Below, piece by piece: positions 1-64,000 of a stretch of DNA of 64,000 bases. The notes under the pieces are model-generated. The model was not told the DNA's origin, searched no databases, and was given only the letters and a program-made list of their open reading frames with translations. Position 1 is the stretch's first letter. Each line of letters starts with the position of its first letter. The position numbers and the translations under genes were made by a program. The DNA comes from Acidobacteriaceae bacterium (GTDB taxonomy: Bacteria > Acidobacteriota > Terriglobia > Terriglobales > Acidobacteriaceae), in NCBI GenBank assembly GCA_028283625.1, contig JAPWKG010000027.1, positions 1 to 64,000 on the forward strand, in the 5' to 3' direction.

Positions 1-396
1 GTCTCCGGCGCGATGGTCAACGTCGGCAATCCGCATTTTGTGTTGTTTCCTGAGCGTGATGACTTCAGCTCGCACGGTATGGCGTGGCAGGAACTCGGCG
101 CAAAGATCGCAGTCGACCCTCTCTTTCCGTTTGGCACCAACGTCGAGTTTGTGCGCGTGTTAGGAGAAGCGGAGATTGCTTTCCGCATCTATGAGCGCGG
201 TGTTGGACCGACGACGAGTTCGGGTACGGGAACCTGTGCCTCGTCGGCAGCGGCCATTACGCTCAAGAATGTAGCGCGCACACTGACCGCGATCGCAGAA
301 GGTGGTGCGCAAAGCATCGTCTGGCCGGAGGCTACGGAAGAAATGATGCTGACCGGTCCTGCGGAGATTATCTGCACTGGTGAGGTGGAGATCTAA
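1..396 (+). CDS. DapF-like isomerase, C-terminal part (5' end outside window)
   Basis: The reading frame is open from base 1, so the N-terminal half is missing. The visible 131 residues fit the C-terminal lobe of diaminopimelate epimerase (LL-DAP to meso-DAP, cytoplasm): VNVGNPHFV near the start and an ERGVG...SGTGTCA block at 193-240. In characterised DapF this block reads ERGxGETxACGxGAC, with the first Cys as the catalytic acid/base. Here the aligned residues are PTTSSGTGTC, so the catalytic Cys is Ser and the Glu is Pro. It may be a divergent DapF or a related isomerase of the DapF/proline-racemase fold. Its stop overlaps the next start (TAATG), so it is translationally coupled to an LD-carboxypeptidase and mpl, which supports a peptidoglycan role. 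Confidence 0.8.
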   Translation, partial: VSGAMVNVGNPHFVLFPERDDFSSHGMAWQELGAKIAVDPLFPFGTNVEFVRVLGEAEIAFRIYERGVGPTTSSGTGTCASSAAAITLKNVARTLTAIAEGGAQSIVWPEATEEMMLTGPAEIICTGEVEI

Positions 397-1289
397 TGTT
401 TGCGCTGCGTCCCGGTAGCCGGGTGGCAATTCTTTCGCCGGCGGCTGCTGCGAAGGAAGAGCTGATCGATAAAGGCTGCGACGCGCTGCGGCGTTTTGGC
501 TATGAGCCTGTGCTCATGCCACATGCCAAGGCGCGTGGGCCGCTGTACTATGCCGGAAAGCTAGAAGACCGGCTTGCGGACTTTCACGCCGCGTTTCTGG
601 ATGATTCGATTGACGCTGTACTGTGTACGCGCGGCGGTTGGGGATCGACCGAGCTATTGCCGCATCTGAATCTCTCGCTGCTCAATGACAACCGAAAGCT
701 TTTCATTGGCTACAGCGATCACACGTCATTGCAGTCCTACCTTTGGACGCGTTTGCGACTGCCGACGGTCTATGGGCCGATGTGCGCGGCGGACTGGTCG
801 CTGGACAACGGCGTAGATGTTCCGTCCTGGCAAAATGCGGTAGAACGCAAAAGCATATGGAGCGTTGGCGCTGGGGACGGTTTACGCTCTCTCCGCCCCG
901 GACGAGTCGAAGGCCGTTTGCTGGGTGGTTGTCTTGCGTTGCTTGAAGCAGGGTTGGGGACACCCTATGCGTTGCGTCTTGAAGAGCCGACGGTTCTGTT
1001 TGTCGAAGATATTAATGTGAAGCCGTATCAATGGGACCGCATGTTGCAGCATCTGCGGTTTGCTGGCCTGATGCAGAATGTGCGTGGCGTCGTCTTCGGC
1101 GATATGAGTGCCAACGTTGTACCGCATGAGATGCCACTTCTGGAGGGCGCATGCCTCCATGCGTTGCAGGAGTTTACCGGTCCCGTAAGTATGGGGTTGC
1201 GTTCCGGGCACGTACGCGGCGGCAACCGCTCACTCCCATTGGGAGATTGGGTGGTCATGGAAAACGATACGCTCAGGAGTTTTGAGTAA
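396..1289 (+). CDS. ldcA: Muramoyltetrapeptide LD-carboxypeptidase (peptidase S66, LdcA/MccF family)
   Basis: This 297-residue protein would cleave the terminal D-Ala from murein tetrapeptides during cell-wall recycling, in the cytoplasm. The family nucleophile Ser is visible in FIGYSDHTS (about residue 110). The Glu of the triad fits VLFVEDINVKPYQWDRML (about residue 205) and the His fits RSGHVRGG (about residue 272). The length is normal for S66. The ATG overlaps the stop of the upstream DapF-like gene (TAATG), and its own stop overlaps the mpl start in the same way, so the three form one tightly coupled operon. Microcin-immunity activity (MccF) is the main alternative within the family, but the mpl neighbour favours LdcA. 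Confidence 0.9.
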   Translation: MFALRPGSRVAILSPAAAAKEELIDKGCDALRRFGYEPVLMPHAKARGPLYYAGKLEDRLADFHAAFLDDSIDAVLCTRGGWGSTELLPHLNLSLLNDNRKLFIGYSDHTSLQSYLWTRLRLPTVYGPMCAADWSLDNGVDVPSWQNAVERKSIWSVGAGDGLRSLRPGRVEGRLLGGCLALLEAGLGTPYALRLEEPTVLFVEDINVKPYQWDRMLQHLRFAGLMQNVRGVVFGDMSANVVPHEMPLLEGACLHALQEFTGPVSMGLRSGHVRGGNRSLPLGDWVVMENDTLRSFE

Positions 1290-2716
1290 TGCAGTCGAAG
1301 CATATTCACCTTATCGGTATCTGCGGCACGGCGATGGCTTCGCTGGCAGGTATGTTGCGTGAGCAGGGGCATACGGTCACAGGCTCGGACACGGCAGCCT
1401 ATCCTCCCATGAGCGATCAGCTCCGTGCGATGGGAATCACCATTCAAGAGCCGTACGCGGCGGAAAATCTTGAGCCGGCTCCCGATCTGGTGGTGGTTGG
1501 AAACGCGATCTCGCGTGGGAATCCAGAGCTTGAGCATGTGCTGGATCGTCGCATCCCCATGACCTCGATGGCTGCATTGATTCATGATGAGTTTCTGCTG
1601 GGGAGAGATCGCTTTGTGGTCTGCGGAACGCATGGCAAAACGACCACGACGTCCATGTTGTCCTGGATCTTTGAGGTCGCTTCACGCATAGAACCACGTT
1701 TTGCGCCGTCGTTCCTGATTGGGGGCGTGGCGGAGAACTTTGGTTCCAGCTTCCGCGTGCGCGCGCAAACGCGTCCCTTTGTACTGGAAGGGGATGAGTA
1801 CGATACGGCGTTCTTCGACAAGGGACCCAAGTTTCTGCACTACTTCCCGGATGCTGCGATTCTGACGCATGTTGAGTTTGACCACGCGGATATTTACGCA
1901 GATCTTGACGCGGTGAAAACTGCATTCAAGCGCATGGTCAATCTCATTCCGGCGCGTGGCCGTCTGGTGGCCTACGACGCCAGCGAAAACGTTACCGAGT
2001 GTGTGAGCAAGGCGTTTTGCAGTGTAGAGCGGTATGGCTTCCGCGAAGACTCGTTCTGGAGCCTGCGCGATCTGCAACATGAAAACGGTGGCAGTTCCTG
2101 GACGCTATATCGAGCGGGGAAGCGGTTCGCATCGCTCACGCTGCCGATGGCGGGTGAGCATAATGCTTTGAACGCCAGCGCGGCTGCGGCCATTGCGGCC
2201 GGACACGGCGTATCGGCGGAAAGTATCACCGAGGCGTTGCGGAGTTTTCAGAGCGTCAAACGGCGTCTTGAGGTCTTCGCTGAGGTTGATGGTGTGACGA
2301 TGATTGATGACTTTGCGCACCACCCTACGGCGATTCGCGAAACGCTTCGCGCGCTGCGTGCCAGTTACCCGGGGCGGCGCCTGATCGCTGTGCTGGAGCC
2401 CCGCTCGAATACATTGCGGCGTAACGTCTTTGAGCAGGAGCTGGTGGAGAGCCTCAGCGCGGCAGATGAGGTGATCGTCGCAGGCGTCTTCAATAGTGGA
2501 GCGATCCCCGAAGCGGAACGGCTGGAGCCGTCGCAGGTCGTTGCAGCGCTGAGTCAACGAGGAACGCCCGCGTCCCTGCACGCGCAAGTGGACGAGATTG
2601 TCGCCAGCCTTGCTGGCAGCGTGCAAAGCGGGGATGTGGTGGCGATTCTTTCCAACGGAGGCTTTGGGGGCATCTATAAGAAGCTTCCTGAGGCGCTACG
2701 CGAAACAGTTTCCTGA
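1289..2716 (+). CDS. mpl: UDP-N-acetylmuramate:L-Ala-gamma-D-Glu-meso-DAP ligase
   Basis: Mpl reattaches recycled murein tripeptide to UDP-MurNAc. The 475-residue protein has the Mur ligase order. An N-terminal Rossmann region begins IHLIGICGTAMASLAG with GSDTAAYPPMS. The central ATPase P-loop is CGTHGKTTTTSML (about residues 111-123). The C-terminal domain carries DDFAHHPTAIRETLRALR (about 335), the form that separates Mpl from MurC. AGGAG lies 11 bases upstream of the ATG, inside the end of ldcA. With the LD-carboxypeptidase just upstream this completes a recycling pair: trim the tetrapeptide, then ligate the tripeptide. Confidence 0.95.
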   Translation: MQSKHIHLIGICGTAMASLAGMLREQGHTVTGSDTAAYPPMSDQLRAMGITIQEPYAAENLEPAPDLVVVGNAISRGNPELEHVLDRRIPMTSMAALIHDEFLLGRDRFVVCGTHGKTTTTSMLSWIFEVASRIEPRFAPSFLIGGVAENFGSSFRVRAQTRPFVLEGDEYDTAFFDKGPKFLHYFPDAAILTHVEFDHADIYADLDAVKTAFKRMVNLIPARGRLVAYDASENVTECVSKAFCSVERYGFREDSFWSLRDLQHENGGSSWTLYRAGKRFASLTLPMAGEHNALNASAAAAIAAGHGVSAESITEALRSFQSVKRRLEVFAEVDGVTMIDDFAHHPTAIRETLRALRASYPGRRLIAVLEPRSNTLRRNVFEQELVESLSAADEVIVAGVFNSGAIPEAERLEPSQVVAALSQRGTPASLHAQVDEIVASLAGSVQSGDVVAILSNGGFGGIYKKLPEALRETVS

Positions 2717-2727
2717 AGCGCTACGCG

Positions 2728-2733
2728 TATCCT
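2728..2733 (+). promoter_or_regulatory. Candidate -10 hexamer for leaderless plsC
   Basis: TATCCT lies 8 bases before the plsC ATG and no Shine-Dalgarno sequence is present. One of twelve such sites in the window. No clear -35 is seen. Confidence 0.4.
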
Positions 2734-2741
2734 GAATCTGT

Positions 2742-3443
2742 ATGTTTCGCACACTTTTGATGTTGTTGGTTTTTGTCACGCTGGGCGTTCCGGCTGCGAT
2801 CATCGGAATTCCGTACTCGCTGTTCGTTGGAAACACGCACCGCATGTATCGCTGGGCTCAAGGGATCGTTCGCCTTGGTCTTAAGGCTGCGGGGGTTCGT
2901 GTCGCTGTGTTGGGATTGGAGCATGTGCCTACGGACCGTGCCGTGATTTATCTGTCCAACCATCTGTCGAATCTGGACCCGCCAATCAATATCGCAAATG
3001 TTCCAGGAGAGACGGCGTTTCTGCTGAAGCAGTCGTTGATGAAGATACCGCTGCTGGGAACTGCCATGCGCATGGGTAAGTTTGTGCCGGTGGCAAGGAC
3101 GCATGCTCGGGAAGATGCGAAGCGCAGCACAGAAGCTGCGGCAGAGGCGATTCATTCCGGCCACCACATCAGCATCTATCCTGAGGGCACGCGCTCGCGT
3201 GATGGTCGTCTTCTGCCGTTCAAGAAGGGAGCTTTCTTTCTTGCCGCAGAGACAGGGGCTCCACTGGTGCCCGTGATTATGCGGGGAACAGGAGAGCTTT
3301 GGCCCAAGGGACAGACCTGGCTGAAGCCCGGACTGGTGGAGATGGAGTTCCTGGAGCCGATCGCTCCTGCGGACTATTCCACACGAGACGCCCTGATGAC
3401 CGAGGTGCGCTCGCGGATGGAGGCAGCGCTCGCAAAGCGCTAA
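2742..3443 (+). CDS. plsC: 1-acyl-sn-glycerol-3-phosphate acyltransferase
   Basis: This enzyme would acylate lysophosphatidate to phosphatidate at the inner membrane. The 233-residue protein opens with a hydrophobic anchor (residues 1-30). It carries the acyltransferase motif HX4D in NHLSNLDPP (about residues 68-76) and the substrate motif YPEGTRSRDG (about 147-156). It follows mpl by 25 bases. It has no ribosome binding site but has TATCCT 8 bases before the ATG, so it may have its own leaderless promoter as well as read-through from mpl. It ends 6 bases before a convergent gene with no obvious terminator between them. Confidence 0.93.
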   Translation: MFRTLLMLLVFVTLGVPAAIIGIPYSLFVGNTHRMYRWAQGIVRLGLKAAGVRVAVLGLEHVPTDRAVIYLSNHLSNLDPPINIANVPGETAFLLKQSLMKIPLLGTAMRMGKFVPVARTHAREDAKRSTEAAAEAIHSGHHISIYPEGTRSRDGRLLPFKKGAFFLAAETGAPLVPVIMRGTGELWPKGQTWLKPGLVEMEFLEPIAPADYSTRDALMTEVRSRMEAALAKR

Positions 3444-3449
3444 GAGCTG

Positions 3450-4121
3450 TTACTTCACGATTGCGTTGTAGCCATCGTTGAGCAACCGCTGACGCATGGC
3501 ATCAGCATCCTTCTTGGTGGAGAAGGGGCCAACCTGAATGTGCAGCAGCTTATCCTGTGGCTCCGTATGGATCGCCACGGGGTAGCCCTTGGCCCGTAGC
3601 GCGCCAAGAAGAAGATCTGCATCTTCATGGTGCGAGACAGCCGCTACCTGTACGACAAAGCTTCCGGAAGGGGAGATCGCGGGCAGAGGTGTCGCAGGCG
3701 CAGCAGCAGGGGGAGCCGTTGCAGCTGCTGTGGTGGTTTTGTTGGTTACCGCTGGTTCGGCCACCGGCTCTGCAGTAGGCGCAGGCGCTGCGGTTTCCGA
3801 AGTTGCCTGCGGGGGAGCAAGCACGGGGCTGCTTGCGTTTGTGGTGTTGGCAGGAGTCGTGCCGCCGTTCATGGGAGAACCGGCGGCAGGCTTGAACTTA
3901 TCAAACTGACCACTCTCGGGCGAGTCCGACGAATCTCCCGTCGTGATGGGGGCGGTGGTGCCTGATGCCTTCTTGCCCATGTTGTAACCAAAGGCAAAGA
4001 ATAGTCCGCAGATCAGAACCAGGCCAAAGAAAACAGCAAGGATTGAGCCGGTGGACAGCGTGAGCTCGCGCTCTTGGCGCGGCATAAGATCATCGTCGTC
4101 ATCAAGTAAATGGCTGCTCAT
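3450..4121 (-). CDS. Single-pass membrane protein with C-terminal SPOR domain
   Basis: SPOR domains bind denuded septal peptidoglycan. The 223-residue protein has a short acidic cytoplasmic N terminus (DDDDD near residue 7) and one membrane helix (about 27-48, ILAVFFGLVLICGLFFAFGY). A long Pro/Ala/Thr-rich periplasmic linker follows. The SPOR fold begins SFVVQVAAVSHHEDADLLL and ends near QVGPFSTKKDADAMRQRL. This is the FtsN/DedD layout, so a cell-division or envelope role is likely but not shown. It is the last gene of a minus-strand run (TPR, small membrane, barrel, SPOR), 18 bases after the barrel gene. Confidence 0.88.
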   Translation of the reverse strand: MSSHLLDDDDDLMPRQERELTLSTGSILAVFFGLVLICGLFFAFGYNMGKKASGTTAPITTGDSSDSPESGQFDKFKPAAGSPMNGGTTPANTTNASSPVLAPPQATSETAAPAPTAEPVAEPAVTNKTTTAAATAPPAAAPATPLPAISPSGSFVVQVAAVSHHEDADLLLGALRAKGYPVAIHTEPQDKLLHIQVGPFSTKKDADAMRQRLLNDGYNAIVK

Positions 4122-4139
4122 GGATCTTCGGCTACAGGT

Positions 4140-4814
4140 TTAGAACTTGACGTAGACTCCGAAGTTCGGTTCCAGAGAGTAGGTGTGCTGATTGATCGTC
4201 AGATAGTTCAGCAGGAAGTCCGGCGCCTTGTAGAAGGCCTGGCGGAAACCGAAGCGGAAGCCAAAGTGGCTGTTCGGAAACTGGCTCTGCAGACCGACGT
4301 TGTAATAGTAGGTAGCTCGCCACTGTGTGGGAGCGCTCTGTCCGCCACCGCGCGTTGGGCGGAAGCGTGTGGAGCCGGCGCCTGCGCTGAAAAAGGGCTG
4401 CAGGCCCAGAATCTGGTGGGGAGGCAGAGCTAGATAGCCAAAGCTGACTTCATTGACGCCCGTCTGAATCTGATACGGCTCGACGTTGAAGGTCTCCGTA
4501 TAACGCGCGTAAGTGTAGTTGAATTCACCACCAACGTACGGACGCTTGGAGTAGCGCAGGTTGGCCAGCAGGCCAGCTGTATTACCCGCCTTCTGGGTCA
4601 TGAAGTCGCCGGCGGTCGAGGCGCCGTTGGGCTCAACGATGCCCGAGACGCTCTTGGTCGTCAGGTACATGCCGTTGAGGCCGAAGTCCATGCGTTCAAG
4701 CTGTTTCTGCAGCTTGGGGTGGGTGCTGCTAGCTTCCTGGGCAAAAGCGGGAAGAGCTGCAGTTACGGCAAGCAGTCCGGCGGCGAGAAAATGGCGAGCG
4801 GTGATGCGAATCAA
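4140..4814 (-). CDS. Predicted outer-membrane beta-barrel protein
   Basis: A 224-residue protein with a clear signal peptide ending in ALPAFAQ (residues 1-25). The rest alternates hydrophobic and polar residues in short strands with many aromatics (RPYVGGEFNYTYARYTETF, QTGVNEVSFGYLALPP, FGFRFGFRQAFY). It ends in YSLEPNFGVYVKF, a C-terminal Phe typical of barrels inserted by BAM. No enzyme motif is seen. It resembles small OmpA/OmpW-type barrels in size only, so no function is assigned. It sits between a SPOR gene and a small membrane protein on the same strand. Confidence 0.75.
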   Translation of the reverse strand: MIRITARHFLAAGLLAVTAALPAFAQEASSTHPKLQKQLERMDFGLNGMYLTTKSVSGIVEPNGASTAGDFMTQKAGNTAGLLANLRYSKRPYVGGEFNYTYARYTETFNVEPYQIQTGVNEVSFGYLALPPHQILGLQPFFSAGAGSTRFRPTRGGGQSAPTQWRATYYYNVGLQSQFPNSHFGFRFGFRQAFYKAPDFLLNYLTINQHTYSLEPNFGVYVKF

Positions 4815-4850
4815 CGGGTCGTAGCTCCAGCGCGATATGCGCGCGCTATT

Positions 4851-5240
4851 CTAGTCTAAACCCTTATTGAGTCTTGCGCGGCGTGCAATGCGAGCCAGGA
4901 TCGCTGTTCCGGTGGCCAACGCGATGCCTGCAAGGCTATAAAGAGGATGACCGGTCAGGCGCCAGAACCCTATCGCCCAACAAAATGCGGCGCTTAGCGC
5001 CCAGAGCAGGCGGCTGCGGCGAAAGTCCTGCAGCATGAGGCCAAAGGCGATCAGGTACCAGTCCAGGACCACGCGACCTTGAGGCATCGACACAATGGAT
5101 GCCAGCGATAGGAGTGTCATGAGCAATCCCACCGCGCCTGCGACGATTAAACCAGGACGATTCAGTTCCACGGCAATCAGTGTGGCGCCGAGTAGAAACA
5201 GGCTCAGCGTGATCGGGATGGTCAGTGGAAATGACAGCAT
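4851..5240 (-). CDS. Small polytopic membrane protein, NfeD-like N-terminal half
   Basis: A 129-residue hydrophobic protein with about four membrane segments. The opening LLGATLIAVELNRPGLIVAGAVGLL resembles the membrane part of NfeD/ClpP-class proteins (a VE...PG...G..G pattern), but no soluble OB domain follows. The second half (RRSRLLWALSAAFCWAIGF...) is a helical hairpin of unknown role. The ATG overlaps the stop of the upstream TPR gene by one base (TAATG on the minus strand), so the two are translationally coupled. The function is unknown. Confidence 0.7.
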   Translation of the reverse strand: MLSFPLTIPITLSLFLLGATLIAVELNRPGLIVAGAVGLLMTLLSLASIVSMPQGRVVLDWYLIAFGLMLQDFRRSRLLWALSAAFCWAIGFWRLTGHPLYSLAGIALATGTAILARIARRARLNKGLD

Positions 5241-6841
5241 TATGGATTTGTGGGCTGTGGCTGATCCGCTGGTCTTGCTTGCTGCAGGCTCATGCGCAGG
5301 GCGATCGCGTCCGGGTTGTGCGGTTCCAGATTCGTGGCTTTGTTGACGAATCCTACCGCAGCCGGAATGTTCTTTGCTGCAATTTCCAGCCGGGCCAGCA
5401 GCAGGTACGCAGGAACGTTAGGCTTCAGATGCAGAGAGGCTTCTGCTTCTTTGCGGGCATCCTCCGCGTCTCCGCTCTTTTCTCGAATCGTTCCCAGGCC
5501 AACGTGCGATGCAGGATTGGCTGAATCGGCTTCCAGCGCGGACTGGTACATCGCTTCGGCCTGTGGCAGCAGACCTTCGGAGACGTATTGTTGCGCAATG
5601 GCGTTGTATTCGTTCGCGCGCTGCGCGGGGGGCAGCATGGCCAGACGAACTTCCCGCATCTGGTTGAGCTGGAAGGCGGCCTGCCGGAAACTTGCCTCTG
5701 AGTAGGTGCGTCGAATCCGTTCTACGGGCGAGAAGTTCGGATCGTTGGCCGGAAGTTTGCTGCCTGCGGGTGCGATTGAAAGGCGAGCTCGAAGGGAACC
5801 GGCTTCATTATCGTTCGGCTTGAGCTTTAGTGCGGCGTCGGCCTGCTTTAGCGCGTCGGCGGTATCGCCTCGACGGTAGAGCGAGATGGCGAGGTTGTAA
5901 TGGTAGTCCTCGTCATTGGGGTCGGCGGTAGAGGCTTTGGTGAGCTCCTCGACCGCATCTTTGCCTTGTCGTGCCAGGGAGACTCCCTGATTGTTCAGAA
6001 CTTCAGGAAGCGGCAGTCGGGAGGCGACGAAGCTGAACGCGCTGTAGGCCGCCGCGTAGTTGTTGCTATTAAAGTTCGAGAGTCCCAGGTAAAACCCTGC
6101 TTCAAGCGCCATGGGGTTATCCTGCGGAACCTTGGCCAGAGTGGCCGCGGCTGCGCCGTAGTCCTGCGCTGCGTATTGCTGCTTGCCGAGAGCCAGAAGG
6201 GCGTCGGGATAATTGGGCACAAGCCGGATTGCATCTTTCAGGCGTGCGATCTGATCGGCGGGACTGGAGGAGTTTGTGCCACGGATGTAGTCCTCGAAGG
6301 CCGGCAGGGGAACCGCTCCGGAGGCTGCAAGGAAGGTTCCTTCCGCCACGTTCAGATGCGAATCAATCTGCCGGGCTACCTTCCAGGCGATTGCGTTTTC
6401 GGCATCGTAGAGACGGTTCAGGTCCGCCGAATCTTCCACGGCGGTGGAAAGCTTGAGCTCGTTGACCGACAGCACTTGCGACTGAATCAGAATGCGCTGG
6501 CCTGAGGTGTTGAAGCTGCCGATGACGACGTAGTTGCAGTCCAGTTGCTGGGCAATGCGGATGGTCGTGGCGCGCGTGGGACGGAAGTCGGAGGGAAGGC
6601 CAAGATGCTCGAGCGCAAAGCGGCGGTCGTCGTGCGAGATGGTGAGGAAGCCGGCCGAATTCAAGCGGCGGTCGAGCGTGTCGGGGAAGCTGTCGCCGAC
6701 CCAATTCAGGGAAGCGTTTCCGGAGCGGTTTTCAAAGGGGAGGACAAGTACAACGCGGCCGTTGACCGCAGACTGGGCCTGAGTGCCGCCCGCAGACAGC
6801 ATGACTCCGAAAACCGCAGCAGCTAAGACACGAATCTTCAT
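5240..6841 (-). CDS. Secreted TPR-repeat protein
   Basis: The chosen start MKIRVLAAAVFGVMLSAGG gives a proper signal peptide (cleavage near TQAQS), with GGCAGG just upstream. A longer frame reaches 6967 but would put 42 non-hydrophobic residues before the signal. The mature protein is 533 residues in all. It starts with a region resembling TolB/CsgG-type nucleotide-free domains (VVLVLPFENRSGNASLNWVGDSFPDTL; family known in lipoprotein surveillance proteins). At least six TPR-like helical pairs follow (for example ALLALGKQQYAAQDYGAAAATL and DYHYNLAISLYRRGDTADALKQA). It is probably a periplasmic scaffold. It is coupled to the downstream membrane protein and lies 55 bases after smpB. Confidence 0.8.
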   Translation of the reverse strand: MKIRVLAAAVFGVMLSAGGTQAQSAVNGRVVLVLPFENRSGNASLNWVGDSFPDTLDRRLNSAGFLTISHDDRRFALEHLGLPSDFRPTRATTIRIAQQLDCNYVVIGSFNTSGQRILIQSQVLSVNELKLSTAVEDSADLNRLYDAENAIAWKVARQIDSHLNVAEGTFLAASGAVPLPAFEDYIRGTNSSSPADQIARLKDAIRLVPNYPDALLALGKQQYAAQDYGAAAATLAKVPQDNPMALEAGFYLGLSNFNSNNYAAAYSAFSFVASRLPLPEVLNNQGVSLARQGKDAVEELTKASTADPNDEDYHYNLAISLYRRGDTADALKQADAALKLKPNDNEAGSLRARLSIAPAGSKLPANDPNFSPVERIRRTYSEASFRQAAFQLNQMREVRLAMLPPAQRANEYNAIAQQYVSEGLLPQAEAMYQSALEADSANPASHVGLGTIREKSGDAEDARKEAEASLHLKPNVPAYLLLARLEIAAKNIPAAVGFVNKATNLEPHNPDAIALRMSLQQARPADQPQPTNP

Positions 6842-6896
6842 CCTGCCCAGTGTAGCTCCTGCAACGGGTCGGAAACCGGGGCGTGAACGCAGGGAG

Positions 6897-7439
6897 TTAC
6901 CGCCGCTGACCGCGCGCGATGGCGGCACGTGCTTCCTTGTCGGCCTCGCGCTTGCGCTCGGTTTCACGCTTATCCCAATCCTGCTTGCCCTTGGCCAGCG
7001 CGATCTCGCACTTTACGCGGCCGTTCTTGAAGTACAGCCGCACAGGGATGAGGGTGAGCCCTTTGCCATGCAGCATCGGTCCCAGCTTTTGGATCTCCCG
7101 GCGATGCAGCAAGAGCTTTCGTGTGCGCGTCTCTTCGTGATTGAAGACGTTGCCGTGGGAGAAGGGGCCGATGTGGGCATTGATGAGGAAGGCTTCGCCG
7201 TCCTTGATCAAGCCGTAGGCGTCCTTCAGATTTGTTTTGCCTTCGCGAATGCTTTTGACTTCAGTCCCGCGCAGGGCGATTCCAGCCTCAAAGCGGTCCG
7301 TCAGGAAGTAGTTGAAGCTGGCGGAACGATTGAAGGCTGCATCGCGCTGGCCGGCCGCGATCGGGTCGCGGTCTTTCGCTTTCACCACCGGTTTGGCTTG
7401 CTGGGCAGAGAAGGTCGGAATGGTAGATTGCTTCGGCAT
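6897..7439 (-). CDS. smpB: SsrA-binding protein SmpB
   Basis: SmpB binds tmRNA and brings it to stalled ribosomes. From MPKQSTIPTF the protein is 180 residues, longer than usual because of a 35-residue N-terminal extension. The family core follows: NRSASFNYFLTDRFEAGIAL, GTEVKSIREGKTNLKDAYG, HEETRTRKLLLHRREIQKL and IPVRLYFKNGRVKCEIALAKG. The tail is the expected basic helix (KRETERKREADKEARAAIARGQRR). A longer frame runs to 7550 but is not supported by the family. No ssrA gene was found in the window. The gene is divergent from the secretin gene across a 327-base gap. Confidence 0.95.
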   Translation of the reverse strand: MPKQSTIPTFSAQQAKPVVKAKDRDPIAAGQRDAAFNRSASFNYFLTDRFEAGIALRGTEVKSIREGKTNLKDAYGLIKDGEAFLINAHIGPFSHGNVFNHEETRTRKLLLHRREIQKLGPMLHGKGLTLIPVRLYFKNGRVKCEIALAKGKQDWDKRETERKREADKEARAAIARGQRR

Positions 7440-7766
7440 GGTCGTACGAAAAAACTCTGTAAAACCTTTTGATGCTAGCAGACCTGCGGCGGCGCTAAAT
7501 TCTGCGATGACTTCTTGCGACCTGCTGCGTCCAACCGACACGAACCCCACCGCGAGTCGCGCTCAGGAAGCCTCCGCGGATCTGTTTCGGAAACACCCTT
7601 CTTTTCGGAGTCGCCTGTGCAGCGAATGGTAGTATGGTCAGAGCCCGGCAAACCCATCGGAGCAACTTCCCACCCCGCCTGTAAGCACCGTGATTTGTGC
7701 ATGCCGGTGGAGGGCGGAGCGTCCGGTGGCCGCAGCGTCAGTGGCCATCTTGAGCGGACGGAATGC
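7440..7766. other. Long divergent intergenic region between smpB and the secretin gene
   Basis: No gene is convincing here, although a frame continuous with the secretin runs through part of it. TAGTAT at 7630-7635 could be a -10 element for the secretin operon, without a good -35. The stretch 7705-7760 is GC-rich and could fold, but it did not match any riboswitch or small-RNA consensus I know. Confidence 0.35.
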
Positions 7767-10289
7767 ATGCAGCAACCGGGATTCGTGCGGCGACTCACAC
7801 AGAACAATCTTGTTTCCAGCCTTTTTGCCCTCGGCGCGCTTGCGTTGCTGTTGGCTGCCTCCACCCCGTCGGCCCACGCTCAATCCGCTGCCAAGTGGAG
7901 TAAGCGCGGTGAAGCGGCTGAGGCCAAAGATAACTACGATGAAGCCTTCGAGGATTTCCGACAGGCTCATCTTAAAAAGCCAAGCGATCTGCGCTACAAG
8001 GCTCGCTATGAGCGTCTTCGCTTCGAGGCTGCGAACCAGCATCTGGACCGCGGCCGTGTGCTGCGCCAGAGTGGCGACCTTGCGGGAGCGATCGCCGAAT
8101 TTTCGCGCTCCCTGCAGATCGATCCGGGCAATGAGGCGTCTGCGCAGGAGTTGCAGCAGATCGCCCGTCCGACTGTTGGTCCGGGTGGAAGCGCTTCGAC
8201 CGCCCCAGGTGGAGCTCCCGGAGCTGCGACGGCCGGACAGAGCGCGCCTGGCAGCGATCTTCAGCCCATCGTCGGCGAGCAGATTCCGCATCAGGTGCAG
8301 GTGCAGCGTGATATTGCCTCCATGGCATCGCCGGTTGCGCTCAAGCCGGTTTCCGATGACCCGATTACGCTTCACATGGTGGAAGACACGAAGGTCATCT
8401 ATCAGGCCATCGGCAAAGCCGCTGGCCTGAACGTTATTTTTGACCCGGACTATACCTCCAAACGCATTCCGGTTGACCTGACCAACGTTTCGCTTTTTGA
8501 CGCGTTACGGATTGTCGGCACGCTGGGCGGCACCTTTTGGAAGCCGGTAACCTCGAATACAATTTTTGTTGCGCAGAACAACCGCACCAAGCGCACAGAT
8601 CTGGATGATCTCGCGGTACAGACCTTTTATCTGACCAACGTTTCCCAGCAAAACGATGCCAATGAAGTTCTGGTGGCTCTGCGTAACCTGCTGGACCCCT
8701 CGATCAAGATTTATCTGGTTGCCAGCCAGAACGCGATTGTGATGCGTGCTTCGCCGGACCAGCTTGTGCTGGCGGAAAAGCTGATCAACGATCTCGACCG
8801 CACCCGCGCCGAAGTCATTATCGATGTCGCGGTGCTTGAAGTTTCCCGTCAAAAGGAGCGCGATCTCGGCATTACGTTGCCGACGAGCTTCGGTCTGACA
8901 CCGCAGACCTCGAACGCGAATACCTCTTCCAGTTCGTCGAGCTCTTCCAGCAGCTCTTCGTCGTCCAGCTCTTCAACGAGCACGACCTCCAACATCACGC
9001 TGAATACACTCGGCAATCTGAATGCGACGAACTTCGCTGTCTCGCTCTCCGGCGGCACGGTGAATGCGCTGCTGACCGACTCGGACACACGCATTCTGCA
9101 GAACCCTCGTATTCGCGCCACGGACGGACAGCGTTCGACGCTCAAGATCGGCTCCAAGATTCCGGTCGCAACGGGTAGCTACAACGCCGGTGTGTCGACA
9201 GGTGTTTCCTCCATCGGTGTTCAGACGCAGTTCACCTACCTTGACGTCGGTGTAAACATCGACATCACCCCGACTGTGCACTACGATCACGAAATTTCCC
9301 TGAAGCTGAAGGTGGAAATTTCCTCGCAGAACGGCAGCGTAACGATTTCTGACGTTACAGAACCGATCATCTCTCAGCGAGTTGCCGAGCAGGTGATTCA
9401 GCTCAAGGATGGCGAGCCTTCGCTGCTTGCCGGCCTGTTCCAGCAGCAGGATACGACCGCGGTAAACGGTACGCCTGGGCTCGGTGAAATCCCTCTGCTC
9501 AAGTACTTCTTCTCCTCGCAGGACAAAACACGCCAGCAGGACGAGATCGTCTTTCTGTTGATCCCTCACATTGTGCGTGAGTCGGTGCTTACGGATGAGA
9601 ATACTCGTCCCATCTATACCGGCACATCACAGTCTGTCGAGCTGATCCGTCGCGATCCTTCCGAGGTGCTGGCGGCTACGGCTGCGGCTCAGGCTGCTCA
9701 TTCCGCGGCTTCGCCGGGATCTCCGCTAAGTAATACGACCTCGTCTAACGCTGCTTCGGCAATGCTCGGACAGATTGCGCAGCAAAATCATCCGCTGCAG
9801 CAGGGTATGGTTCCTCCGAGCTCAGCCGCCGCGGCCGCCGGAGCAACGGTGAACTCCGCCCCCGGAACGATGGTGGCTCCTGTCTCCTTCTCGCTGACGC
9901 CTGCGGTTGCGAATCAGGCGGTAGGTTCGACCTTCCAGGTTGCTTTGACGGCAGCGAATGCGAAGGACCTTTACAGCGTGCCGGTACAGCTGCAGTTTGA
10001 TCCCAAGGTGTTGCAGTTGGTGAATGTGGACTCTGGCGATCTGCTCGGCAAGGACGGACAGGCGGTTGCTCTTGTGCATCGTGACGAGGGCAATGGAACG
10101 GTCACGATCTCGGCATCGCGTCCGCCGTCTGTGCGCGGTGTGGATGGTCAGGGCGCGGTTGCGATGCTGACGTTCAAGGCGATTGCTCCCGGGAACGCAA
10201 CACTGGCTCTTGTGCGCATCGGTGCCAAGAACTCGAACGGTGCAAGCCTGCCGACCGTAGGAACGCAGGGCCTTGTGCACGTTCAGTAG
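7767..10289 (+). CDS. gspD: Type II/IV-type secretin with N-terminal TPR and C-terminal cohesin-like domain
   Basis: The ATG at 7767 puts a signal peptide first (LFALGALALLLAASTPSAHAQ). The frame is open to 7515, but that part has no signal or domain character. The 840-residue protein has TPR-like helices (about residues 30-125), a low-complexity linker and secretin N-domains (about 190-380). A run of 17 serines follows (about 387-403), then the secretin channel domain with EIPLLKYFFSSQDKTRQQDEIVFLLIP-type sequence near residue 580, written here only as a landmark at 9487-9575. The last 140 residues (from about 9880) match a cohesin fold: SFSLTP...VGSTFQVAL, LQFDPKVLQLVNV, and GQGAVAMLTFKAI. 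Secretins form the outer-membrane pore for type II secretion or pili. Two pseudopilin genes follow directly. Confidence 0.9.
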   Translation: MQQPGFVRRLTQNNLVSSLFALGALALLLAASTPSAHAQSAAKWSKRGEAAEAKDNYDEAFEDFRQAHLKKPSDLRYKARYERLRFEAANQHLDRGRVLRQSGDLAGAIAEFSRSLQIDPGNEASAQELQQIARPTVGPGGSASTAPGGAPGAATAGQSAPGSDLQPIVGEQIPHQVQVQRDIASMASPVALKPVSDDPITLHMVEDTKVIYQAIGKAAGLNVIFDPDYTSKRIPVDLTNVSLFDALRIVGTLGGTFWKPVTSNTIFVAQNNRTKRTDLDDLAVQTFYLTNVSQQNDANEVLVALRNLLDPSIKIYLVASQNAIVMRASPDQLVLAEKLINDLDRTRAEVIIDVAVLEVSRQKERDLGITLPTSFGLTPQTSNANTSSSSSSSSSSSSSSSSSTSTTSNITLNTLGNLNATNFAVSLSGGTVNALLTDSDTRILQNPRIRATDGQRSTLKIGSKIPVATGSYNAGVSTGVSSIGVQTQFTYLDVGVNIDITPTVHYDHEISLKLKVEISSQNGSVTISDVTEPIISQRVAEQVIQLKDGEPSLLAGLFQQQDTTAVNGTPGLGEIPLLKYFFSSQDKTRQQDEIVFLLIPHIVRESVLTDENTRPIYTGTSQSVELIRRDPSEVLAATAAAQAAHSAASPGSPLSNTTSSNAASAMLGQIAQQNHPLQQGMVPPSSAAAAAGATVNSAPGTMVAPVSFSLTPAVANQAVGSTFQVALTAANAKDLYSVPVQLQFDPKVLQLVNVDSGDLLGKDGQAVALVHRDEGNGTVTISASRPPSVRGVDGQGAVAMLTFKAIAPGNATLALVRIGAKNSNGASLPTVGTQGLVHVQ
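8925..8975 (+). repeat. Poly-serine tract (17 codons) inside the secretin
   Basis: Seventeen consecutive Ser codons use all six Ser codons (TCT, TCC, TCA, TCG, AGT, AGC). The DNA is therefore not a simple repeat, which points to selection for a serine linker rather than slippage. It lies between a secretin N-domain and the channel domain. Confidence 0.9.
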
Positions 10290-10320
10290 CGACCGGGACG
10301 CGAAAGGAAGGGGAGAGCGG

Positions 10321-10812
10321 ATGATTTCTGCCAAGACACTGCGCAAGCACCGCCTCCCTGCGCCCTTTGCGCCGGAAGCAGGGCTAACGCTTCTGGAGCT
10401 GATCATCGTTGTAGCGATGGTGTCTATTTTGGCCTCAGCAGCGGTACCGCTCGTGCGGCTCCAGATAAGGCGTTCCAAGGAAAAAGAGCTTCGAGTCGAC
10501 CTTTGGGAGATGCGCCGGGCCATCGATGCCTATAAGGACGCCGCAGATAAAGGTGGCATTCAAACCAAAGCGGATTCGAACAACTATCCGCCGGATCTGC
10601 AGACTCTGGTGGATGGTGTCGACATTCAGGATAAAAAAGTACGTTTTTTGCGGGAGATCCCCACAGACCCCATGACCAAATCGACTGATTGGGGGATGCG
10701 GTCCAATCAGGATGAGGCCGATTCCTCCAGCTGGGGCGGGCAGAACGTTTTTGATGTCTACACGAAGTCCGACGGTACAGCTTTAGATGGGACCAAGTAC
10801 AGCGCATGGTGA
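10321..10812 (+). CDS. Type II secretion pseudopilin (GspG/GspH-like)
   Basis: Start chosen at ATG 10321, after a strong AGGAAGGGGAG ribosome binding site and 31 bases after the secretin stop. The 163-residue protein has a 21-residue leader and the class III prepilin site G|LTLLELIIVV with Glu at +5, then a hydrophobic helix (VAMVSILASAAVPLV). The globular part (YPPDLQTLVDGVDI..., FLREIPTDPMTKSTDWGMRS) follows the GspG pattern of a C-terminal Pro-Asp loop. It needs a prepilin peptidase, which is not in the window. Its stop overlaps the next pseudopilin start. Confidence 0.88.
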   Translation: MISAKTLRKHRLPAPFAPEAGLTLLELIIVVAMVSILASAAVPLVRLQIRRSKEKELRVDLWEMRRAIDAYKDAADKGGIQTKADSNNYPPDLQTLVDGVDIQDKKVRFLREIPTDPMTKSTDWGMRSNQDEADSSSWGGQNVFDVYTKSDGTALDGTKYSAW

Positions 10813-11225
10813 TGACGAGGACAAAGCGGCCGGCAAGCAGGGAAGAGCGAGGGTTTACGCTCGTCGAACTAATGATTGTCATGGCGATCATCGGTCTTCT
10901 GGCCTCGATCGCTGTTCCGGCGTTTCTGAATAACGTGCGCAGAGCCAAGGAGGCGGTTTTGCGGGAGGATCTCCATACGCTGCGTCAGGCAATCGATAGC
11001 TACACGGTCGATAAGGAAAAGGCACCGCAGTCGCTGGATGACCTGGTTCAGGGCGGCTACTTGAAGGAAGTGCCTCGCGATCCGATCACCAATAGCCCGG
11101 ATACATGGATTACCAGCCAATCGGATACCCTTACGGATATCAACGAAACCCAGGGCGGAATCGACAACGTGCACTCCGGGGCGCAATCGTTGGCTTCAGA
11201 CGGTACCAGCTATAACACTTGGTAG
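10806..11225 (+). CDS. gspG: Type II secretion major pseudopilin, GspG-like
   Basis: This 139-residue protein has the prepilin site RG|FTLVELMIVMAIIGLLASIAVP with Glu at +5. The GspG landmarks follow: LREDLHTLRQAIDSYTVDK, PQSLDDLVQGGYLKEVPRDPITN and a C-terminal SLASDGTSYNTW. ATG 10806 or ATG 10812 (in a TGATG overlap with the previous stop) may be the start; the second gives the tidier coupling. The two paralogous pseudopilins share the same ending style (KYSAW and YNTW), so they look like a local duplication. No GspE/F/L/M genes lie beside them. Confidence 0.9.
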   Translation: MVMTRTKRPASREERGFTLVELMIVMAIIGLLASIAVPAFLNNVRRAKEAVLREDLHTLRQAIDSYTVDKEKAPQSLDDLVQGGYLKEVPRDPITNSPDTWITSQSDTLTDINETQGGIDNVHSGAQSLASDGTSYNTW

Positions 11226-11299
11226 GCGCGGTTTTGCCTTCCAGCATTTACAATCAAGCACGAGACGGCTGCCCACATTTTGCCGTCCGTGGAGTAGGT

Positions 11300-12730
11300 T
11301 TGTCCCGAGTGTTTCGAGTGTCCTCAACTCCCTTTGTCCGCTCCTGTGCTGCACGCACGGGTCTCGTTGCCAGCGCTACGCTCTCCATGCTGTTGGCTGG
11401 GTGCGGCGCCCAGTATCGTCCCGTCGTGACCTCTACCGGCCCTTCCGCTCCTGGCGGGCAGCCGACGAAGTATGCGGTTGTGATCTCGGATCCCGACCCT
11501 ACGAATGCAAGCTCGACGACTCCGGGCCTTGCAACGATCGTCGACTTCTCCGGCGATACGGTAATTACGTCTCCGCAGATTCAGGCCAAGCCAAACTACG
11601 TTGTGACCAATAGCGCAGGTACTCAGGCCTTTATCACCAGCAACGCTGGAAATTTTTCGGAGTTCAGCACTTCGAATCCCAATACCTTGATCTCGAGTAA
11701 CGTGGTTTACTCCACGCTCGATTCGACAGCTTTGCCGGTTAATCTCTCGGCGTTTGCGTTGAGTAACTCGACCGCATCGGTTTTCGTTCCGGAGCCAGGC
11801 AAGCAGATGATCGCTGCACTGACCAGCGCGGGTCAGCTTGTCCGTGAAGTTGCCATGCCCAGCACACCGAGCTATATCGTGGGCACGGACAGTGGCCTGC
11901 GTATGTATGTGCTGAACACCAATGGTGATGAGAACGGCACAGCAAGCGCGGTTGAGTCGTCCTCCACGGCTGGCCTTTCCGTTACGGGTACGATCACGGT
12001 TGGTAAGGACCCTGTATACGGCGTGATGACGTCGGATGCAAAGCGCGCCTTTGTGATGAACAAGGGCTCCCAGTCGGTCAGTGTGATCAACGCGGCGACC
12101 AATGCGCTGGATGTAACGATGCCGACGATCACGATTCCCACGGTGACGGATTCCAGCGGAAACAATCTTTCACAAAATCCGGTTTGGGCAGATCTGAATC
12201 CGACCACCAACATTCTGGCTGTGCTTTCAGAAGGTGATGGCACGCACGGCGGTCTTCTGACCGTAATCAGCATTCCGCTCTGCTCGACCATTGCGCAGCC
12301 GGATAACTCTACGTGCGACTCTACGGATCCTTCTGACGCCACCGGTTTTGGCCAGGTGCTGGCAACTGTGCCGGTAGGCATCAATCCGACGATGGTGCAG
12401 ATTCTGCGTGATACAGTAACGCCGCGTGCCTACGTTGCGAACACCGGAAACGATTCCAGCAACGGTTCTGTCAGCGTGGTGAATTTGACCTCGAACGTTG
12501 TTACCGCGACTGTTCCGGTGCAGGCAGATTCCACAACCTTGAGCACGTCGGCGATTTATGGTCTGCATCCGACGACACTGGCCACTTCAGTCGGTACACC
12601 GACCGGAAGGGTCTATATCACGTCGCCGGATAGCCGTTATCTCACGATTCTTTACACCGACACGGATACGGTTTACACGCATGTGCCGATCTATGGCAGT
12701 GGTATTCGTGTGGTGATGACAGCGCGCTAA
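11300..12730 (+). CDS. YVTN-type beta-propeller lipoprotein
   Basis: The frame is open from 11219, but TTG at 11300, with GGAG 5 bases upstream, gives a sensible lipoprotein signal: a basic N region, then LVASATLSMLLAGC with a lipobox Cys at about residue 36. The mature part is a repeat protein of YVTN/Lp_LNS-type blades (YVVTNSAGTQAFITSNAGNF, VFVPEPGKQMIAALTSAG, RAYVANTGNDSSNGSVSVVNL). It is probably anchored in the outer membrane as a binding or scaffold protein. It follows the pseudopilin operon by about 75 bases and may be co-transcribed. No enzymatic motif is seen. The start is uncertain. Confidence 0.78.
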   Translation: MSRVFRVSSTPFVRSCAARTGLVASATLSMLLAGCGAQYRPVVTSTGPSAPGGQPTKYAVVISDPDPTNASSTTPGLATIVDFSGDTVITSPQIQAKPNYVVTNSAGTQAFITSNAGNFSEFSTSNPNTLISSNVVYSTLDSTALPVNLSAFALSNSTASVFVPEPGKQMIAALTSAGQLVREVAMPSTPSYIVGTDSGLRMYVLNTNGDENGTASAVESSSTAGLSVTGTITVGKDPVYGVMTSDAKRAFVMNKGSQSVSVINAATNALDVTMPTITIPTVTDSSGNNLSQNPVWADLNPTTNILAVLSEGDGTHGGLLTVISIPLCSTIAQPDNSTCDSTDPSDATGFGQVLATVPVGINPTMVQILRDTVTPRAYVANTGNDSSNGSVSVVNLTSNVVTATVPVQADSTTLSTSAIYGLHPTTLATSVGTPTGRVYITSPDSRYLTILYTDTDTVYTHVPIYGSGIRVVMTAR

Positions 12731-12751
12731 CCGGATACTTACAAAGCTGAA

Positions 12752-12788
12752 AAAAGAGAACGGCGGGTGCTCCCCGCCGTTCTCTTTT
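12752..12788. terminator. Bidirectional terminator between convergent genes
   Basis: A perfect stem AAAGAGAACGGCGGG / CCCGCCGTTCTCTTT closes a 4-5 base loop. It is flanked by A-rich sequence on the left and T-rich on the right, so it works as a U-tract terminator in both directions. Confidence 0.9.
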
Positions 12789-12811
12789 GGTTTAAAGCTT
12801 TCGTTCTACTG

Positions 12812-13792
12812 TTACATGCCGGCGATGATGATCGGTGGTGTTGGCAGCTTTGAACCTGCTGCGGCTTCTACCGTAACGCCGAAGCCTTTGGCAGGAAGTC
12901 CCTTTGGCATATCCGGCATCACGAGCGAGGCTACACCTCTTGCATCGGGCCGGAAGATGCTGATGGGAACAGGGTCCGAGTTGTCGAGAGGAAGAAGCCA
13001 CAGCTCGTATGTTTTATCGGGATCGACGGGCGCAAGATGGTTCGCTATGAAAACGAGCGCTCCCTTTGAGGCGATGTAGGCCGCATGGCCTTCGGGCTTT
13101 GCTCCTTCCGGCTGACCATTTACAGGGAGGTGCAGGGAGACCTGCATCGCGCCCGAGTCCGTCAGAGTGTCCAAAGCGGTTTGTGCCGTGGACAGGCTGC
13201 CGGTAAGACTTGTAACGCGTAGGTGAAGCGTATTGCTTTCTTCCAAAGCCGTCTGCTTTTCCCGGAACTGCTGTCCTGCAAAAACTGCCAGCCCTGCGGC
13301 CAAAGCCCATCCGCTCCACAGTAGAAAGGGGGTTGCTGCCGTGCGCGAATGCGGAGCGCTGGCTTCATCTTCCTCATGTGCTGTTGCCTGAGGACGAGGT
13401 TCGGCTGGAGCGGTGCGATGACCGCGTGAAGCTAGAAAGAGCTCCCCGCTTTCCTGCGCTGCCGGCATGGCGATTGGAATTACAGTTGAGGATCGCTCGA
13501 TGCTTGGCATCGGTGCCATCGCCGGCCGTTCAACGGGCGGGGGAGGAGGCGCCAGCTTTTTCTCTTTGCCGACGCGTCGCATCAATCGCTCGCGAGCCTG
13601 CGGCGAAGGCGCCTGCAGTGTGCTCAGGCTGAGCCCATAGCCCACCAAGTCGCCCTGAAAGCGCGCTACCTCGTGCCGGCAGTCCTCACATCCTTCGAGA
13701 TGACGGATCGCGCGATCCAGCTCTTCCTGCGTCAGCAACTGTAGGGCAAAGAGGGCGAGCGTGCCTGAGGAGAGATGATTGGTCAGGTTCAT
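12812..13792 (-). CDS. Anti-sigma factor with zinc-finger N terminus and RskA domain
   Basis: A 326-residue, one-pass membrane protein that should hold the adjacent ECF sigma factor inactive. The N-terminal zinc-binding anti-sigma motif is HLEGCEDC (HX3CX2C, about residues 32-39). A Pro-rich cytoplasmic linker follows, then a membrane helix (about 155-175, FLLWSGWALAAGLAVFAGQQF in part). The periplasmic part is the RskA fold (YELWLLPLDNSDPVPISIF, GFGVTVEAAAGS). The start overlaps the sigma-factor stop by ATGA, so the two are made together. The signal sensed is unknown. Confidence 0.9.
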   Translation of the reverse strand: MNLTNHLSSGTLALFALQLLTQEELDRAIRHLEGCEDCRHEVARFQGDLVGYGLSLSTLQAPSPQARERLMRRVGKEKKLAPPPPPVERPAMAPMPSIERSSTVIPIAMPAAQESGELFLASRGHRTAPAEPRPQATAHEEDEASAPHSRTAATPFLLWSGWALAAGLAVFAGQQFREKQTALEESNTLHLRVTSLTGSLSTAQTALDTLTDSGAMQVSLHLPVNGQPEGAKPEGHAAYIASKGALVFIANHLAPVDPDKTYELWLLPLDNSDPVPISIFRPDARGVASLVMPDMPKGLPAKGFGVTVEAAAGSKLPTPPIIIAGM

Positions 13793-14433
13793 ACCGGGCG
13801 CCCTCCTTTTCTCAACTCGAGCAGGGCAGTACGAAGCATGCGCTCTACGTCAGAGACGGAAGCTCCAGTAATTTCTGAGATTTCGCTATGCGTAAGGCCA
13901 TCGAAAAAAGCCATTTCCAATGCCTTGCGCTGCTCCAGAGGGAGCTGGCCAATCAGGGCACGGGCGCGCCTGCTCAGCGTTTCCCGTTCTGCCGGATCGG
14001 AAAGATCATGAGCCACCGGTAAAACCACATCTTCCACTTGTTCGGTAGGACGCTTGCGGCGCAGGGTATCCACTGCGCGGTTGCGTGTCACGATGACAAG
14101 CCATCCCGCAAAGCTGCCTCGTGCGGAGAGAAAGCTGTCCGGACTACGCCATATCTGCATGAAGATTTCCTGGACAACATCTTCTGCCGCGGCGGGCTCG
14201 CGCAAAACGCGCAAAGCTACGGAGTACACAATTCTTGAGTAGCGGTCGAAGAGCAGCGCGATCGCACTTTCTTCTCCGCGTTGGACACGCAGGAGAATGG
14301 CAGCGTCTTTCTCTGACGTCGTGGCTTGCCTTGCGTCCGGTGCTTGCAGGTCGTTATGCATTGCGTTGGTGATCAGTCCCGTTGTGGTTCTGTATTTCCG
14401 CAAAGGGAGAGAGCCCTCAGTGTACTTGACCAT
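13789..14433 (-). CDS. ECF RNA polymerase sigma factor (SigK-like)
   Basis: Sigma-70 region 2 is visible in ESAIALLFDRYSRIVYSVALRVL and the -10 recognition helix AAEDVVQEIFMQIWRSPDSF. Region 4 is LPLEQRKALEMAFFDGLTHSEISEITG with its helix-turn-helix. The chosen start MVKYTEGSLPL (14433) has AGGA 6 bases upstream; MHNDLQAP at 14361 is the main alternative and is nearer the usual length. The frame extends to 14577, but that part would overlap tlyA. The gene is co-transcribed with the RskA-type anti-sigma gene by a 4-base overlap. Such pairs usually autoregulate. Confidence 0.9.
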   Translation of the reverse strand: MVKYTEGSLPLRKYRTTTGLITNAMHNDLQAPDARQATTSEKDAAILLRVQRGEESAIALLFDRYSRIVYSVALRVLREPAAAEDVVQEIFMQIWRSPDSFLSARGSFAGWLVIVTRNRAVDTLRRKRPTEQVEDVVLPVAHDLSDPAERETLSRRARALIGQLPLEQRKALEMAFFDGLTHSEISEITGASVSDVERMLRTALLELRKGGRPV

Positions 14434-14508
14434 ACCGTATCCTGTGACTGACGAGTAAAAGAGAGGCGCGTTGCAGGACGCTGCCTGTAGAGAAAGATGT
14501 TCTGAACT

Positions 14509-15264
14509 ATGGCGAAGCTTCGACTGGACAAGGTAATCGTGGAACGTGGGCTGTTGCCGAGCCGCGAACGCGCACAAGCGATGATTCTTGCTGGCCGCGT
14601 GCTGGTGGACGAGCAGAAGATCGATAAGCCCGGAGCTTCGATCGCAGAGGACGCCGCGATTCGGCTTCTCGGAGACGATCTGCGCTATGTCTCGCGCGGC
14701 GGTTTGAAGCTGGAAGGCGCGTTACAGCAGTGGAAGATTGAGCTTCAGGGGCGGGCCTGCGCGGATATAGGGGCTTCAACGGGTGGCTTTACGGATTGCA
14801 TGCTGCAGCAGGGAGCGCTCTCGGTGCTGGCGGTCGATACAGGGTATGGGCAGATCGCGCACAAACTACGTACGGATCAGCGCGTTTCCTTAATGGAGCG
14901 CACGAACGCCCGCCTGTTGAACGCCGGGGCGCTTGCAGGGAGTGGGGAGCCGATCACTTTTTTTGCCATGGACGTGAGTTTTATCTCGGCCACATTGGTT
15001 TTGCCGGCGGTTGTCGCAGCCTTGGCCCCGGCAGGGCAGCGCTGGCATGGAGAAGCGGTTTTGCTGGTAAAGCCACAGTTTGAGGCTGGGCGGGAGCATG
15101 TGGGCAAAGGCGGAATCGTGCGTGACCCTGCGGCGCATCAGCTGGCGATCGATCGTGTGAAGAACGCGGTGACGGAGCTTGGAGGTCAAGCACTTAACCT
15201 CATCGATTCGCCGATACTCGGTACGGAAGGAAATAAAGAGTTTCTGCTTCATGCGAGCTTCTGA
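14509..15264 (+). CDS. tlyA: TlyA-family rRNA 2'-O-methyltransferase
   Basis: TlyA methylates ribose in 16S and/or 23S rRNA. The 251-residue protein starts with an S4 RNA-binding domain (LDKVIVERGLLPSRERAQAM, residues 5-65). An FtsJ-type methyltransferase domain follows, with the SAM motif CADIGASTGGFTDCML (about 84-99) and VDTGYGQIAHKLR. KPQFEAGRE carries a family Lys. It is divergent from the sigma-factor gene with a 75-base gap. Its stop overlaps an ATG of the nadK frame (TGATG), although nadK probably starts 60 bases further on. Confidence 0.93.
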   Translation: MAKLRLDKVIVERGLLPSRERAQAMILAGRVLVDEQKIDKPGASIAEDAAIRLLGDDLRYVSRGGLKLEGALQQWKIELQGRACADIGASTGGFTDCMLQQGALSVLAVDTGYGQIAHKLRTDQRVSLMERTNARLLNAGALAGSGEPITFFAMDVSFISATLVLPAVVAALAPAGQRWHGEAVLLVKPQFEAGREHVGKGGIVRDPAAHQLAIDRVKNAVTELGGQALNLIDSPILGTEGNKEFLLHASF

Positions 15265-15308
15265 TGTTTGTTGCCCAGAATCTCAAGGAAAGTCGTGCCG
15301 CACACGAT

Positions 15309-15314
15309 TACACT
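15309..15314 (+). promoter_or_regulatory. Candidate -10 hexamer for leaderless nadK
   Basis: TACACT lies 9 bases before ATG 15324, inside the upstream extension of the nadK frame. It supports the shorter start. No clear -35 is seen. Confidence 0.35.
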
Positions 15315-15323
15315 GTTGAGAGC

Positions 15324-16184
15324 ATGCCTCGCGCCGCCATTGTTTCCAAACCGCAAAAGCCTGAGCTGGAACAGATCATCCCTGAGCTCATCGCATGGCT
15401 TGCCGCTCACGGCTTCGAATCAACACTTGATCCTCAATCAGCGATCTATATCGGGCGCCCGGAAAAGGGAGTCGCTCGTGAGGTGATGGCTGAGAAGCGC
15501 CACCAGGTAGTGATTACGCTTGGGGGCGATGGAACGTTGCTGTCCGCGGCCAGGGCTTTCTCCCGGCTCGGTACGCCGATTCTTGGTGTGAACCTCGGCT
15601 CGCTGGGCTTCCTGACCGAGGTTCCGCTCTCGGACATGTACACGACGCTGGAGGCGTGGCTGAACGGCACCGCTGTGCTTGACTCCCGCTGGATGATGCA
15701 GACCGATCTCACGCGCGACGGACGCACTTTCTGCTCCTGGGACGCTCTGAACGATGTGGTGATTGCCAAAGGCGCCATCGCCCGCATGGCAGACTTTACG
15801 ATCGAGCTCGACACCCAGCCTGTGGCTCACTTCCGTGCAGATGGCGTCATTGTTTCGACTCCGACGGGCTCAACCGCCTACACGCTGGCAGCCAACGGCC
15901 CCATCCTGATGCCGACTGTGGATGCGATGGTGTTGACCGCCATATGCCCACATCTGCTGACAATTCGCCCGATCGTGATTCCTGGGCACTCACGCATTTC
16001 CGTTACGGTCGATGTCGTGCCGCACGAAACCTATCTCACCGTAGACGGGCAGGAGGCTGTGGAGCTTCTGATGGGGGACCGAATCGATTGTTGTCGTTCC
16101 GACCACTCGATTCGTCTGTTGCGTCTGCACGAGAACGGTTTGTTCAACGTATTACGCCAAAAGCTGAGCTGGGGCGAACGTTGA
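15324..16184 (+). CDS. nadK: NAD kinase
   Basis: NadK phosphorylates NAD to NADP in the cytoplasm. The catalytic GGDGT motif is in LGGDGTLLSAARAF (about residue 67), and the NAD-binding loop is VSTPTGSTAYTLAANGPI (about 180). The start MPRAAIVSKPQKPELEQ is preferred because NAD kinases open directly with this first strand. The frame could begin at 15264, coupled to the tlyA stop, which would add 20 residues with no counterpart. tlyA-nadK pairs are common in bacteria, often followed by recN, which is absent here. A clear terminator follows. Confidence 0.93.
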   Translation: MPRAAIVSKPQKPELEQIIPELIAWLAAHGFESTLDPQSAIYIGRPEKGVAREVMAEKRHQVVITLGGDGTLLSAARAFSRLGTPILGVNLGSLGFLTEVPLSDMYTTLEAWLNGTAVLDSRWMMQTDLTRDGRTFCSWDALNDVVIAKGAIARMADFTIELDTQPVAHFRADGVIVSTPTGSTAYTLAANGPILMPTVDAMVLTAICPHLLTIRPIVIPGHSRISVTVDVVPHETYLTVDGQEAVELLMGDRIDCCRSDHSIRLLRLHENGLFNVLRQKLSWGER

Positions 16185-16191
16185 AATGCTG

Positions 16192-16222
16192 GAGGGCACC
16201 TAAGGGTGCCCTCTTCGTTTTG
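16192..16222 (+). terminator. Rho-independent terminator of nadK
   Basis: A 9-bp stem GAGGGCACC / GGTGCCCTC with a TAAG loop is followed by TTCGTTTTGT. It also sits just past the end of qorB on the other strand. Confidence 0.85.
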
Positions 16223-16231
16223 TGAAGCCGT

Positions 16232-17083
16232 TTATCGCAGCGCGGCGGCTACGGTCACCTGCCACGGTGTGGTGGCTCGCCCGAGCAGCTTGCCCAGATC
16301 GCCGGGAGGCAGATCGAGGGCTCCTTCGGCGGCTTTGGCGTCACTATCGGCGAGGATGTGGGCGAGAGCCTCCGGGAGCCCGAAGCCTTTCAAGGCGGTC
16401 TCATAGGCTGACTGGTCAAGATTGTTGTACGTCATGGGCTTGCCGGAGAGGCGCGAAACTTCGGTGGCCAGTTCAAAGTAACTGTGCGAAGTACTTCCTG
16501 CCAGCTCGTAGGTTTTGTTTTCGTGACCGCTGGTGGTGAGCACGATGGCGGCGGCTTCTGCATAATCCTTGCGGGGAGCGGTGGCAAATCTTCCGTCGCG
16601 TGCTGCGCCCAGAAGGGCGCCGTGCGCCAGCGATGCACCAAGGCTGGCTGTATGGTTCTCCGTATACCATCCGTTGCGCAGTAGAACGTACGGCAGATTG
16701 GCTGCCTTCAACAAATGCTCGGTTGCCTTGTGCTCTTGCGCCAACAGCATTGGCGAGGTTTCTGCTCGCAATAGGCTGGTGTAAGCGATCAGGGAGATTC
16801 CGGCGGTCTTGGCTGCGTCGATGACCGCCTTGTGCTGTGCGGTACGCTTGCCTACTTCGCTCGAGGAAACAAGCAGAAGCTTTTCGACGCCTGAGAATGC
16901 CTGAGTGAGGCTTTGTGGATCGTCGTAATTGGCCACACGGACCTGGACTCCCTGATCCTTGAGTGCGGATGCCTTGGCTGCATCGCGCACAACAGCCACA
17001 ATGTTTTCCGCGGCCGTTCTGGAAAGAAGCTGTTCAACGACGAGTTGGCCGAGCTGACCGGTTGCTCCTGTAATTGCGATCAT
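16232..17083 (-). CDS. qorB: NAD(P)H:quinone oxidoreductase type 2 / NmrA-like protein
   Basis: From MIAITGATGQLGQLVVEQLL (after AGGAG 6 bases upstream) the protein is 283 residues with a Rossmann GATGxLG motif at residues 5-11. The layout matches E. coli QorB/YtfG (ISLIAYTSLLRA, LPYVLLRNGWYTENH, YELAGSTSHSYFELA). It would reduce quinones with NADPH and limit quinone toxicity. It is divergent from an HxlR regulator across 93 bases, the same pairing as ytfG-ytfH, so regulation by that protein is likely. Confidence 0.88.
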   Translation of the reverse strand: MIAITGATGQLGQLVVEQLLSRTAAENIVAVVRDAAKASALKDQGVQVRVANYDDPQSLTQAFSGVEKLLLVSSSEVGKRTAQHKAVIDAAKTAGISLIAYTSLLRAETSPMLLAQEHKATEHLLKAANLPYVLLRNGWYTENHTASLGASLAHGALLGAARDGRFATAPRKDYAEAAAIVLTTSGHENKTYELAGSTSHSYFELATEVSRLSGKPMTYNNLDQSAYETALKGFGLPEALAHILADSDAKAAEGALDLPPGDLGKLLGRATTPWQVTVAAALR

Positions 17084-17134
17084 GCTGTTCTCCTGAGGGG
17101 GAAGATCCACCCACATACAAAGCGTAGCTCCAAA

Positions 17135-17170
17135 ACTTACCTTTAGTAAGTACGTACCTTGGAGTAAGCT
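17135..17170. promoter_or_regulatory. Candidate HxlR operator and -10 in the qorB-hxlR intergenic region
   Basis: ACTTAC-N5-GTAAGT (17135-17151) is a perfect inverted repeat. It overlaps the palindrome GTACGTAC (17150-17157) and a second half-copy TACCTTGGAGTAAG. TAAGCT at 17165-17170 sits 6 bases before the hxlR ATG and could be its -10. A repressor bound here would block both genes. Confidence 0.55.
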
Positions 17171-17176
17171 ACTGCA

Positions 17177-17572
17177 ATGAGCGATAGCATCGTAAACCGC
17201 ATACAACGGCGCCGGGGAGACCTCTTTGCCGAGGCCTGTCCTTCGCGAAGTGTTCTGGAGCATGTCACTTCCCGTTGGGGATCGCTTGTTCTGATTCTGC
17301 TGCGTGATGGCACCAAGCGATTCAGCGAGATCAGAAGAGAGATCGGCGGCGTGAGCGAGAAGATGCTGGCGCAGACACTGCAGGCGCTAGAAGGCGATGG
17401 CTTTCTTACCCGCAAGGTCTACCCCACGGTTCCGCCTCGTGTGGAGTACACCCTGACGCCCCTGGGGCATGACGTTTCCGAGCATGTACTTGTACTTGCT
17501 CTTTGGGTCGAAAAGAATCTTGGAGAAGTGATGAAGCGGCGTGAGAGCCACGCCGCTTCGAGGAAAAACTAG
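17177..17572 (+). CDS. HxlR-family transcriptional regulator (QorR/YodB-like)
   Basis: A 131-residue winged-helix protein: HVTSRWGSLVLILLRDGTKRF, FSEIRREIGGVSEKMLAQTLQALEGDGFLTR in pieces (about residues 30-80), and YPTVPPRVEYTLTPLG as the wing. A single Cys in FAEACPSRS (about residue 19) is at the place of the redox Cys of QorR and YodB, so quinone or disulfide stress sensing is likely. It is probably autorepressed together with qorB. Its stop TAG shares the palindrome CTAG with the stop of the convergent feoB. Confidence 0.9.
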   Translation: MSDSIVNRIQRRRGDLFAEACPSRSVLEHVTSRWGSLVLILLRDGTKRFSEIRREIGGVSEKMLAQTLQALEGDGFLTRKVYPTVPPRVEYTLTPLGHDVSEHVLVLALWVEKNLGEVMKRRESHAASRKN

Positions 17573-19482
17573 AGCCAGCGCAACAGGAGCTGGTTGGTGA
17601 GCAGGGCCGCTACATAAGCCACGCCTGTCATATAGCAGAACTGGAGCAGAGGGAGCTTCCAGCTGTTGGTTTCACGCCGTACGATGGCCAGTGTCGAGGT
17701 GCATTGCATCGCAAAGGCGAAGAAGACCACGAGCGCGATAGCGCCAGCCGCAGTCATGTCGTGGCGCAAAGCCATCTGCAGGTTTGCGGTGTGTGTCGCA
17801 GGGTCTGCACCATACAGCGTTCCAAGCGTACCGACGATCACTTCCCGCGCGACGATGGAGCTCAGCAGTCCGATGCCAATCTTCCAGTTGAAGCCCAGAG
17901 GATGCAATACCGGCTCGATCCAGTGGCCGATGTGGCCGATGAACGAGCTTGTGATCTCCGAAAACTGACCATGATGAACGGGGAGCACACTGAGCACCCA
18001 TACCGTGAAGGTGCAGGCCAGAATGATCGTTCCTGCTTTCTTCATGAAGAGCGTGCCGCGGTCGTACAGGCGCAGGGCCAATCCGCGCAGCGTGGGCCAG
18101 CGGTACTGCGGCAGCTCCAGGACGAAAGGCGCCGGTTGTGCCTTCATCACCTTGGAGTTCAGCAGACGCGCGGTGACCAGCGCGGCGCAGAAGCCAAGTG
18201 CGTACAGGCTGAGCATGACAAGAGCACGGAGGCCGAGCAAATGGCCCAGGAAGCGTTCATCGGGCACAAACGCAGCGATGATGAGCGTGTAGACCGGCAG
18301 CCTCGCGGAGCAAGTCATGAACGGCGCGATCAGGATGGTTGCAATGCGCTCACGTTTGTTTTCGATGGTGCGCGTGGCCATAATGGCCGGTACAGCGCAC
18401 GCATAGGCACTTAGCAGGGGAATGAAGGCCTTGCCGTTGAGGCCGAAGAAACGCATTCCTCTGTCCGCAATCAGCGCTGCACGGGCAAGGTACCCGGAGT
18501 CTTCCAGGACGCCGATGAAGAGGAAGAGCAGCAGGATCTGAGGCAGGAAGACCAGCACGCTCTGCACGCCGTTCCAGATGCCATCACGAAGCAGGGCACG
18601 CAGCCAGTTGTCCGGCAGGGCTGAGGTGACCAGTGCGCCTAGCTTGGTCAGCAGATCTCCCATGAGATCGCTGAGCGGCTGACCGAGCGAGAAAACCACC
18701 TGGAAGACCGCAATGACGACTGCGAGGAAGATCAGCGGACCCCAGAGCCGATGCAGCAGGATTGAATCCAGCCGGCGGGTCCAAACGGGGGCCTCGGGAG
18801 AACGATAATGCGTACGTTGCGCCACCTGCTGGGCCCAGCGACGGCTGGTCGCCGGTGACTGCAGCACGGGGAGACGCAGGGGAAGCAGGCGTTCTTCGTC
18901 GGAGGAGGTTGTCTGCTCCAGGAAGCTGGAAATAAGATCGAGACCTTTCCCCTTGGCGCCGGAGATAAGGGCGACCGGATGTCCGAGCTCGGCGCTCAGT
19001 GAGAGGGGGTCTACTTTGCCGCCGCGCTGCTCCAACAGATCGCTCATGTTCAGCAGAACCATGGTGGGCAGCCCGAGTGAGAAGACGGTCTGCGCCAGCA
19101 TGAGCTGCCGATTCATATGAGCCGCGTCAAGGACAAGCAGCACAACGTCAGGCGGTGGAACACCGGGCATGCGGCCGGTCATGACATCGACCGCGACGCG
19201 CGCGTCCTCGGAATAGGTGGCCAGCGAATAAATGCCGGGCAGATCAATCAGCGTCAGATCAGGACGCCCGATACCTTTCATCCGGCCCGAGTGGTGGTCG
19301 ACCGTAACGCCGGGATAGTTGGCTGTTTTCTGGCGCATGCCAGTCAGGCGGTTAAATAGTGTGGTCTTTCCGCTATTCGGGGGGCCTACAAGAGCAACCG
19401 TGCGAAGCTTACGACGTCCGCCGGGGAGCTGCTCAATCGGGAGCTCCGGAAGAACGGCGCTCGATGTAGAGTGACAATCCAT
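17569..19482 (-). CDS. feoB: Ferrous iron transporter FeoB
   Basis: FeoB imports Fe(II) through the inner membrane. The N-terminal G domain has G1 GPPNSGKTTLFNRL (about residues 33-46), G3 DLPGIYSL, G4 as NMSD and G5 near SGAKGKG. The membrane part has two gate repeats (LLLFLFIGVLEDSGYLARAA and the later MKKAGTIILACTFTVW) and SAYACAVPAIMATRTI. At 637 residues it is shorter than E. coli FeoB (773), mainly in the G-domain/helical region and the tail. It lies 3 bases after feoA. No feoC was found. Confidence 0.95.
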   Translation of the reverse strand: MDCHSTSSAVLPELPIEQLPGGRRKLRTVALVGPPNSGKTTLFNRLTGMRQKTANYPGVTVDHHSGRMKGIGRPDLTLIDLPGIYSLATYSEDARVAVDVMTGRMPGVPPPDVVLLVLDAAHMNRQLMLAQTVFSLGLPTMVLLNMSDLLEQRGGKVDPLSLSAELGHPVALISGAKGKGLDLISSFLEQTTSSDEERLLPLRLPVLQSPATSRRWAQQVAQRTHYRSPEAPVWTRRLDSILLHRLWGPLIFLAVVIAVFQVVFSLGQPLSDLMGDLLTKLGALVTSALPDNWLRALLRDGIWNGVQSVLVFLPQILLLFLFIGVLEDSGYLARAALIADRGMRFFGLNGKAFIPLLSAYACAVPAIMATRTIENKRERIATILIAPFMTCSARLPVYTLIIAAFVPDERFLGHLLGLRALVMLSLYALGFCAALVTARLLNSKVMKAQPAPFVLELPQYRWPTLRGLALRLYDRGTLFMKKAGTIILACTFTVWVLSVLPVHHGQFSEITSSFIGHIGHWIEPVLHPLGFNWKIGIGLLSSIVAREVIVGTLGTLYGADPATHTANLQMALRHDMTAAGAIALVVFFAFAMQCTSTLAIVRRETNSWKLPLLQFCYMTGVAYVAALLTNQLLLRWL

Positions 19483-19485
19483 GAC

Positions 19486-19725
19486 TTACCGAGCCTCAGC
19501 CGCGTCCAATTCAATCTCAATATGCTGGGCGGTTTCAGAACGCAGTCCAACCTCAACATCATCAATGCGATAGACCGTCGGATCTCCTGCGGGAGCACGG
19601 CGCAGCACTTTAAACGGTGCCCCGGGGAGAAAACCGAGATGTGCCAGGTGATCGCTGACCTCTTCGTTCAGGTCCAGCCGTTGCAGTACTCCGGATTGGC
19701 CCACTTGTACTTCGCTCAGCAACAT
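19486..19725 (-). CDS. feoA: Ferrous iron transport protein FeoA
   Basis: A 79-residue SH3-like protein that assists FeoB. The family pattern is visible: LSEVQVGQSGVLQRL, LAHLGFLPGAPFKVLRRAP, and VGLRSETAQHIEIEL. It ends 3 bases before feoB, so the two are one operon. No Fur box was recognised in the 235 bases between its start and the tRNA gene. Confidence 0.92.
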   Translation of the reverse strand: MLLSEVQVGQSGVLQRLDLNEEVSDHLAHLGFLPGAPFKVLRRAPAGDPTVYRIDDVEVGLRSETAQHIEIELDAAEAR

Positions 19726-19960
19726 CAGCGCCCATCGCTTCCCAGGAGGTTTTGCGGCGGCGAATCTGCGACCGCATCAGTCCCTTTTCATGATAGACGA
19801 AACAGGAATCACTGTGCTCAGTTGTAGAGGGCTTAGAACGGGAAGGCATCGAGCTTGAGGCTCTAACGAGTGGTCAGCAGGCAAGGCCATGCGCACGCAC
19901 TTCAGGGAAGAGGATATTTCCTCATCGATGCTATTCTTGGTTTTTAATAAAGGGGGGTTA

Positions 19961-20036
19961 TGGTGCGCCCGGAAGGAGTCGAACCTCCGACCTACTGGTT
20001 CGTAGCCAGTTGCTCTATCCACTGAGCTACGGGCGC
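19961..20036 (-). tRNA. tRNA-Arg (ACG)
   Basis: The minus strand folds into a full cloverleaf. The acceptor stem is GCGCCCG / CGGGCGC with discriminator A. The anticodon stem-loop is CTGG-CTACGAA-CCAG with anticodon ACG. The T-arm is GGAGG-TTCGACT-CCTTC. The 3' CCA is encoded. Length is 76 bases. Confidence 0.97.
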
Positions 20037-20128
20037 ACATTGCATGACTGCAACTTGTTTAGAGTACAGCCTCTTGGCTCAGAGAGCAAGTCCTGCCCTG
20101 TGGATGTTTCGAAATCGCCGCACTAGCG

Positions 20129-20134
20129 TAGACT
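20129..20134 (+). promoter_or_regulatory. Candidate -10 hexamer for a leaderless small gene
   Basis: TAGACT lies 6 bases before ATG 20141. TTTCGA 16 bases upstream is a poor -35. Confidence 0.4.
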
Positions 20135-20140
20135 TTTCGC

Positions 20141-20395
20141 ATGATTCAGGTACCCATGACCGAAGAGCAGTTCGTCTCCGCAACCAAGTGGCTGGCAGAA
20201 AACGGTATTGCGTTGGATGGCCGCGCAGGAAAGATCGAGAAAGATGGCATCCTCGCGCAGTATGGTTTCGATGGAGCTCAGTTGACGATTGAGATTCTGG
20301 AGCGCCCCTTCTTCCTCCCGCTGTCCATGATTGAAGGGCGCATGCAGGCGTACCTGGAGCAGGCTCTGACGCCGGGCAATAAGACGACTGTCTGA
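20141..20395 (+). CDS. Small conserved-looking protein of unknown function
   Basis: An 84-residue soluble protein. It starts MIQVPMTEEQFVSATKWLAE and contains a mid segment GKIEKDGILAQYGFDGAQLTIEILERP followed by a C-terminal helix (MIEGRMQAYLEQALTP). The composition is that of a real protein. I recognise no family and see no membrane or signal segment. It lies between tRNA-Arg and the heme cluster, with a TANNCT box 6 bases before its ATG. Confidence 0.65.
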   Translation: MIQVPMTEEQFVSATKWLAENGIALDGRAGKIEKDGILAQYGFDGAQLTIEILERPFFLPLSMIEGRMQAYLEQALTPGNKTTV

Positions 20396-20458
20396 TTTTG
20401 CATCACTTTCGGTGCTGATTTACCGCCTGCCCGATGCTAAAGCCTTGCCGCAAGCCGA

Positions 20459-20464
20459 TATACT
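20459..20464 (+). promoter_or_regulatory. Candidate -10 for the ccsA-hemA-hemC run
   Basis: TATACT is a near-consensus -10 about 63 bases before the ccsA start. The expected -35 place (GCTAAA region) is weak. Confidence 0.35.
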
Positions 20465-20527
20465 GGTAAGTGTGCTCGATCAGTTTTTTGCACTCGCATG
20501 AAGCTGGGTTGAGCGGAACGTGCTCTT

Positions 20528-21343
20528 ATGCCCCTGTTTTGGCTCCGAATCGCGGTCTGTTTGTACACTGTCGCTGCGTTGGCTGTGTTGCCAGCAGCGC
20601 TGTACAACCGGCCCAGATGGCGCCACATGGCGATACCTCTGGCAGTGGGCGGCGCTTGTACGCATCTGGTCAGTCTGGTGGAAACCCTGGTTGCAGCGCA
20701 CCGGGCGTTGCCGATCCATACGCACGAGACCTTATCGATGCTGGGGCTGCTGCTGGCCGTCTCGTTCCTGGCGCTGACCGAGCGCTATAAGACGGTTCTG
20801 TTCGGCATCTTTCTGCTGCCGCTGACGGTTCTGCTTACGATCGCTCCTGCGTTTCACTCCTCTACGGAGCGGATTGCGTACCCTTTTATTCGTACCGGCT
20901 GGCTGTTGCTGCATGTAGCGCTTCTGCTCGCGGCCTATGCTGCGCTCTTTCTCTCGCTTACCGCGAGCCTTTTGTACCTGTACCAGGAGCGCAGGCTGAA
21001 GCAGAAGCGTCCGCCACAAAGCCGGAGCTGGTTGCCTCCTCTCGCTACGACAGACCAGATTGCAGTAAAAGCTCTCCTCTTTGGCTTGCCGTGTATGACG
21101 GCGGGCTTGCTGATCGGCTCCATCGTGGCTTTGCAGACGATCGGCCCAAGCTTTTTTGCCGATCCGAAGGTTCTGCTTTCCTTCGCCATGTGGCTGGCGT
21201 ACGTGCTGATGATCTGGATTCGCCGGCACTCCGGGCTACGCGGCCGCCGTGCGGTCTATCTTTCGAGCTTTGCGTTCCTTTTTGTACTGGCCGTATGGGC
21301 TGCGAATGCGCTTTCGAGCGTGCATAGGTTCCGCGCGCCATGA
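20528..21343 (+). CDS. CcsA/HemX-type cytochrome c assembly membrane protein
   Basis: A 271-residue protein with about eight membrane helices, the size and place (just before hemA) of HemX. The WWD-type region is degenerate, but conserved His residues typical of heme-handling proteins occur (GGACTHLVSLVETLVAAHRALPIHTHE, and GWLLLHVALLLAAYAAL). The family acts in cytochrome c assembly or in controlling HemA. The stop overlaps the hemA start by ATGA, so it is tied to tetrapyrrole synthesis. Confidence 0.82.
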   Translation: MPLFWLRIAVCLYTVAALAVLPAALYNRPRWRHMAIPLAVGGACTHLVSLVETLVAAHRALPIHTHETLSMLGLLLAVSFLALTERYKTVLFGIFLLPLTVLLTIAPAFHSSTERIAYPFIRTGWLLLHVALLLAAYAALFLSLTASLLYLYQERRLKQKRPPQSRSWLPPLATTDQIAVKALLFGLPCMTAGLLIGSIVALQTIGPSFFADPKVLLSFAMWLAYVLMIWIRRHSGLRGRRAVYLSSFAFLFVLAVWAANALSSVHRFRAP

Positions 21344-22584
21344 GCCAGCCAAACACCAAACCGTCGCTGTTGCTGCTCGGAGTGAACCATACGACCGCTC
21401 CGCTGGCCGTGCGTGAACGGCTGGCCATTGAGCTGTCTCGCCTGGCGGAAGCGACACGGACGTTGGCGCATCAGCCTGGAATTCAGGAAGCGCTGATTCT
21501 TTCCACCTGCAATCGCGTCGAGCTGCTTACGGTGCATGAGAACGAGGCCGAGGCGTCGAGAGCGCTTACCTTCCTGCGGGATTATCTGAACATTCGCCCC
21601 ACCGAAGTGCAGCCCCACCTGTATGAGTTTCGCGAGAATGAAGCGGTACGGCATCTCTTCCGTGTGGCGTCTTCGCTGGACTCGATGGTCGTCGGCGAAC
21701 CGCAGATTTTGGGACAGGTGAAGCAGTCCTGGTCTGTAGCGCGAGAGGTAGGAGCGATCAAGTCAACGCTCGATCCGCTGCTGCAACGCGCGTTCTCGGT
21801 GGCCAAGCGTGTACGGACAGAGACTCATATTGGTTCGTCGCAGGTCTCGGTGGCTTCCATTGCCGCAGAGCTGGCTCGAAAGATCTTCGGGACACTTTCC
21901 GGCAAGACGGTGCTTCTGGTCGGTGCCGGGAAGATGTCGGATCTGACAGCTCGCCACCTCATTCAGCAGGGCGCGACTACGCTTCTGGTCTCAAATCGCA
22001 CGGTGGCGCGTGCTGAGAAGATGGCAGCGGAGCTTCGTACGCCGAGCATCACCACCGGTGTGATTCCGTTTGAAGAGCTGCATGCGCAGGCTCACCGTGC
22101 CGACATCATCATCACGTCTACAGGCGCGGGACAGGTCTTTACGCGGGGGCAGGCACGTACCTTGTTGCAGAAGAGGAAGAACAGCCCGATCTTCTTCATC
22201 GACATTGCTGTACCGAGAGACGTTGCGCCTGAGGTAAACAATCTCGAAGGTTGTTTTGTTTACGATATCGACGATCTCCAGCAGGCAGCACAGGAGAATC
22301 GCGCAACGCGCACGCGCGAGGCCGAGGCTGCGGAATCCATCGTTGCGCTAGAGGTTGAGCGTTACAACCAGCGATTGACGCAGAACGAAAGCGCCGGTGC
22401 CATTAAAGAGTTGATTGCGCACGCGGAGGCAACGCGCGAAGCGGAGATGAACAAAGCGCTTGCTCGCATGACGCAGCCGATCACGGAGGAACAGAGAATT
22501 GTGATCGAGCAGATGACGCGTCAGCTTACGAACAAGTTACTTCACGCACAGATTGCGGCTCTTCGAAGCGCGTCGCAGGACTGA
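21340..22584 (+). CDS. hemA: Glutamyl-tRNA reductase
   Basis: HemA reduces Glu-tRNA to glutamate-1-semialdehyde, the first step of C5 heme synthesis. The 414-residue protein has LGVNHTTAPLAVRERLA at residues 11-27 and the catalytic Cys in LSTCNRVEL (about residue 56). GEPQILGQVKQ follows, with the NADPH site TVLLVGAGKMSDL (about 190) and a C-terminal dimerisation helix (RQLTNKLLHAQIAALR). It overlaps the HemX-like gene by four bases. Confidence 0.97.
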   Translation: MSQPNTKPSLLLLGVNHTTAPLAVRERLAIELSRLAEATRTLAHQPGIQEALILSTCNRVELLTVHENEAEASRALTFLRDYLNIRPTEVQPHLYEFRENEAVRHLFRVASSLDSMVVGEPQILGQVKQSWSVAREVGAIKSTLDPLLQRAFSVAKRVRTETHIGSSQVSVASIAAELARKIFGTLSGKTVLLVGAGKMSDLTARHLIQQGATTLLVSNRTVARAEKMAAELRTPSITTGVIPFEELHAQAHRADIIITSTGAGQVFTRGQARTLLQKRKNSPIFFIDIAVPRDVAPEVNNLEGCFVYDIDDLQQAAQENRATRTREAEAAESIVALEVERYNQRLTQNESAGAIKELIAHAEATREAEMNKALARMTQPITEEQRIVIEQMTRQLTNKLLHAQIAALRSASQD

Positions 22585-22607
22585 GTGAAAAGCGCGAAGC
22601 TGCGAGT

Positions 22608-22636
22608 GCGACATCCTCGCGATTCGCAGGTATGCT
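22608..22636 (+). promoter_or_regulatory. Candidate leaderless promoter of hemC
   Basis: GCGACA (22608-22613) and TATGCT (22631-22636) are 17 bp apart. The -10 ends 8 bases before ATG 22645, so the transcript would start at or next to the start codon. Confidence 0.5.
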
Positions 22637-22644
22637 TATCCACG

Positions 22645-23601
22645 ATGGGCAACTCTATACGTATCGGCTCCCGAGGCTCCCAGCTTGCACTTTGGCAGGC
22701 CCACCATATTGCGGACCAGCTTCGCGCTCTCGGTCACTCAGTTGAAATCGAAATTATCCGTACGGTCGGTGACCGTATGCAGGATCCTTCGTTTGTGGCA
22801 CCAAAGACCTTTGACGATGGCACGCCGCTGGATGCCAAAGGTATCTTCATCAAGGAAATCGAAGACGCGCTGCTAGCCGGGCGAATTGATTTGGCCGTGC
22901 ATTCTCTCAAAGATCTTCCCACGGTCCTGGAGGAGCTATTTACGCTGGCAGCGATTCCGCCGCGGGCGGATGCTCGGGATGCCTTTGTCTGCGAAGAGTT
23001 CTGGGGGCTTCATATGCTTCCGATGCACTCACGGATTGGGACAACCTCTCCGCGCCGGAAGGCGATGTTGCTCGCTCTGCGGCCTGACCTGCACTTTGTT
23101 GCTCTGCGCGGCAATATCGACACGCGCTTGCGGAAGTGGCAGGAAGGTGAGGTGGATGCTCTTGTGCTTGCCTCGGCTGGGTTGGATCGAATTGGCCGCA
23201 CCGAAAATGTACACCAACGCTTCTCTGTGGATGAGCTGACGCCGGCTCCGGGGCAGGGTGCTCTGGGGTTGGAGACGCGGGCTGGTGATCAGCAGACGAT
23301 TGCTGCCGTTCGCCAGCTCAACTGTGCGGAAACAGAGTTTGCTGCCACGGCCGAGCGCGTTGTGCTGCAGGCCCTTGGCGGCGGCTGTCAGTTGCCGCTG
23401 GGGGCGTACGTTCATCGCGTGGATGAGCAGTGGCATCTGCATGCGCAGGTGGCATCTGCCGACGGGGAGCAGATAGCGCATGTGCTGTTGAAGGCGCCTC
23501 TCACCATCAGTGCACGGGAGTTGGGAGAGCAGGGTGCTGAGGCGCTTAAGGCACGCGGTGCGCTGGCGCTGCTGGCTGGAGAAACCTTAGAGATCGCCTG
23601 A
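22645..23601 (+). CDS. hemC: Porphobilinogen deaminase (hydroxymethylbilane synthase)
   Basis: HemC joins four porphobilinogens into hydroxymethylbilane. The start MGNSIRIGSRGSQLALWQA is the family N terminus; a GTG at 22585, right after the hemA stop, would add 20 unsupported residues. Other marks are HSLKDLPTVL (about residue 86), GTTSPRRKA, LRGNIDTRL and PAPGQGALGLETR. The dipyrromethane cofactor Cys is in ALGGGCQLPLGAY (about 247). It is in order with hemA, but it may also have its own promoter. A terminator follows. Confidence 0.96.
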   Translation: MGNSIRIGSRGSQLALWQAHHIADQLRALGHSVEIEIIRTVGDRMQDPSFVAPKTFDDGTPLDAKGIFIKEIEDALLAGRIDLAVHSLKDLPTVLEELFTLAAIPPRADARDAFVCEEFWGLHMLPMHSRIGTTSPRRKAMLLALRPDLHFVALRGNIDTRLRKWQEGEVDALVLASAGLDRIGRTENVHQRFSVDELTPAPGQGALGLETRAGDQQTIAAVRQLNCAETEFAATAERVVLQALGGGCQLPLGAYVHRVDEQWHLHAQVASADGEQIAHVLLKAPLTISARELGEQGAEALKARGALALLAGETLEIA

Positions 23602-23632
23602 TCGTTTCGTCTGATCCTGGTGAGCTTGCTTC

Positions 23633-23660
23633 GCAACGCCCTGCCTCGGCAGGGCGTTGC
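23633..23660 (+). terminator. Rho-independent terminator after hemC
   Basis: The 13-bp arms GCAACGCCCTGCC / GGCAGGGCGTTGC are separated by TC (effective loop 4-6 bases) and followed by TCTTTGTG. Confidence 0.85.
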
Positions 23661-23753
23661 TCTTTGTGCCGTGTCGGTTAGATTCAACCAATCTTTCCTG
23701 TGTTGTTCTGGCCTTACGGTTGCGGTGCTATGCGCAGCCGTTCTGGAGAGACG

Positions 23754-25763
23754 ATGCTGGATCAGGAAGTGGTGCTGCCGGAGACCGTGTGCGAGAGCTC
23801 CTCGTTGTTGGAGCGACAACAGTTGTCTGATGCCTGCGTGCAGAAGAATTTCACGCTTGCGGAAGATCTTGCGCGTGCGTTGATACGTCGATTTCCTCGT
23901 GATCTCTTTGCCTGGAAGATGCTGGCCGCCGTCTTCTCCGAGCTGGGCAAGCTTGAAGAGACCCTGGTGATTTCACAGCATCTGCTCCAGCTCGCACCCG
24001 AGGATTGGCAGGTGTGCAATAACTGCGCCAACACGTTGAAGCAGCTGAGAAGGCTTCAGGAAGCTGCGCCGTTGTATGAGAAAGCGATCTCTCTGAACAC
24101 CGTCGCGCTTGAGCCGCGCTACAACTACGGCTTGCTGCTGCTGGATCTTGGGCGACTTGCAGAAGCAGAGTATGCTTTGCTCGATGCATTGATTCTGAAG
24201 CCGAATCATGGATACGCACGGCTCAATCTGGGCAATCTGTACAACGTGCAGGGGCGTTATCAGGAATCGGAGCAGCAGTATCTGATCGCGCTTCAGAGCC
24301 TGCCGGAGATGGTTCCGCTGCACAATAACCTTGCCCTCTGCATGCGCAGGATGCATCGCTATCAGGAGGCGGAGCGGTACTTTCGGCGCACGCTGGAGCT
24401 GGATCCGGACTATCCGACCGCGCTTTCCAACTTCGCGGAGTTTCTTGCTCTTCATGGTTGCATGGACGAAGCGATAGCCTTGTTGCGCCGTGCGGTTGAG
24501 CTCGATCCGTCGGAGACGGCTCCCTGGAGCAATCTGCTTTTCATGCTGTCGCACACCAAGGCTTCGCCTGAAGAGGTGTTTGCAGAACATAGGGCTTACG
24601 GACGCCACATTCATCGGCAATATGCGAAAAAGCGCTTACCAGCGTATCTTCCTGAGCCTGGCGATCGACTGCGGATCGGCATCGTATCGGCGGATCTGCG
24701 CGATCATCCTGTCATGCGCTATCTGCGTCCGGCGCTACGTTGTTTTGCCCTTGATCCGGCCGTTGAAGTCACTGCCTATAGCAACCAGCAAAATCATGAT
24801 GCCGATACCATGCGGTACCGGCAGGAGTTTTCTGCCTGGCGTGAGGTGAGTCATCTTTCTGAGGACGCGCTTGCTCGGCAAATACGTGCAGACGGTATTG
24901 AGATTCTGATTGATCTTTCAGGTCATTCCGGGCGCAATCGCTTACCCGCCTTTGCGATGAAACCGGCACCGTTACAGGTCAGCTGGATGGGCTACGTCGG
25001 AACGACCGGGCTTGAGGAGATCGACTATTTCATCGCCGACAGCTATCTGGTTCCAGCTGAGATGGAGTCACAGTTTGTAGAGCGCATTCTCCGTGTACCG
25101 GTAACGACGGTTTTTGAGCCTTGTGTCGATTCTCCTGCTGTGGGGGAACTGCCCTGTCTGCAGAGCGGTGTCTTCACCTTTGCTTGCCTGGCGCGTGCTA
25201 CAAAGCAGAATCGCGAGCAGATTGCAGCCTGGGCAAAGATTCTGAACGAGGCGCCTCATGCGCGACTGATGCTGACAACGATGGCGGACGGTTGTCCTCC
25301 GGTTCGCGTCCTGGAGTGGTGCGCGCTTGAAGGAATTGCCACGGAGAGGGTTTTGTTTGTGAATCCCAGAAGTACGGAGGAGACACTTGCGCTGCATCAG
25401 CAGATTGATCTGGCGTTGGATAGTTTCCCCTACAACGGCTCGACCAGCAATAACCATGCTGCGTGGATGGGGGTACCTACGCTGACGTTTCCTGGCTCGG
25501 CGCCGACCGGCAGAATGACCACTGCGCTAAACAGGCACCTCGGATTGGAGGAGTTTATCGCTGATGGGGAACAGGGGTATATCGATGCTGCGATTGCCTG
25601 GAGCCGCCGCCTCGACGATTTGGCTGTTGTTCGCAGAGATCTGCGCGCCCGTTGTAGAGAAAGTCTGCTCTTTCGCCCGGAGGAGGCAACGGCAGCGCTT
25701 CTGCGGGTGCTGCGTGCGGCGCTGGAAGAGAAGCGGAGCCGGATTGCTGCAGAACTGGCTTAG
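23754..25763 (+). CDS. TPR-containing O-GlcNAc transferase-like protein (GT41, SPINDLY type)
   Basis: Start chosen at MLDQEVVLPETVC, with GGAGAGACG just before it; the frame is open to 23700. The 669-residue protein has about six TPR units (residues 10-285, for example PRYNYGLLLLDLGRLAEAEYAL). The GT41 catalytic region follows: IGIVSADLRDHPVMRYLRPAL with the active-site-region His, then LIDLSGHSGRNRLPAFAMKP, VSWMGYVGTTGLEEIDYFI, and DSFPYNGSTSNNHAAWMGVP in the UDP-sugar site. It probably glycosylates proteins in the cytoplasm, or makes a sugar-modified surface component. The donor sugar cannot be told from sequence. It stands alone between hemC and efp. Confidence 0.88.
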   Translation: MLDQEVVLPETVCESSSLLERQQLSDACVQKNFTLAEDLARALIRRFPRDLFAWKMLAAVFSELGKLEETLVISQHLLQLAPEDWQVCNNCANTLKQLRRLQEAAPLYEKAISLNTVALEPRYNYGLLLLDLGRLAEAEYALLDALILKPNHGYARLNLGNLYNVQGRYQESEQQYLIALQSLPEMVPLHNNLALCMRRMHRYQEAERYFRRTLELDPDYPTALSNFAEFLALHGCMDEAIALLRRAVELDPSETAPWSNLLFMLSHTKASPEEVFAEHRAYGRHIHRQYAKKRLPAYLPEPGDRLRIGIVSADLRDHPVMRYLRPALRCFALDPAVEVTAYSNQQNHDADTMRYRQEFSAWREVSHLSEDALARQIRADGIEILIDLSGHSGRNRLPAFAMKPAPLQVSWMGYVGTTGLEEIDYFIADSYLVPAEMESQFVERILRVPVTTVFEPCVDSPAVGELPCLQSGVFTFACLARATKQNREQIAAWAKILNEAPHARLMLTTMADGCPPVRVLEWCALEGIATERVLFVNPRSTEETLALHQQIDLALDSFPYNGSTSNNHAAWMGVPTLTFPGSAPTGRMTTALNRHLGLEEFIADGEQGYIDAAIAWSRRLDDLAVVRRDLRARCRESLLFRPEEATAALLRVLRAALEEKRSRIAAELA

Positions 25764-25838
25764 CCGCGCACGGTGCGCATCACAGGCGGCATCCTCTACA
25801 CTGTGAGGAGCATTTTAAGAAGGCGAGACCCAAGCAAC

Positions 25839-26414
25839 ATGGCTGCACTCATCGACGCAATCGATCTCAAGCGCAAGAACTTCTTCGAGTACGAAAATAC
25901 TCCGTACCGCTGTATGGAAAAAGACATCTCCACGCCGACTGCGCGTGGCGGGCAGACGCTGGTGCGCGTGAAAATGCGCAACATGCTTACCGGCGCGGTA
26001 ATGGATAAGACCTTTAAAGCGGAAGACAAGTTCAAAGAGCCCGATCTGGAGTCGGTTCCTGCCTCCTATTTGTATTCGGATACGGACGGTTCGTACTTCC
26101 TTGATCAAAGCAGTTTTGAGACGCTCACGCTGACCACCGAGATGATGGGGGATGCCTTAGAGCTTCTGCTTGAAGGAACCATCGTTCAGGTAAATAAGTA
26201 CAACGGCAACCCGATCGGGTTGGAACTTCCGATCCAGGTGACGCTTGCGGTTGAGTACACCGAGCCTGCGGTTCGCGGCGATACTTCGTCGGGTTCAGTA
26301 ACCAAGGTCGCCCGCTTGGAGACGGGTGCCGAGGTCCGGGTTCCGCTTTTTGTGAAAGAGGGCGAGAAGGTCGTGATCAATACCGATACGCGCGAGTTTT
26401 CCGGTCGCGCCTAA
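25839..26414 (+). CDS. efp: Elongation factor P, EfpL/YeiP-like type
   Basis: EF-P relieves ribosomes stalled at proline runs. The 191-residue, three-domain protein starts MAALIDAIDLKRKNFFEY; a frame upstream to 25773 is not supported. The tip loop reads DISTPTARGGQTLVRVKMR, with Arg where E. coli EF-P has Lys34. It has one residue more between the tip and the following strand than EF-P, which is the PTARG form I know from YeiP/EfpL. The C-terminal domain (ARLETGAEVRVPLFVKEGEK, FSGRA) is ordinary EF-P. TACACT lies near 25797, and no strong ribosome binding site is seen. Confidence 0.93.
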   Translation: MAALIDAIDLKRKNFFEYENTPYRCMEKDISTPTARGGQTLVRVKMRNMLTGAVMDKTFKAEDKFKEPDLESVPASYLYSDTDGSYFLDQSSFETLTLTTEMMGDALELLLEGTIVQVNKYNGNPIGLELPIQVTLAVEYTEPAVRGDTSSGSVTKVARLETGAEVRVPLFVKEGEKVVINTDTREFSGRA

Positions 26415-26421
26415 ACGAAAA

Positions 26422-26444
26422 GCGATGGCCGCTTAGGCCATCGC
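26422..26444. terminator. Hairpin between convergent efp and GGDEF-EAL genes
   Basis: The 9-bp stem GCGATGGCC / GGCCATCGC with a GCTTA loop overlaps the last codons of the minus-strand gene. It lacks a good U-tract. Confidence 0.6.
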
Positions 26445-29054
26445 CACCTCATTGCCGAGTACAGAACCACCGGCTCCGGCTGCCAGGGTATTGCGTGCCC
26501 CGGCTCCCGGAGCCGCTGATACTTCACCGGAGAGCAGGGGACGCAGATCCTTCATTGGCACTGGACGGCCAAAGCGATAGCCCTGGGCTTCATCGCAGCG
26601 ACGACGCAGCAGGAAGGCGAGCTGGTCGTCATTTTCTACACCCTCTGCCACCACGGTCATGTTCAGTCCGTGAGCCATGGCAATTACCGTGCGGACGATA
26701 GCAGCAGCAGTCGCATCGGTGGCGCACTTGGCTGTGAAGCTGCGATCGATCTTCAAACGATCCACCTTGTATTCCAGGATGTATTTGAAGCTTGAGAAGC
26801 CGGTGCCAAAGTCGTCCACTGCGAGACGTACGCCTAATTCACGCAGGCGAGCAAGCATCGTCAGTGTTTCGCTGGAGGAGATCATCAGGGTGTTCTCCGT
26901 AATTTCCAGCTCAAGATCTTCCGGCGCGAGGCCACTGGTTTGCAGCGCTTCCTGCACTACGGCCACCAAATTGTCTTGCAGCACCTGGCGTGGAGACAGG
27001 TTGACCGCGATGATGAAGCGGCGACCAAGCTCTACCTGCATCTTGCGTGCTTCCATGCAGGCCTGGCGGATGACCCATTCGCCGATAGGAACAATCATGC
27101 CGCCTTCCTCCGCCGTCTGAATGAATTGCAGAGGGGGCACAATACCGCGGATAGGATGATTCCAGCGAAGGAGCGCCTCTACGCCGGTTATGGCACGCGT
27201 ACGCGTATTGACCTGTGGCTGGTAGTGCAGAATCAGCTCATTGCGTTCAACGGCTTTGCGCAGATCGGCTTCCAACTCCAGACGGTCCGCGCTGGCCTCC
27301 AGCATTTTTTCGGAGAAGGCGTGAAACTGATTGCGTCCCTTTTGCTTGGCGGCATACATCGCCGTATCGGCGTTACGGATGAGGGAAACGGTATCGCTAG
27401 CCAGGTCCGGGAAGACGCATACGCCGATGCTGGCGGTAATGTTGAGCTCTCGCCCTGCGATCTGAGCCGGAGAGTTGAAGGTATTCCCCAGACGCTGACC
27501 AGAGCGCATGATGTCTTCGAAATCACCGGCATTGGGCATCATGACCACAAATTCGTCGCCGCCGGTACGAGCAACGATGTCGGTGGTCCTTACCGATTGC
27601 TTCAGGCGCTCACCGACAAGACGTAGCAGCTCATCGCCTGCGCCATGTCCCAGCGAGTCGTTGATGCGCTTGAAGTGATCCACGTCGACGACGAATACAG
27701 CAACGCGACGATTCAACACCGCAGCCTGGTCGATGGCTTGCTGCATGCGGGTGTTGAGCAGGGTGCGGTTGGGCAGCTTGGTCAGCGCATCGTGGTGCGC
27801 CATGAAGCTGATGGATTCTGTGAGCTGCTTGCGTTCTGAGATGTCGAAGGCGATTGCGAGATAACCTGTGATCTCATTTTCCTGATCGCGTAACGCAGTC
27901 ATTGCCAGGTGAACCGCGATCTTGCGGCCATCCTTGCGAACATAGCTCCATTCACTCTCGTTGCTCTTGCGCTTGCCGAGCGTGGCACGGAGCGTATCAA
28001 AACCAGCGGCGACAGGGTGCCCGGTCTCCCGCTCAAGCGTAATGGAGCGAGAGCTCAGCTCTGCGGGATCATGCAGGACAACGATCGAGTGTTTGCCAAC
28101 CAGTTCGTCCCGGCGATACTGCGTCAACATCTGGGTCGCGCCGTTGACCGCAGTGATAATGCCCGAGGAGTTGACCGCAATGATGCTGAACGGAGCATCT
28201 TCAATGATCGATTGTGAAAAGCGATTCATCTCTTCAAGACGACGCTGGTTCTGACGTTCTTCGCTCAGATCACGGATCACAACGGCAAGGCCATCATCCG
28301 TCTTAACAGCGCGCAGATGAAACCAGAGATCTCTCCCCTGATCGCTCTTGTCTTTTACGCGTCCCTGGTAGGGGATGCCCGTTTGAGCCACATGCTTCAG
28401 TCGCCGGAAGAGTCCGCTATCACGAACGTCCGACAAAACCTGGCTGAGCATCATGCCTGCAAGCTTTTCGCGGGCCACGCCAAGTTGTTGCTCCGCGACA
28501 GCGTTAGCGAAGAGAAACTCAAAGTCAGTAATACCGCGCAGAGGGCTGCGGATGACCTTCAGCAGGGAAAAGGCGTGGAGGTTGGTCTCGGCTGCGGTGA
28601 GAAAACGCTGATGCTCCTCGCGGGCCGTCAGGCTGAAGTCCACCATTCTGTTCAGAAAGGGGGTGAGCAGCAGCACGACGAGCGCAAGAATAATGGTGAT
28701 TGTAGAGGTGATGCAGAGAAGGCGAAGATCGACAGAGTTGATTGTCGTACGCAGCTGGATGAAATCGAAGATGCGTTTCACCGCAAAGCCGACGATCACG
28801 ATCAGCAGTGGACCGCCTGAGAGAGCGATCGGAATTTGCTGCCGAAGCTTCCAGGCCACACGGCACAGAATGAGGCAGATCGCCGTACAGGTAATCCAGG
28901 CGATAAAGTCTGAGGTCGCACGCAGGAGTTCGGTCATCTGCACAGGCGTGAGATGGAGCCGATAAGCTGCGCTCAGGCTGGCAAAACTAACCCAGCTGGG
29001 CGCAAAGGATGAGACGGTGGATCCTGTAGCGATAAAGTCTTCCGGGAACGGCAT
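26433..29054 (-). CDS. Membrane PAS-GGDEF-EAL cyclic-di-GMP protein
   Basis: An 873-residue protein with three or four N-terminal membrane helices (about residues 45-150). A PAS domain follows at about 165-285 and a second PAS/PAC at about 285-415. The GGDEF domain (about 425-585) has an intact RTGGDEFVVMM active site and an upstream DVDHFKRINDSLGHGAGD. The EAL domain (about 600-850) has GVEALLRWNHP, ITENTLM and VDDFGTGFSSFKYI. Both catalytic signatures look intact, so it could make and break c-di-GMP. The signal is probably membrane-derived or bound by the PAS domains. Its neighbours give no hint about the target. Confidence 0.93.
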   Translation of the reverse strand: MPFPEDFIATGSTVSSFAPSWVSFASLSAAYRLHLTPVQMTELLRATSDFIAWITCTAICLILCRVAWKLRQQIPIALSGGPLLIVIVGFAVKRIFDFIQLRTTINSVDLRLLCITSTITIILALVVLLLTPFLNRMVDFSLTAREEHQRFLTAAETNLHAFSLLKVIRSPLRGITDFEFLFANAVAEQQLGVAREKLAGMMLSQVLSDVRDSGLFRRLKHVAQTGIPYQGRVKDKSDQGRDLWFHLRAVKTDDGLAVVIRDLSEERQNQRRLEEMNRFSQSIIEDAPFSIIAVNSSGIITAVNGATQMLTQYRRDELVGKHSIVVLHDPAELSSRSITLERETGHPVAAGFDTLRATLGKRKSNESEWSYVRKDGRKIAVHLAMTALRDQENEITGYLAIAFDISERKQLTESISFMAHHDALTKLPNRTLLNTRMQQAIDQAAVLNRRVAVFVVDVDHFKRINDSLGHGAGDELLRLVGERLKQSVRTTDIVARTGGDEFVVMMPNAGDFEDIMRSGQRLGNTFNSPAQIAGRELNITASIGVCVFPDLASDTVSLIRNADTAMYAAKQKGRNQFHAFSEKMLEASADRLELEADLRKAVERNELILHYQPQVNTRTRAITGVEALLRWNHPIRGIVPPLQFIQTAEEGGMIVPIGEWVIRQACMEARKMQVELGRRFIIAVNLSPRQVLQDNLVAVVQEALQTSGLAPEDLELEITENTLMISSSETLTMLARLRELGVRLAVDDFGTGFSSFKYILEYKVDRLKIDRSFTAKCATDATAAAIVRTVIAMAHGLNMTVVAEGVENDDQLAFLLRRRCDEAQGYRFGRPVPMKDLRPLLSGEVSAAPGAGARNTLAAGAGGSVLGNEVAMA

Positions 29055-29227
29055 GACCCTCTCTTCATTTGAGCCGGAAAAGCTCTTTTGTTTCGCGGGT
29101 TCCTTTTGAGGGCACCCTAGTAACCATTAGAGGTGACGTAGGGCACTATCGATCATCCCACTTACCGCCGTAGCTACTACAACTTTTGTTGCACGTTTTA
29201 TTGCTCTTTTTGAACTAACTCATAGAA
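29055..29227. other. Intergenic region upstream of the GGDEF-EAL gene
   Basis: AT-richer than the surroundings. No gene or clear promoter pair was recognised. Confidence 0.4.
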
Positions 29228-29256
29228 AAGGCATCCGTTATCAGCTCGGATGCCTT
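29228..29256 (-). terminator. Rho-independent terminator of the ALDH gene
   Basis: On the minus strand a 10-bp stem AAGGCATCCG / CGGATGCCTT with a 9-base loop is followed by TTCTATG (TTTTC in total). Confidence 0.8.
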
Positions 29257-29283
29257 CATAGATTGTTCTACATTGAAATCGTC

Positions 29284-31677
29284 TTATTCTCCGTACGGTA
29301 CCCAAATATTTTTTACCTGCGTGGCGTGGCGAAGGAACCAGCGTCCTTCGGCCTCGGTGGGGTTGAACCAGTCGATTTGCCGGCCCTCGTTTGTCCAAAC
29401 CTGCTTCAGGTTACCAACGGAAGCGGTCTTGACCAGTGCCGAGGCGGTGACATCGCGGAAGCTCCACATTGCATCCACGTCGGCATGCTCGGCGAGCGTC
29501 TTGCCCAGCTCGCTGGCCTTGCCGGAGACGAAGTTCACCACGCCGCCAGGCAGGTCGCTCGTGTCGAAGACCTGGTACAGCTCACCCATCAGCGTCGCCG
29601 TGCGCTCGCTCGGGACCGCGATGACCGTGTTGCCCATCGCAATCGCGGGCAGCACCAGCGACATCAGGCCGAGCAGGGGAGCGTCGTCCGGCGCGAGGAT
29701 GCCAATGGTGCCCACGGTCTCCTTCATCGCCAGCGTCACCATGCGCATCGGCGGGTTGTGCACCGAGCCTTCGTACTTGTCGCACCAACCGGCGTAGGCA
29801 AACGTGCGCTCGACGGTGTAGTCGAGCTCAATCGCGGCCTGCTCTGGCCCGACGAACTGCGCGAGCTTCGCGACGATCTCTTCGCGGCGCTGCACGAGGT
29901 TCTCGGCGAGGAAGTACAGCACCTGCGCGCGGCCATGAGCGGTCGTCTTGCCCCACTTGGCTGCGGCGCGAGCGGCTTCCACGGCGTTGCGAATGTCCTT
30001 GCGGCTGCCCAGCGGAGCCTCGCCGACCTGCTTGCCGTCGCGGCCATAGACCGGATAGCTATATCCCGAGTCCGGACGCGCCTGCTTGCCGCCGATGTAG
30101 AGCTTTACCGTGCGGTCGATGCCGAAGCCGCCAGCCGCGGGCTCGTCGCTCGTCTCCACATCAGGCTCCGGCAGAGCCTCGACCGGCTTCGCCTTCACCT
30201 CGTCGTGGAACCACTTCGGCATGAGGTACTCATACATGCCTTCCTTGCCGCCCTCGCGTCCGTAGCCGGACTCGCGATAGCCGCCAAAGCCTGCTGCCGC
30301 GTCGAAGACGTTCGTCGCGTTGATCCAGACCACGCCCGCCTTCACCTGCGCGGCCACGTCGAGCGCCACATTGATGTTCTCGCTCCAGATGCTCGCGGCG
30401 AGGCCGTAGACGGTGTTGTTCGCCAGCTCGATCGCCTCCGCAGGCGTGCGGAAGGTCATCGCCGAAAGCACCGGCCCAAAGATCTCTTCCTGCGCCACGG
30501 TCGAAGCAGGGGATACGCCGGTGAGCAGCGTCGGCTTCAGGAACAGGCCCTTCTCAGGCAGCGAAATCTCCGGCTGCCAGCAGGTCGCGCCCTCGTCGCA
30601 ACCTTTTTTGATCAGCGACTGGATGCGGTCGTACTGCACCTGATCGACGATGGCGCCGATATCGACAGCCTTATCCAGCGGCGAGCCGACGCGGAGCGTC
30701 GCCATGCGCGCGCGAATCTTGTCGTAGAGCTTCTCGGCCACGCGCTCCTGCACCAGCAGGCGCGAACCCGCGCAGCACACCTGGCCCTGGTTGAACCAGA
30801 TGCCATCGACGAGGCCTTCGACCGCAGAGTCGAGGTCCGCATCGTCGAAGACGATGAACGGGCTCTTGCCGCCGAGTTCGAGGCTCAGCTTCTTCGACGT
30901 CGCAGCCGTCGCCTTGCGGATGATGCGGCCGACTTCGGTCGAACCGGTGAACGCCACCTTGTCGATGCCGGGGTGCTCGGCAATCGCCGCGCCGGTCTTG
31001 CCATCGCCCTGCACGATGTTCAACACGCCCTTGGGCAGGCCGATCTCGTCGGCGATCTCGCCCAGAGCAATCGCGGTCAGCGGCGTGTACTCAGCGGGCT
31101 TGATAACGACCGTGTTGCCCGCAGCCAGCGCCGGAGCCACCTTCCACGCAAACATCAGCAGCGGGAAGTTCCACGGAATGATCTGTCCGACGACGCCGCA
31201 CGGCTCATAGCCGGGGAACTCTTCGTCAATCAGCTGCGCCCAGCCAGCGTGGTGGTAGAAGTGACGCGCCACCAGAGGAATATCGATATCGCGTGACTCG
31301 CGGATCGACTTGCCGTTGTCCAGCGTCTCCAGCACGGCGAGTTTGCGCGAGTGTTTCTGCACCTGACGCGCCAGCGCATACAGATAGCGAGCACGCTGAT
31401 GCCCGGTCAGCGCCTGCCAAGCGGGCAGGGCAGCACGAGCGGCCTTCACAGCGCGGTCCACTTCTGCAGCATCGGCGCTCGCGATGTTGGCGAGCGTCTC
31501 GCCGGTCGCGGGGTTCTTGGTCGCGAAGGTCGCCTTACCGGGCTTCGTCCACTCGCCATCGATGTAGTGGCCGAAGCTGCGCTTGTGCGCGTCGAGCCAC
31601 TTGATCACTTCGCTTGCGTCTTCCGGTGCCGGACCGTATTCCATGCTGTGGTACTTCTCCAAAATGCTGTTCGCCAT
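29284..31677 (-). CDS. Double-domain aldehyde dehydrogenase, ALDH16-like
   Basis: A 797-residue protein with two ALDH regions. The first (about residues 35-510) is complete: IIPWNFPLLMFAWKVAPALA, FTGSTEVGRIIRKA, LELGGKSPF with the catalytic Glu, and FNQGQVCCAGSRL with the catalytic Cys at about 300. The second (about 520-797) keeps the nucleotide-fold part (TVGTIGILAPDDAPLLG, LVLPAIAMGNTVIAVP) but stops before a Cys loop. This is the ALDH16 layout. With deoC two genes upstream on the same strand, a likely role is oxidising the acetaldehyde released from deoxyribose 5-phosphate. Codons end in C or G more often than in the neighbours. Confidence 0.88.
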   Translation of the reverse strand: MANSILEKYHSMEYGPAPEDASEVIKWLDAHKRSFGHYIDGEWTKPGKATFATKNPATGETLANIASADAAEVDRAVKAARAALPAWQALTGHQRARYLYALARQVQKHSRKLAVLETLDNGKSIRESRDIDIPLVARHFYHHAGWAQLIDEEFPGYEPCGVVGQIIPWNFPLLMFAWKVAPALAAGNTVVIKPAEYTPLTAIALGEIADEIGLPKGVLNIVQGDGKTGAAIAEHPGIDKVAFTGSTEVGRIIRKATAATSKKLSLELGGKSPFIVFDDADLDSAVEGLVDGIWFNQGQVCCAGSRLLVQERVAEKLYDKIRARMATLRVGSPLDKAVDIGAIVDQVQYDRIQSLIKKGCDEGATCWQPEISLPEKGLFLKPTLLTGVSPASTVAQEEIFGPVLSAMTFRTPAEAIELANNTVYGLAASIWSENINVALDVAAQVKAGVVWINATNVFDAAAGFGGYRESGYGREGGKEGMYEYLMPKWFHDEVKAKPVEALPEPDVETSDEPAAGGFGIDRTVKLYIGGKQARPDSGYSYPVYGRDGKQVGEAPLGSRKDIRNAVEAARAAAKWGKTTAHGRAQVLYFLAENLVQRREEIVAKLAQFVGPEQAAIELDYTVERTFAYAGWCDKYEGSVHNPPMRMVTLAMKETVGTIGILAPDDAPLLGLMSLVLPAIAMGNTVIAVPSERTATLMGELYQVFDTSDLPGGVVNFVSGKASELGKTLAEHADVDAMWSFRDVTASALVKTASVGNLKQVWTNEGRQIDWFNPTEAEGRWFLRHATQVKNIWVPYGE

Positions 31678-31681
31678 TTAC

Positions 31682-32107
31682 TCACCGTTTCTGGGACTCT
31701 TGATCGTCGAACTTCTCGACGAGCCAGTCATAGGTTGTTTTCAAATCCTCTGTACGTTGGCGAGTTAGCGCTTCAATACACGCAAACTGAACCGTTGGTG
31801 CAGCGCTGCCGCCTTCATAAAGACCATGCTCCGCTTTGCAACTCGCATCGCGGAACTGTACCCAAAGTCGTTGTGCAGATCTCAAATTCTCGAGGTCATC
31901 TCTTCGTTGCCTGAGAGCAGCCGTAATCTTTCTGTAAGTCGCGTTTAGGTCTGCATCTGCCTTCTGCGCGGCATGTACGAAGCACGTAGTTTCATCCATA
32001 TTCGAGGTGGCGCCTTGGCATGGTGCTTTTGGCGAATTCATATGCTGAGCTTCGCATGGAAGCCGCATGACTGCCAGCATGGCCAAGGCGGGTAGATATC
32101 TGCGCAT
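31682..32107 (-). CDS. Secreted LprI-like (DUF1311) protein
   Basis: About 141 residues with a signal peptide (MRRYLPALAMLAVMRLPCEAQ). A four-Cys helical domain of the DUF1311/LprI type follows: MDETTCFVHAAQKADADLNATYRKI, LRSAQRLWVQFRDASCKAE, and QFACIEALTRQRTEDL. LprI-like proteins are known lysozyme inhibitors, but many members have no known role. The start may be ATG 32113 instead. It sits between deoC and the ALDH gene, with 4- and 10-base gaps, and its base composition is more AT-rich than either, so it may be a later insertion into a deoC-ALDH operon. Confidence 0.8.
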   Translation of the reverse strand: MRRYLPALAMLAVMRLPCEAQHMNSPKAPCQGATSNMDETTCFVHAAQKADADLNATYRKITAALRQRRDDLENLRSAQRLWVQFRDASCKAEHGLYEGGSAAPTVQFACIEALTRQRTEDLKTTYDWLVEKFDDQESQKR

Positions 32108-32117
32108 GATCAAGTGC

Positions 32118-33140
32118 CTATGCCAGCGGATGCCGATACGTCGCGGAATAACGCCCCGTCACATAATGCTCAAGTTGGCGCTCAATATCTCCGAGCATCG
32201 AGCTTGCGCCGAAGCGGAACAACGTCGGCTCCAGCCACGGACGACCGAGCTCATCCTTCATCAGCGAGAGCCAGTCCAGCGACTGCTTCGCCGTCTTGAT
32301 GCCGCCTGCGGGCTTATAGCCGACGGACATGCCCGTGCGCTCGGCGTACTCGCGGATCGCACGCACCATCACCAGTGATACCGGCAGGGTGGCGTTCACC
32401 GCTTCCTTGCCCGTCGAGGTCTTGATGAAGTCCGAACCGGCCATCATTGATACCCAGCTTGCGCGCGCTACGTTGCGCAGCGTCAGCAGATCGCCGGTTC
32501 CGAGAATCGTCTTCATATGCGCCGGGCCGCAGGCTTCCTTAAAGGCCGCGACTTCGTCGTACAGCGCATTCCACTCGCCGTTGAAAACATGCGCACGCGT
32601 GATGACGATATCGATTTCGCTCGCGCCGGCTTCCACCGAGCGGCGAATCTCTTCGACGCGGGTTTCGAGCGGCGCAAGGCCAGCAGGGAAGCCCGTCGAC
32701 ACAGCCGCCACCGGCACGCCCGAGCCCTCGAGCGCCTTCACGGCCGTCTCCACAAACGTGTGGTACACGCAGACCGCGCCGGTCGTCAGGTGCAGGCTCT
32801 CGATGCCCAGCGCCTTCACGATCTTCTCTTCGAGCGGTCGGCGCGCCTTGGCGCAGAGCCGTTTCACGCGCTCGGCCGAGTCATCGCCCGCGAGCGTCGT
32901 GAGGTCCATGCAGGCGATTGCTCGTAGCAGCCACGCCGCCTGGTAGTCCTTCTTCACGCTACGGCGCGTGCCGATCGTCGCGGCACGGCGCTCGACGGCC
33001 GAGGTGTTTACCTGAATCTCCTCGACCCAGTCGAGGTTTAGCGGAATCTGCTTGTTCGGCACCAGTTCGCGACCGTAGAGCGTGACCGGTACGGTTGGGG
33101 CAGCGTGTGCGCTTTCTTTGGTTTCAATGTTTACGGCCAT
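32118..33140 (-). CDS. deoC: Deoxyribose-phosphate aldolase
   Basis: DeoC splits 2-deoxyribose 5-phosphate into glyceraldehyde 3-phosphate and acetaldehyde. The 340-residue protein is longer than E. coli DeoC (259) through an N-terminal extension of about 70 residues. The core has EIDIVITRAHVFNGEW, MKTILGTGDLLTL (catalytic Lys in MKTIL), FIKTSTGKEAVNATLP with the Schiff-base Lys, and VGYKPAGGIKTAKQ. GAGGT lies 9 bases before the ATG. It heads a deoC-lprI-ALDH run. Confidence 0.94.
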   Translation of the reverse strand: MAVNIETKESAHAAPTVPVTLYGRELVPNKQIPLNLDWVEEIQVNTSAVERRAATIGTRRSVKKDYQAAWLLRAIACMDLTTLAGDDSAERVKRLCAKARRPLEEKIVKALGIESLHLTTGAVCVYHTFVETAVKALEGSGVPVAAVSTGFPAGLAPLETRVEEIRRSVEAGASEIDIVITRAHVFNGEWNALYDEVAAFKEACGPAHMKTILGTGDLLTLRNVARASWVSMMAGSDFIKTSTGKEAVNATLPVSLVMVRAIREYAERTGMSVGYKPAGGIKTAKQSLDWLSLMKDELGRPWLEPTLFRFGASSMLGDIERQLEHYVTGRYSATYRHPLA

Positions 33141-33244
33141 GGTTGCGACCTCATTTCGCAGTAAAACAATCAGGCCCGCCGCGAACGGCAGGCCACAGTA
33201 GTCTTTCTCGGTGGACAGTTTATACCGGTTTCTTCTTCGTGAGA

Positions 33245-33250
33245 TACCCT
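33245..33250 (+). promoter_or_regulatory. Candidate -10 hexamer for a leaderless alpha-mannosidase gene
   Basis: TACCCT lies 8 bases before ATG 33259. A second -10-like TATACC is at 33221-33226. Confidence 0.35.
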
Positions 33251-33258
33251 CGCTACGT

Positions 33259-36200
33259 ATGCGTTCCGGAATTTTAGCCTCGCTCCTGCTCGTTGCCCCG
33301 ATCGCCGCAGCTCAATCCTTTACTCCTGTGCGGGAATTGAAAAACCTGGCGCCGGAGGAGATCGCCAAGTTGCACACTCTGGAGGAGCTTTCCGTGCTTC
33401 CGGGAGGAGATTGGCGGTTCCATGCCGGGGATTTGCCGCATGGGGAGTCTCTGTCTCTGGACGACTCGGCCTGGAAAGTCGTGCCGACTCCTGCGGAGCA
33501 CCATGCCACGAAAGCGCCGACGGATGCCGTCTGGTACCGGCAAATGATCGAGATTCCGCGCACGCTGCATGGTTACGACCTTACCGGCTCGCGGTTGTGG
33601 TTTCAGTTTCAAGCCGATGCGAATGGTCCGATGCCGGAGATTATTTACTTCAACGGCCGTAGGGTGGCCATTGGCGATGATCTTGAGCCGGTTGTCCTGG
33701 AGGATGAGGTCAAGCCCGGAGACAAAATTCTGATTGCCGTCAAGCTGCTTCGGACCGTCGATGAGAAGTCGTTTCGCGGCGTGCTCTTCCGGATCGACCC
33801 TCCTGCAGCGAGCAAGCGTCCTAACCCCAACGACCTGAGGATGCAGATCGTGACGGCAGCAAATATGTTGCCTGTGCTGCCTAAGCCTCGCCCGGACCTT
33901 CTTCCTGTCGTTCACCAGGCGCTGGCTGCGATCGACTTCAAGGCGTTGGAGGCTGAAGATCAGCAGGGATTTGATGCTTCTCTCCGAACAGCGCAAACCG
34001 CTCTCTCCACGCTCTCTCCGGCAATGCATACCGCAACGGTGGATCTGGTTGGAAACGCTCATATCGATGCTGCGTGGTTGTGGCCTGCGTCGGAGACTGT
34101 GGATGCGGTGAAGCGCACCTTCTCGACCGCACTCCAGTTGATGAATGAGTATCCGGAGTACAGCTTCTCGCAGTCTGCGGCGCAGTACTCCGAGTGGATG
34201 GCAGATAAGTATCCAGACCTGAATGATCAGATCAAGCAGCGGGTAAAGGAAGGACGGTGGGAGATCGTAGGCGGTATGTGGATCGAGCCCGATCTGAACC
34301 TGCCAGGCGGCGAGTCCGAGGTGCGCCAGTTACTCGTCGGTCAACGCATTTTCAAGGATCTTTACGGCGTAACGGCACGCATTGGCTGGAACCCCGACAG
34401 CTTCGGCTATAACTGGCAGCTGCCGCAGATCTACAAGCGCTCTGGCCTCGACTACTTCGTCACGCAGAAGATGCACTGGAACGACACGAACCAGCTTCCG
34501 CTGCGTCTCTTCTGGTGGCAGTCGCCCGACGGCTCTAAGGTGCTGACCTACTTCCCGACGGACTACGCCTGGACGAACGTGAACCCCACGCGCTTGTCGG
34601 CCGACTACGCTGAGTCCTCGCAGCGCAACCCCGGCACCGCTGAGCACCTCGATCTCTACGGCGTAGGCGACCACGGCGGCGGCCCCACGCGCGACATGCT
34701 CGACGCCGCCGAGCACTGGATGGCGCTAAGCAAACAGCCTACCGCGCTGCCGAACTTCCGCTTCACCACGGCGCAGCAGTACTTCGACGATGTGCAGACG
34801 CACCTCTCGAAGAACTCGCCGGTGCTGAACTACGACAACATCCTCAGCTACAAGCCAGCAGCCCCGGACGCGAACGGCAACCTCTCGATCCCGACATGGA
34901 ACGATGAGCTCTACTTCGAATACCACCGCGGCATCTACACAACGCAGGCAAAGCACAAGGCTTTCATGCGCCAGAGCGAAGAGCAGACTCTCGATGCTGA
35001 GAAGCTAGCGAGCTTCGCGTGGCTCTATGGGCAGAAGTATCCAGCAGATGAGCTGACGGAGAACTGGAAGAAGATCACCTTCAATCAGTTCCATGATCTT
35101 GCAGCAGGCTCGGGCGTTGCGACGATCTATCGCGATGCTGCGAAGGACTACAAGGAGGTGCTGAATCAGGATGCGCTGATCAACAACCAGAGCCTTGAAG
35201 ACATTGCAACCCAAGTGAATACCGAAACCGGTGCAGGTAAGCCTGTATTGGTCTTCAACCCTCTACCTTGGCAGCGCAGCGAAGCTGTGAAGGTTGATGT
35301 TGAACTTGCTGATCCAACCGCGAAGGTTGCACTTCGCGATCATGCGGGGAAGCTCGTTGAATCTCAGGCCGAAGGAAAAAGCGCTATCGCATTCGTTTCT
35401 GTGCCAGCACTTGGCTATGCGGTTCTTTCAGCCTCGCCTTCCTGCAAGACGTCGAAGAGTGGAATGCATGGCGAAGGTGCATGCGTGGGAGGCGGAAGCA
35501 GCAGCGATACATCCGTGCATGAAACGGCAGATGCTTTTGCGCTTCAAAATGATCACGTCTCTTTCAGCGTAAATAAGGCGAGTGGATGCATCTCCACAAT
35601 GACGCAGCACATCCTTAGCTCTCACTCAAGCAATACTGAGTGGCTAGCTGCTAACGTCTGCGGCAATCAACTGCAAGCCTTTGCCGACAATCCCAAGCAA
35701 TACGACGCATGGAACATCGACCCCGGCACACTCGATAAGGCCCCAACGATTCTCGATAAGGCTGACTCGGTCAAACTCGTCGTCGATGGTCCGCTACGCA
35801 AGACGATCCGCGTCGAGCGTACCTACAACAAGAGCCACATCACGCAAGACATCTCGCTCGACGCTGGCGCCGACACCGTCGTCATCGACACCACCATCGA
35901 CTGGCATGAGAAGCACGTCCTGCTGAAGGCCGCGTTCCCGCTCGCTGCGACCGCACCGAAGGCGACGTACGAAATCCCCTTCGGCAGCATCCAGCGCCCG
36001 ACCACGCGCGACAACAGCTACCAGAAGGCGCAGTTCGAAGTCCCCGCGCTGCAGTGGGCAGACCTCGGCGACGCGAAGCAGGGTGTCTCCATCCTGAACG
36101 ACTCGAAGTACGGTTACGACGCAGTCGGCAACGTGCTTCGTCTCACGCTGCTGCGCGCTCCGACGTGGCCGGACGCCGACGCCGATCAAGGCCTCCAGCA

Positions 36201-36615
36201 CTTCCGCTATGCGATTTATCCGCACGCCGGTGATTGGCATATATCCGATACCGTTCGCCGCGCCTATGATCTAAACCAGCCCCTGATTGCGGCACAGACG
36301 TTTGCTCACTCCGGTGCACTGCCTGCCGAGCACAGCTTTGTCCGGATTGATGAGCCGAATGTCATCCTCACGGCGGTTAAGAAGGCAGAGAACGAAGACG
36401 CGCTTATCTTCCGTATGTATGAGAGTGAAGGCAAGGCCACCAACATGACCTTGCATATACCGAAGGGCGCGGTTGCCGCTACCGAGACAAACCTGATGGA
36501 GAAGCCTGAGGGAAGCGTTCTGCCGTTGAAGGATGACACCATCACGGTAGCGATCAAGCCGTATGAGATTCTGACAGTCGAGGCTGTTTACCCGAAACAG
36601 GAGCCAAAGAAGTAA
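33259..36615 (+). CDS. Secreted alpha-mannosidase, glycoside hydrolase family 38
   Basis: Start chosen at MRSGILASLLLVAPIAAAQS, a short signal peptide; the frame is open to 33211. The 1118-residue enzyme has the GH38 metal and acid/base region NAHIDAAWLWPASETVDA (about residue 270). The nucleophile Asp is in GWNPDSFGYNWQLPQ (about 379). WWQSPDGSKVLTYFP, NQFHDLAAGSG and the C-terminal beta-sandwich domains follow. It would trim alpha-mannosides in the periplasm or outside. The stretch at about 35450-35560 codes for an unusual Cys/Gly/Ser-rich loop. Codon use changes several times along the gene (see findings). hemD follows after 4 bases. Confidence 0.92.
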   Translation: MRSGILASLLLVAPIAAAQSFTPVRELKNLAPEEIAKLHTLEELSVLPGGDWRFHAGDLPHGESLSLDDSAWKVVPTPAEHHATKAPTDAVWYRQMIEIPRTLHGYDLTGSRLWFQFQADANGPMPEIIYFNGRRVAIGDDLEPVVLEDEVKPGDKILIAVKLLRTVDEKSFRGVLFRIDPPAASKRPNPNDLRMQIVTAANMLPVLPKPRPDLLPVVHQALAAIDFKALEAEDQQGFDASLRTAQTALSTLSPAMHTATVDLVGNAHIDAAWLWPASETVDAVKRTFSTALQLMNEYPEYSFSQSAAQYSEWMADKYPDLNDQIKQRVKEGRWEIVGGMWIEPDLNLPGGESEVRQLLVGQRIFKDLYGVTARIGWNPDSFGYNWQLPQIYKRSGLDYFVTQKMHWNDTNQLPLRLFWWQSPDGSKVLTYFPTDYAWTNVNPTRLSADYAESSQRNPGTAEHLDLYGVGDHGGGPTRDMLDAAEHWMALSKQPTALPNFRFTTAQQYFDDVQTHLSKNSPVLNYDNILSYKPAAPDANGNLSIPTWNDELYFEYHRGIYTTQAKHKAFMRQSEEQTLDAEKLASFAWLYGQKYPADELTENWKKITFNQFHDLAAGSGVATIYRDAAKDYKEVLNQDALINNQSLEDIATQVNTETGAGKPVLVFNPLPWQRSEAVKVDVELADPTAKVALRDHAGKLVESQAEGKSAIAFVSVPALGYAVLSASPSCKTSKSGMHGEGACVGGGSSSDTSVHETADAFALQNDHVSFSVNKASGCISTMTQHILSSHSSNTEWLAANVCGNQLQAFADNPKQYDAWNIDPGTLDKAPTILDKADSVKLVVDGPLRKTIRVERTYNKSHITQDISLDAGADTVVIDTTIDWHEKHVLLKAAFPLAATAPKATYEIPFGSIQRPTTRDNSYQKAQFEVPALQWADLGDAKQGVSILNDSKYGYDAVGNVLRLTLLRAPTWPDADADQGLQHFRYAIYPHAGDWHISDTVRRAYDLNQPLIAAQTFAHSGALPAEHSFVRIDEPNVILTAVKKAENEDALIFRMYESEGKATNMTLHIPKGAVAATETNLMEKPEGSVLPLKDDTITVAIKPYEILTVEAVYPKQEPKK

Positions 36616-36619
36616 AGCG

Positions 36620-37417
36620 ATGGCCGTAAAAGAAAAGCCGCGTGTGCTGGTGACACGAGCGCCGCATCAGGCTTCGGTGCTGGCCGAAGAACTCCATGCC
36701 CTGGGAGCGGAGCCCATTTTGATTGCTGCCATTGCCCTGGCAGAGCCCTTGAGCTGGCAGCCGCTCGATCAGGCGATTTCCAGCCTGCACACGTTCGATT
36801 GGCTGCTATTTACGAGCGCAAATGCTGTGGACGCGTTTGCGCAGAGGGTGAAGCGATACGAGGCTCTGCAGGGAGCGCAGATTCAGGCGCCACGCATCGG
36901 GGCGATCGGTGCGGCGACGGCGAGAGCGCTGCACCAACTCGGCTGGACGGCTGAGTTGGTACCTGCAAAGGCCGTTGCGGAGTCCTTTGCGGAATCTCTG
37001 GAGCCGTTCGCGGCTCCGGGCGTCAGCTTTTTGCTCGTGCGTGCTGAGCAGGGACGGGAACATCTGCCGGAGCGTTTGCGTGCCGCGGGGGCTGCGGTGA
37101 CGATTGTGCCTGCATATCGAAACGTTCTTCCTGAAGACTCTGTTCCAGCAGTGCAGGCCTTGTTTTCTTCCGCGCCGCCACGGGCGATCACGTTCACAAG
37201 CTCTTCTTCTGTCCTGAATCTCGTTCGTTTGTTGGAGACAGCCAAGGTGAGCGTTCCTGACAATGTGATTCTTGCTTCAATCGGGCCGGTGACAACCGCT
37301 ACGCTGCGAGAGTCTGGGATGGAGCCACAGGTCGAAGCTCCGGAAGCTTCGACGCGTTCGCTGGCAAGCACCTTGATGAAGTATCTGAAGCAGGAAGAGT
37401 CGCTGAGCAAGAGCTGA
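36620..37417 (+). CDS. hemD: Uroporphyrinogen-III synthase
   Basis: HemD closes and inverts ring D of hydroxymethylbilane. The family is poorly conserved, but the 265-residue length and the two-lobe pattern fit: RVLVTRAPHQASVLAEELHALGA in pieces at the start, FDWLLFTSANAVDAFAQRV, PRIGAIGAATARAL, ITFTSSSSVLNLVRLL and ILASIGPVTTATLRESG. It is 13 kb from hemC and follows the mannosidase gene by 4 bases, with which it is probably co-transcribed by chance of position. It ends 7 bases before convergent nth. Confidence 0.9.
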   Translation: MAVKEKPRVLVTRAPHQASVLAEELHALGAEPILIAAIALAEPLSWQPLDQAISSLHTFDWLLFTSANAVDAFAQRVKRYEALQGAQIQAPRIGAIGAATARALHQLGWTAELVPAKAVAESFAESLEPFAAPGVSFLLVRAEQGREHLPERLRAAGAAVTIVPAYRNVLPEDSVPAVQALFSSAPPRAITFTSSSSVLNLVRLLETAKVSVPDNVILASIGPVTTATLRESGMEPQVEAPEASTRSLASTLMKYLKQEESLSKS

Positions 37418-37424
37418 GTCGTGC

Positions 37425-38237
37425 TCAGTGCGAGGTCCAGGTCTTATCCTCGGCATTGCATTCGCGTTCGAGAGAGCAGTCCGCGCACCGTGGTTTACGA
37501 GCTACGCACACCTGCCGCCCGTGATGAATGATCTCGTGCGAGTACTGAATCCAGCGATCTTGCGGGAGAACCTTCATGAGGTCCTTTTCAATCTTGACGG
37601 GCTCTTCCTGCTTGGTGAGTTCAAGCCTGCGCGAGATGCGTTGAACGTGGGTGTCGACCACGACGCCGGAGGCGATGCCGAACCAGCTGCCCAGCACGAC
37701 ATTGGCTGTTTTACGCGCAACGCCGGGAAGCTGCGTCAACTCCTCGATCGTTTGCGGAACTTCAGAGTGAAACCTCTCCACCAGCACTTGCGCTGCGCCT
37801 TTGATGTTTTTTGCTTTGGCGCGATAAAAGCCCGTAGGGTGAATGATCTCTTCAATTGCGGCGAGCGGAGCTTCCGCTAGTTTCTTGGGGGTGGGGAAGA
37901 GGCGGAAAAGTTCAGGCGTCACTTTGTTGACCGTGACGTCGGTCGTTTGTGCCGAGAGTGCGGTTGCGATTGTGAGCTCAAAGGCATTGTGGTGCGTTAG
38001 TGCGCAGACGACGTTTGGGTAGGTGCGGCGCAAGGCATCCAGAATGGCGCTCACGCGTTCGGGAGCCAGGGGCTTTACCGTTCGCCCGCGCTTGTTTTTG
38101 GGCGCAACAGGCTCACTTGCGGCAATCTTTCTGGCTTGTGTGGCAGGTACGCCCGCAAGAGCCAGCTTCCGCTTCGCTGCGGAAAGCGTCTGGGGTGGAG
38201 CGAGTTTCTTGGAAGAGGATTTCGTCGCGCGCGTCAT
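37425..38237 (-). CDS. nth: Endonuclease III
   Basis: Nth is a base-excision repair glycosylase/AP lyase for oxidised pyrimidines. The 270-residue protein has a basic N-terminal extension of about 55 residues. The core follows: LSAQTTDVTVNKVTP, the helix-hairpin-helix LPGVARKTANVVLGSWFG with the catalytic Lys, VDTHVQRISRRL with the catalytic Asp, and a 4Fe-4S CX6CX2CX5C motif in the tail (CVARKPRCADCSLEREC). TAGCCT lies 9 bases before the ATG on the minus strand, with no ribosome binding site. Confidence 0.95.
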   Translation of the reverse strand: MTRATKSSSKKLAPPQTLSAAKRKLALAGVPATQARKIAASEPVAPKNKRGRTVKPLAPERVSAILDALRRTYPNVVCALTHHNAFELTIATALSAQTTDVTVNKVTPELFRLFPTPKKLAEAPLAAIEEIIHPTGFYRAKAKNIKGAAQVLVERFHSEVPQTIEELTQLPGVARKTANVVLGSWFGIASGVVVDTHVQRISRRLELTKQEEPVKIEKDLMKVLPQDRWIQYSHEIIHHGRQVCVARKPRCADCSLERECNAEDKTWTSH

Positions 38238-38246
38238 TTCAATGCA

Positions 38247-38252
38247 AGGCTA
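38247..38252 (-). promoter_or_regulatory. Candidate -10 hexamer for leaderless nth
   Basis: TAGCCT on the minus strand ends 9 bases before the nth ATG. The -35 is poor. Confidence 0.35.
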
Positions 38253-38400
38253 TCCCAAACCGTGCTGGTTACCCCAAGCCGGCGTTTTGGAGATGGTGCT
38301 CTTCGCTTTTTCCCGCTTGTGTCGTGGTCATTGCGTCAGCCTGCGAGACATGGGAGAATCATCGCAAATTCTTGCGGGAAGATGAGTTAGGAGACGCTTC

Positions 38401-38859
38401 ATGGATTCTTATTCACATGGCCTGTTGGCATCGATGATTATGGTGTTCGTTTTCGTCTTTATCGGGATTTTTCTTATCCCCAAGATCTTTTATCTGCTTA
38501 CGTTGCAGAACGCGTTGAAGAAGTGTGCTCCTCAGTCACGCACGATGGAGCCGCCGCTGGTATGGCTCTTTATGATTCCGGTGGTCGACATCGTGTTCCA
38601 CTTCTTTATCGTGCTCGCCTTGTCGAAGTCGTTGCGCAATGAGTTCAGCCGTCGTGGCGTGCCCGGTGTTGAAGCGGAGCCTGGGCAGGCGTTAGGAATT
38701 GCGATGGCGGTCTCGGCCTGCTGCATGGTGGTTCCGTTTTTGGGAACGTTGGCCTGTATCGCGTACTTCATCCTTTGGGTGTTGTACTGGGTGAAGATTG
38801 CAAGCTATTCGAAGATGCTGGATGTTCCTGTGGAGTTTGTTGCGTATCCGCAGCAGTAG
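38401..38859 (+). CDS. Small membrane protein of unknown function
   Basis: A 152-residue protein with about three or four membrane helices (VFVFVFIGIFLIPKIFYLL, WLFMIPVVDIVFHFFIVLALS in part, and VVPFLGTLACIAYFILWVLYW). A central loop contains SKSLRNEFSRRGVPGVEAEPG. GGAG lies 8 bases before the ATG. DUF4328-like proteins have a similar shape, but I cannot confirm membership. Confidence 0.7.
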   Translation: MDSYSHGLLASMIMVFVFVFIGIFLIPKIFYLLTLQNALKKCAPQSRTMEPPLVWLFMIPVVDIVFHFFIVLALSKSLRNEFSRRGVPGVEAEPGQALGIAMAVSACCMVVPFLGTLACIAYFILWVLYWVKIASYSKMLDVPVEFVAYPQQ

Positions 38860-38877
38860 TCTGTGCAGAGGCGGGTA

Positions 38878-38904
38878 GGCCTCGCCTCGATAGCGGGCGA
38901 GGCC
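38878..38904 (+). terminator. Probable terminator after the small membrane protein
   Basis: The 9-bp stem GGCCTCGCC / GGCGAGGCC is followed by CATCTCTTTG, a weak U-tract. Confidence 0.65.
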
Positions 38905-39019
38905 CATCTCTTTGCGGGAGCGGATGTGATCCGGCGAGCGGGAAGCGTCGCAAAGGGACTGCGACGTGGTGCATCACTCTGTCGCACGGTTGATAATGAT
39001 TCCTGAACGGAGAATGATC

Positions 39020-39868
39020 GTGCCAGAATTGCCACAAGTACCCATCACGCTCGAAGGTTCCAAGGTGTTGCACCAGATGTTTCGCTTTGACTGGGCTGCG
39101 TGGAAGACACTTCCTGCAACAGAACGTCTTGCGCTCGCCGGTGAATTCAGCGAAATCCTTGCCCGTTGGGAGCAGGGCACAGCCTCTACCGCAGAGAATG
39201 CTCACCCGAATCAGTCCGCACTGTTCTCACAGATCGGACACAAGGGTGACCTCACGCTGATTCACTTCCGCGATTCTCTGGAAGACCTGAACCGCGTAGA
39301 GCTGGAGCTGGCGCAGAGCGGCATCTATCCATATCTGCAGCTGGTGAACTCCTACCTTTCGGTTGTGGAACTCGGCCTCTATGAGTCGTCGGAAAAGATT
39401 TATGCGCAGCTGAGCGAAAGCGGGTTTGAGCCGGGAACGCCTGAGTGGAACACCGGAATAACCGAGGCTACCGCCCGCACTTTCGCATCGCTGGCCTCAC
39501 GCCTGTTCCCGAGCATTCCGCCGGCAAAGTACCTTTGCTTTTATCCGATGGACCGCAAGCGCGGTGAGCAGGTGAACTGGTACACCGAACCGATGGCGGA
39601 TCGCCGGTCCATGATGCACGAGCACGGCATGATCGGGCGCCGTTATGCCGACTCGGTGCGGCAGATCATCACAGGCTCGATCGGCCTCGATGATTGGGAG
39701 TGGGGCGTGGATCTATTTGCGGAAGATCCCGTGGTTTTCAAGAAGCTGATCTACGAGATGCGCTTCGATAAAGTCAGCGCGGTCTATGCCTCGTTCGGAG
39801 AGTTCTTCTTGTCCGTGCGCGTTCCCGCAGCGAGCTCCGCGAAGTGGTTTGAAGGCATTCTCGCCTAA
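39020..39868 (+). CDS. hemQ: Coproheme decarboxylase HemQ (chlorite dismutase family)
   Basis: HemQ (ChdC) oxidatively decarboxylates coproheme to heme b. The family marks are clear: catalytic Tyr in CFYPMDRKRGE (about residue 174) and NWYTEPMADRRSMMHEHGMIG with the proximal His (about 204). GSIGLDDWEWGVDLFA and YEMRFDKVSAVYASFGEFF follow. GTG 39020 is chosen because GGAGA is 7 bases upstream; ATG 39014 and ATG 38996 are in frame but badly spaced. Its presence points to the coproporphyrin-dependent branch, although hemG/H-type genes are not in the window. Confidence 0.93.
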   Translation: MPELPQVPITLEGSKVLHQMFRFDWAAWKTLPATERLALAGEFSEILARWEQGTASTAENAHPNQSALFSQIGHKGDLTLIHFRDSLEDLNRVELELAQSGIYPYLQLVNSYLSVVELGLYESSEKIYAQLSESGFEPGTPEWNTGITEATARTFASLASRLFPSIPPAKYLCFYPMDRKRGEQVNWYTEPMADRRSMMHEHGMIGRRYADSVRQIITGSIGLDDWEWGVDLFAEDPVVFKKLIYEMRFDKVSAVYASFGEFFLSVRVPAASSAKWFEGILA

Positions 39869-39879
39869 AACAGCCGCGA

Positions 39880-39938
39880 GAAACGGTGACGGCCGCACTG
39901 CGCGTTTCGACGCGGGGGACGGCCGTTTCGTTTTTTTG
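39880..39938 (+). terminator. Terminator after hemQ
   Basis: The outer stem GAAACGG / CCGTTTC encloses a GC-rich inner structure and is followed by GTTTTTTTG, the best U-tract in the window. Confidence 0.75.
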
Positions 39939-40033
39939 AGAGTAGATAGGGCGAGTGCGGTAGGGAAGGTGCGGTGAGCGAGGCTTTCGTCCAAGCTCTT
40001 TGTAATCTTCACAGCGGCGTCGCTCGGCAGCGA

Positions 40034-40039
40034 TATACT
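40034..40039 (+). promoter_or_regulatory. Candidate -10 hexamer for leaderless dedA
   Basis: TATACT, near consensus, lies 7 bases before the ATG. TTCACA (40008-40013) is 20 bp upstream, too far for a good -35. Confidence 0.45.
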
Positions 40040-40046
40040 GGGCGCA

Positions 40047-40682
40047 ATGATCGCCAAGCTTAGCGCCCTGTTGCTGGGGCTTTCCGCCACCAGCGCCTAT
40101 CTTGTTGTCTTCCTACTGATGGCTTTGCAGTCGGCCTGCATTCCCATCCCAAGTGAAGTCATCATGCCCTTTGCGGGGTATAAGCTGGGCCATTCCACGT
40201 TGGAATTGATTTTCCTGGCTACAATTGCGTCTCTGGCCTCAAATCTTGGTTCGATCCCGGCCTACTATCTGGGGGCTCGCGGCGGTCGCCCCATGATTGA
40301 GAAGTATGGTCGCTATATCTTATTGAACCGTCACGATTTAGATCTGGCAGACAAGTTCTTTACGCGATTCGGTTCTTTCGCGGTTCTTCTTGGACGCATG
40401 TTGCCGATCGTGCGTACGTTTATCGCCTTTCCTGCCGGAATCGCACGCATGAACCAGTTGCGGTTCCACCTCTATACGTTTATCGGTTCCTGGCCGTGGT
40501 GCTTTGTACTGGCGTACATCGGTATGAAGTTGGGAGCGAGCTGGGATTCAAATCCTCATTTTAAGGCGGTATTTCATCGCTTCCAGCTCGGAGTGGAGCT
40601 TGTCATCGTTGTCGGATTCGTGTGGTTTGTGTGGACGCACTGGAAGAATCGGGTTCGCAGTGACGAGTCACACGCCGCCTAA
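40047..40682 (+). CDS. DedA family membrane protein
   Basis: DedA proteins flip or transport lipids such as undecaprenyl phosphate across the inner membrane. The 211-residue protein has the family core ALQSACIPIPSEVIMPFAGY (re-entrant loop with Glu), ASNLGSIPAYYLGARGGRP and FGSFAVLLGRMLPIVRTFIAFPAGIARM in pieces, and about five membrane segments. The start codon is 7 bases after TATACT and no ribosome binding site is seen. Confidence 0.92.
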   Translation: MIAKLSALLLGLSATSAYLVVFLLMALQSACIPIPSEVIMPFAGYKLGHSTLELIFLATIASLASNLGSIPAYYLGARGGRPMIEKYGRYILLNRHDLDLADKFFTRFGSFAVLLGRMLPIVRTFIAFPAGIARMNQLRFHLYTFIGSWPWCFVLAYIGMKLGASWDSNPHFKAVFHRFQLGVELVIVVGFVWFVWTHWKNRVRSDESHAA

Positions 40683-40791
40683 TGCCGCAGATTCGAGCGC
40701 AGGCGGTTGCGCCTCGCTTTCGCCGTTTGAGATACTGTAGCGTCCGCAATTCGCTACGGAACACCAGCAAGTAGAAGGGTACGTTTCACCA

Positions 40792-42141
40792 ATGTCGACT
40801 CCTGACGCGGCGCAGACTGGCGCCGCGAGCATTACCCCGCATAAAGGCAAGCTTGGCATCATGATTCCGGGCATGGGCGCAGTTGCGACCACGCTCATCG
40901 CCGGCGTAGAGGCTGTACGCCGTGGCTTCGCCAAGCCGTTTGGTTCCATGTCGCAAATGGGAACCATTCGTCTGGGCAAGCGCACCGATGACCGCTCGCC
41001 GCTCATCAAGGATTTTGCCCCGCTGGCTCCGCTTGAAGATATCGTCTTCACGGGCTGGGATATCTTCGGCGGCAACCTGTATGACGCAGCGAAAACGGCT
41101 GCAGTGCTCGACCGTGACCAGCTCGAGCAGATGAAGGACTTCCTCTCGTCGATCGAGCCGATGCCGGCTGCCTTCGATCAGTCCTGGGTCAAGCGTCTTG
41201 ACCCGAAGGTGCAGAAGAAGGGCAAGAACAAGTGCGATCTGGCGAACCAGATCCGCAATGATATTGCGGAGTTCCGTGCGAGCTCGGGTACCGATCGTCA
41301 GGTGATGATCTGGTGCGGGTCGACGGAAATCTATAAGGAGCAGTCGGAAGTTCACCAGACGCTCGAAGCCTTTGAAAAGGGCCTGGTTGAAGATCATCCG
41401 GATATCTCGCCGTCGATGCTCTATGCCTGGGCTGCTCTGAAGGAAGGCATTCCGTTTGCGAACGGTGCACCGAACCTTACGGTAGATATTCCTGCGCTGC
41501 AGGAGCTGTCGAAGCAAATGGGCGCCCCGATCTGCGGTAAGGACTTCAAGACTGGCCAGACCTTCATCAAGACGGTTCTGGCTCCCGGCTTCAAGGTGCG
41601 TCAGCTTGGCGTTTCCGGCTGGTATTCGACCAACATCCTGGGCAACCGCGATGGCGAAGTGCTGGACGATCCGGATAACTTCAAGACCAAGGAAGTTTCG
41701 AAGCTTGGCGTACTCGAGCACATCTTCGAGCCGGAGAAGAACCCGGAGCTGTACGGCGATATCTTCCACAAGGTGCGTATCAATTACTACCCGCCGCGTG
41801 GTGATAACAAAGAAGGCTGGGACAACATCGACATCTTCGGTTGGCTCGGTTATCCGATGCAGATCAAGGTCGATTTCCTTTGCCGTGACTCGATTCTGGC
41901 AGCTCCGCTGGCGCTCGATCTCTGCCTCTTCCTGGATCTGGCACAGCGTACCCCGGCTCTCAAGCACCTGGGCATCCAGGAGTGGCTGAGCTTCTACTTC
42001 AAGGATCCTGATTCGGCCCCGGGTGTCTACCCTGAGCACGATCTGTTCATCCAGAACATGAAGCTGAAGAACACGCTGCGCCACGTTATGGGCGAGGATC
42101 TGATCACGCACCTCGGTCTCGATTACTACGGCAACGACTAG
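40792..42141 (+). CDS. ino1: Inositol-3-phosphate synthase
   Basis: Ino1 converts glucose 6-phosphate to inositol 3-phosphate with NAD. The 449-residue protein has the N-terminal Rossmann loop IMIPGMGAVATTLIAGVEA, then WDIFGGNLYDAAK. NGAPNLTVDIPAL, CGKDFKTGQTFIKTVLAPG, SGWYSTNILGNRDGEVLDD and VDFLCRDSILAAPLALDL are also family blocks. This bacterial form resembles actinobacterial and archaeal enzymes. It could supply inositol for phosphoinositides or osmolytes. A very stable hairpin follows. Confidence 0.95.
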   Translation: MSTPDAAQTGAASITPHKGKLGIMIPGMGAVATTLIAGVEAVRRGFAKPFGSMSQMGTIRLGKRTDDRSPLIKDFAPLAPLEDIVFTGWDIFGGNLYDAAKTAAVLDRDQLEQMKDFLSSIEPMPAAFDQSWVKRLDPKVQKKGKNKCDLANQIRNDIAEFRASSGTDRQVMIWCGSTEIYKEQSEVHQTLEAFEKGLVEDHPDISPSMLYAWAALKEGIPFANGAPNLTVDIPALQELSKQMGAPICGKDFKTGQTFIKTVLAPGFKVRQLGVSGWYSTNILGNRDGEVLDDPDNFKTKEVSKLGVLEHIFEPEKNPELYGDIFHKVRINYYPPRGDNKEGWDNIDIFGWLGYPMQIKVDFLCRDSILAAPLALDLCLFLDLAQRTPALKHLGIQEWLSFYFKDPDSAPGVYPEHDLFIQNMKLKNTLRHVMGEDLITHLGLDYYGND

Positions 42142-42150
42142 TTTTCTGGT

Positions 42151-42198
42151 CGTAATGTAGAAAGCCCCGGCGAGCCTGCCGGGGCTTTCTACGTTACG
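42151..42198 (+). terminator. Very long terminator-like hairpin after ino1
   Basis: The 21-base arms 42151-42171 and 42178-42198 pair fully (one G-U). They include GAAAGCCCCGGC / GCCGGGGCTTTC around a GAGCCT loop. There is no U-tract after the stem. Confidence 0.75.
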
Positions 42199-42215
42199 GC
42201 GTAGCATGAAGAGCG

Positions 42216-42839
42216 ATGGGTGAGTTGGATCTTCAAAGAAGAACGCTGCGGCTTTATGGAGAGCTTGTGCGCCAGAAATCCTCCTGGGCGGGAAAGCTGG
42301 TTGTCTCTGCGGGAAGCGGCGTTTCGTCGAGCGGGATATGTGCTGCGGTTGCGTTGGCCGGGGGCGCTTGTCTGGCGATTGATTCTGATGCCGCGTCTGT
42401 ACGGTCGATCTACCGCGAAGGCGGTGTGGACTTTTTCGTGAACTCACTGGACGAGGCCCTGAGAGCGCTCAAAAATGAAGTGCGGCAAGGGAGGCCGATC
42501 GCGGTGGCGTTGGCTGCCGATCCCGCGATTGCACTTGGGGAGTACAGCAAGCGTGGTGTACTTGCCGATCTTGCTGTGAATTGCGCTTCATTTCGGGCAC
42601 GGGAGCATGTCGCCTGGTTGGGAACCAGGGAATCGGTGTCTTTGACCCAATGGCTGCTGGATCGTGGTTGGTCTGAGTCTGTGATTGCAGGGAAAACGGA
42701 GTGGCACTTTGGGCCGGAGGATGTCCGGCTGCGCTGGGTCAACGGTATCGCCCGTTACCAGCGTTCCGCTGCCCGCGAGCCGCGTGTTGTGTGGCTCGCG
42801 GAAGCCGAACGTACTGCTTATACCTCCAGCACGCTGTAG
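42216..42839 (+). CDS. Stand-alone urocanase Rossmann-domain-like protein
   Basis: A 207-residue soluble protein. Residues 25-122 line up over their whole length with the inserted NAD-binding domain of urocanate hydratase, by memory of the P. putida HutU sequence. The shared pattern is GKxxxxAGxG, AxxLAGGACLAI, a DxDEALR helix, GRPIAVALxxDPAxAL and KRGVLADL. The urocanase TDQTSAHDP block that should follow is not conserved (NCASFRAREH), and the flanking urocanase domains are absent. A catalytic hut role is therefore unlikely. The rest (LTQWLLDRGWSESVIAGKTEW) is unrecognised. Its end overlaps convergent engB by 22 bases. Confidence 0.7.
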   Translation: MGELDLQRRTLRLYGELVRQKSSWAGKLVVSAGSGVSSSGICAAVALAGGACLAIDSDAASVRSIYREGGVDFFVNSLDEALRALKNEVRQGRPIAVALAADPAIALGEYSKRGVLADLAVNCASFRAREHVAWLGTRESVSLTQWLLDRGWSESVIAGKTEWHFGPEDVRLRWVNGIARYQRSAAREPRVVWLAEAERTAYTSSTL

Positions 42840-43420
42840 ATCTCGCTCCAAAGCTCCTTGATGCCAGCGTCATTTTTGCTCGAAACGGTAAGGATACGGT
42901 CCTGTCCATGCGCTTTCTTTAGGGCGGCAACGGACTTCGCTAACTGATTGTTGCTGAGCCGGTCAGACTTCGTACCCACGACCAGATGCGGACGTTGCAT
43001 TTGTTTGAGTGCCGCGATGAGCAGAGTGTCCGACTCCTGCGGAGGGATGTTTGTATCGACCAGGCAGAGGCAGAGCGCCAACTGCTGGCGTTCGGCCAGA
43101 TACGGCTCGATAAATTTGGGCCACTCCGCAGAGATGGACTTTGAGATTTTGGCATAGCCGTAGCCGGGAAGATCCGCAAAGATCAGCGAAGGGACCGCTT
43201 TGCTGCCTTGATGCAGCGCAAAGAAGTTGATGGCTCTCGTTCGGCCAGGAGTGGAGGATACCTTGGCGGTGGCTTCGCCGACCAGCGTATTCAACAGAGA
43301 GCTTTTGCCAACGTTCGAGCGACCGAGAAAGGCGATCTCAGGAGCGTCGTTGGTCTTGGCGGCGGAGGGGAAGTGTTCCGGGCTCATCGCCGAAAGAAGG
43401 AATTTAGGGGAAAGCTTCAT
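42818..43420 (-). CDS. engB: Ribosome biogenesis GTPase EngB/YsxC
   Basis: EngB is an essential GTPase for 50S assembly. The 200-residue protein has G1 GRSNVGKSSLLNTLVG (about residues 32-47), G2 STPGRTRAINFF, G3 DLPGYGYA (about 83), G4 as GTKSDRL and G5 near VSSKNDAG. The start is ATG 43420, with TACTCT 8 bases upstream and TTGGCG 17 bp further up. No ribosome binding site is seen. Its 3' end overlaps the convergent urocanase-like gene. Confidence 0.95.
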   Translation of the reverse strand: MKLSPKFLLSAMSPEHFPSAAKTNDAPEIAFLGRSNVGKSSLLNTLVGEATAKVSSTPGRTRAINFFALHQGSKAVPSLIFADLPGYGYAKISKSISAEWPKFIEPYLAERQQLALCLCLVDTNIPPQESDTLLIAALKQMQRPHLVVGTKSDRLSNNQLAKSVAALKKAHGQDRILTVSSKNDAGIKELWSEIYSVLEV

Positions 43421-43428
43421 CGGTTTCT

Positions 43429-43457
43429 AGAGTAGTTTCTTGGCCGCGCAACGCCAA
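43429..43457 (-). promoter_or_regulatory. Candidate leaderless promoter of engB
   Basis: On the minus strand TTGGCG and TACTCT are 17 bp apart. The -10 ends 8 bases before the ATG. Confidence 0.5.
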
Positions 43458-43561
43458 GCGAGTGGGAAAGAAAATTCCGAAGCACTGCTTTCTTTATGGT
43501 GCATTTTCTGCGTCAGGCTCTATGATGAGGGCACTTCGCACAGTCGTTGAGGTGATTCTCT

Positions 43562-45649
43562 GTGCTTGCCCATAGGGCCAGATTTCTGTGGCTATGGATC
43601 GTGTGCTGCGGTGCAGGATGCGCTCTCGCGCAGACCGTACTTCCACGTCTGCCTGCCGGAATTGCCTATGACGCTGCGGGAAATCTTTATTTAGCCGATG
43701 CAGCGCGTAATGCGCTCTATGAGTCGACCCTCGCAGGCGAATTGCTTTTAGTCGCCGGAGGAAATGCTCAGGGATTTGGAGGCGATGGTGGTCCTGCCAC
43801 TGCTGCATTGCTCAATCAGCCGCAGGCGGTTGCGGTAGCTGCGGACGGCACCCTTTACCTTGCGGATACGGCGAACCAGCGCGTGAGGTCTATTGATACA
43901 GCCGGCCTTGTGCATACCGTTGCTGGTTCTGGCGTTGCCGGATTTAGCGGAGATGGCGGAGCGGCGACGCAGGCAAGGGTCAGAAATCCGGTGGCTCTGG
44001 CAACGATGCCCGATGGGTCTTTACTGATTGCCGATGCGGGCAACCATCGGATCCGCCGTTTACAAGCCGGTACATTGACGACGTTTGCCGGCAACGGGGA
44101 GGAAGGCTTCGGTGGAGATGGTGGACCGGCCACGAATGCCTTGCTCGATACTCCAGAGGGAGTGGCTGTTACTGCGGATGGAAGGGTGTTGATTGCCGAT
44201 TCGCACAACCATCGTCTGCGCGTAGTGTCTACCGATGGCACGATTTCGACTTTGGCTGGAACCGGACAACGAGGATATGCAGGCGATGGTGGTGCCGCTG
44301 TGCTCGCGAAGCTTTCGCTACCGCGGGGCGTCGCAGTCCTGCCCGATGGGCGCATCGTATTTGCGGACGCGGACAACCAGCGCTTGCGTGTCGTGGCTAC
44401 AGACGGCACGATCTCAACGCTCGTCGGCAGTGGCGTGCAGGGAGATGCCGGGGAGGGGAGCGGGGCTAGTTTGGCAACCGTGAATTCTGTGCACGGCGTT
44501 GCAATCTCGCCCGTAAATGGAGCGGCTGCGTTTGCGGATAGCTCGAACCGAGTTGTTCGCGCGTTGTTGGAGGATCAGAAGGTCTTCAACGCAGCGTCGA
44601 TGAACAGCGGAGCGGCGACGACGGTCAGTCTGCAACAGCAGGGCAGCGAGGTTGCTGTTCAGGTGCAGGGAAATGCAGGGACGCCAGTCGGAGCGATCCA
44701 GGTGAGCGAAAACGGCGTGGTGCTGGCTGCGGGTACTCTTCGCGCGGGTGCGGCAAGTATTGCATTGCAAGGTTTGAGCGTGGGCACGCATTCGCTTGTG
44801 GCGCTGTTTCCAGGCGATGGCTTTAATCCTGCGGCGTCCAGTCTTCCCGTGGGATTTGTGGTGACGGATCGCAGAGCCACCGTGACGACCATGTCCCTTC
44901 CCGGGATGAGCTATCAGGGATTACCGCTGACGCTTGTCGCAACCGTCTCCTCAGCGAGTGGAACACCGACCGGCACGGTCACGTTCCTGGATGGAAGCTC
45001 TGTTCTCGCGACCTCGCCTCTTTCAGGCAGTGTCGCTAGCACGGTGGTTCTTGCTCCTGTACTGGGAACGCATGTGATATCAGCTTCCTATAGTGGAGAT
45101 ACCAACTTTCTTCCGAGCTCGACCAACGCTCAATCCGTAAATATTCTTGCGGCACCGAGCTTTACCTTGACCGTGCACGGCAGCGACAGCATGACCGTGG
45201 CAGCAGGAACGCCTGCTGGTTTTCAGTTCGATGTAGCGGGCAGTGGAGGAGCGTTTACGGGGGCGGTTTCATTGTCGGTTGCTGGGTTGCCGTCGGGAAC
45301 GCTTGGCACGTTCTCACCGGCCGAAGTGATTCCAGGAGCGGGGAGCAGCCTGGTGACTTTGACGATTCCTACGGCGCAGCTGCTCTCGGTCGTAGCTGGC
45401 AGAGAACTGTTTGTGCTGGGTTTGTTGGTTCCGCTGGTTTGCTTATCGCATAAGAGACGGGCGCAGGGGAGATTGGTCTTTCCCGTGTTTCTCTGCTGCT
45501 TCCTTCTTTCTGCCTGCGGGTGCGGTGCGCGCACCCTGCAGGAGTCCACGCCGGCAAAGAGCTACACCCTGACGGTTACTGCCACAGGAACAGACCTTCT
45601 GGGAGCGATCGTAAGCCGCAATGCGACGATTCGTTTATCGGTGCGCTAA
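43562..45649 (+). CDS. Secreted NHL-repeat and Ig-like domain protein with C-terminal membrane cassette
   Basis: GTG 43562 follows a good TGAGGTGA site by 7 bases. The 695-residue protein has a signal peptide (WIVCCGAGCALAQ). It continues with five or six NHL-propeller repeats of the form VAGSGxxGFSGDGGxAxxAxLxxPxGVAVxxDG (residues about 25-330). Two Ig-like domains follow (about 340-530). The end is unusual: a strand-rich segment, then a helix (LFVLGLLVPLVCL), a basic SHKRRAQGR, another helix ending LLSACGCG, and a last strand SYTLTVTATG. This may anchor the protein in a membrane. The role is probably extracellular binding; no enzyme motif is seen. Confidence 0.85.
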   Translation: MLAHRARFLWLWIVCCGAGCALAQTVLPRLPAGIAYDAAGNLYLADAARNALYESTLAGELLLVAGGNAQGFGGDGGPATAALLNQPQAVAVAADGTLYLADTANQRVRSIDTAGLVHTVAGSGVAGFSGDGGAATQARVRNPVALATMPDGSLLIADAGNHRIRRLQAGTLTTFAGNGEEGFGGDGGPATNALLDTPEGVAVTADGRVLIADSHNHRLRVVSTDGTISTLAGTGQRGYAGDGGAAVLAKLSLPRGVAVLPDGRIVFADADNQRLRVVATDGTISTLVGSGVQGDAGEGSGASLATVNSVHGVAISPVNGAAAFADSSNRVVRALLEDQKVFNAASMNSGAATTVSLQQQGSEVAVQVQGNAGTPVGAIQVSENGVVLAAGTLRAGAASIALQGLSVGTHSLVALFPGDGFNPAASSLPVGFVVTDRRATVTTMSLPGMSYQGLPLTLVATVSSASGTPTGTVTFLDGSSVLATSPLSGSVASTVVLAPVLGTHVISASYSGDTNFLPSSTNAQSVNILAAPSFTLTVHGSDSMTVAAGTPAGFQFDVAGSGGAFTGAVSLSVAGLPSGTLGTFSPAEVIPGAGSSLVTLTIPTAQLLSVVAGRELFVLGLLVPLVCLSHKRRAQGRLVFPVFLCCFLLSACGCGARTLQESTPAKSYTLTVTATGTDLLGAIVSRNATIRLSVR

Positions 45650-45733
45650 GTCCATACAGCTTTCCTAGGGCAAGAGTGCATCTATTCGATTGCAGCAATC
45701 GCACGTACTTTCTAGACGCAGGGATAGATTCGT

Positions 45734-47899
45734 ATGGCTCGTAAAGTATTACCCGGAAAACCGTATCCGTTAGGGGCAACGCTCAGCTCGCAGGGAACGA
45801 ACTTTGCTTTGTACTCTGAAAATGCCACCTCGGTTGAGGTCTGTTTTTTTGACGAACAGGACAATCAAACGGAGTGTGTCGCGCTGAAAGAAACGACGGC
45901 CTTTGTTTGGCACGGTCTGGTGCGGGAGATCAAGGCCGGTCAACGATACGGATTTCGTGTCGACGGGGCGTGGGACCCGGAAAACGGCCTTCGGTTTAAT
46001 CGCGCGAAGTTGCTTGTCGATCCTTATGCGAAGGCTATTTGTGGTGAGCCTGATCCTCATGGACCGATCTATCCTTACGACGTTCATAGCGGCGACGACA
46101 CAAAAAAAGATGAGCAGGACTCGGCGAACTTTGTGCCGAAGAGCGTCGTCGTGGATGATCGCTTTGACTGGGGAGAAGATTGTCCTCCTGAGACTCCCAT
46201 TGCGGAGTCTGTGATCTACGAGATGCATGTTCGAGGTTTTTCCAAGCGAAATCCGGATGTTCCGGAAGAGCTGCGTGGTAGCTATGCGGGCCTTGCGTGC
46301 GACGCAAGCATTGAGTATCTGCAAAAGCTGGGCGTGACCGCTGTGGAGCTTCTTCCAGTGCACCACTTTATTGACGAAGGACATTTGCTCGACCGCAACC
46401 TGCGTGATTACTGGGGATACAACACGTTAGGATACTTCGCGCCGATGGCTCGTTACTCCTCCAGCGGTGATGACGGACAGCAGGTTCTTGAGTTTAAGAA
46501 CATGGTGAAGCGTCTTCATGCTGCGGGTATCGAGGTCATTCTCGATGTGGTGTACAACCACACCTGCGAGGGCAACGAAAAGGGGCCGATGCTTTCGTTG
46601 AAAGGTGTGGATAACACGACGTATTACCGTACGGTCGCGGACTCGCCGCGGCACTACATGGACTATACCGGCACGGGAAACACGCTGAATGTCTACCATC
46701 CACAGGTACTCAAGCTGCTGATGGATAGTCTCCGTTACTGGGTAAAGGAGATGCACGTGGACGGCTTCCGCTTCGATCTGGCTTCCACGCTGGCCCGCGA
46801 GTTGCACGATGTCAATAAGCTGGGCGCGTTCTTCGATACGATTCATCAGGATCCGACGCTTGCAGACGTCAAACTCATTGCCGAGCCATGGGACGTTGGA
46901 GAAGGCGGTTATCAGGTAGGCAACTTTCCTGTCCTCTGGGCGGAGTGGAACGGCAAATATCGCGATACCGTGCGCCGTTTCTGGAAGGGAGATGATGGCA
47001 CGTTATCCGATTTTGCTTATCGTCTCTGTGGTTCAAGCGATCTTTACCAGAACGATGGAAGAAAGCCTTCTGCTTCGATCAACTTCATTACCGCGCACGA
47101 TGGATTCACTCTCTGCGATCTTGTGAGCTTCAACCAGAAACATAACGAAGCCAACGGCGACAACAATACCGATGGCGCCGATGACAATGAGAGCTGGAAT
47201 ATGGGGGAAGAGGGGCCAACAGAGAATGAAGAGATCAATCTGTTGCGTGAACGGCAAACGCGCAACTTCCTGACAACTCTTTTGTTGAGCCAAGGGGTGC
47301 CGATGCTCGCCGGTGGTGACGAGTTCGCACGTTCGCAGCGCGGCAATAACAACTGCTATTGCCAGGATAATGAGCTGACCTGGTATGACTGGAAACTGAA
47401 TGAGCCGCGCACGCGTCTTCTTCACTTCACGTCGCGTCTCATCCAGCTACGTCGTGATCATCCTAACCTGCATCGCAGAAAATTTTTTCAGGACTCGCAG
47501 ATTCGTGGTTCCGTTGTGCGCGATGTTGCATGGTTCGGCACGGATGGGAACGAACTGTCCGATCAGGTATGGAACGAGCCGTGGTCCAAGACCATTGCGG
47601 TGATGTTCAACGGTCGAACGCTGAACCAGATTGATGATGAAGGCGAGAAGATTGTTGACGACAGTTTCCTTATCATCATCAATGCGGCGCCGGAGGGAGT
47701 GGAGTATGTACTGCCCGATCCGCCGAATAAAACTCCCTGGCGGCAGGTTCTCGATACGGAAAATATTGAAGACCCGTTCTATGAAACCGAGGTGCACGAC
47801 AAGGTGATTGTGGGTGGTCGCAGCGTGCGGGTGTACTCCGACGGCGTCGAAGAGGTTGCGAAGGCTGCGGCGAAGCAAAAGCCTGCCAGAACGCTCTAG
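45734..47899 (+). CDS. glgX: Glycogen debranching enzyme GlgX
   Basis: GlgX cleaves alpha-1,6 branches of limit-dextrins. The 721-residue GH13 protein has an N-terminal CBM48 (PYPLGATLSSQGTNFALYSE). The catalytic barrel has LDVVYNHTCEGNE, the nucleophile Asp in GFRFDLAS (about residue 343), the acid Glu in LIAEPWDVGEGGY (about 380) and FITAHDGFTL with the third Asp. The family insert GDNNTDGADDNESWNMG is also present. No other glycogen gene lies nearby. Confidence 0.95.
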   Translation: MARKVLPGKPYPLGATLSSQGTNFALYSENATSVEVCFFDEQDNQTECVALKETTAFVWHGLVREIKAGQRYGFRVDGAWDPENGLRFNRAKLLVDPYAKAICGEPDPHGPIYPYDVHSGDDTKKDEQDSANFVPKSVVVDDRFDWGEDCPPETPIAESVIYEMHVRGFSKRNPDVPEELRGSYAGLACDASIEYLQKLGVTAVELLPVHHFIDEGHLLDRNLRDYWGYNTLGYFAPMARYSSSGDDGQQVLEFKNMVKRLHAAGIEVILDVVYNHTCEGNEKGPMLSLKGVDNTTYYRTVADSPRHYMDYTGTGNTLNVYHPQVLKLLMDSLRYWVKEMHVDGFRFDLASTLARELHDVNKLGAFFDTIHQDPTLADVKLIAEPWDVGEGGYQVGNFPVLWAEWNGKYRDTVRRFWKGDDGTLSDFAYRLCGSSDLYQNDGRKPSASINFITAHDGFTLCDLVSFNQKHNEANGDNNTDGADDNESWNMGEEGPTENEEINLLRERQTRNFLTTLLLSQGVPMLAGGDEFARSQRGNNNCYCQDNELTWYDWKLNEPRTRLLHFTSRLIQLRRDHPNLHRRKFFQDSQIRGSVVRDVAWFGTDGNELSDQVWNEPWSKTIAVMFNGRTLNQIDDEGEKIVDDSFLIIINAAPEGVEYVLPDPPNKTPWRQVLDTENIEDPFYETEVHDKVIVGGRSVRVYSDGVEEVAKAAAKQKPARTL

Positions 47900-47903
47900 A
47901 TCG

Positions 47904-47956
47904 CTCTTACGCAACAACGGCCCGGCGAAAATTGCCGGGCCGTTGTTGCGTAAGAG
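47904..47956. terminator. Long bidirectional hairpin between glgX and rfbG
   Basis: Perfect 23-base arms (47904-47926 and 47934-47956) contain CGCAACAACGGCCCGGC and its complement around a 7-base GAAAATT loop. There is no U-tract on either side. Confidence 0.8.
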
Positions 47957-47966
47957 TGAAATAAAG

Positions 47967-49058
47967 CTACCGTGCGGGGGGCAGGCTTTCGTATGCAGCA
48001 ATTTGCTGCAGGGTAAGTGCGTGGATATCGGCGCCTGCTTGCCACTGCTTGTACCAATCGACGAGCCACTCCAGCGTGGTCTCAAGCCGAAGGCGCGGAT
48101 GCCAAAGCAGTTCCGTGCGTGCGCGGCTGGCATCAAGCTTGAGGTAACCCGCTTCATGCACTCCGGGATCCTTATCCAGCACCCAGGCCGCTTTGTCTCC
48201 CCAGAATTGAACCATCTTTTCGACGATCCATCCGACCGGCTGTGCGTCGTCGTCGCTTGGGCCGAAGTTGAACGCGGTGGCATAGCGTGCAGCGTTGTCC
48301 GTGAGTAAGTGCTCAGCAAGCGCGATGTAACCCGCAAGCGGCTCCAGAACATGCTGCCAGGGACGAATCGCATCCGGGCGGCGGATGAGCACCGGTTCTT
48401 CTGCAAGAAAGCCGCGCACCAGGTCAGGGATAAGCCGATCCTTCGACCAGTCTCCACCGCCGATGACGTTGCCAGCGCGTGCGGTTGCGATGGCGCAACC
48501 ATGCTCCTGAAGACGTTCCACCGGAAAATAACTTTGCCGGTATGCGGCCGAAACGATCTCTGCGCACGCTTTCGAGGAGGAGTACGGGTCGTAACCTCCC
48601 AGAGGGTCGGATTCACGGTAACCCCAGAGCCACTCTTTGTTCTCATAGCATTTGTCGGTCGTAACGCTTACGACCGCGCGAACGCTGGGCGTGCGGCGTA
48701 CGGCATCCAGAACGCGTGCGGTTCCAATGACGTTGGTTTCATAGGTGCCGATCGGGTCCTGGTAGGAGTAGCGCACCAGCGGTTGCGCTGCCATATGAAA
48801 GACGATCTCAGGGGCGAACTCTTTGAGAGCCGGTTCGAGCCGGGCTGCGTCACGAATGTCACCGCGGATGTCTTCGATAACGGAGGCGATCTTCGCTTCG
48901 GTGAAGAGGTTTGGTTCCGTGTAGGGATCCAGAGCGTAGCCCCGCACCAGTGCACCCTTTGACGCTAACCATAATGCCAGCCAGCCACCTTTGAATCCAG
49001 TGTGGCCTGTAAGGAAGACGCGCTTGCCGCGCCAGAACGAAGAAGAGGCGATCGCCAT
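47967..49058 (-). CDS. rfbG: CDP-glucose 4,6-dehydratase
   Basis: RfbG (DdhB) converts CDP-glucose to CDP-4-keto-6-deoxyglucose. The 363-residue SDR protein has VFLTGHTGFKGGWLALWL (residues 14-31), then HMAAQPLVRYSYQDP. TTDKCYENKEWLWGYRESD and the YxxxK pair in YDPYSSSKACAE (about residue 159) follow. These are the marks of RfbG rather than dTDP-glucose dehydratase. With rfbF and rfbH nearby it belongs to the CDP-3,6-dideoxyhexose route. TATCCT lies 9 bases before its ATG on the minus strand. Confidence 0.94.
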   Translation of the reverse strand: MAIASSSFWRGKRVFLTGHTGFKGGWLALWLASKGALVRGYALDPYTEPNLFTEAKIASVIEDIRGDIRDAARLEPALKEFAPEIVFHMAAQPLVRYSYQDPIGTYETNVIGTARVLDAVRRTPSVRAVVSVTTDKCYENKEWLWGYRESDPLGGYDPYSSSKACAEIVSAAYRQSYFPVERLQEHGCAIATARAGNVIGGGDWSKDRLIPDLVRGFLAEEPVLIRRPDAIRPWQHVLEPLAGYIALAEHLLTDNAARYATAFNFGPSDDDAQPVGWIVEKMVQFWGDKAAWVLDKDPGVHEAGYLKLDASRARTELLWHPRLRLETTLEWLVDWYKQWQAGADIHALTLQQIAAYESLPPAR

Positions 49059-49067
49059 ATCTACAAC

Positions 49068-49073
49068 AGGATA
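49068..49073 (-). promoter_or_regulatory. Candidate -10 hexamer for leaderless rfbG
   Basis: TATCCT on the minus strand, 9 bases before the ATG; no good -35. Confidence 0.4.
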
Positions 49074-49120
49074 AGGGAACGAGCCGGTCTATTTTTCGTT
49101 TTGCAGCGGCTTTTTCGGCT

Positions 49121-49549
49121 TCACGGAAAAAGAGGGGTGCTAGAGGTGTTTGGTGTATGGCGCGGCGTTGCGGTTGCAAACGTCCAGAGCTGACAGAAAG
49201 CGAAGTTTGCGCTGGAGCAGAGCATGGCTGAAAGCGTCGTTGCCAGCACGATGGGCATGTGGAAGAGGCGAGTCCACCAACTGATGAGCAGAAGATTGGC
49301 GGTGAACGCGAACAGACCATTTGTAAGATGGAAGCGGTAGAGTTGCACGGGAAGAGGGCCATTGCTCTTCCAGGTGAAGCGCCGATGCCAGTAAAAGTTA
49401 TGCAACAGGGTTGCTTCAAGCGCTATGGCTGTGGCGAGCAGGTCATTCCAGTGAAGGTAACGATGCAGGATCTCAAGCAGCACGATCTGAAGACTAAAGC
49501 CAAGTAGCCCCACAGCGAGGAATCGGGTAATGCGGACGGAGGGTCTCAT
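49121..49549 (-). CDS. GtrA family membrane protein
   Basis: A 142-residue protein with four membrane helices: FLAVGLLGFSLQIVLLEIL, LATAIALEATLLHNFYWHRRFTW in pieces, LTNGLFAFTANLLLISWW, and ATTLSAMLCSSANFAFCQLW. The N-x-F/W-x-x-x-R/K-x-F/W pattern in HNFYWHRRFTW is typical of GtrA, which is thought to flip polyprenyl-phosphate sugars. It lies between rfbG and the M28 peptidase on the same strand. The window has a second GtrA at 59029. Confidence 0.85.
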   Translation of the reverse strand: MRPSVRITRFLAVGLLGFSLQIVLLEILHRYLHWNDLLATAIALEATLLHNFYWHRRFTWKSNGPLPVQLYRFHLTNGLFAFTANLLLISWWTRLFHMPIVLATTLSAMLCSSANFAFCQLWTFATATPRHTPNTSSTPLFP

Positions 49550-49594
49550 GAGCCGTGAGAGTTGCAGGTGTAGCTGCTTGCAGTGGTGGCAGGA

Positions 49595-51019
49595 TTAGCG
49601 CTTCTCAGGAAACGGAGCAACGGCCGGGCTGCAGTGCTGCAAGAGGGCATCACACGCCTGAACGCCAAAGAAGACATTGTCCTTGGAGATCGGTAGCGTC
49701 ATCTCCAACGCCTGAGTCGTTTGGCCTCGCTGCCAGTTGTTCGTTGTCGTTTCTCGCCACAATACACGATAGGTCACTGCGAGGTGATTGGCTTTTGGAG
49801 CCTGCCAATGCAGCGTTGTGTTGTTATCCAGGTTGCTTGTGACGATGCGCACCTCTTCCGGAGTACCGGGAGACTTCGCCAGAGTTGCCAGAGTCGCGAT
49901 ATTAAGGCGAGCCACATTTGCAATGTAGGCAAAGTCATCGAACTTCAACAGGTCACCGTACTCCACGCCGTTTTCCGTGCGTACATGCTGATGCTGGTGA
50001 TTGAAGTTCTCTCGCCACTCAGTAAACCGAACCGCAGGGAACTCCAGTACGGAAAAAGAAGAGTGGTCTCCTCCTCGCAGAAAGCGGTCGAGCCGCAACT
50101 CCATGTGAGCCTGGAAGGGACGCTGCGCGGAAGGGAAGTAGCTGCTATCTGTGGCCAGGACGGAACGTGCAAGCTCGCGTGACGGAGAATCGTTCTCCAT
50201 GCCCAGGGCGAGTTCGCGTGCGATGGTTTCAGCCGCAGCGTGCGGGTTGATGCCCTGGGAAAAAACGCGAACCCGCGATTTGCTTTGCAGGGTTTCCCGG
50301 GGAGTCGTATCACCACCAACGATGTCATTGTTGAGCACGCCTTCCAGTTGCCAGCCTTGTTCCTTTGCGAACTGAGCAAGATGCCGGCTTCCGTTGAGCC
50401 CCTGTTCTTCGCCGGCAACGCAAGCGAAGATAATGGTTGCCGGGAAGCGATGCTGGGAGAGGACCCTTGCGGCTTCAAGAGAGACTGCGGTCCCGGAGGA
50501 GTCGTCGTTGGCTCCGGGAGCTGCATCGTGGACATCCATCATGTCGGTCTCGCGCGTGTCGTAGTGACCGGTGATCAGATAAATGCGTTTGGAGGCAAGC
50601 GGATCTGTGCCCGGTAAAACGGCATAGAGATTGCGGATGCGTGTTGGTTCTGTGATGCGTGCATATTTCCCGGTCGCTGCAGGTTCGATGAACTCATCGA
50701 CTTTGACCTGCAGGCAGCCGTTACAGGCTTTACTGTCCTGTTCAAACTGCTGCTGAATCCATTCAGAAGCAGCGAGTATGCCGGTGTGGGGTGGAAGATC
50801 AGCCGCGTTGGAAGAAATGGTATTGCGATTGCCGAAGGTCAGCAGCGTGGCGATGTCTTTACGGATCTCCACTGCGGAGACGTGCTGCAGTGCGGCTGCA
50901 ATTTCCGGATCTTTGCTCGCGGGTAGCAGTGGTTTCCCGTAGACAGCATAATCCGGCTGCTGCCCGAGGAGAGCAGGGGCGAGAACAAGCATGGCAGCGA
51001 TAGAGAAAAGGCGCTTCAC
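49595..51019 (-). CDS. Secreted M28 family metallopeptidase
   Basis: GTG 51019 gives a signal peptide (VKRLFSIAAMLVLAPALLG); a frame to 51160 would overlap rfbF and lacks a signal. The 474-residue protein has the two-zinc M28 motifs: LITGHYDTR with His and Asp, GANDDSSGTAVSLEAAR with the bridging Asp, and CVAGEEQGLNGSRH with the catalytic and ligand Glu (about residues 175-245). The last 90 residues look like a fibronectin-type III domain (TLHWQAPKANHLAVTYRVLW). It is probably an aminopeptidase outside the inner membrane. It follows rfbF by 25 bases. Confidence 0.9.
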   Translation of the reverse strand: MKRLFSIAAMLVLAPALLGQQPDYAVYGKPLLPASKDPEIAAALQHVSAVEIRKDIATLLTFGNRNTISSNAADLPPHTGILAASEWIQQQFEQDSKACNGCLQVKVDEFIEPAATGKYARITEPTRIRNLYAVLPGTDPLASKRIYLITGHYDTRETDMMDVHDAAPGANDDSSGTAVSLEAARVLSQHRFPATIIFACVAGEEQGLNGSRHLAQFAKEQGWQLEGVLNNDIVGGDTTPRETLQSKSRVRVFSQGINPHAAAETIARELALGMENDSPSRELARSVLATDSSYFPSAQRPFQAHMELRLDRFLRGGDHSSFSVLEFPAVRFTEWRENFNHQHQHVRTENGVEYGDLLKFDDFAYIANVARLNIATLATLAKSPGTPEEVRIVTSNLDNNTTLHWQAPKANHLAVTYRVLWRETTTNNWQRGQTTQALEMTLPISKDNVFFGVQACDALLQHCSPAVAPFPEKR

Positions 51020-51044
51020 TCGGTTATCACCCCCGGTCTTCCGT

Positions 51045-51815
51045 TTACCAGCTCTTCCAGGGGGCTTTGCCGCTTTGCCAGAGCCCTTCCAGATGGTTCT
51101 TGTCGCGCAATGTATCCATTGCCTGCCAAAAGCCACGATGGAAGAACGCGTGAACCTCACCCTGTGCCACGAGCGCTTCGATCGGTTCGCGTTCGAACAT
51201 TTGGCTGTCGTCCGTCACAGAGTCGATGGCTTTGGGGGAGAGTACGAAGAAGCCGCCATTGATCCAGCCTCCCTCATCCTTTGGTTTCTCCTGGAAGGAG
51301 TAAATCTGGGTGTCATTCAAGCCGAGCGCGCCGAAGCGAGCAACTGGTTGGACGCTGGTGAGCGTGACCGCCTTGCCGTGCTTTTTGTGGAACTCGATCG
51401 ACGCGGTAATGTCGACGTCGGCTACACCGTCTCCATACGTCATGCAGAAGGTTTCTTCACCGTCGAGATGCTCGCGCACTCGGCGGAGCCTTCCTCCTGT
51501 GCCGGTATCTGCGCCCGTATCCACCAGGGTTACGCGCCAGGGCTCAGCAACGGAGTTATGCACGGTCATTTTGTTGTTCTGCATATCAAATGTGACGTCG
51601 GAGGTGTGGAGGAAGTAGTTTGCGAAAAACTCCTTGATCACATAGCCCTTGTAGCCGCAGCAAATGATGAAGTCATTAATGCCATGTTGGGAATAAATCT
51701 TCATGATGTGCCACAAAATGGGACGGCCACCGATTTCCACCATGGGCTTGGGGCGGAGGTTTGTTTCTTCGGAGATTCGGGTGCCGAGACCACCCGCCAG
51801 AATCACTGCTTTCAT
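51045..51815 (-). CDS. rfbF: Glucose-1-phosphate cytidylyltransferase
   Basis: RfbF (DdhA) makes CDP-glucose from CTP and glucose 1-phosphate. The 256-residue protein has the nucleotidyltransferase signature [20 protein letters not shown] and [53 protein letters not shown] and [14 protein letters not shown] at the C terminus are also typical of RfbF. It is divergent from rfbH across 67 bases that hold promoter-like boxes for both. Confidence 0.95.
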
Positions 51816-51882
51816 ATAGGTGAAATGCCTCTATTCCTTTGCCCTAAAGCATATCCCAGGGCTGCTAAACTTAACCTAAGTC
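51816..51882. promoter_or_regulatory. Divergent promoter region between rfbF and rfbH
   Basis: TAAACT (51866-51871) is 11 bases before the rfbH ATG. On the other strand TATGCT (about 51848-51853) may serve rfbF. The -35 elements are weak. Confidence 0.4.
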
Positions 51883-53223
51883 ATGAGTCAACGCGCAGAC
51901 GAACTTCGCCAGCAAATCCTCGCCCTTACCAAAGAATTTCATTCCGAGCAGTTCGGGACAAAGCCGTTTACTGCCGGAACCACGCACGTTCCTGTCTCCG
52001 GCAAAGTAATTGATGCCGAAGATATGGCTGCCGTTGTAGACGCGTCGCTGGATGGCTGGTTTACCACAGGCCGCTGGGCGAAGGAGTTTGAGCGGAAGCT
52101 GGCGCGCTTTATCGGTGTGCGGTCCGCGAGCTTTGTGAACTCTGGTTCGAGCGCGAACCTGGTTGCGCTGAGCGCTCTGACCTCTCCTAAGCTGGGTGAG
52201 CGGGCTCTGAAGCCGGGCGATGAAGTGATTACCGTAGCCTGTGGATTTCCCACAACGGTGAATCCGATTCTGCAGAACCGTTGTGTCCCGGTTTTTATCG
52301 ACGTGACCCTGCCGAATTACGAAGTGGATGTCACGCTTCTGGAGGCTGCACGCTCGGAGAAGACCAAGGCCGTGATGATTGCTCACACGCTGGGCAATGT
52401 CTTCGATCTGGATGCGGTGACCGCTTTTTGCCAGAAATACAACCTGTGGCTCGTAGAGGATTGTTGTGACGCTCTTGGTTCCACCTGGCGCGGCAAGAAG
52501 GTGGGCACCTTTGGCGATATCGCAACGGTGAGCTTTTATCCTGCGCATCACATTACGACCGGTGAGGGGGGAGCGGTTTTGACCAACAAGCCCTCACTGC
52601 AGGTCCTGATCGACAGCTTCCGTGATTGGGGGCGTGATTGCTGGTGTGAGCCCGGCGTGGACAACACCTGCGGCAAGCGCTTTGACTGGCAGTTGGGAAC
52701 GTTGCCCTGTGGCTACGATCACAAGTACACCTACTCGCATGTTGGCTACAACCTGAAGGCTACCGATATGCAGGCGGCTCTTGGTTTGCGGCAGCTTGAT
52801 AAGGTGGAAGGCTTTATCGAGAAGCGGAAGCAGAACTTTACTTTCCTGAAGGCTGCCTTGCAGCCGCTGGCCGAGTTCCTTGTGCTTCCGGAGGCTACGG
52901 AGGGAGCTGAGCCGAGCTGGTTCGGTTTCCCGATCGGTGTGAAGGAGTCGGCCCCGTTCACGCGCGATCAGCTAACCAAGGCGCTCGATGCAGCGAAGGT
53001 AGGCACACGCAATATCTTTGCTGGAAATCTGGTGCGTCAGCCGGCCTATGATGGCTGGGAGTACCGCGTGGTCGGTGAACTCAAGAATACCGATTGGGTC
53101 ATGAACCAGGTCTTCTGGATCGGTGTTTTCCCAGGCCTTACGGATGCGATGCTGCAGTACACGGTCGAAACGATGATCGCCTTCGCGGAGAAGGCCAAGC
53201 AGGGACTTCTCGTACTCGAGTAG
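51883..53223 (+). CDS. rfbH: CDP-6-deoxy-4-hexulose 3-dehydrase (E1, RfbH)
   Basis: RfbH (DdhC) is a PMP- and 2Fe-2S-dependent dehydrase that removes the 3-hydroxyl of CDP-4-keto-6-deoxyglucose. The 446-residue protein has the aminotransferase fold, but the Schiff-base Lys is His in [18 protein letters not shown] (about residue 220), as in known E1. The iron-sulfur motif CXCX7C is in [11 protein letters not shown] (about 253-263). [13 protein letters not shown] and [14 protein letters not shown] are also family marks. Its reductase partner E3 (DdhD) was not found in the window. Confidence 0.95.
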
Positions 53224-53242
53224 TCCCTGCAGGATCTCGTGA

Positions 53243-53740
53243 TTATTTACAGTGCTTCGCGATAAACTCCGGCAGCTTGTCCTGCTGCTGGGCGGCTTCG
53301 GCCTTGTCCATGAACTTGATGTGTACCGTTTTGTCCTGGGAGACGAATTGCTGGTACACGTGCAGAGCTGCCGTTATTCCTGCGAGGTTTTGTCCTGCCA
53401 TGTCCTTCGCAAGAGAGGGATTCGCATAAATGGCAGTTCCGGCTGAGGCCGCATATTGGAAAAAGACTTCTCGCGAGGCTTTGGTTTTCGGCCCGTCGTT
53501 GAGCTCATGCACCACGTCACTGCACAGCAGGACACCGACGTTATGGTCGTTCTCCAAATACTTGAAGGCAGCCTGCCGCTTGTCTGTTGCGTCTGGAGCA
53601 AGCGGATCATCAACAGCTGAGTTGGCATACTGGACCGCTTGTTCCGGGGAGCCCGGCATGGGAATGGCGAGTTGTGCTGAGGCCAGCCGGCCCATCAGGA
53701 AGAGGGCAATCAGACATGCGAATCGCGCAGCATAGAGCAT
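53243..53740 (-). CDS. Secreted protein of unknown function
   Basis: Start chosen at MLYAARFACLIALFLMGRLASAQ, a good signal peptide with AGAGG 7 bases upstream; the frame runs to 53779. The mature part has about 140 residues, mostly helical (DKRQAAFKYLENDHNVGVLL, REVFFQYAASAGTAIY, ALHVYQQFVSQDKTVHIKF) with two Cys. I recognise no family. It lies 35 bases after the epimerase gene on the same strand and 19 bases from convergent rfbH. Confidence 0.65.
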   Translation of the reverse strand: MLYAARFACLIALFLMGRLASAQLAIPMPGSPEQAVQYANSAVDDPLAPDATDKRQAAFKYLENDHNVGVLLCSDVVHELNDGPKTKASREVFFQYAASAGTAIYANPSLAKDMAGQNLAGITAALHVYQQFVSQDKTVHIKFMDKAEAAQQQDKLPEFIAKHCK

Positions 53741-53775
53741 GAAGTAACCTCTGGACGGAAATGCCATCCAGCTTA

Positions 53776-54834
53776 TCAAACGCTTTTATGCCATGCGGCT
53801 GTTCGTTCCAGCGCTTCTGGCAGTCCGATTCGCACATGAAGCCCAAGCTCCTGCTGCGCGCGCTGAATCTCAGGAACGTAGCTGTTGAGCGGCGTGTCAG
53901 ACTTTGCCTGTTGATCGATTCGAATTGGTAGCCCTGGGTGAAGCGTGGCAGCGGTAAGCTGTGCCGCTTCGGCGATGGTGTACCCCTCGTTGGACCCCAC
54001 GTTATACGCACGTCCAGCCGCTCCTTCGCACAGCATCGTCCAGAGCCATACCGCCAGATCGGCCATGTAGAGCCAGGAGCGGCGTGGTGTGCCATCTCCC
54101 TTAATGTGAATCGGCCGGGCCTCAAGCGCGGCAGCGAGAAAGTTGCCGATGGCAAAGTGTGCGTCGAGCGGAAGATGGGGCCCAAGGAAAGAGAAGCACC
54201 GCGCGATGACGGGTTCGAAGTGCCCTTCGGCTGCGAAGCTGATGCAGAGATTTTCTGCCATACGCTTGGCTTCGTCATACGCGCTCGCTACCTGCAAAGG
54301 GTCAGGGCTTCCTGAGTAGGTTTCAGGCGTATTAAGCAGCGTGGTGGAGCGGCCGTAGACCGCACCCGTGGATACATACAAAAGACGTATCTTTGGCGCT
54401 GCAGACGAGGCTCCGTCACGAAGAGCGAGGCGCAGAACATGACGCGTTCCGTCGAGGATCGACTCTGAGAGGTGATAGGGGGCCTGCTTGGCTTGTGCGC
54501 CTGTGGAGTCGGTTGCGGCATGAAGAATGTGGGTGACGTGGCGGGCAGGGTATTCGAAGTTACGAATATCGCCCTCAAGGAAGGTGAGGGCCGGGTCGGA
54601 TGCAAGGTGCGGCGATCGAGCCTGAAACGCTGCGGCGCTTCTTGTCAGGGCTGTGATGTGGAGCCCGAGCCCAAGTTGCTGGTTGGCGTAGAGCAGCGAC
54701 TCCAGAAGCCAATGGCCAAAGAAGCCGGTTCCCCCTGTAAGGAAGAGATGTGCGCCTCGCAGCTTGAGCAGGGCAGTGCCTGCATTTTCAAGAACGTGGG
54801 CAAGGTCGAGGGGAGCTAGCGGCTTGGTCTGCAT
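53776..54834 (-). CDS. NAD-dependent epimerase/dehydratase, probably sugar-nucleotide reductase or epimerase
   Basis: A 352-residue extended SDR protein with LFLTGGTGFFGHWLLESLLY (about residues 30-49), HAATD, LLYVSTGAVYG and the YxxxK pair in SAYDEAKRMAE (about 189). RSWLYMADLAVWLW and YNVGSNEGYTIAEAA follow. The neighbours rfbF/G/H suggest it acts on a CDP-3,6-dideoxy-4-keto sugar, as paratose or abequose synthase (RfbS/RfbJ) do, but the family is broad. TATCCT lies 16 bases before the ATG. Confidence 0.85.
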   Translation of the reverse strand: MQTKPLAPLDLAHVLENAGTALLKLRGAHLFLTGGTGFFGHWLLESLLYANQQLGLGLHITALTRSAAAFQARSPHLASDPALTFLEGDIRNFEYPARHVTHILHAATDSTGAQAKQAPYHLSESILDGTRHVLRLALRDGASSAAPKIRLLYVSTGAVYGRSTTLLNTPETYSGSPDPLQVASAYDEAKRMAENLCISFAAEGHFEPVIARCFSFLGPHLPLDAHFAIGNFLAAALEARPIHIKGDGTPRRSWLYMADLAVWLWTMLCEGAAGRAYNVGSNEGYTIAEAAQLTAATLHPGLPIRIDQQAKSDTPLNSYVPEIQRAQQELGLHVRIGLPEALERTAAWHKSV

Positions 54835-55081
54835 GTTGATTCGTTCTCAGGATAGCGTGCGTGCGTGACGTTGCAGAACGGCTTTCGAGCAGGACGAGGA
54901 ACGCACGTTGGGCGGTTGTCGCGCAAGTAGTCTCCCATTCGAAGAGTGTTTCAACTAGAATCGTATAAAACCATCTATGTCCCTTGAGGGCGATGGGCTT
55001 TGGGCATTGAGCCCCGAGTATTTGCAGTTTTGCGCAAACGCAGGAAGCGATGCTTCCGCGAACGCGATTTTCGGAGGATGC
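54835..55081. other. Divergent intergenic region upstream of the TonB receptor
   Basis: TATAAA (about 54964) may be a -10 for the receptor. The leader holds a small perfect hairpin GGAAGC-GAT-GCTTCC (55043-55057). No known riboswitch or Fur box was recognised. An open frame continuous with the receptor runs through the last 105 bases. Confidence 0.35.
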
Positions 55082-57304
55082 ATGGTTGTTGTTGCCAGAA
55101 GGACGAGTCGAGGAAGCCTGGCTTCTGTGTGTGCGGCTGTTAGCTTGGTTTGCGGTTTGAACGCTGCAGCGCAGGAAAAAAGCGAAGTGAAGAGCTCCGT
55201 AACCGTTACGGCAAATGCGGACGGCGCGCCCGACGCCGCCTATGCGGTCCAGTCGGTAGATCCCGGTGTTTTGGGAACGGAGCCAGTTGTGAATCAGCCT
55301 TATACGCTGACCGCGATGCCGAGTCAGTTGATTACGAATACGCAGGTGAAGAGCTTCCGCGACGCGATGAAGTTTCTGCCGCTTGTGAGTTACACCGAGC
55401 AGCAGGGGCCGGAGGTGCTTCGTCCCGCAACGCGTGGTTTTCAGGGAAGCGTTGCGCAGAATACGCGCATGGACGGCATGGCGATGGCGATCACTGGTGC
55501 AAATCCCATGGAGCAGTATGAGGAGTTGCAGGTACAGAACGGGCTTGGCGGTGCGATGTATGGTCCTGCAAATCCATCCGGTATGTTTGACTTCGTTTTG
55601 AAGCGCCCGCCCGCGCACCGCATTACAAACCTCTTCCTGGAGCAGGATAGCCGCTCGGTCGGTACTGTGCATCTGGACGCAGGCGATCGTCTGGGAGCGC
55701 ACAAGTTCTTCGGTTACCGGACGAATCTGCTTTTCGGTGACGGAACGATGTGGGTCGACCAGAGCCGCTTGCGCCGCCGCCTTGCCGAGTTCGCTTTCGA
55801 TGTGCGTCCTGGTGCGCACACCATTCTGGACGCGCATTACAGTGCGTATGATCTGGTGCAGCGCGGTTATCCGGGTTGGTTTAGCTATGGCCAGAACACG
55901 GCGATTGCAGGCACCAAGCAGAACCCCTCTCCGAGCTTCCTTCTTCCTCATGCGCCGGACCCGACGCGGCTGGGGTTTGGACAGGCTTATGCCGGTGTGA
56001 ACCTAACGACGCAGAGTGCAAGTGCGCGTCTGTTGCACGACTTCTCGCCCAACTGGCACGCCATGGCCGGTGGTCTGGCTCAGCGGCTGGATCGCTTCAT
56101 CGATACGCCGGTGAATAAAATCACCTCGAATAGCGGGGACTACACGGCATCGTTGGCTACAGGTTTCGCACCGCGCTTCGGCGTTGAAAGCGATTTGGGC
56201 TACATCACCGGTGTCGTAAAGCGTTGGGGAATCAAGCAGGACGTGGTGATTGCCAGCGAAGGATACCGCTTCAATCAGTATGCGTACAAGGCTCCGGCAG
56301 CCAGCACGGTTTTGCTGGGCAAGGCCAACGTGAACGCTCCGCAACAGTTCGCCCCGCCGGCTTCTGGCTTGCCGACCAACACAGGACTCTACCAGTCTTC
56401 GGTTGTACACCAGCAGGGATTCAGCCTGGCTGATCTTGTCTCGTTTGAGAAGTACTTTGCGGTTCGTCTGGCCGCAAGCCAGGACTGGATCGGTGTCGAC
56501 AACTACTCTTCGGTCACAACGCGTTCCGGTGGTTCGAACAAGGATGGCATCAGCCCGTCCGTAAGCGTGATGTTCAAGCCGAAGGATTGGATGACGGCAT
56601 ATGCGACGTATGCCAGCAGCCTGCAGCAGGGAGATATCGCTCCGGGAGGAACGGTCAATGCTGGTCAGGCACTCGCTCCGTATCGCAGCAAACAGTGGGA
56701 GGTCGGCTATAAGACCGCATTGCCAGTTGTGACGGTCACCACGGCGCTCTTCCGTTTGCAGCGTCCGTTTGCCAACACGGTTACCAACCCTTCCGGTTCA
56801 GGCACGATCTTTCAGATCGTAGGCCAGCAGGAGAATTACGGAGCGGAAATCTCCGGTCAGACGATGTTGTGGAAGCGGCTGTTGCTTGACGGTGGTTTTA
56901 CCGCACTCAACTCTCGCCTGAATGACACTGGCATTGAGGCGACCAACGGCAAGCGCTTCGTTGGTATCCCGGGGTATCACTCGAATCTGTATGGTGAGTA
57001 CCGTGTTCCCGGAGTTGCGGACCTTTCGATCACCGGAGATTGGCAGATCACAGGTCGCCGTCCTACGGATGACGAGAATCTCTACTCCAACCCCGGCTTT
57101 GAAACGGTTGACCTTGGTTTCCGTTACGCTCGCCGGGTTTGGACCAAGATGGCTACTCTGCGTTTCACGGCCAACAATATCGGCAACGTGCATTACTACT
57201 CGACGATTGCGGCTGGTGATATTACCGGAACGAACGCAAGCGCGAACACAGCGCATTTGGGGGCACCGCGTAACATCTCCACTTCGCTGCAGATCGCGTT
57301 TTAA
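55082..57304 (+). CDS. TonB-dependent siderophore-type receptor
   Basis: Start chosen at MVVVARRTSRGSLASVCAAV, with GGAGG 4 bases upstream and a signal ending LNAAAQ; the frame runs to 54977. The 740-residue protein has a plug (about residues 60-190: LITNTQVKSFRDAMKFLPLV, RPATRGFQGSVAQNTRMDGM, EELQVQNGLGGAMYG). A 22-strand-type barrel follows (EVGYKTALPVVTVTTALF, VDLGFRYARRVWTKMATLRF), ending in Phe (LQIAF). A clear TonB box was not pinned. The plug is most like FhuA/FpvA-type siderophore receptors, so ferric siderophore uptake is the first guess. No siderophore genes lie nearby. Confidence 0.9.
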   Translation: MVVVARRTSRGSLASVCAAVSLVCGLNAAAQEKSEVKSSVTVTANADGAPDAAYAVQSVDPGVLGTEPVVNQPYTLTAMPSQLITNTQVKSFRDAMKFLPLVSYTEQQGPEVLRPATRGFQGSVAQNTRMDGMAMAITGANPMEQYEELQVQNGLGGAMYGPANPSGMFDFVLKRPPAHRITNLFLEQDSRSVGTVHLDAGDRLGAHKFFGYRTNLLFGDGTMWVDQSRLRRRLAEFAFDVRPGAHTILDAHYSAYDLVQRGYPGWFSYGQNTAIAGTKQNPSPSFLLPHAPDPTRLGFGQAYAGVNLTTQSASARLLHDFSPNWHAMAGGLAQRLDRFIDTPVNKITSNSGDYTASLATGFAPRFGVESDLGYITGVVKRWGIKQDVVIASEGYRFNQYAYKAPAASTVLLGKANVNAPQQFAPPASGLPTNTGLYQSSVVHQQGFSLADLVSFEKYFAVRLAASQDWIGVDNYSSVTTRSGGSNKDGISPSVSVMFKPKDWMTAYATYASSLQQGDIAPGGTVNAGQALAPYRSKQWEVGYKTALPVVTVTTALFRLQRPFANTVTNPSGSGTIFQIVGQQENYGAEISGQTMLWKRLLLDGGFTALNSRLNDTGIEATNGKRFVGIPGYHSNLYGEYRVPGVADLSITGDWQITGRRPTDDENLYSNPGFETVDLGFRYARRVWTKMATLRFTANNIGNVHYYSTIAAGDITGTNASANTAHLGAPRNISTSLQIAF

Positions 57305-57318
57305 CTACAGCGGTATTT

Positions 57319-57360
57319 ACAAACGATCGGGGCGCCATGAATGGCGCCCCGATCGTTTGT
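57319..57360. terminator. Long bidirectional hairpin between the TonB receptor and gmhA
   Basis: Perfect 20-base arms (57319-57338 and 57341-57360) contain AAACGATCGGGGCGCCA. The effective loop is TGAA. T-rich sequence follows only weakly on either side. Confidence 0.85.
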
Positions 57361-57376
57361 TGGCAGAAGCATCTGC

Positions 57377-57988
57377 TTACTCCGAAAGTTGCTGAGGCTT
57401 CTTACCGAAGTCTTCTCCGAAGTAATAACGCTCCACAATCATGCAGAAGATGTGCTCCAGCGCCAGGTGAGACTCCTGAATGTTCATTGTGACGGAGGAG
57501 GGGATGATGATGTTGATCTCGGACTCGGCTTTCATAACGCCACCGCCGTTGCCAGTATAGGAAACGGTGTGCAGCCCCATAGTGCCTGCCAGCTTAAGCG
57601 CTTTCACGCAGTTCTTCGAGTTGCCCGAGGTCGAGATGGCAAGCAGCACATCGCCCGGCTGCCCCAAAGCTTCAACCTGACGCTCAAAGACGTTGTCGTA
57701 GGAGTAGTCATTCCCGATAGCGGTCAGAATGGAGCTATCCGTTGTGAGGGCGATGGCGCGCAGAGCAGGACGATCGACCGTGAGGCGCGAGACGAACTCT
57801 GCAACCAGATGCTGTGAGTCGGCTGCAGAACCGCCGTTGCCGCAGACGAGAAGCTTCTTGCCGTTTTTCATGGCTTCTGCGGTGATGCGGCCGGCTTCGA
57901 CGACGGCAGCATGAAGACTGTCGTCCGCAAGGACCTTGGTCATCGTGTCGATGGATTGCTGCAATTGATAGCGAACGAGATCATTCAT
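57377..57988 (-). CDS. gmhA: SIS-domain phosphosugar isomerase, GmhA-like
   Basis: GmhA makes heptose 7-phosphate from sedoheptulose 7-phosphate for LPS core. The 203-residue protein has the SIS-fold marks KLLVCGNGGSAADSQHLVAEF (about residues 44-64), LTTDSSILTAIGNDYSYDNVF, AISTSGNSKNCVKALKLA and ESHLALEHIFCMIVE with a metal-site His/Glu. DiaA is a close relative with another role. It is the last gene of the minus-strand run from KdsC to here, which favours a surface-sugar role. Confidence 0.88.
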   Translation of the reverse strand: MNDLVRYQLQQSIDTMTKVLADDSLHAAVVEAGRITAEAMKNGKKLLVCGNGGSAADSQHLVAEFVSRLTVDRPALRAIALTTDSSILTAIGNDYSYDNVFERQVEALGQPGDVLLAISTSGNSKNCVKALKLAGTMGLHTVSYTGNGGGVMKAESEINIIIPSSVTMNIQESHLALEHIFCMIVERYYFGEDFGKKPQQLSE

Positions 57989-57996
57989 AGGGAGAA

Positions 57997-59019
57997 TTAC
58001 GCTTTCAGCGGATTACCGGCGGTGAGGCCGTTCAGGGTGAGAGGTTCGGTGCGAGCCGGGCCGAGGCCCTTGTCGAAGTTTTCGCGGAAGAGTTCGACCG
58101 CGTAAGGACGGTGCTGCAGTTGGGTGTAGATCGCTCCGACGTACTCCCCCATAATGCCCAGGCAGACGAGCACGATGGAGAGCATGAACGAGACGCCGAT
58201 GATCATTGGAGCGACTCCCACAACAAAGGTTTGCCAGAAGACGAGCTTTGCCACCAGATATCCAAAGGCGATCAGAAAGCTGATGAGCGCGCCGAGAAAT
58301 CCTGCAAAGGTCGCAAGACGAAGCGGAACCTTAGAGTGATTGATGATGCCGAGCATGCCGATGTCGTATAGGGTGTACCAATTATTTTTGGTTACACCGA
58401 ACTCGCGCGCAGGCTGGTCGTACAGCAGCTTCACCGTCGGCAGGCCGATCTCAGCAATCAAGCCGCGAAAGTAGGGATAGGGATCGTCGAAGGAGCGCAC
58501 CAGATCGACCACTTTGCGGTCATACAGACCGAAGCCGGTGTAGTTCTGGATCGTCTCGATGGAAGAGAGGCGTTCAGCGAGCTTGTAGTACTGCTTGCGC
58601 AGCCAGAACATCAGCGACGCTTCTTTGCTGGTGCGTTTTATGCCGATCACGCAGTAGGCGCCGTTTTCCCATTCGCGCACCATGTCCAGGATCATGGGGG
58701 GAGGATCCTGGAGGTCGGCCACGATACCGATCATGGCATCGCCACGGGCCTGAAAAAGACCGTGAATCGGAGAGCGGATGTGGCCGAAGTTCCGCGCGTT
58801 GCGAATGATTTTGACGTTTGGGTCCTGTGCGGCGATCAAGCGCAGGATCGCTACGGTGCGGTCGGTGGAGGCGTTGTCGATGAAAATGTGCTCGTAATCG
58901 TAACGGCCGTTGAGCTGGGTCATCACCTCGCGCACCTGGTTGTACAGGTTGAGGACGTTGGACTCCTCGTTGTAGCAGGGGGTAATGATGGAGATGGTCT
59001 TTTTGGTCGACGCGCTCAC
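57997..59019 (-). CDS. Polyprenyl-phosphate glycosyltransferase, GT2 family
   Basis: A 340-residue GtrB/DPM1-like enzyme. The GT-A domain has ISIITPCYNEESNVLNLY (residues 9-26), HIFIDNASTDRTVAIL, and GIVADLQDPPPMILDMV with the DxD-like metal site. Two C-terminal membrane helices follow (about residues 235-300: FAGFLGALISFLIAFGYLV and IIGVSFMLSIVLVCLGIMG). It would load a sugar onto undecaprenyl phosphate at the cytoplasmic face. The GtrA gene is 9 bases upstream, the usual partner. Confidence 0.93.
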   Translation of the reverse strand: MSASTKKTISIITPCYNEESNVLNLYNQVREVMTQLNGRYDYEHIFIDNASTDRTVAILRLIAAQDPNVKIIRNARNFGHIRSPIHGLFQARGDAMIGIVADLQDPPPMILDMVREWENGAYCVIGIKRTSKEASLMFWLRKQYYKLAERLSSIETIQNYTGFGLYDRKVVDLVRSFDDPYPYFRGLIAEIGLPTVKLLYDQPAREFGVTKNNWYTLYDIGMLGIINHSKVPLRLATFAGFLGALISFLIAFGYLVAKLVFWQTFVVGVAPMIIGVSFMLSIVLVCLGIMGEYVGAIYTQLQHRPYAVELFRENFDKGLGPARTEPLTLNGLTAGNPLKA

Positions 59020-59028
59020 TGTTGAAGT

Positions 59029-59532
59029 TTAGCTGATCGAAGAGGTTTTTCCGGACTTGAAGGTGACGTGCCGATGGCCTAAAAAGCTGAAGACCGTCGA
59101 TATGCCGGTGGTGATGGCGCCCGCCAGATAGCCAGCGGTGGCTTTCCCAAAGGGCTGGTAGCCATGGAGCCCCCATTGCAGGGCTCGGGTCAGCAGGGAA
59201 AGTGCCAGGAGCCCGGGCAACATGCTTACCCCATAGACCCCGAACGCCTTGATCCACTCGCGCAGGTGATTGCCCTTGGTGCGGAAGACAAACCACTTGT
59301 AATTGAAGTACGAAACCGTGATGTTGATCGGGGTTGAGATCACGGAAGCCGCGATCACTGTCAGGTAAAGCCAGTGAGCTGGCGTAATACGATTCAGAGC
59401 CCACAAAAACAAAGCATAGAGAGCGTAGCCGCTGAGTGTATTAACGGCTCCTACGACCAGATAGCGCAGAACCTGTCCTGCCGGGAACCAGCCCTGAAGG
59501 CGGGACAGGGTTCGGGAGCTATCTTTGCTCAT
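59029..59532 (-). CDS. GtrA family membrane protein
   Basis: A 167-residue protein from MSKDSSRTLSRL; the frame runs to 59553. It has four membrane helices (LRYLVVGAVNTLSGYALYALF, LTVIAASVISTPINITVSYF, GVSMLPGLLALSLLTRAL and ATAGYLAGAITTGISTVFSF). The pattern SYFNYKWFVF and a final FLGHRHVTF fit GtrA. It overlaps the RfbD-like gene by ATGA and precedes GT2, so the pair looks like a gtrA-gtrB unit for lipid-linked sugar flipping. Confidence 0.9.
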   Translation of the reverse strand: MSKDSSRTLSRLQGWFPAGQVLRYLVVGAVNTLSGYALYALFLWALNRITPAHWLYLTVIAASVISTPINITVSYFNYKWFVFRTKGNHLREWIKAFGVYGVSMLPGLLALSLLTRALQWGLHGYQPFGKATAGYLAGAITTGISTVFSFLGHRHVTFKSGKTSSIS

Positions 59533-60431
59533 GCCTGTTCGATCCTGGACCACGAGCGGATGCCTTCAGCTGCCGAGCGCATCGGGTTCTCTCCCAGCAT
59601 AGAAAGCAGCTTCTCGATCTTCAAACCGCCGCGTAAAGGCCGCGCAGCGTTCTGCTTGAGTTCGGGAGTCGTGAGGGCCTGCAGGTTTTCGGTAGGGAGC
59701 TTTAGGATCTCGCAGGCTAGTAAGGAAAAGTCATAGCGCGAAAGGAAGTCTGGGCCGGCTACATGAACGATCCCCGTAGCGCGCTGCGCGAGCAGCTGCA
59801 GGGTAGCTTTGGCGAGATCCTCATTGTAGGTAGGCGTCGCTAGTTGATCTGTGGGCACGCGCATGGTGTTGCCTGCGGTGAGAACCCGGCGGAGTGTGTA
59901 GAGGAAGTTTTTCCCCTGCGGGTCAGGTCCATAAACCGTAGTCGTACGCAGGACAAGCGAATTGGGATGTGCCGCGAGAATTGCCTGTTCGCCTTCAAGC
60001 TTCGTCCGGCCATAAACCGAGAGTGGTACCGCGGGAGCGTCTTCCGCGTACGGGCCGTCATGACCATCGAAGACGTAGTCCGTGGACAGGAAAACGAACG
60101 GAACATCCTTGGCCGCGTTCGCAAGAGCCAAGGGGCCAAGATGGTTGGCTGCAGCAGCCCAGCTCTGGTCCGCCTCGCAGCGTTCAACGTCCGTTGCGCC
60201 GGCCGCGCAGAGGATTGCGGTCGGTTGATATTGGGCTACCAGTTCAGCGGCTGCAGAAGGTGTGGCTGCCAGGAGTTCAAGATCCAGAGGTATGATCTCT
60301 GGCGAGAGCTGGCGGCGTGCTGCGGGTAATGCTTTTTCTCCCAGCAGGTGGCAGAGCGCCGTGCCCAGCTGGCCTGTGGAACCGACAACCAAAACGCGTT
60401 GCATTGAGGGGGAGGATAGCTGTAACGACAT
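59529..60431 (-). CDS. rfbD: dTDP-4-dehydrorhamnose reductase-like protein (RfbD family)
   Basis: A 300-residue SDR protein with VLVVGSTGQLGTALCHLLGE (residues 13-32), LCAAGATDVERCEAD, FVFLSTDYVFDGHDGPYAE, SVYGRTKLEGEQAIL with the YxxxK pair (about residue 139), and VLRTTTVYGPDPQGKNF. This is the RfbD layout. No rfbA, rfbB or rfbC lies in the window, so it may instead reduce a CDP-sugar in this cluster. ATG 60431 is preceded by TACACT with 8 bases between; AGGA overlaps that spacer. ATG 60404 is an alternative. Confidence 0.85.
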   Translation of the reverse strand: MSLQLSSPSMQRVLVVGSTGQLGTALCHLLGEKALPAARRQLSPEIIPLDLELLAATPSAAAELVAQYQPTAILCAAGATDVERCEADQSWAAAANHLGPLALANAAKDVPFVFLSTDYVFDGHDGPYAEDAPAVPLSVYGRTKLEGEQAILAAHPNSLVLRTTTVYGPDPQGKNFLYTLRRVLTAGNTMRVPTDQLATPTYNEDLAKATLQLLAQRATGIVHVAGPDFLSRYDFSLLACEILKLPTENLQALTTPELKQNAARPLRGGLKIEKLLSMLGENPMRSAAEGIRSWSRIEQA

Positions 60432-60439
60432 CGTTTCCT

Positions 60440-60445
60440 AGTGTA
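60440..60445 (-). promoter_or_regulatory. Candidate -10 hexamer for the rfbD-like gene
   Basis: TACACT on the minus strand, 8 bases before the ATG, just after the hairpin 60452-60485. Confidence 0.4.
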
Positions 60446-60451
60446 CTCAAG

Positions 60452-60485
60452 CAGAAACCGGCGCCATTGTCGGCGCCGGTTTCTG
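60452..60485 (-). terminator. Terminator-like hairpin between the ThDP enzyme and the rfbD-like gene
   Basis: The 14-base arms CAGAAACCGGCGCC / GGCGCCGGTTTCTG enclose a 6-base loop. On the minus strand only TTTCTGCTTG follows, so it may be partial. Confidence 0.7.
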
Positions 60486-60492
60486 TTTAGGG

Positions 60493-62328
60493 TTACTCCT
60501 CCAGGGGAGGAATGATCATGTTCTCAAGGAACTCTTCGCGCGACAGGAAGGGGAAGAGGTCTTCGAGCGGCTTTGAGACAAAGCTGCCGTCTTCCTTCTG
60601 ATAGCTCTGCAGGCGGGGAGCGCGTATCTCGTCGGGGATCACGCGAACGTCGATCATGACGGGGCCGTCCAGCTCCAGGGCCTTGCGAACCTCTTCACGA
60701 AGATTCGTCTGGTCATGAATCACAACCGACTGCAGACCATAAGAGTGAGCGATTTTGGACAGGTCCGGTACGGTCAGGCCCGTATCCGCATTCGCGCCAA
60801 TCTGCGGCTTGCCAAAGTAGGCCTGCTGCGAAGCACGAATGGACGCATAACCGTCGTTGTTCAGCACAAAGAGCTTCAGCGGCAGATTGAGCCGTCGAAC
60901 GGTCTCGAGCTCCTGAATGTTGAACTGGAAGCCGCCGTCGCCATCGACAAGAATGGTGCGCTGGCGGTTGGAGCCGATGCAGACGGCAATCGCCATCGGC
61001 AGACCGTACCCCATGGAGCCCAGGCCAGCGGTATGGAAGAGGCGTTGACCGGTACGCGTGGGGCAGGCCAGCAGGAAGATTTCGATACCCGCGCCCGAGG
61101 AGCCTGAGACGATCTTGTCTTCCTGTTTGGACTCGGTTCCGATCACCTCGGCCAGGTTGTAAATCGAAACCAGACCTTCGGGTTTGCGGTGCTCATCCGT
61201 GACGACGCCATAGCGGATCTTCCAGTCGGCAGCACGATTGTTCCACTCAGTCCAGCGGCTGTGATCGAGCGAGGCGTTCAGCGCCTTGAGCTGCTTGAGC
61301 AACTCGGTGAGGAAGGCGCGCGCATCGGCCACCACGGGCTGCTGCAGGTGCGGATAGAGCTTTTGCAGCTCAGCCGGATCGATATCGACCGCTACTTTAT
61401 GTGCTGCACGGGCAAGGTTGTGCGGGGCATAACCGGTGATGGCCATATCCAGACGCGATCCGAGAACGAGCAGGAAGTCACAGTTCTGTAGCGCGAAGTT
61501 TGCGCCTCGTGCGGCAACGTTGCCCGGCCGGCCAACGAAGGTCGGAACATCCGAGGGAACCAGGTCTGCGGCGCACCAGGTGGCAACGGTTGGAACATCC
61601 AGCAGCAGACGCAGCTCGGTGAAGAGCTCTTCGGCGCGGGCCAAGCGTGTTCCATTGCCCACAAACAGAAGAGGGCGCTCCGCTTTCTGAAGCTCCGAAA
61701 CGACACGAGCAACTTCGTCCTTCAGGTTTTCGTTGGCCTGAGCTTTTTCATGCTCGGCTGCGTCAAAGCCACGGAGCGTAGCGGGATCAGGAATTGGGGA
61801 AGCCTGCACATCGAGCGGAATATCCAGCCAGACAGGTCCAGGACGACCATTCAGGGCAAGGTAATGGCACTTCTCCAGCTCATACCGGATATCGAGAGGG
61901 TCGGTAATAACCTTTGCGTACTTGGTGATCGGCTCGACGATGGAGGTGATGTCCACCTCTTGCACCCCAAGCTGGCGCATGCCCAGAGGCTTTCCGGTCA
62001 CCGCATCGAACATGCGATCGGGACGCTTGACTTGTCCGGATAGGAAGAACGTGGGAGTCGAGTCGAGCCAGGCTCCTGCTACGCCGGTTACGGCATTGGT
62101 TCCGCCGGGGCCTGTGGTCACCAGGCATACGCCCAGTCCGTTGACAGCTTTTGCGTAGCTTTCCGCGCACATCGCGGAAGCCTGCTCATGGGAGTTACAA
62201 ATGGCCTGAAGGTGGTCGTTTTGGGCTAGGGAGGCGTTCAGGTGCATGGCGCCTCCACCGGTAACAAGGAAGACGTGTTTTACACCTTGATCTGCAACAA
62301 ACTGAAAAACGTAATCGGAGAGTTTCAT
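60493..62328 (-). CDS. ThDP-dependent acetolactate synthase-like enzyme, possibly YerE-like
   Basis: The start MKLSDYVFQFVADQGVKHVF has GAGGAG 4 bases upstream; a frame to 62442 is unsupported. The 611-residue protein has the ThDP-fold order. The Pyr domain has the catalytic Glu in ICNSHEQASAMCAESYA (about residue 50), and TTGPGGTNAVTGVAGAW follows. The central domain carries VVADAR. The PP domain has LGSMGYGLPMAIAV and the metal motif VDGDGGFQFNIQELETV...NNDGYASI (about 430-475). It is most like acetolactate synthase-like proteins in polysaccharide clusters. YerE, which adds a two-carbon unit from pyruvate to CDP-4-keto-3,6-dideoxyglucose, is the member that fits the rfbF/G/H genes here; this is inference. 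Confidence 0.85.
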   Translation of the reverse strand: MKLSDYVFQFVADQGVKHVFLVTGGGAMHLNASLAQNDHLQAICNSHEQASAMCAESYAKAVNGLGVCLVTTGPGGTNAVTGVAGAWLDSTPTFFLSGQVKRPDRMFDAVTGKPLGMRQLGVQEVDITSIVEPITKYAKVITDPLDIRYELEKCHYLALNGRPGPVWLDIPLDVQASPIPDPATLRGFDAAEHEKAQANENLKDEVARVVSELQKAERPLLFVGNGTRLARAEELFTELRLLLDVPTVATWCAADLVPSDVPTFVGRPGNVAARGANFALQNCDFLLVLGSRLDMAITGYAPHNLARAAHKVAVDIDPAELQKLYPHLQQPVVADARAFLTELLKQLKALNASLDHSRWTEWNNRAADWKIRYGVVTDEHRKPEGLVSIYNLAEVIGTESKQEDKIVSGSSGAGIEIFLLACPTRTGQRLFHTAGLGSMGYGLPMAIAVCIGSNRQRTILVDGDGGFQFNIQELETVRRLNLPLKLFVLNNDGYASIRASQQAYFGKPQIGANADTGLTVPDLSKIAHSYGLQSVVIHDQTNLREEVRKALELDGPVMIDVRVIPDEIRAPRLQSYQKEDGSFVSKPLEDLFPFLSREEFLENMIIPPLEE

Positions 62329-62362
62329 GCGCTCCTCTGTATCGTAACGCTCACGGTATGCC

Positions 62363-62435
62363 TTCCCGTGCCTGTGGAAGATGTAGTTGAACCACGGAGT
62401 GCACGGGAAAGATGTCTGCGGCGTCCACTCCGTGG
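62363..62435 (-). promoter_or_regulatory. Candidate H-type pseudoknot in the leader of the ThDP enzyme
   Basis: On the minus strand, arm A1 CCACGGAGTG (62435-62426) pairs perfectly with A2 CACTCCGTGG (62401-62392). Arm B1 TTCCCGTGC (62409-62401) pairs with B2 GCACGGGAA (62371-62363). The order A1-B1-A2-B2, with B1 and A2 touching, is that of an H-type pseudoknot, or of two rival hairpins. B2 ends about 34 bases before the start codon. A1 lies 8 bases after the KdsC-like stop, so it could also be an intercistronic processing or attenuation element. Confidence 0.5.
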
Positions 62436-62442
62436 GATGCAT

Positions 62443-62988
62443 TTAAGCCGGTGGACGGAGGAGGAATACGTCGCGGCCGCGAAGATTCTTCGCCCGGAGG
62501 AGCTGATCGGCAAAGTCGCGAACCGCCCCATGCCCGCCATTTTGTGTGGCGATGAAGCCGTCCGTCTCACGCAGATACTCGAGAACCTCTGCTGCGGCGT
62601 TGGCCGGGCAGGCTCCAAGGCCTACCTTTTCCATAGCAAACAGGTCGTTGACATCATCGCCAAAGAAGCAGATGTTGCTCAGATCGACCCCAACGCTTTC
62701 AGAGAACTCCTGCACCGCGGTTGCCTTGTCGCGCGTTCCTTTGCGGACGAAGTGCATGTGCATCTTGGCGGCGTAGCGGTCTACCAGTGGCGAAGGTTCG
62801 CCCGAGATCAGAGCGAGCTTGATGCCGAGGCGGCGGAGAAGAGAAATGCCCATGATATCGGCGAAGCTGAAGCTCTTGATCTCTTCCTCGGACGAGGTGG
62901 ACCAGCTCAGGCGGCCGTCGGTCAAAACTCCATCAACATCGAAGGCGATCGCGCCCAGGGTTTTCAGTTTTTCTGAGCAAAAAGACAT
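62443..62988 (-). CDS. kdsC: KdsC-like HAD phosphatase
   Basis: A 181-residue HAD hydrolase without a cap (C0 type). The motifs are I: AIAFDVDGVLTDGRLSW (residues 13-29), II: LALISGEPSPLVDRYA, III: Lys in RKGTRDKA, and IV: CFFGDDVNDLFAMEKVG. This fits KDO-8-phosphate phosphatase KdsC or the CMP-sialate-cluster HADs. Since no kdsA/D lies nearby, it may act on another sugar acid or nucleotide sugar. It heads the minus-strand run, with TAAACT 6 bases before the ATG. Confidence 0.88.
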   Translation of the reverse strand: MSFCSEKLKTLGAIAFDVDGVLTDGRLSWSTSSEEEIKSFSFADIMGISLLRRLGIKLALISGEPSPLVDRYAAKMHMHFVRKGTRDKATAVQEFSESVGVDLSNICFFGDDVNDLFAMEKVGLGACPANAAAEVLEYLRETDGFIATQNGGHGAVRDFADQLLRAKNLRGRDVFLLRPPA

Positions 62989-62994
62989 GTTGAA

Positions 62995-63000
62995 AGTTTA
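62995..63000 (-). promoter_or_regulatory. Candidate -10 hexamer for leaderless kdsC-like gene
   Basis: TAAACT on the minus strand, 6 bases before the ATG. TAGACT (63027-63032) on the plus strand may serve the divergent GGDEF gene. Confidence 0.4.
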
Positions 63001-63044
63001 TCGGCTGCAAGTTCGCAGGGAACGTCTAGACTTGGGAAATTGTC

Positions 63045-64000
63045 ATGATTCTTCACCTCGTTCTGCAGATTCAGGCGTGTCTCCTCTTCGTTCTCGGAGG
63101 CGTGCTGTTCGTTGTTCAGCAGACGGGGTTGTCGTCCAGCTCCAGCAGGCAGATGCGGTGGTTTGTCATTACCTGCCTTATGGGAAGCTTTGGCCTCATG
63201 TTGCACGCGCAGCGGGGCTACTGGCCGGTGTGGGCAACGATTGTGCTGGGCAATCTGCTGATGCTGCTTCAGCAGGTTTGTCTGGCAAGAGCCGTAGCCT
63301 TTGCCACGCGGACCCGGCAACACTGGTTGCCCTGGATGTTGCTTCCTGTCGCGATTGCCGAAGGACTGTTGATCCATCTGGCTTATATCCACCCGAATGT
63401 GACCCAGCGCGTTCTGGTCGTTTCTATCGTGACACCGCTTCTGATGGGCCCTTCCATCTTCATGCTCTTCCGCACAAAGGCCATGGCGACGCGCCCTGCG
63501 GCCTGGACGCTGGCGGTGCTTCTGCTCGTCTTTGTTCTGGGGTGGATCGATACGGTCGTCGACATCCTGCGGGGGCAGTTGCGCGAAACCGGGGCAACGT
63601 GGCCTGCCGTGGTTCTGCTGGCTGCTGTGCCGCTCTGCTTTCTGTGGATGGAGCTGCTGCGGGGCAGGGATGAGCTGAGCCAGCTGGCGATGACCGATCC
63701 GTTGACGGGCCTGCTGAATCGTCGCGGGATTGAGCTGATCGCGGAGCGGGAGCTGGCTCGCTCGGAGCGAAAGCGCACTGCCTTGTCCTTGCTTACGGTG
63801 GATATTGACCGCTTCAAGATCATCAACGACACCTATGGTCATGGCACTGGCGACGCGACGATTGTTGCCGTGGCAGGGGTGCTGCGGAGCAGTCTGCGAG
63901 CGCAGGATGTCGCTGTCCGGGTTGGTGGCGATGAGTTTGTCGTTTTGCTGACGGAGTCGAGTGAACGCGTGGCCGAGCAGGTCGCGGTGCGAATCGAAGA
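63045..64000 (+). CDS. Membrane-bound diguanylate cyclase (3' end outside window)
   Basis: The frame opens at ATG 63045 and runs off the window end without a stop; 318 residues are visible. The first 205 residues hold about six membrane helices (MILHLVLQIQACLLFVLGG, LMGSFGLMLHAQRGYW nearby, TLAVLLLVFVLGWIDTVVDI). The GGDEF domain starts at DELSQLAMTDPLTGLLNRRG and has DIDRFKIINDTYGHGTGD. The active site VRVGGDEFVVLL is intact. It would make c-di-GMP in response to a membrane signal. An output or EAL domain past the window cannot be excluded. Confidence 0.92.
   Translation, partial: MILHLVLQIQACLLFVLGGVLFVVQQTGLSSSSSRQMRWFVITCLMGSFGLMLHAQRGYWPVWATIVLGNLLMLLQQVCLARAVAFATRTRQHWLPWMLLPVAIAEGLLIHLAYIHPNVTQRVLVVSIVTPLLMGPSIFMLFRTKAMATRPAAWTLAVLLLVFVLGWIDTVVDILRGQLRETGATWPAVVLLAAVPLCFLWMELLRGRDELSQLAMTDPLTGLLNRRGIELIAERELARSERKRTALSLLTVDIDRFKIINDTYGHGTGDATIVAVAGVLRSSLRAQDVAVRVGGDEFVVLLTESSERVAEQVAVRIE

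Follow-up and report, generated by a model that had tools for sequence, protein, structure and literature searches.

A stand-alone descendant of urocanate hydratase in the Acidobacteriaceae, probably reduced in place and possibly kept for a non-catalytic role

Domains derived from an enzyme and kept without it are known from other enzymes, and the stand-alone paralogues of aminoacyl-tRNA synthetases are such domains, retained without the original chemistry. The closest described systems to the gene dealt with here are urocanate hydratase (HutU), an enzyme of histidine degradation, and the thiourocanate and S-methylthiourocanate hydratases. In the P. putida structure of HutU, the contacts with NAD are, as we take them, the residues GMG, the acidic residue after strand 2, R203, N244 and QTSAH. 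The stretch of DNA analysed in this work (the window, i.e., 64,000 nucleotides of the Acidobacteriaceae contig JAPWKG010000027.1) holds at 42216..42839 of the forward strand a gene with an ATG start and no internal stops, coding for a stand-alone urocanase-derived protein of 207 amino acids. On balance, we favor the interpretation that this gene is the remnant of a native hutU, reduced in place and kept for a non-catalytic binding job performed through its strand 3 and helix 3 face.

A preliminary description of this gene, made from its letters only, took it for a stand-alone and diverged urocanase Rossmann domain, and profile, sequence and fold comparisons all bear this out, none of them finding a better match in another Rossmann family. 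Residues 21-125 (42276..42590, forward strand) match positions 22-126 of the 209 in the Pfam urocanase Rossmann-like domain, PF01175 (E 7.5e-12; 45.8 bits, cut-off 23.2), and so does every one of the 52 members of the family alignment (A2) at E <=0.01. The NCBIfam models matched are those of S-methyl thiourocanate, thiourocanate and urocanate hydratase (E 3.8e-10 to 6.1e-8), all with scores far under the curated cut-offs (31.8 against 375 bits for the hutU equivalog, TIGR01228), and among PDB sequences the top ten all belong to urocanases or thiourocanate hydratases, headed by 1x87 (E 1.2e-6). The loop, strands and helix on which the first description relied are present, and TDQTSAHDP is missing as it said. 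Neither Urocanase_N nor Urocanase_C is found in the open reading frame by a Pfam scan up to E 10, a full HutU having ~555 amino acids. Chance is excluded as a source of the likeness by stand-alone homologues in 16 of the 28 genomes of the genus (counting the window's own and a contig-end fragment, G012). Pfam and NCBIfam gave models for the domain and for the full-length enzymes and none for the stand-alone form. Annotators should note that the window protein, which passes the Pfam urocanase cut-off, could get named a urocanase, though it can hardly be one. The claim that no such family has been described holds within the reach of our searches, PF01175 capturing the domain itself: no description of the stand-alone form was found in the open-licence literature, a scope outside which most subscription journals lie. 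Within that scope, what appears to be new is the family, along with its origin in place and the surface that it has retained.

The predicted fold agrees with the sequence matches. The AlphaFold2 model of the whole window protein, built on A2, reaches a pLDDT of 92.6 and a pTM of 0.90, and the 17 Foldseek matches at E <=0.001 are all urocanases or thiourocanate hydratases, mostly aligned over ~125 columns. The superposition over the whole length comes from VIA-align, which places 204 of the 207 residues on 1UWK chain B 133-426 (Z 15.8, rmsd 2.9); its top match is 7NED (Z 16.2), and the best other protein listed has Z 8.1. The comparison of structures that had been proposed as a check thus finds the urocanase fold as the best match for the model. 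A member from Terriglobus roseus gives the same picture (pLDDT 92.3; Z 20.4 over 216 residues at rmsd 2.0 A, best other protein Z 10.5), both predicted models having a Rossmann-like fold with urocanases far ahead of other Rossmann folds. As AlphaFold2 has presumably seen urocanases in training, these models show compatibility with the fold more than they prove it.

Where the first description departs from our results is the last part of the protein, which it considered a new tail of 80 residues added to the domain. Profiles with reversed controls and the fold comparison show instead that these residues form the remainder of that domain, behind an internal deletion, and a tail arising de novo is ruled out by the match of the tail profile to HutU together with the superposition. 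Aligned by hhalign, A2 and the 15 native HutU of alignment A3 match with a probability of 99.9 and an E-value of 1.4e-34 over HutU 163-447. The tail on its own (from residue 122), compared with HutU behind residue 262, gives E 1.7e-6, against 0.84-0.92 in three controls with one side reversed; likewise, hmmsearch with the tail matches HutU collinearly (at ~370-436 in proteins of usual length; best E 2.6e-9), and reversed proteins give 0.99 or worse. Residues 165-207 (42708..42836, forward strand) are therefore homologous to HutU ~370-436, i.e., the end of the central domain and the start of Urocanase_C (PF17392), of which weak matches under the cut-off occur in one of the 52 members of A2 and, at the expected place, in two other carriers (G117 and G129). 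Between the two homologous parts lies a shortened, fast-changing region, residues 126-164 (42591..42707, forward strand), whose counterpart in HutU is TDQTSAHDP with the stretch that follows, and it is the internal deletion that removed TDQTSAHDP from the stand-alone form. As for the flanking catalytic halves, held to be gone, this is true of the N-terminal one, whereas the first part of the C-terminal one persists in an eroded form.

A profile search covered 150 genomes sampled from the window's family and found the stand-alone form in 45, belonging to 21 of 79 genera by a hand count of the result rows. Carriers in this family of soil bacteria include Terriglobus roseus DSM 18391, Edaphobacter aggregans DSM 19364, Acidipila rosea, Terracidiphilus gabretensis, Occallatibacter savannae, Acidicapsa dinghuensis and a Granulicella sp. 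Native-type HutU was recognized by score in 78 of the same genomes (E ~1e-37 to 1e-45, with some frames cut at contig ends), and in none of the 150 was it seen together with the stand-alone form; besides the 45 carriers, one genome (G092) has a half-decayed form of 471 amino acids. For the study of loci we took the best 80 of 242 relatives, picked by motif patterns, of which 62 are stand-alone and 18 native and full; 51 of the 52 rows of A2 come from these 62. In an IQ-TREE tree of 91 rows, which took 12 of the 18 native full loci and omits L072 (start rule failed), L085 and L133 (cut at contig ends) and L138 (masked stretch), the 57 stand-alone proteins form one side of a branch with a support of 100/100, the tree being unrooted, with a bootstrap not quite settled and several long branches. 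Outside the family, weak PF01175 matches were noticed in two genomes (G372, E 4.2e-7; G392, E 2.9e-11), which could be either cut-off genes or further diverged stand-alone forms.

The distribution of constraint along the stand-alone protein is inverted compared to that of HutU: most of the NAD loop is lost, and so is QTSAH, and DFxV..LxEAxRxLKNExR is nearly invariant. The remnant of the glycine-rich loop, residues 31-44 (42306..42347, forward strand), corresponds to HutU columns 174-186, with a mean of 2.0 bits in the stand-alone form against 4.2 in HutU of other types, and columns 263-271 (TDQTSAHDP) have 1.0 against 4.1. The family's most constrained stretch is the module of strand 3 and helix 3 (R.G..DF.V..L.EA.R.LKNE.R; residues 67-90, 42414..42485, forward strand), and helix 3 (columns 220-234) rises to 3.6 bits from 2.5. 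The values for the other types are rough, since this set is defined by the lack of the native motif (DFMVNSLDEALRILKN.[IV]RK) and has several closely related rows from the phylum, and since the 30 phylum loci are those with the highest scores among 198 positive genomes. The gain of columns 214-232 was reached by two of 120 sliding windows, itself included, for a stretch chosen after the table had been seen. As the first loci had been picked by motif and the other-type set by lacking it, conservation in helix 3 was counted again on 54 stand-alone rows obtained by whole-protein or profile searches, namely 14 of the 20 rows of alignment A1 (which omits G003, G026 and G012 of the genus) and 40 further loci, 33 of which would match the motif patterns too and 35 a looser motif. 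In this count, L53, E80, K86, R90, G114 and W174 are the same residue in all 54 rows, F73, V75 and R83 in 53, N87 and R113 in 52, D72 in 51 and R67 in 48. Since native HutU, too, conserves helix 3, some of this conservation could reflect what the domain of this lineage needs for folding.

Could the protein nevertheless be a sensor of redox or nucleotide state, its contracted Rossmann domain accepting NAD(H) or some related ligand in an altered pocket? The Rossmann-like fold is predicted with high confidence, and some of the pocket persists: G33 is found in 33 of the 54 rows, G at position 38 in 34, A44 in 50, and D or E at position 56, behind strand 2, in 41. The acidic residue among the HutU contacts is thus largely kept and one glycine in part, which makes weak nucleotide binding possible. 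On the other hand, N244 and R203 are no longer fixed, loop columns 178-185, which have 4.3 bits in other-type HutU, are down to 0.9-2.6 here, QTSAH (265-269) falls to 0.7-0.9 or 1.0 bits, and the peak of conservation lies on helix 3, away from the glycine loop. No conserved glycine-rich dinucleotide loop is found among the 54 rows, the commonest residue at positions 36, 37 and 39 occurring in just 13, 12 and 11 of them. GGMGGAQ and TDQTS.HD, present in 98-100% of 15 native and 60 other-type HutU domains (29 phylum, 18 carrier, 11 genus and two order loci, selected by the loop itself, so that their loop percentage is partly circular), are both missing from the window protein, and their columns are variable in 52 stand-alone rows. 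The binding of NAD suggested in the preliminary description is weakly supported, by the partly kept glycine and acidic residue, and we consider a sensor of this kind unlikely. Most likely the protein serves as a binding module without catalysis, one in which NAD is not bound the way HutU binds it.

The place of the gene on the chromosome speaks to its origin. Upstream of it lies the gene of an inositol-1-phosphate synthase (40792..42141, forward strand; PF07994/PF01658) and downstream, in convergent orientation, that of a 50S ribosome-binding GTPase (42818..43420, reverse strand; PF01926), which we take to be EngB/YsxC. At their 3′ ends, the small gene and the GTPase gene overlap by 22 bases (42818-42839). 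A long GC-rich inverted repeat resembling a terminator (42150..42199, forward strand; folding of 42142-42205 gives -46.1 kcal/mol) takes up the space from the synthase to the ATG, so that an ordinary promoter would hardly fit behind it, and a similar repeat was seen by eye in 16 of the 17 listed relatives with a synthase neighbor, where folding covered the first 60 bases. A sigma-70 scan found no promoter-like site in 41900-43500, and did not list the long hairpin either.

Other genera keep a different arrangement. In the full locus L122 the order is leucyl aminopeptidase family gene, SmpB, secretin, two pseudopilin-like genes, hutU, hutI and GTPase, where hutI is an amidohydrolase gene identified by the hutI model matched beside HutU in another genome (G034). 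The stand-alone loci L118, L112 and L115 have this same order with the small gene replacing hutU-hutI, as does L104, with no aminopeptidase listed. Among the 80 loci, with flanks of differing length, the GTPase cluster accompanies 46 stand-alone and three full loci, and the secretin cluster 30 stand-alone and 14 full ones. In the window, as in its nearest relatives, the small gene lies outside the secretin group and behind the inositol-1-phosphate synthase, still convergent with the GTPase; the window's own group sits 31 kb away (7515..11225), with a secretin of uncertain start (7515..10289; TPR repeats and a C-terminal cohesin domain, PF00963) followed by two pseudopilin-like genes (10273..10812, without a Pfam match, and 10806..11225), both recognized by their likeness to L122 and L118, and all three on the forward strand. 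The small gene occupying the native place of hutU-hutI in other genera, we conclude that the native hutU was reduced in place; a duplication with the native gene kept elsewhere is disfavored, as the two were not seen together in the 150 genomes and share one position. Two degenerate urocanases, L108 (546 amino acids, with YGGTG, QSGKPVG and TDQTSAHDP ruined) and L101 (471 amino acids, with the TDQTSAHDP segment deleted), were considered as direct ancestors and ruled out, for the tree groups both with HutU; they are therefore parallel decays, the same process having begun more than once.

The same neighborhood invites another explanation, namely that the protein works with the secretin and pseudopilins, e.g., as a cytoplasmic accessory factor of a secretion or pilus machine. 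A pseudopilin-like gene stands upstream on the same strand in 31 of the 62 stand-alone loci, in 24 of them at -14 to 121 bases from the start chosen by rule. Yet native hutU is found in the very same place (at 18 bases in L122), so that this linkage is inherited rather than acquired, and the window and its nearest relatives have the gene behind the inositol-phosphate synthase instead. We regard such a partnership as improbable.

Is the small gene kept by selection at all? In ten close pairs, chosen by hand, its dN/dS (Nei-Gojobori) is 0.19-0.44, compared to 0.09-0.15 for the GTPase gene (nine of the same pairs, two of them on 81 codons) and 0.03-0.09 for the inositol-phosphate synthase (eight of them), i.e., 1.3 to 13 times the values of its neighbors in the same pairs. 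Among the 22 listed pairs of smallest dS, the calculation omitting L085, L101, L108, L133 and L138, there are three distant pairs with 1.04-1.08 (dS 0.69-0.74) and one, L089-L092, with 0.92, these four not being among the ten chosen. Between the window and G006 the ratio is 0.20 overall, 0.058 in residues 65-98, 0.39 in the linker (126-165) and 0.18 in the tail (166-207), values that are rough owing to a dS of 1.1-2.3. The frame runs through the matched stretch in 44 of the 45 carriers over 21 genera (G137 and others being cut at contig ends); a stop was flagged in the matched stretch of four, in three of which (G071, G082 and G145) it lies behind the aligned domain, and in the fourth, G131, the frame is shortened and ends after the Rossmann part. 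The small gene is thus constrained by purifying selection but fast-evolving, and a recent pseudogene of hutU is disfavored by the open frames, the selection and the single clade.

A functionless remnant that decays slowly with its frame open by chance is improbable. Its fast evolution, the parallel decay of L101 and L108, the shortened frame of G131 and its absence from 12 of the 28 genomes of the genus, where the gene is evidently dispensable, would all be expected of such a remnant; the frames open throughout nearly all carriers, the low dN/dS of the close pairs, the positions invariant in all 54 rows and the confident models of two distant members would not. That the old domain now serves other chemistry in a new small enzyme, also proposed in the preliminary description, is very improbable: the polar residues E80, R83, K86, N87, R90 and R113, near-invariant in 52-54 of 54 rows, could be cited for it, but there is no positive evidence, His, Cys, Tyr and Asp are all missing from the invariant columns of 52 members, the neighbors shared across genera are secretin, pseudopilin, SmpB, aminopeptidase and GTPase genes, and the sole metabolic neighbor is the inositol-phosphate synthase, in 20 loci of one group. 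A role in anti-phage defense was rejected, PADLOC matching neither of two members.

As to the old chemistry, 27 of the 45 carriers have a HutU, either full-length or cut by a contig end, in which Urocanase_C scores over the cut-off, and since these are full-length HutU of other types, the short protein is evidently no replacement for the enzyme. None of the 29 HutU loci from these 27 genomes shows the native motif (one, L209, being a fragment without that region). The carriers' full-length HutU (L181-L209) are of several different types, resembling a repeated import of urocanase; they may have been either kept or imported, import being the more likely. No full-length urocanase was found in the window's genome (84.8% complete), whose sole PF01175 match is the small gene and which has no match to PF17392, none to hutH, and none to hutI over the cut-off. 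Urocanase_C was not found either in carriers that are 98-100% complete (G004, G024 and G035), and a hutH match is absent from 13 of the 45 carriers (G151 and G164 among them, by elimination). From the missing catalytic halves and the separate HutU of more than half of the carriers we infer that the small protein is not a urocanase and can hardly do the old chemistry.

The history that we favor, drawn from profile, fold comparison, synteny and tree, would run as follows. In one ancestor, the native hutU was reduced in place: its N-terminal half disappeared, together with the TDQTSAHDP segment and most of the catalytic half at the C-terminus, and hutI left the locus. The remaining 200-300 residues are predicted to fold as a complete but contracted central domain, in which the NAD pocket would be largely lost, with little or no binding of NAD in the HutU manner. 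Purifying selection would keep the protein for a non-catalytic job, in which the face of strand 3 and helix 3 (R67, D72, F73, V75, E80, R83, K86, N87 and R90, with R113-G114) is the putative binding site of a partner protein or an anionic ligand. Native HutU already carried this surface, and the job may therefore have been a second function of the enzyme, perhaps one that outlived it. It is tempting to go further and, more tentatively, to speculate that the native urocanase moonlighted through its helix 3 face, that this function outlived a lost histidine degradation while the enzyme shrank at its own locus until a regulator or adaptor was left, and that several descendants later imported a foreign urocanase. 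This reading, if true, would provide a traceable case of a moonlighting function surviving its enzyme, and sister lineages would supply half-decayed forms that arose in parallel. With the complete enzyme, the half-decayed and the domain-sized forms in related lineages, the question of how an enzyme turns into a non-enzyme becomes directly testable: the complete enzyme and the domain-sized product share one conserved gene position, and the surface kept by selection can be read from the comparison of constraint.

How the stand-alone form relates to the known systems can now be stated more precisely. With HutU (TIGR01228, PF01175) it shares a common origin, a correspondence of the whole window protein to HutU 133-426 by fold and of the family to 163-447 by profile and, in other genera, an identical gene position; it differs in having 207 amino acids instead of ~555, no catalytic halves, no TDQTSAHDP and an eroded glycine loop. 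With the native-type HutU of the family (18 of the 80 loci, e.g., L122) it shares the neighbors and the motif DFMVNSLDEALRILKN.[IV]RK, but this HutU is a complete enzyme with all the NAD and active-site motifs and adjoins hutI. This motif is found in 11 of the 13 HutU domains of the family and its order relatives, with near-forms in the other two, and in none of the 30 loci from across the phylum or the 29 HutU loci of the carriers, a distribution from which it would have arisen in the native enzyme before the reduction. The thiourocanate and S-methylthiourocanate hydratases provide the top fold matches (7NED as given above; 8Q9U/V, Z 16.0) and the best NCBIfam E-value; they are, in contrast, full-length enzymes, and are tied with HutU within one Z unit. 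Compared to the stand-alone paralogues of aminoacyl-tRNA synthetases, finally, the difference is that here the reduction took place at the native locus itself, and that many of the carriers have a second enzyme of the same activity.
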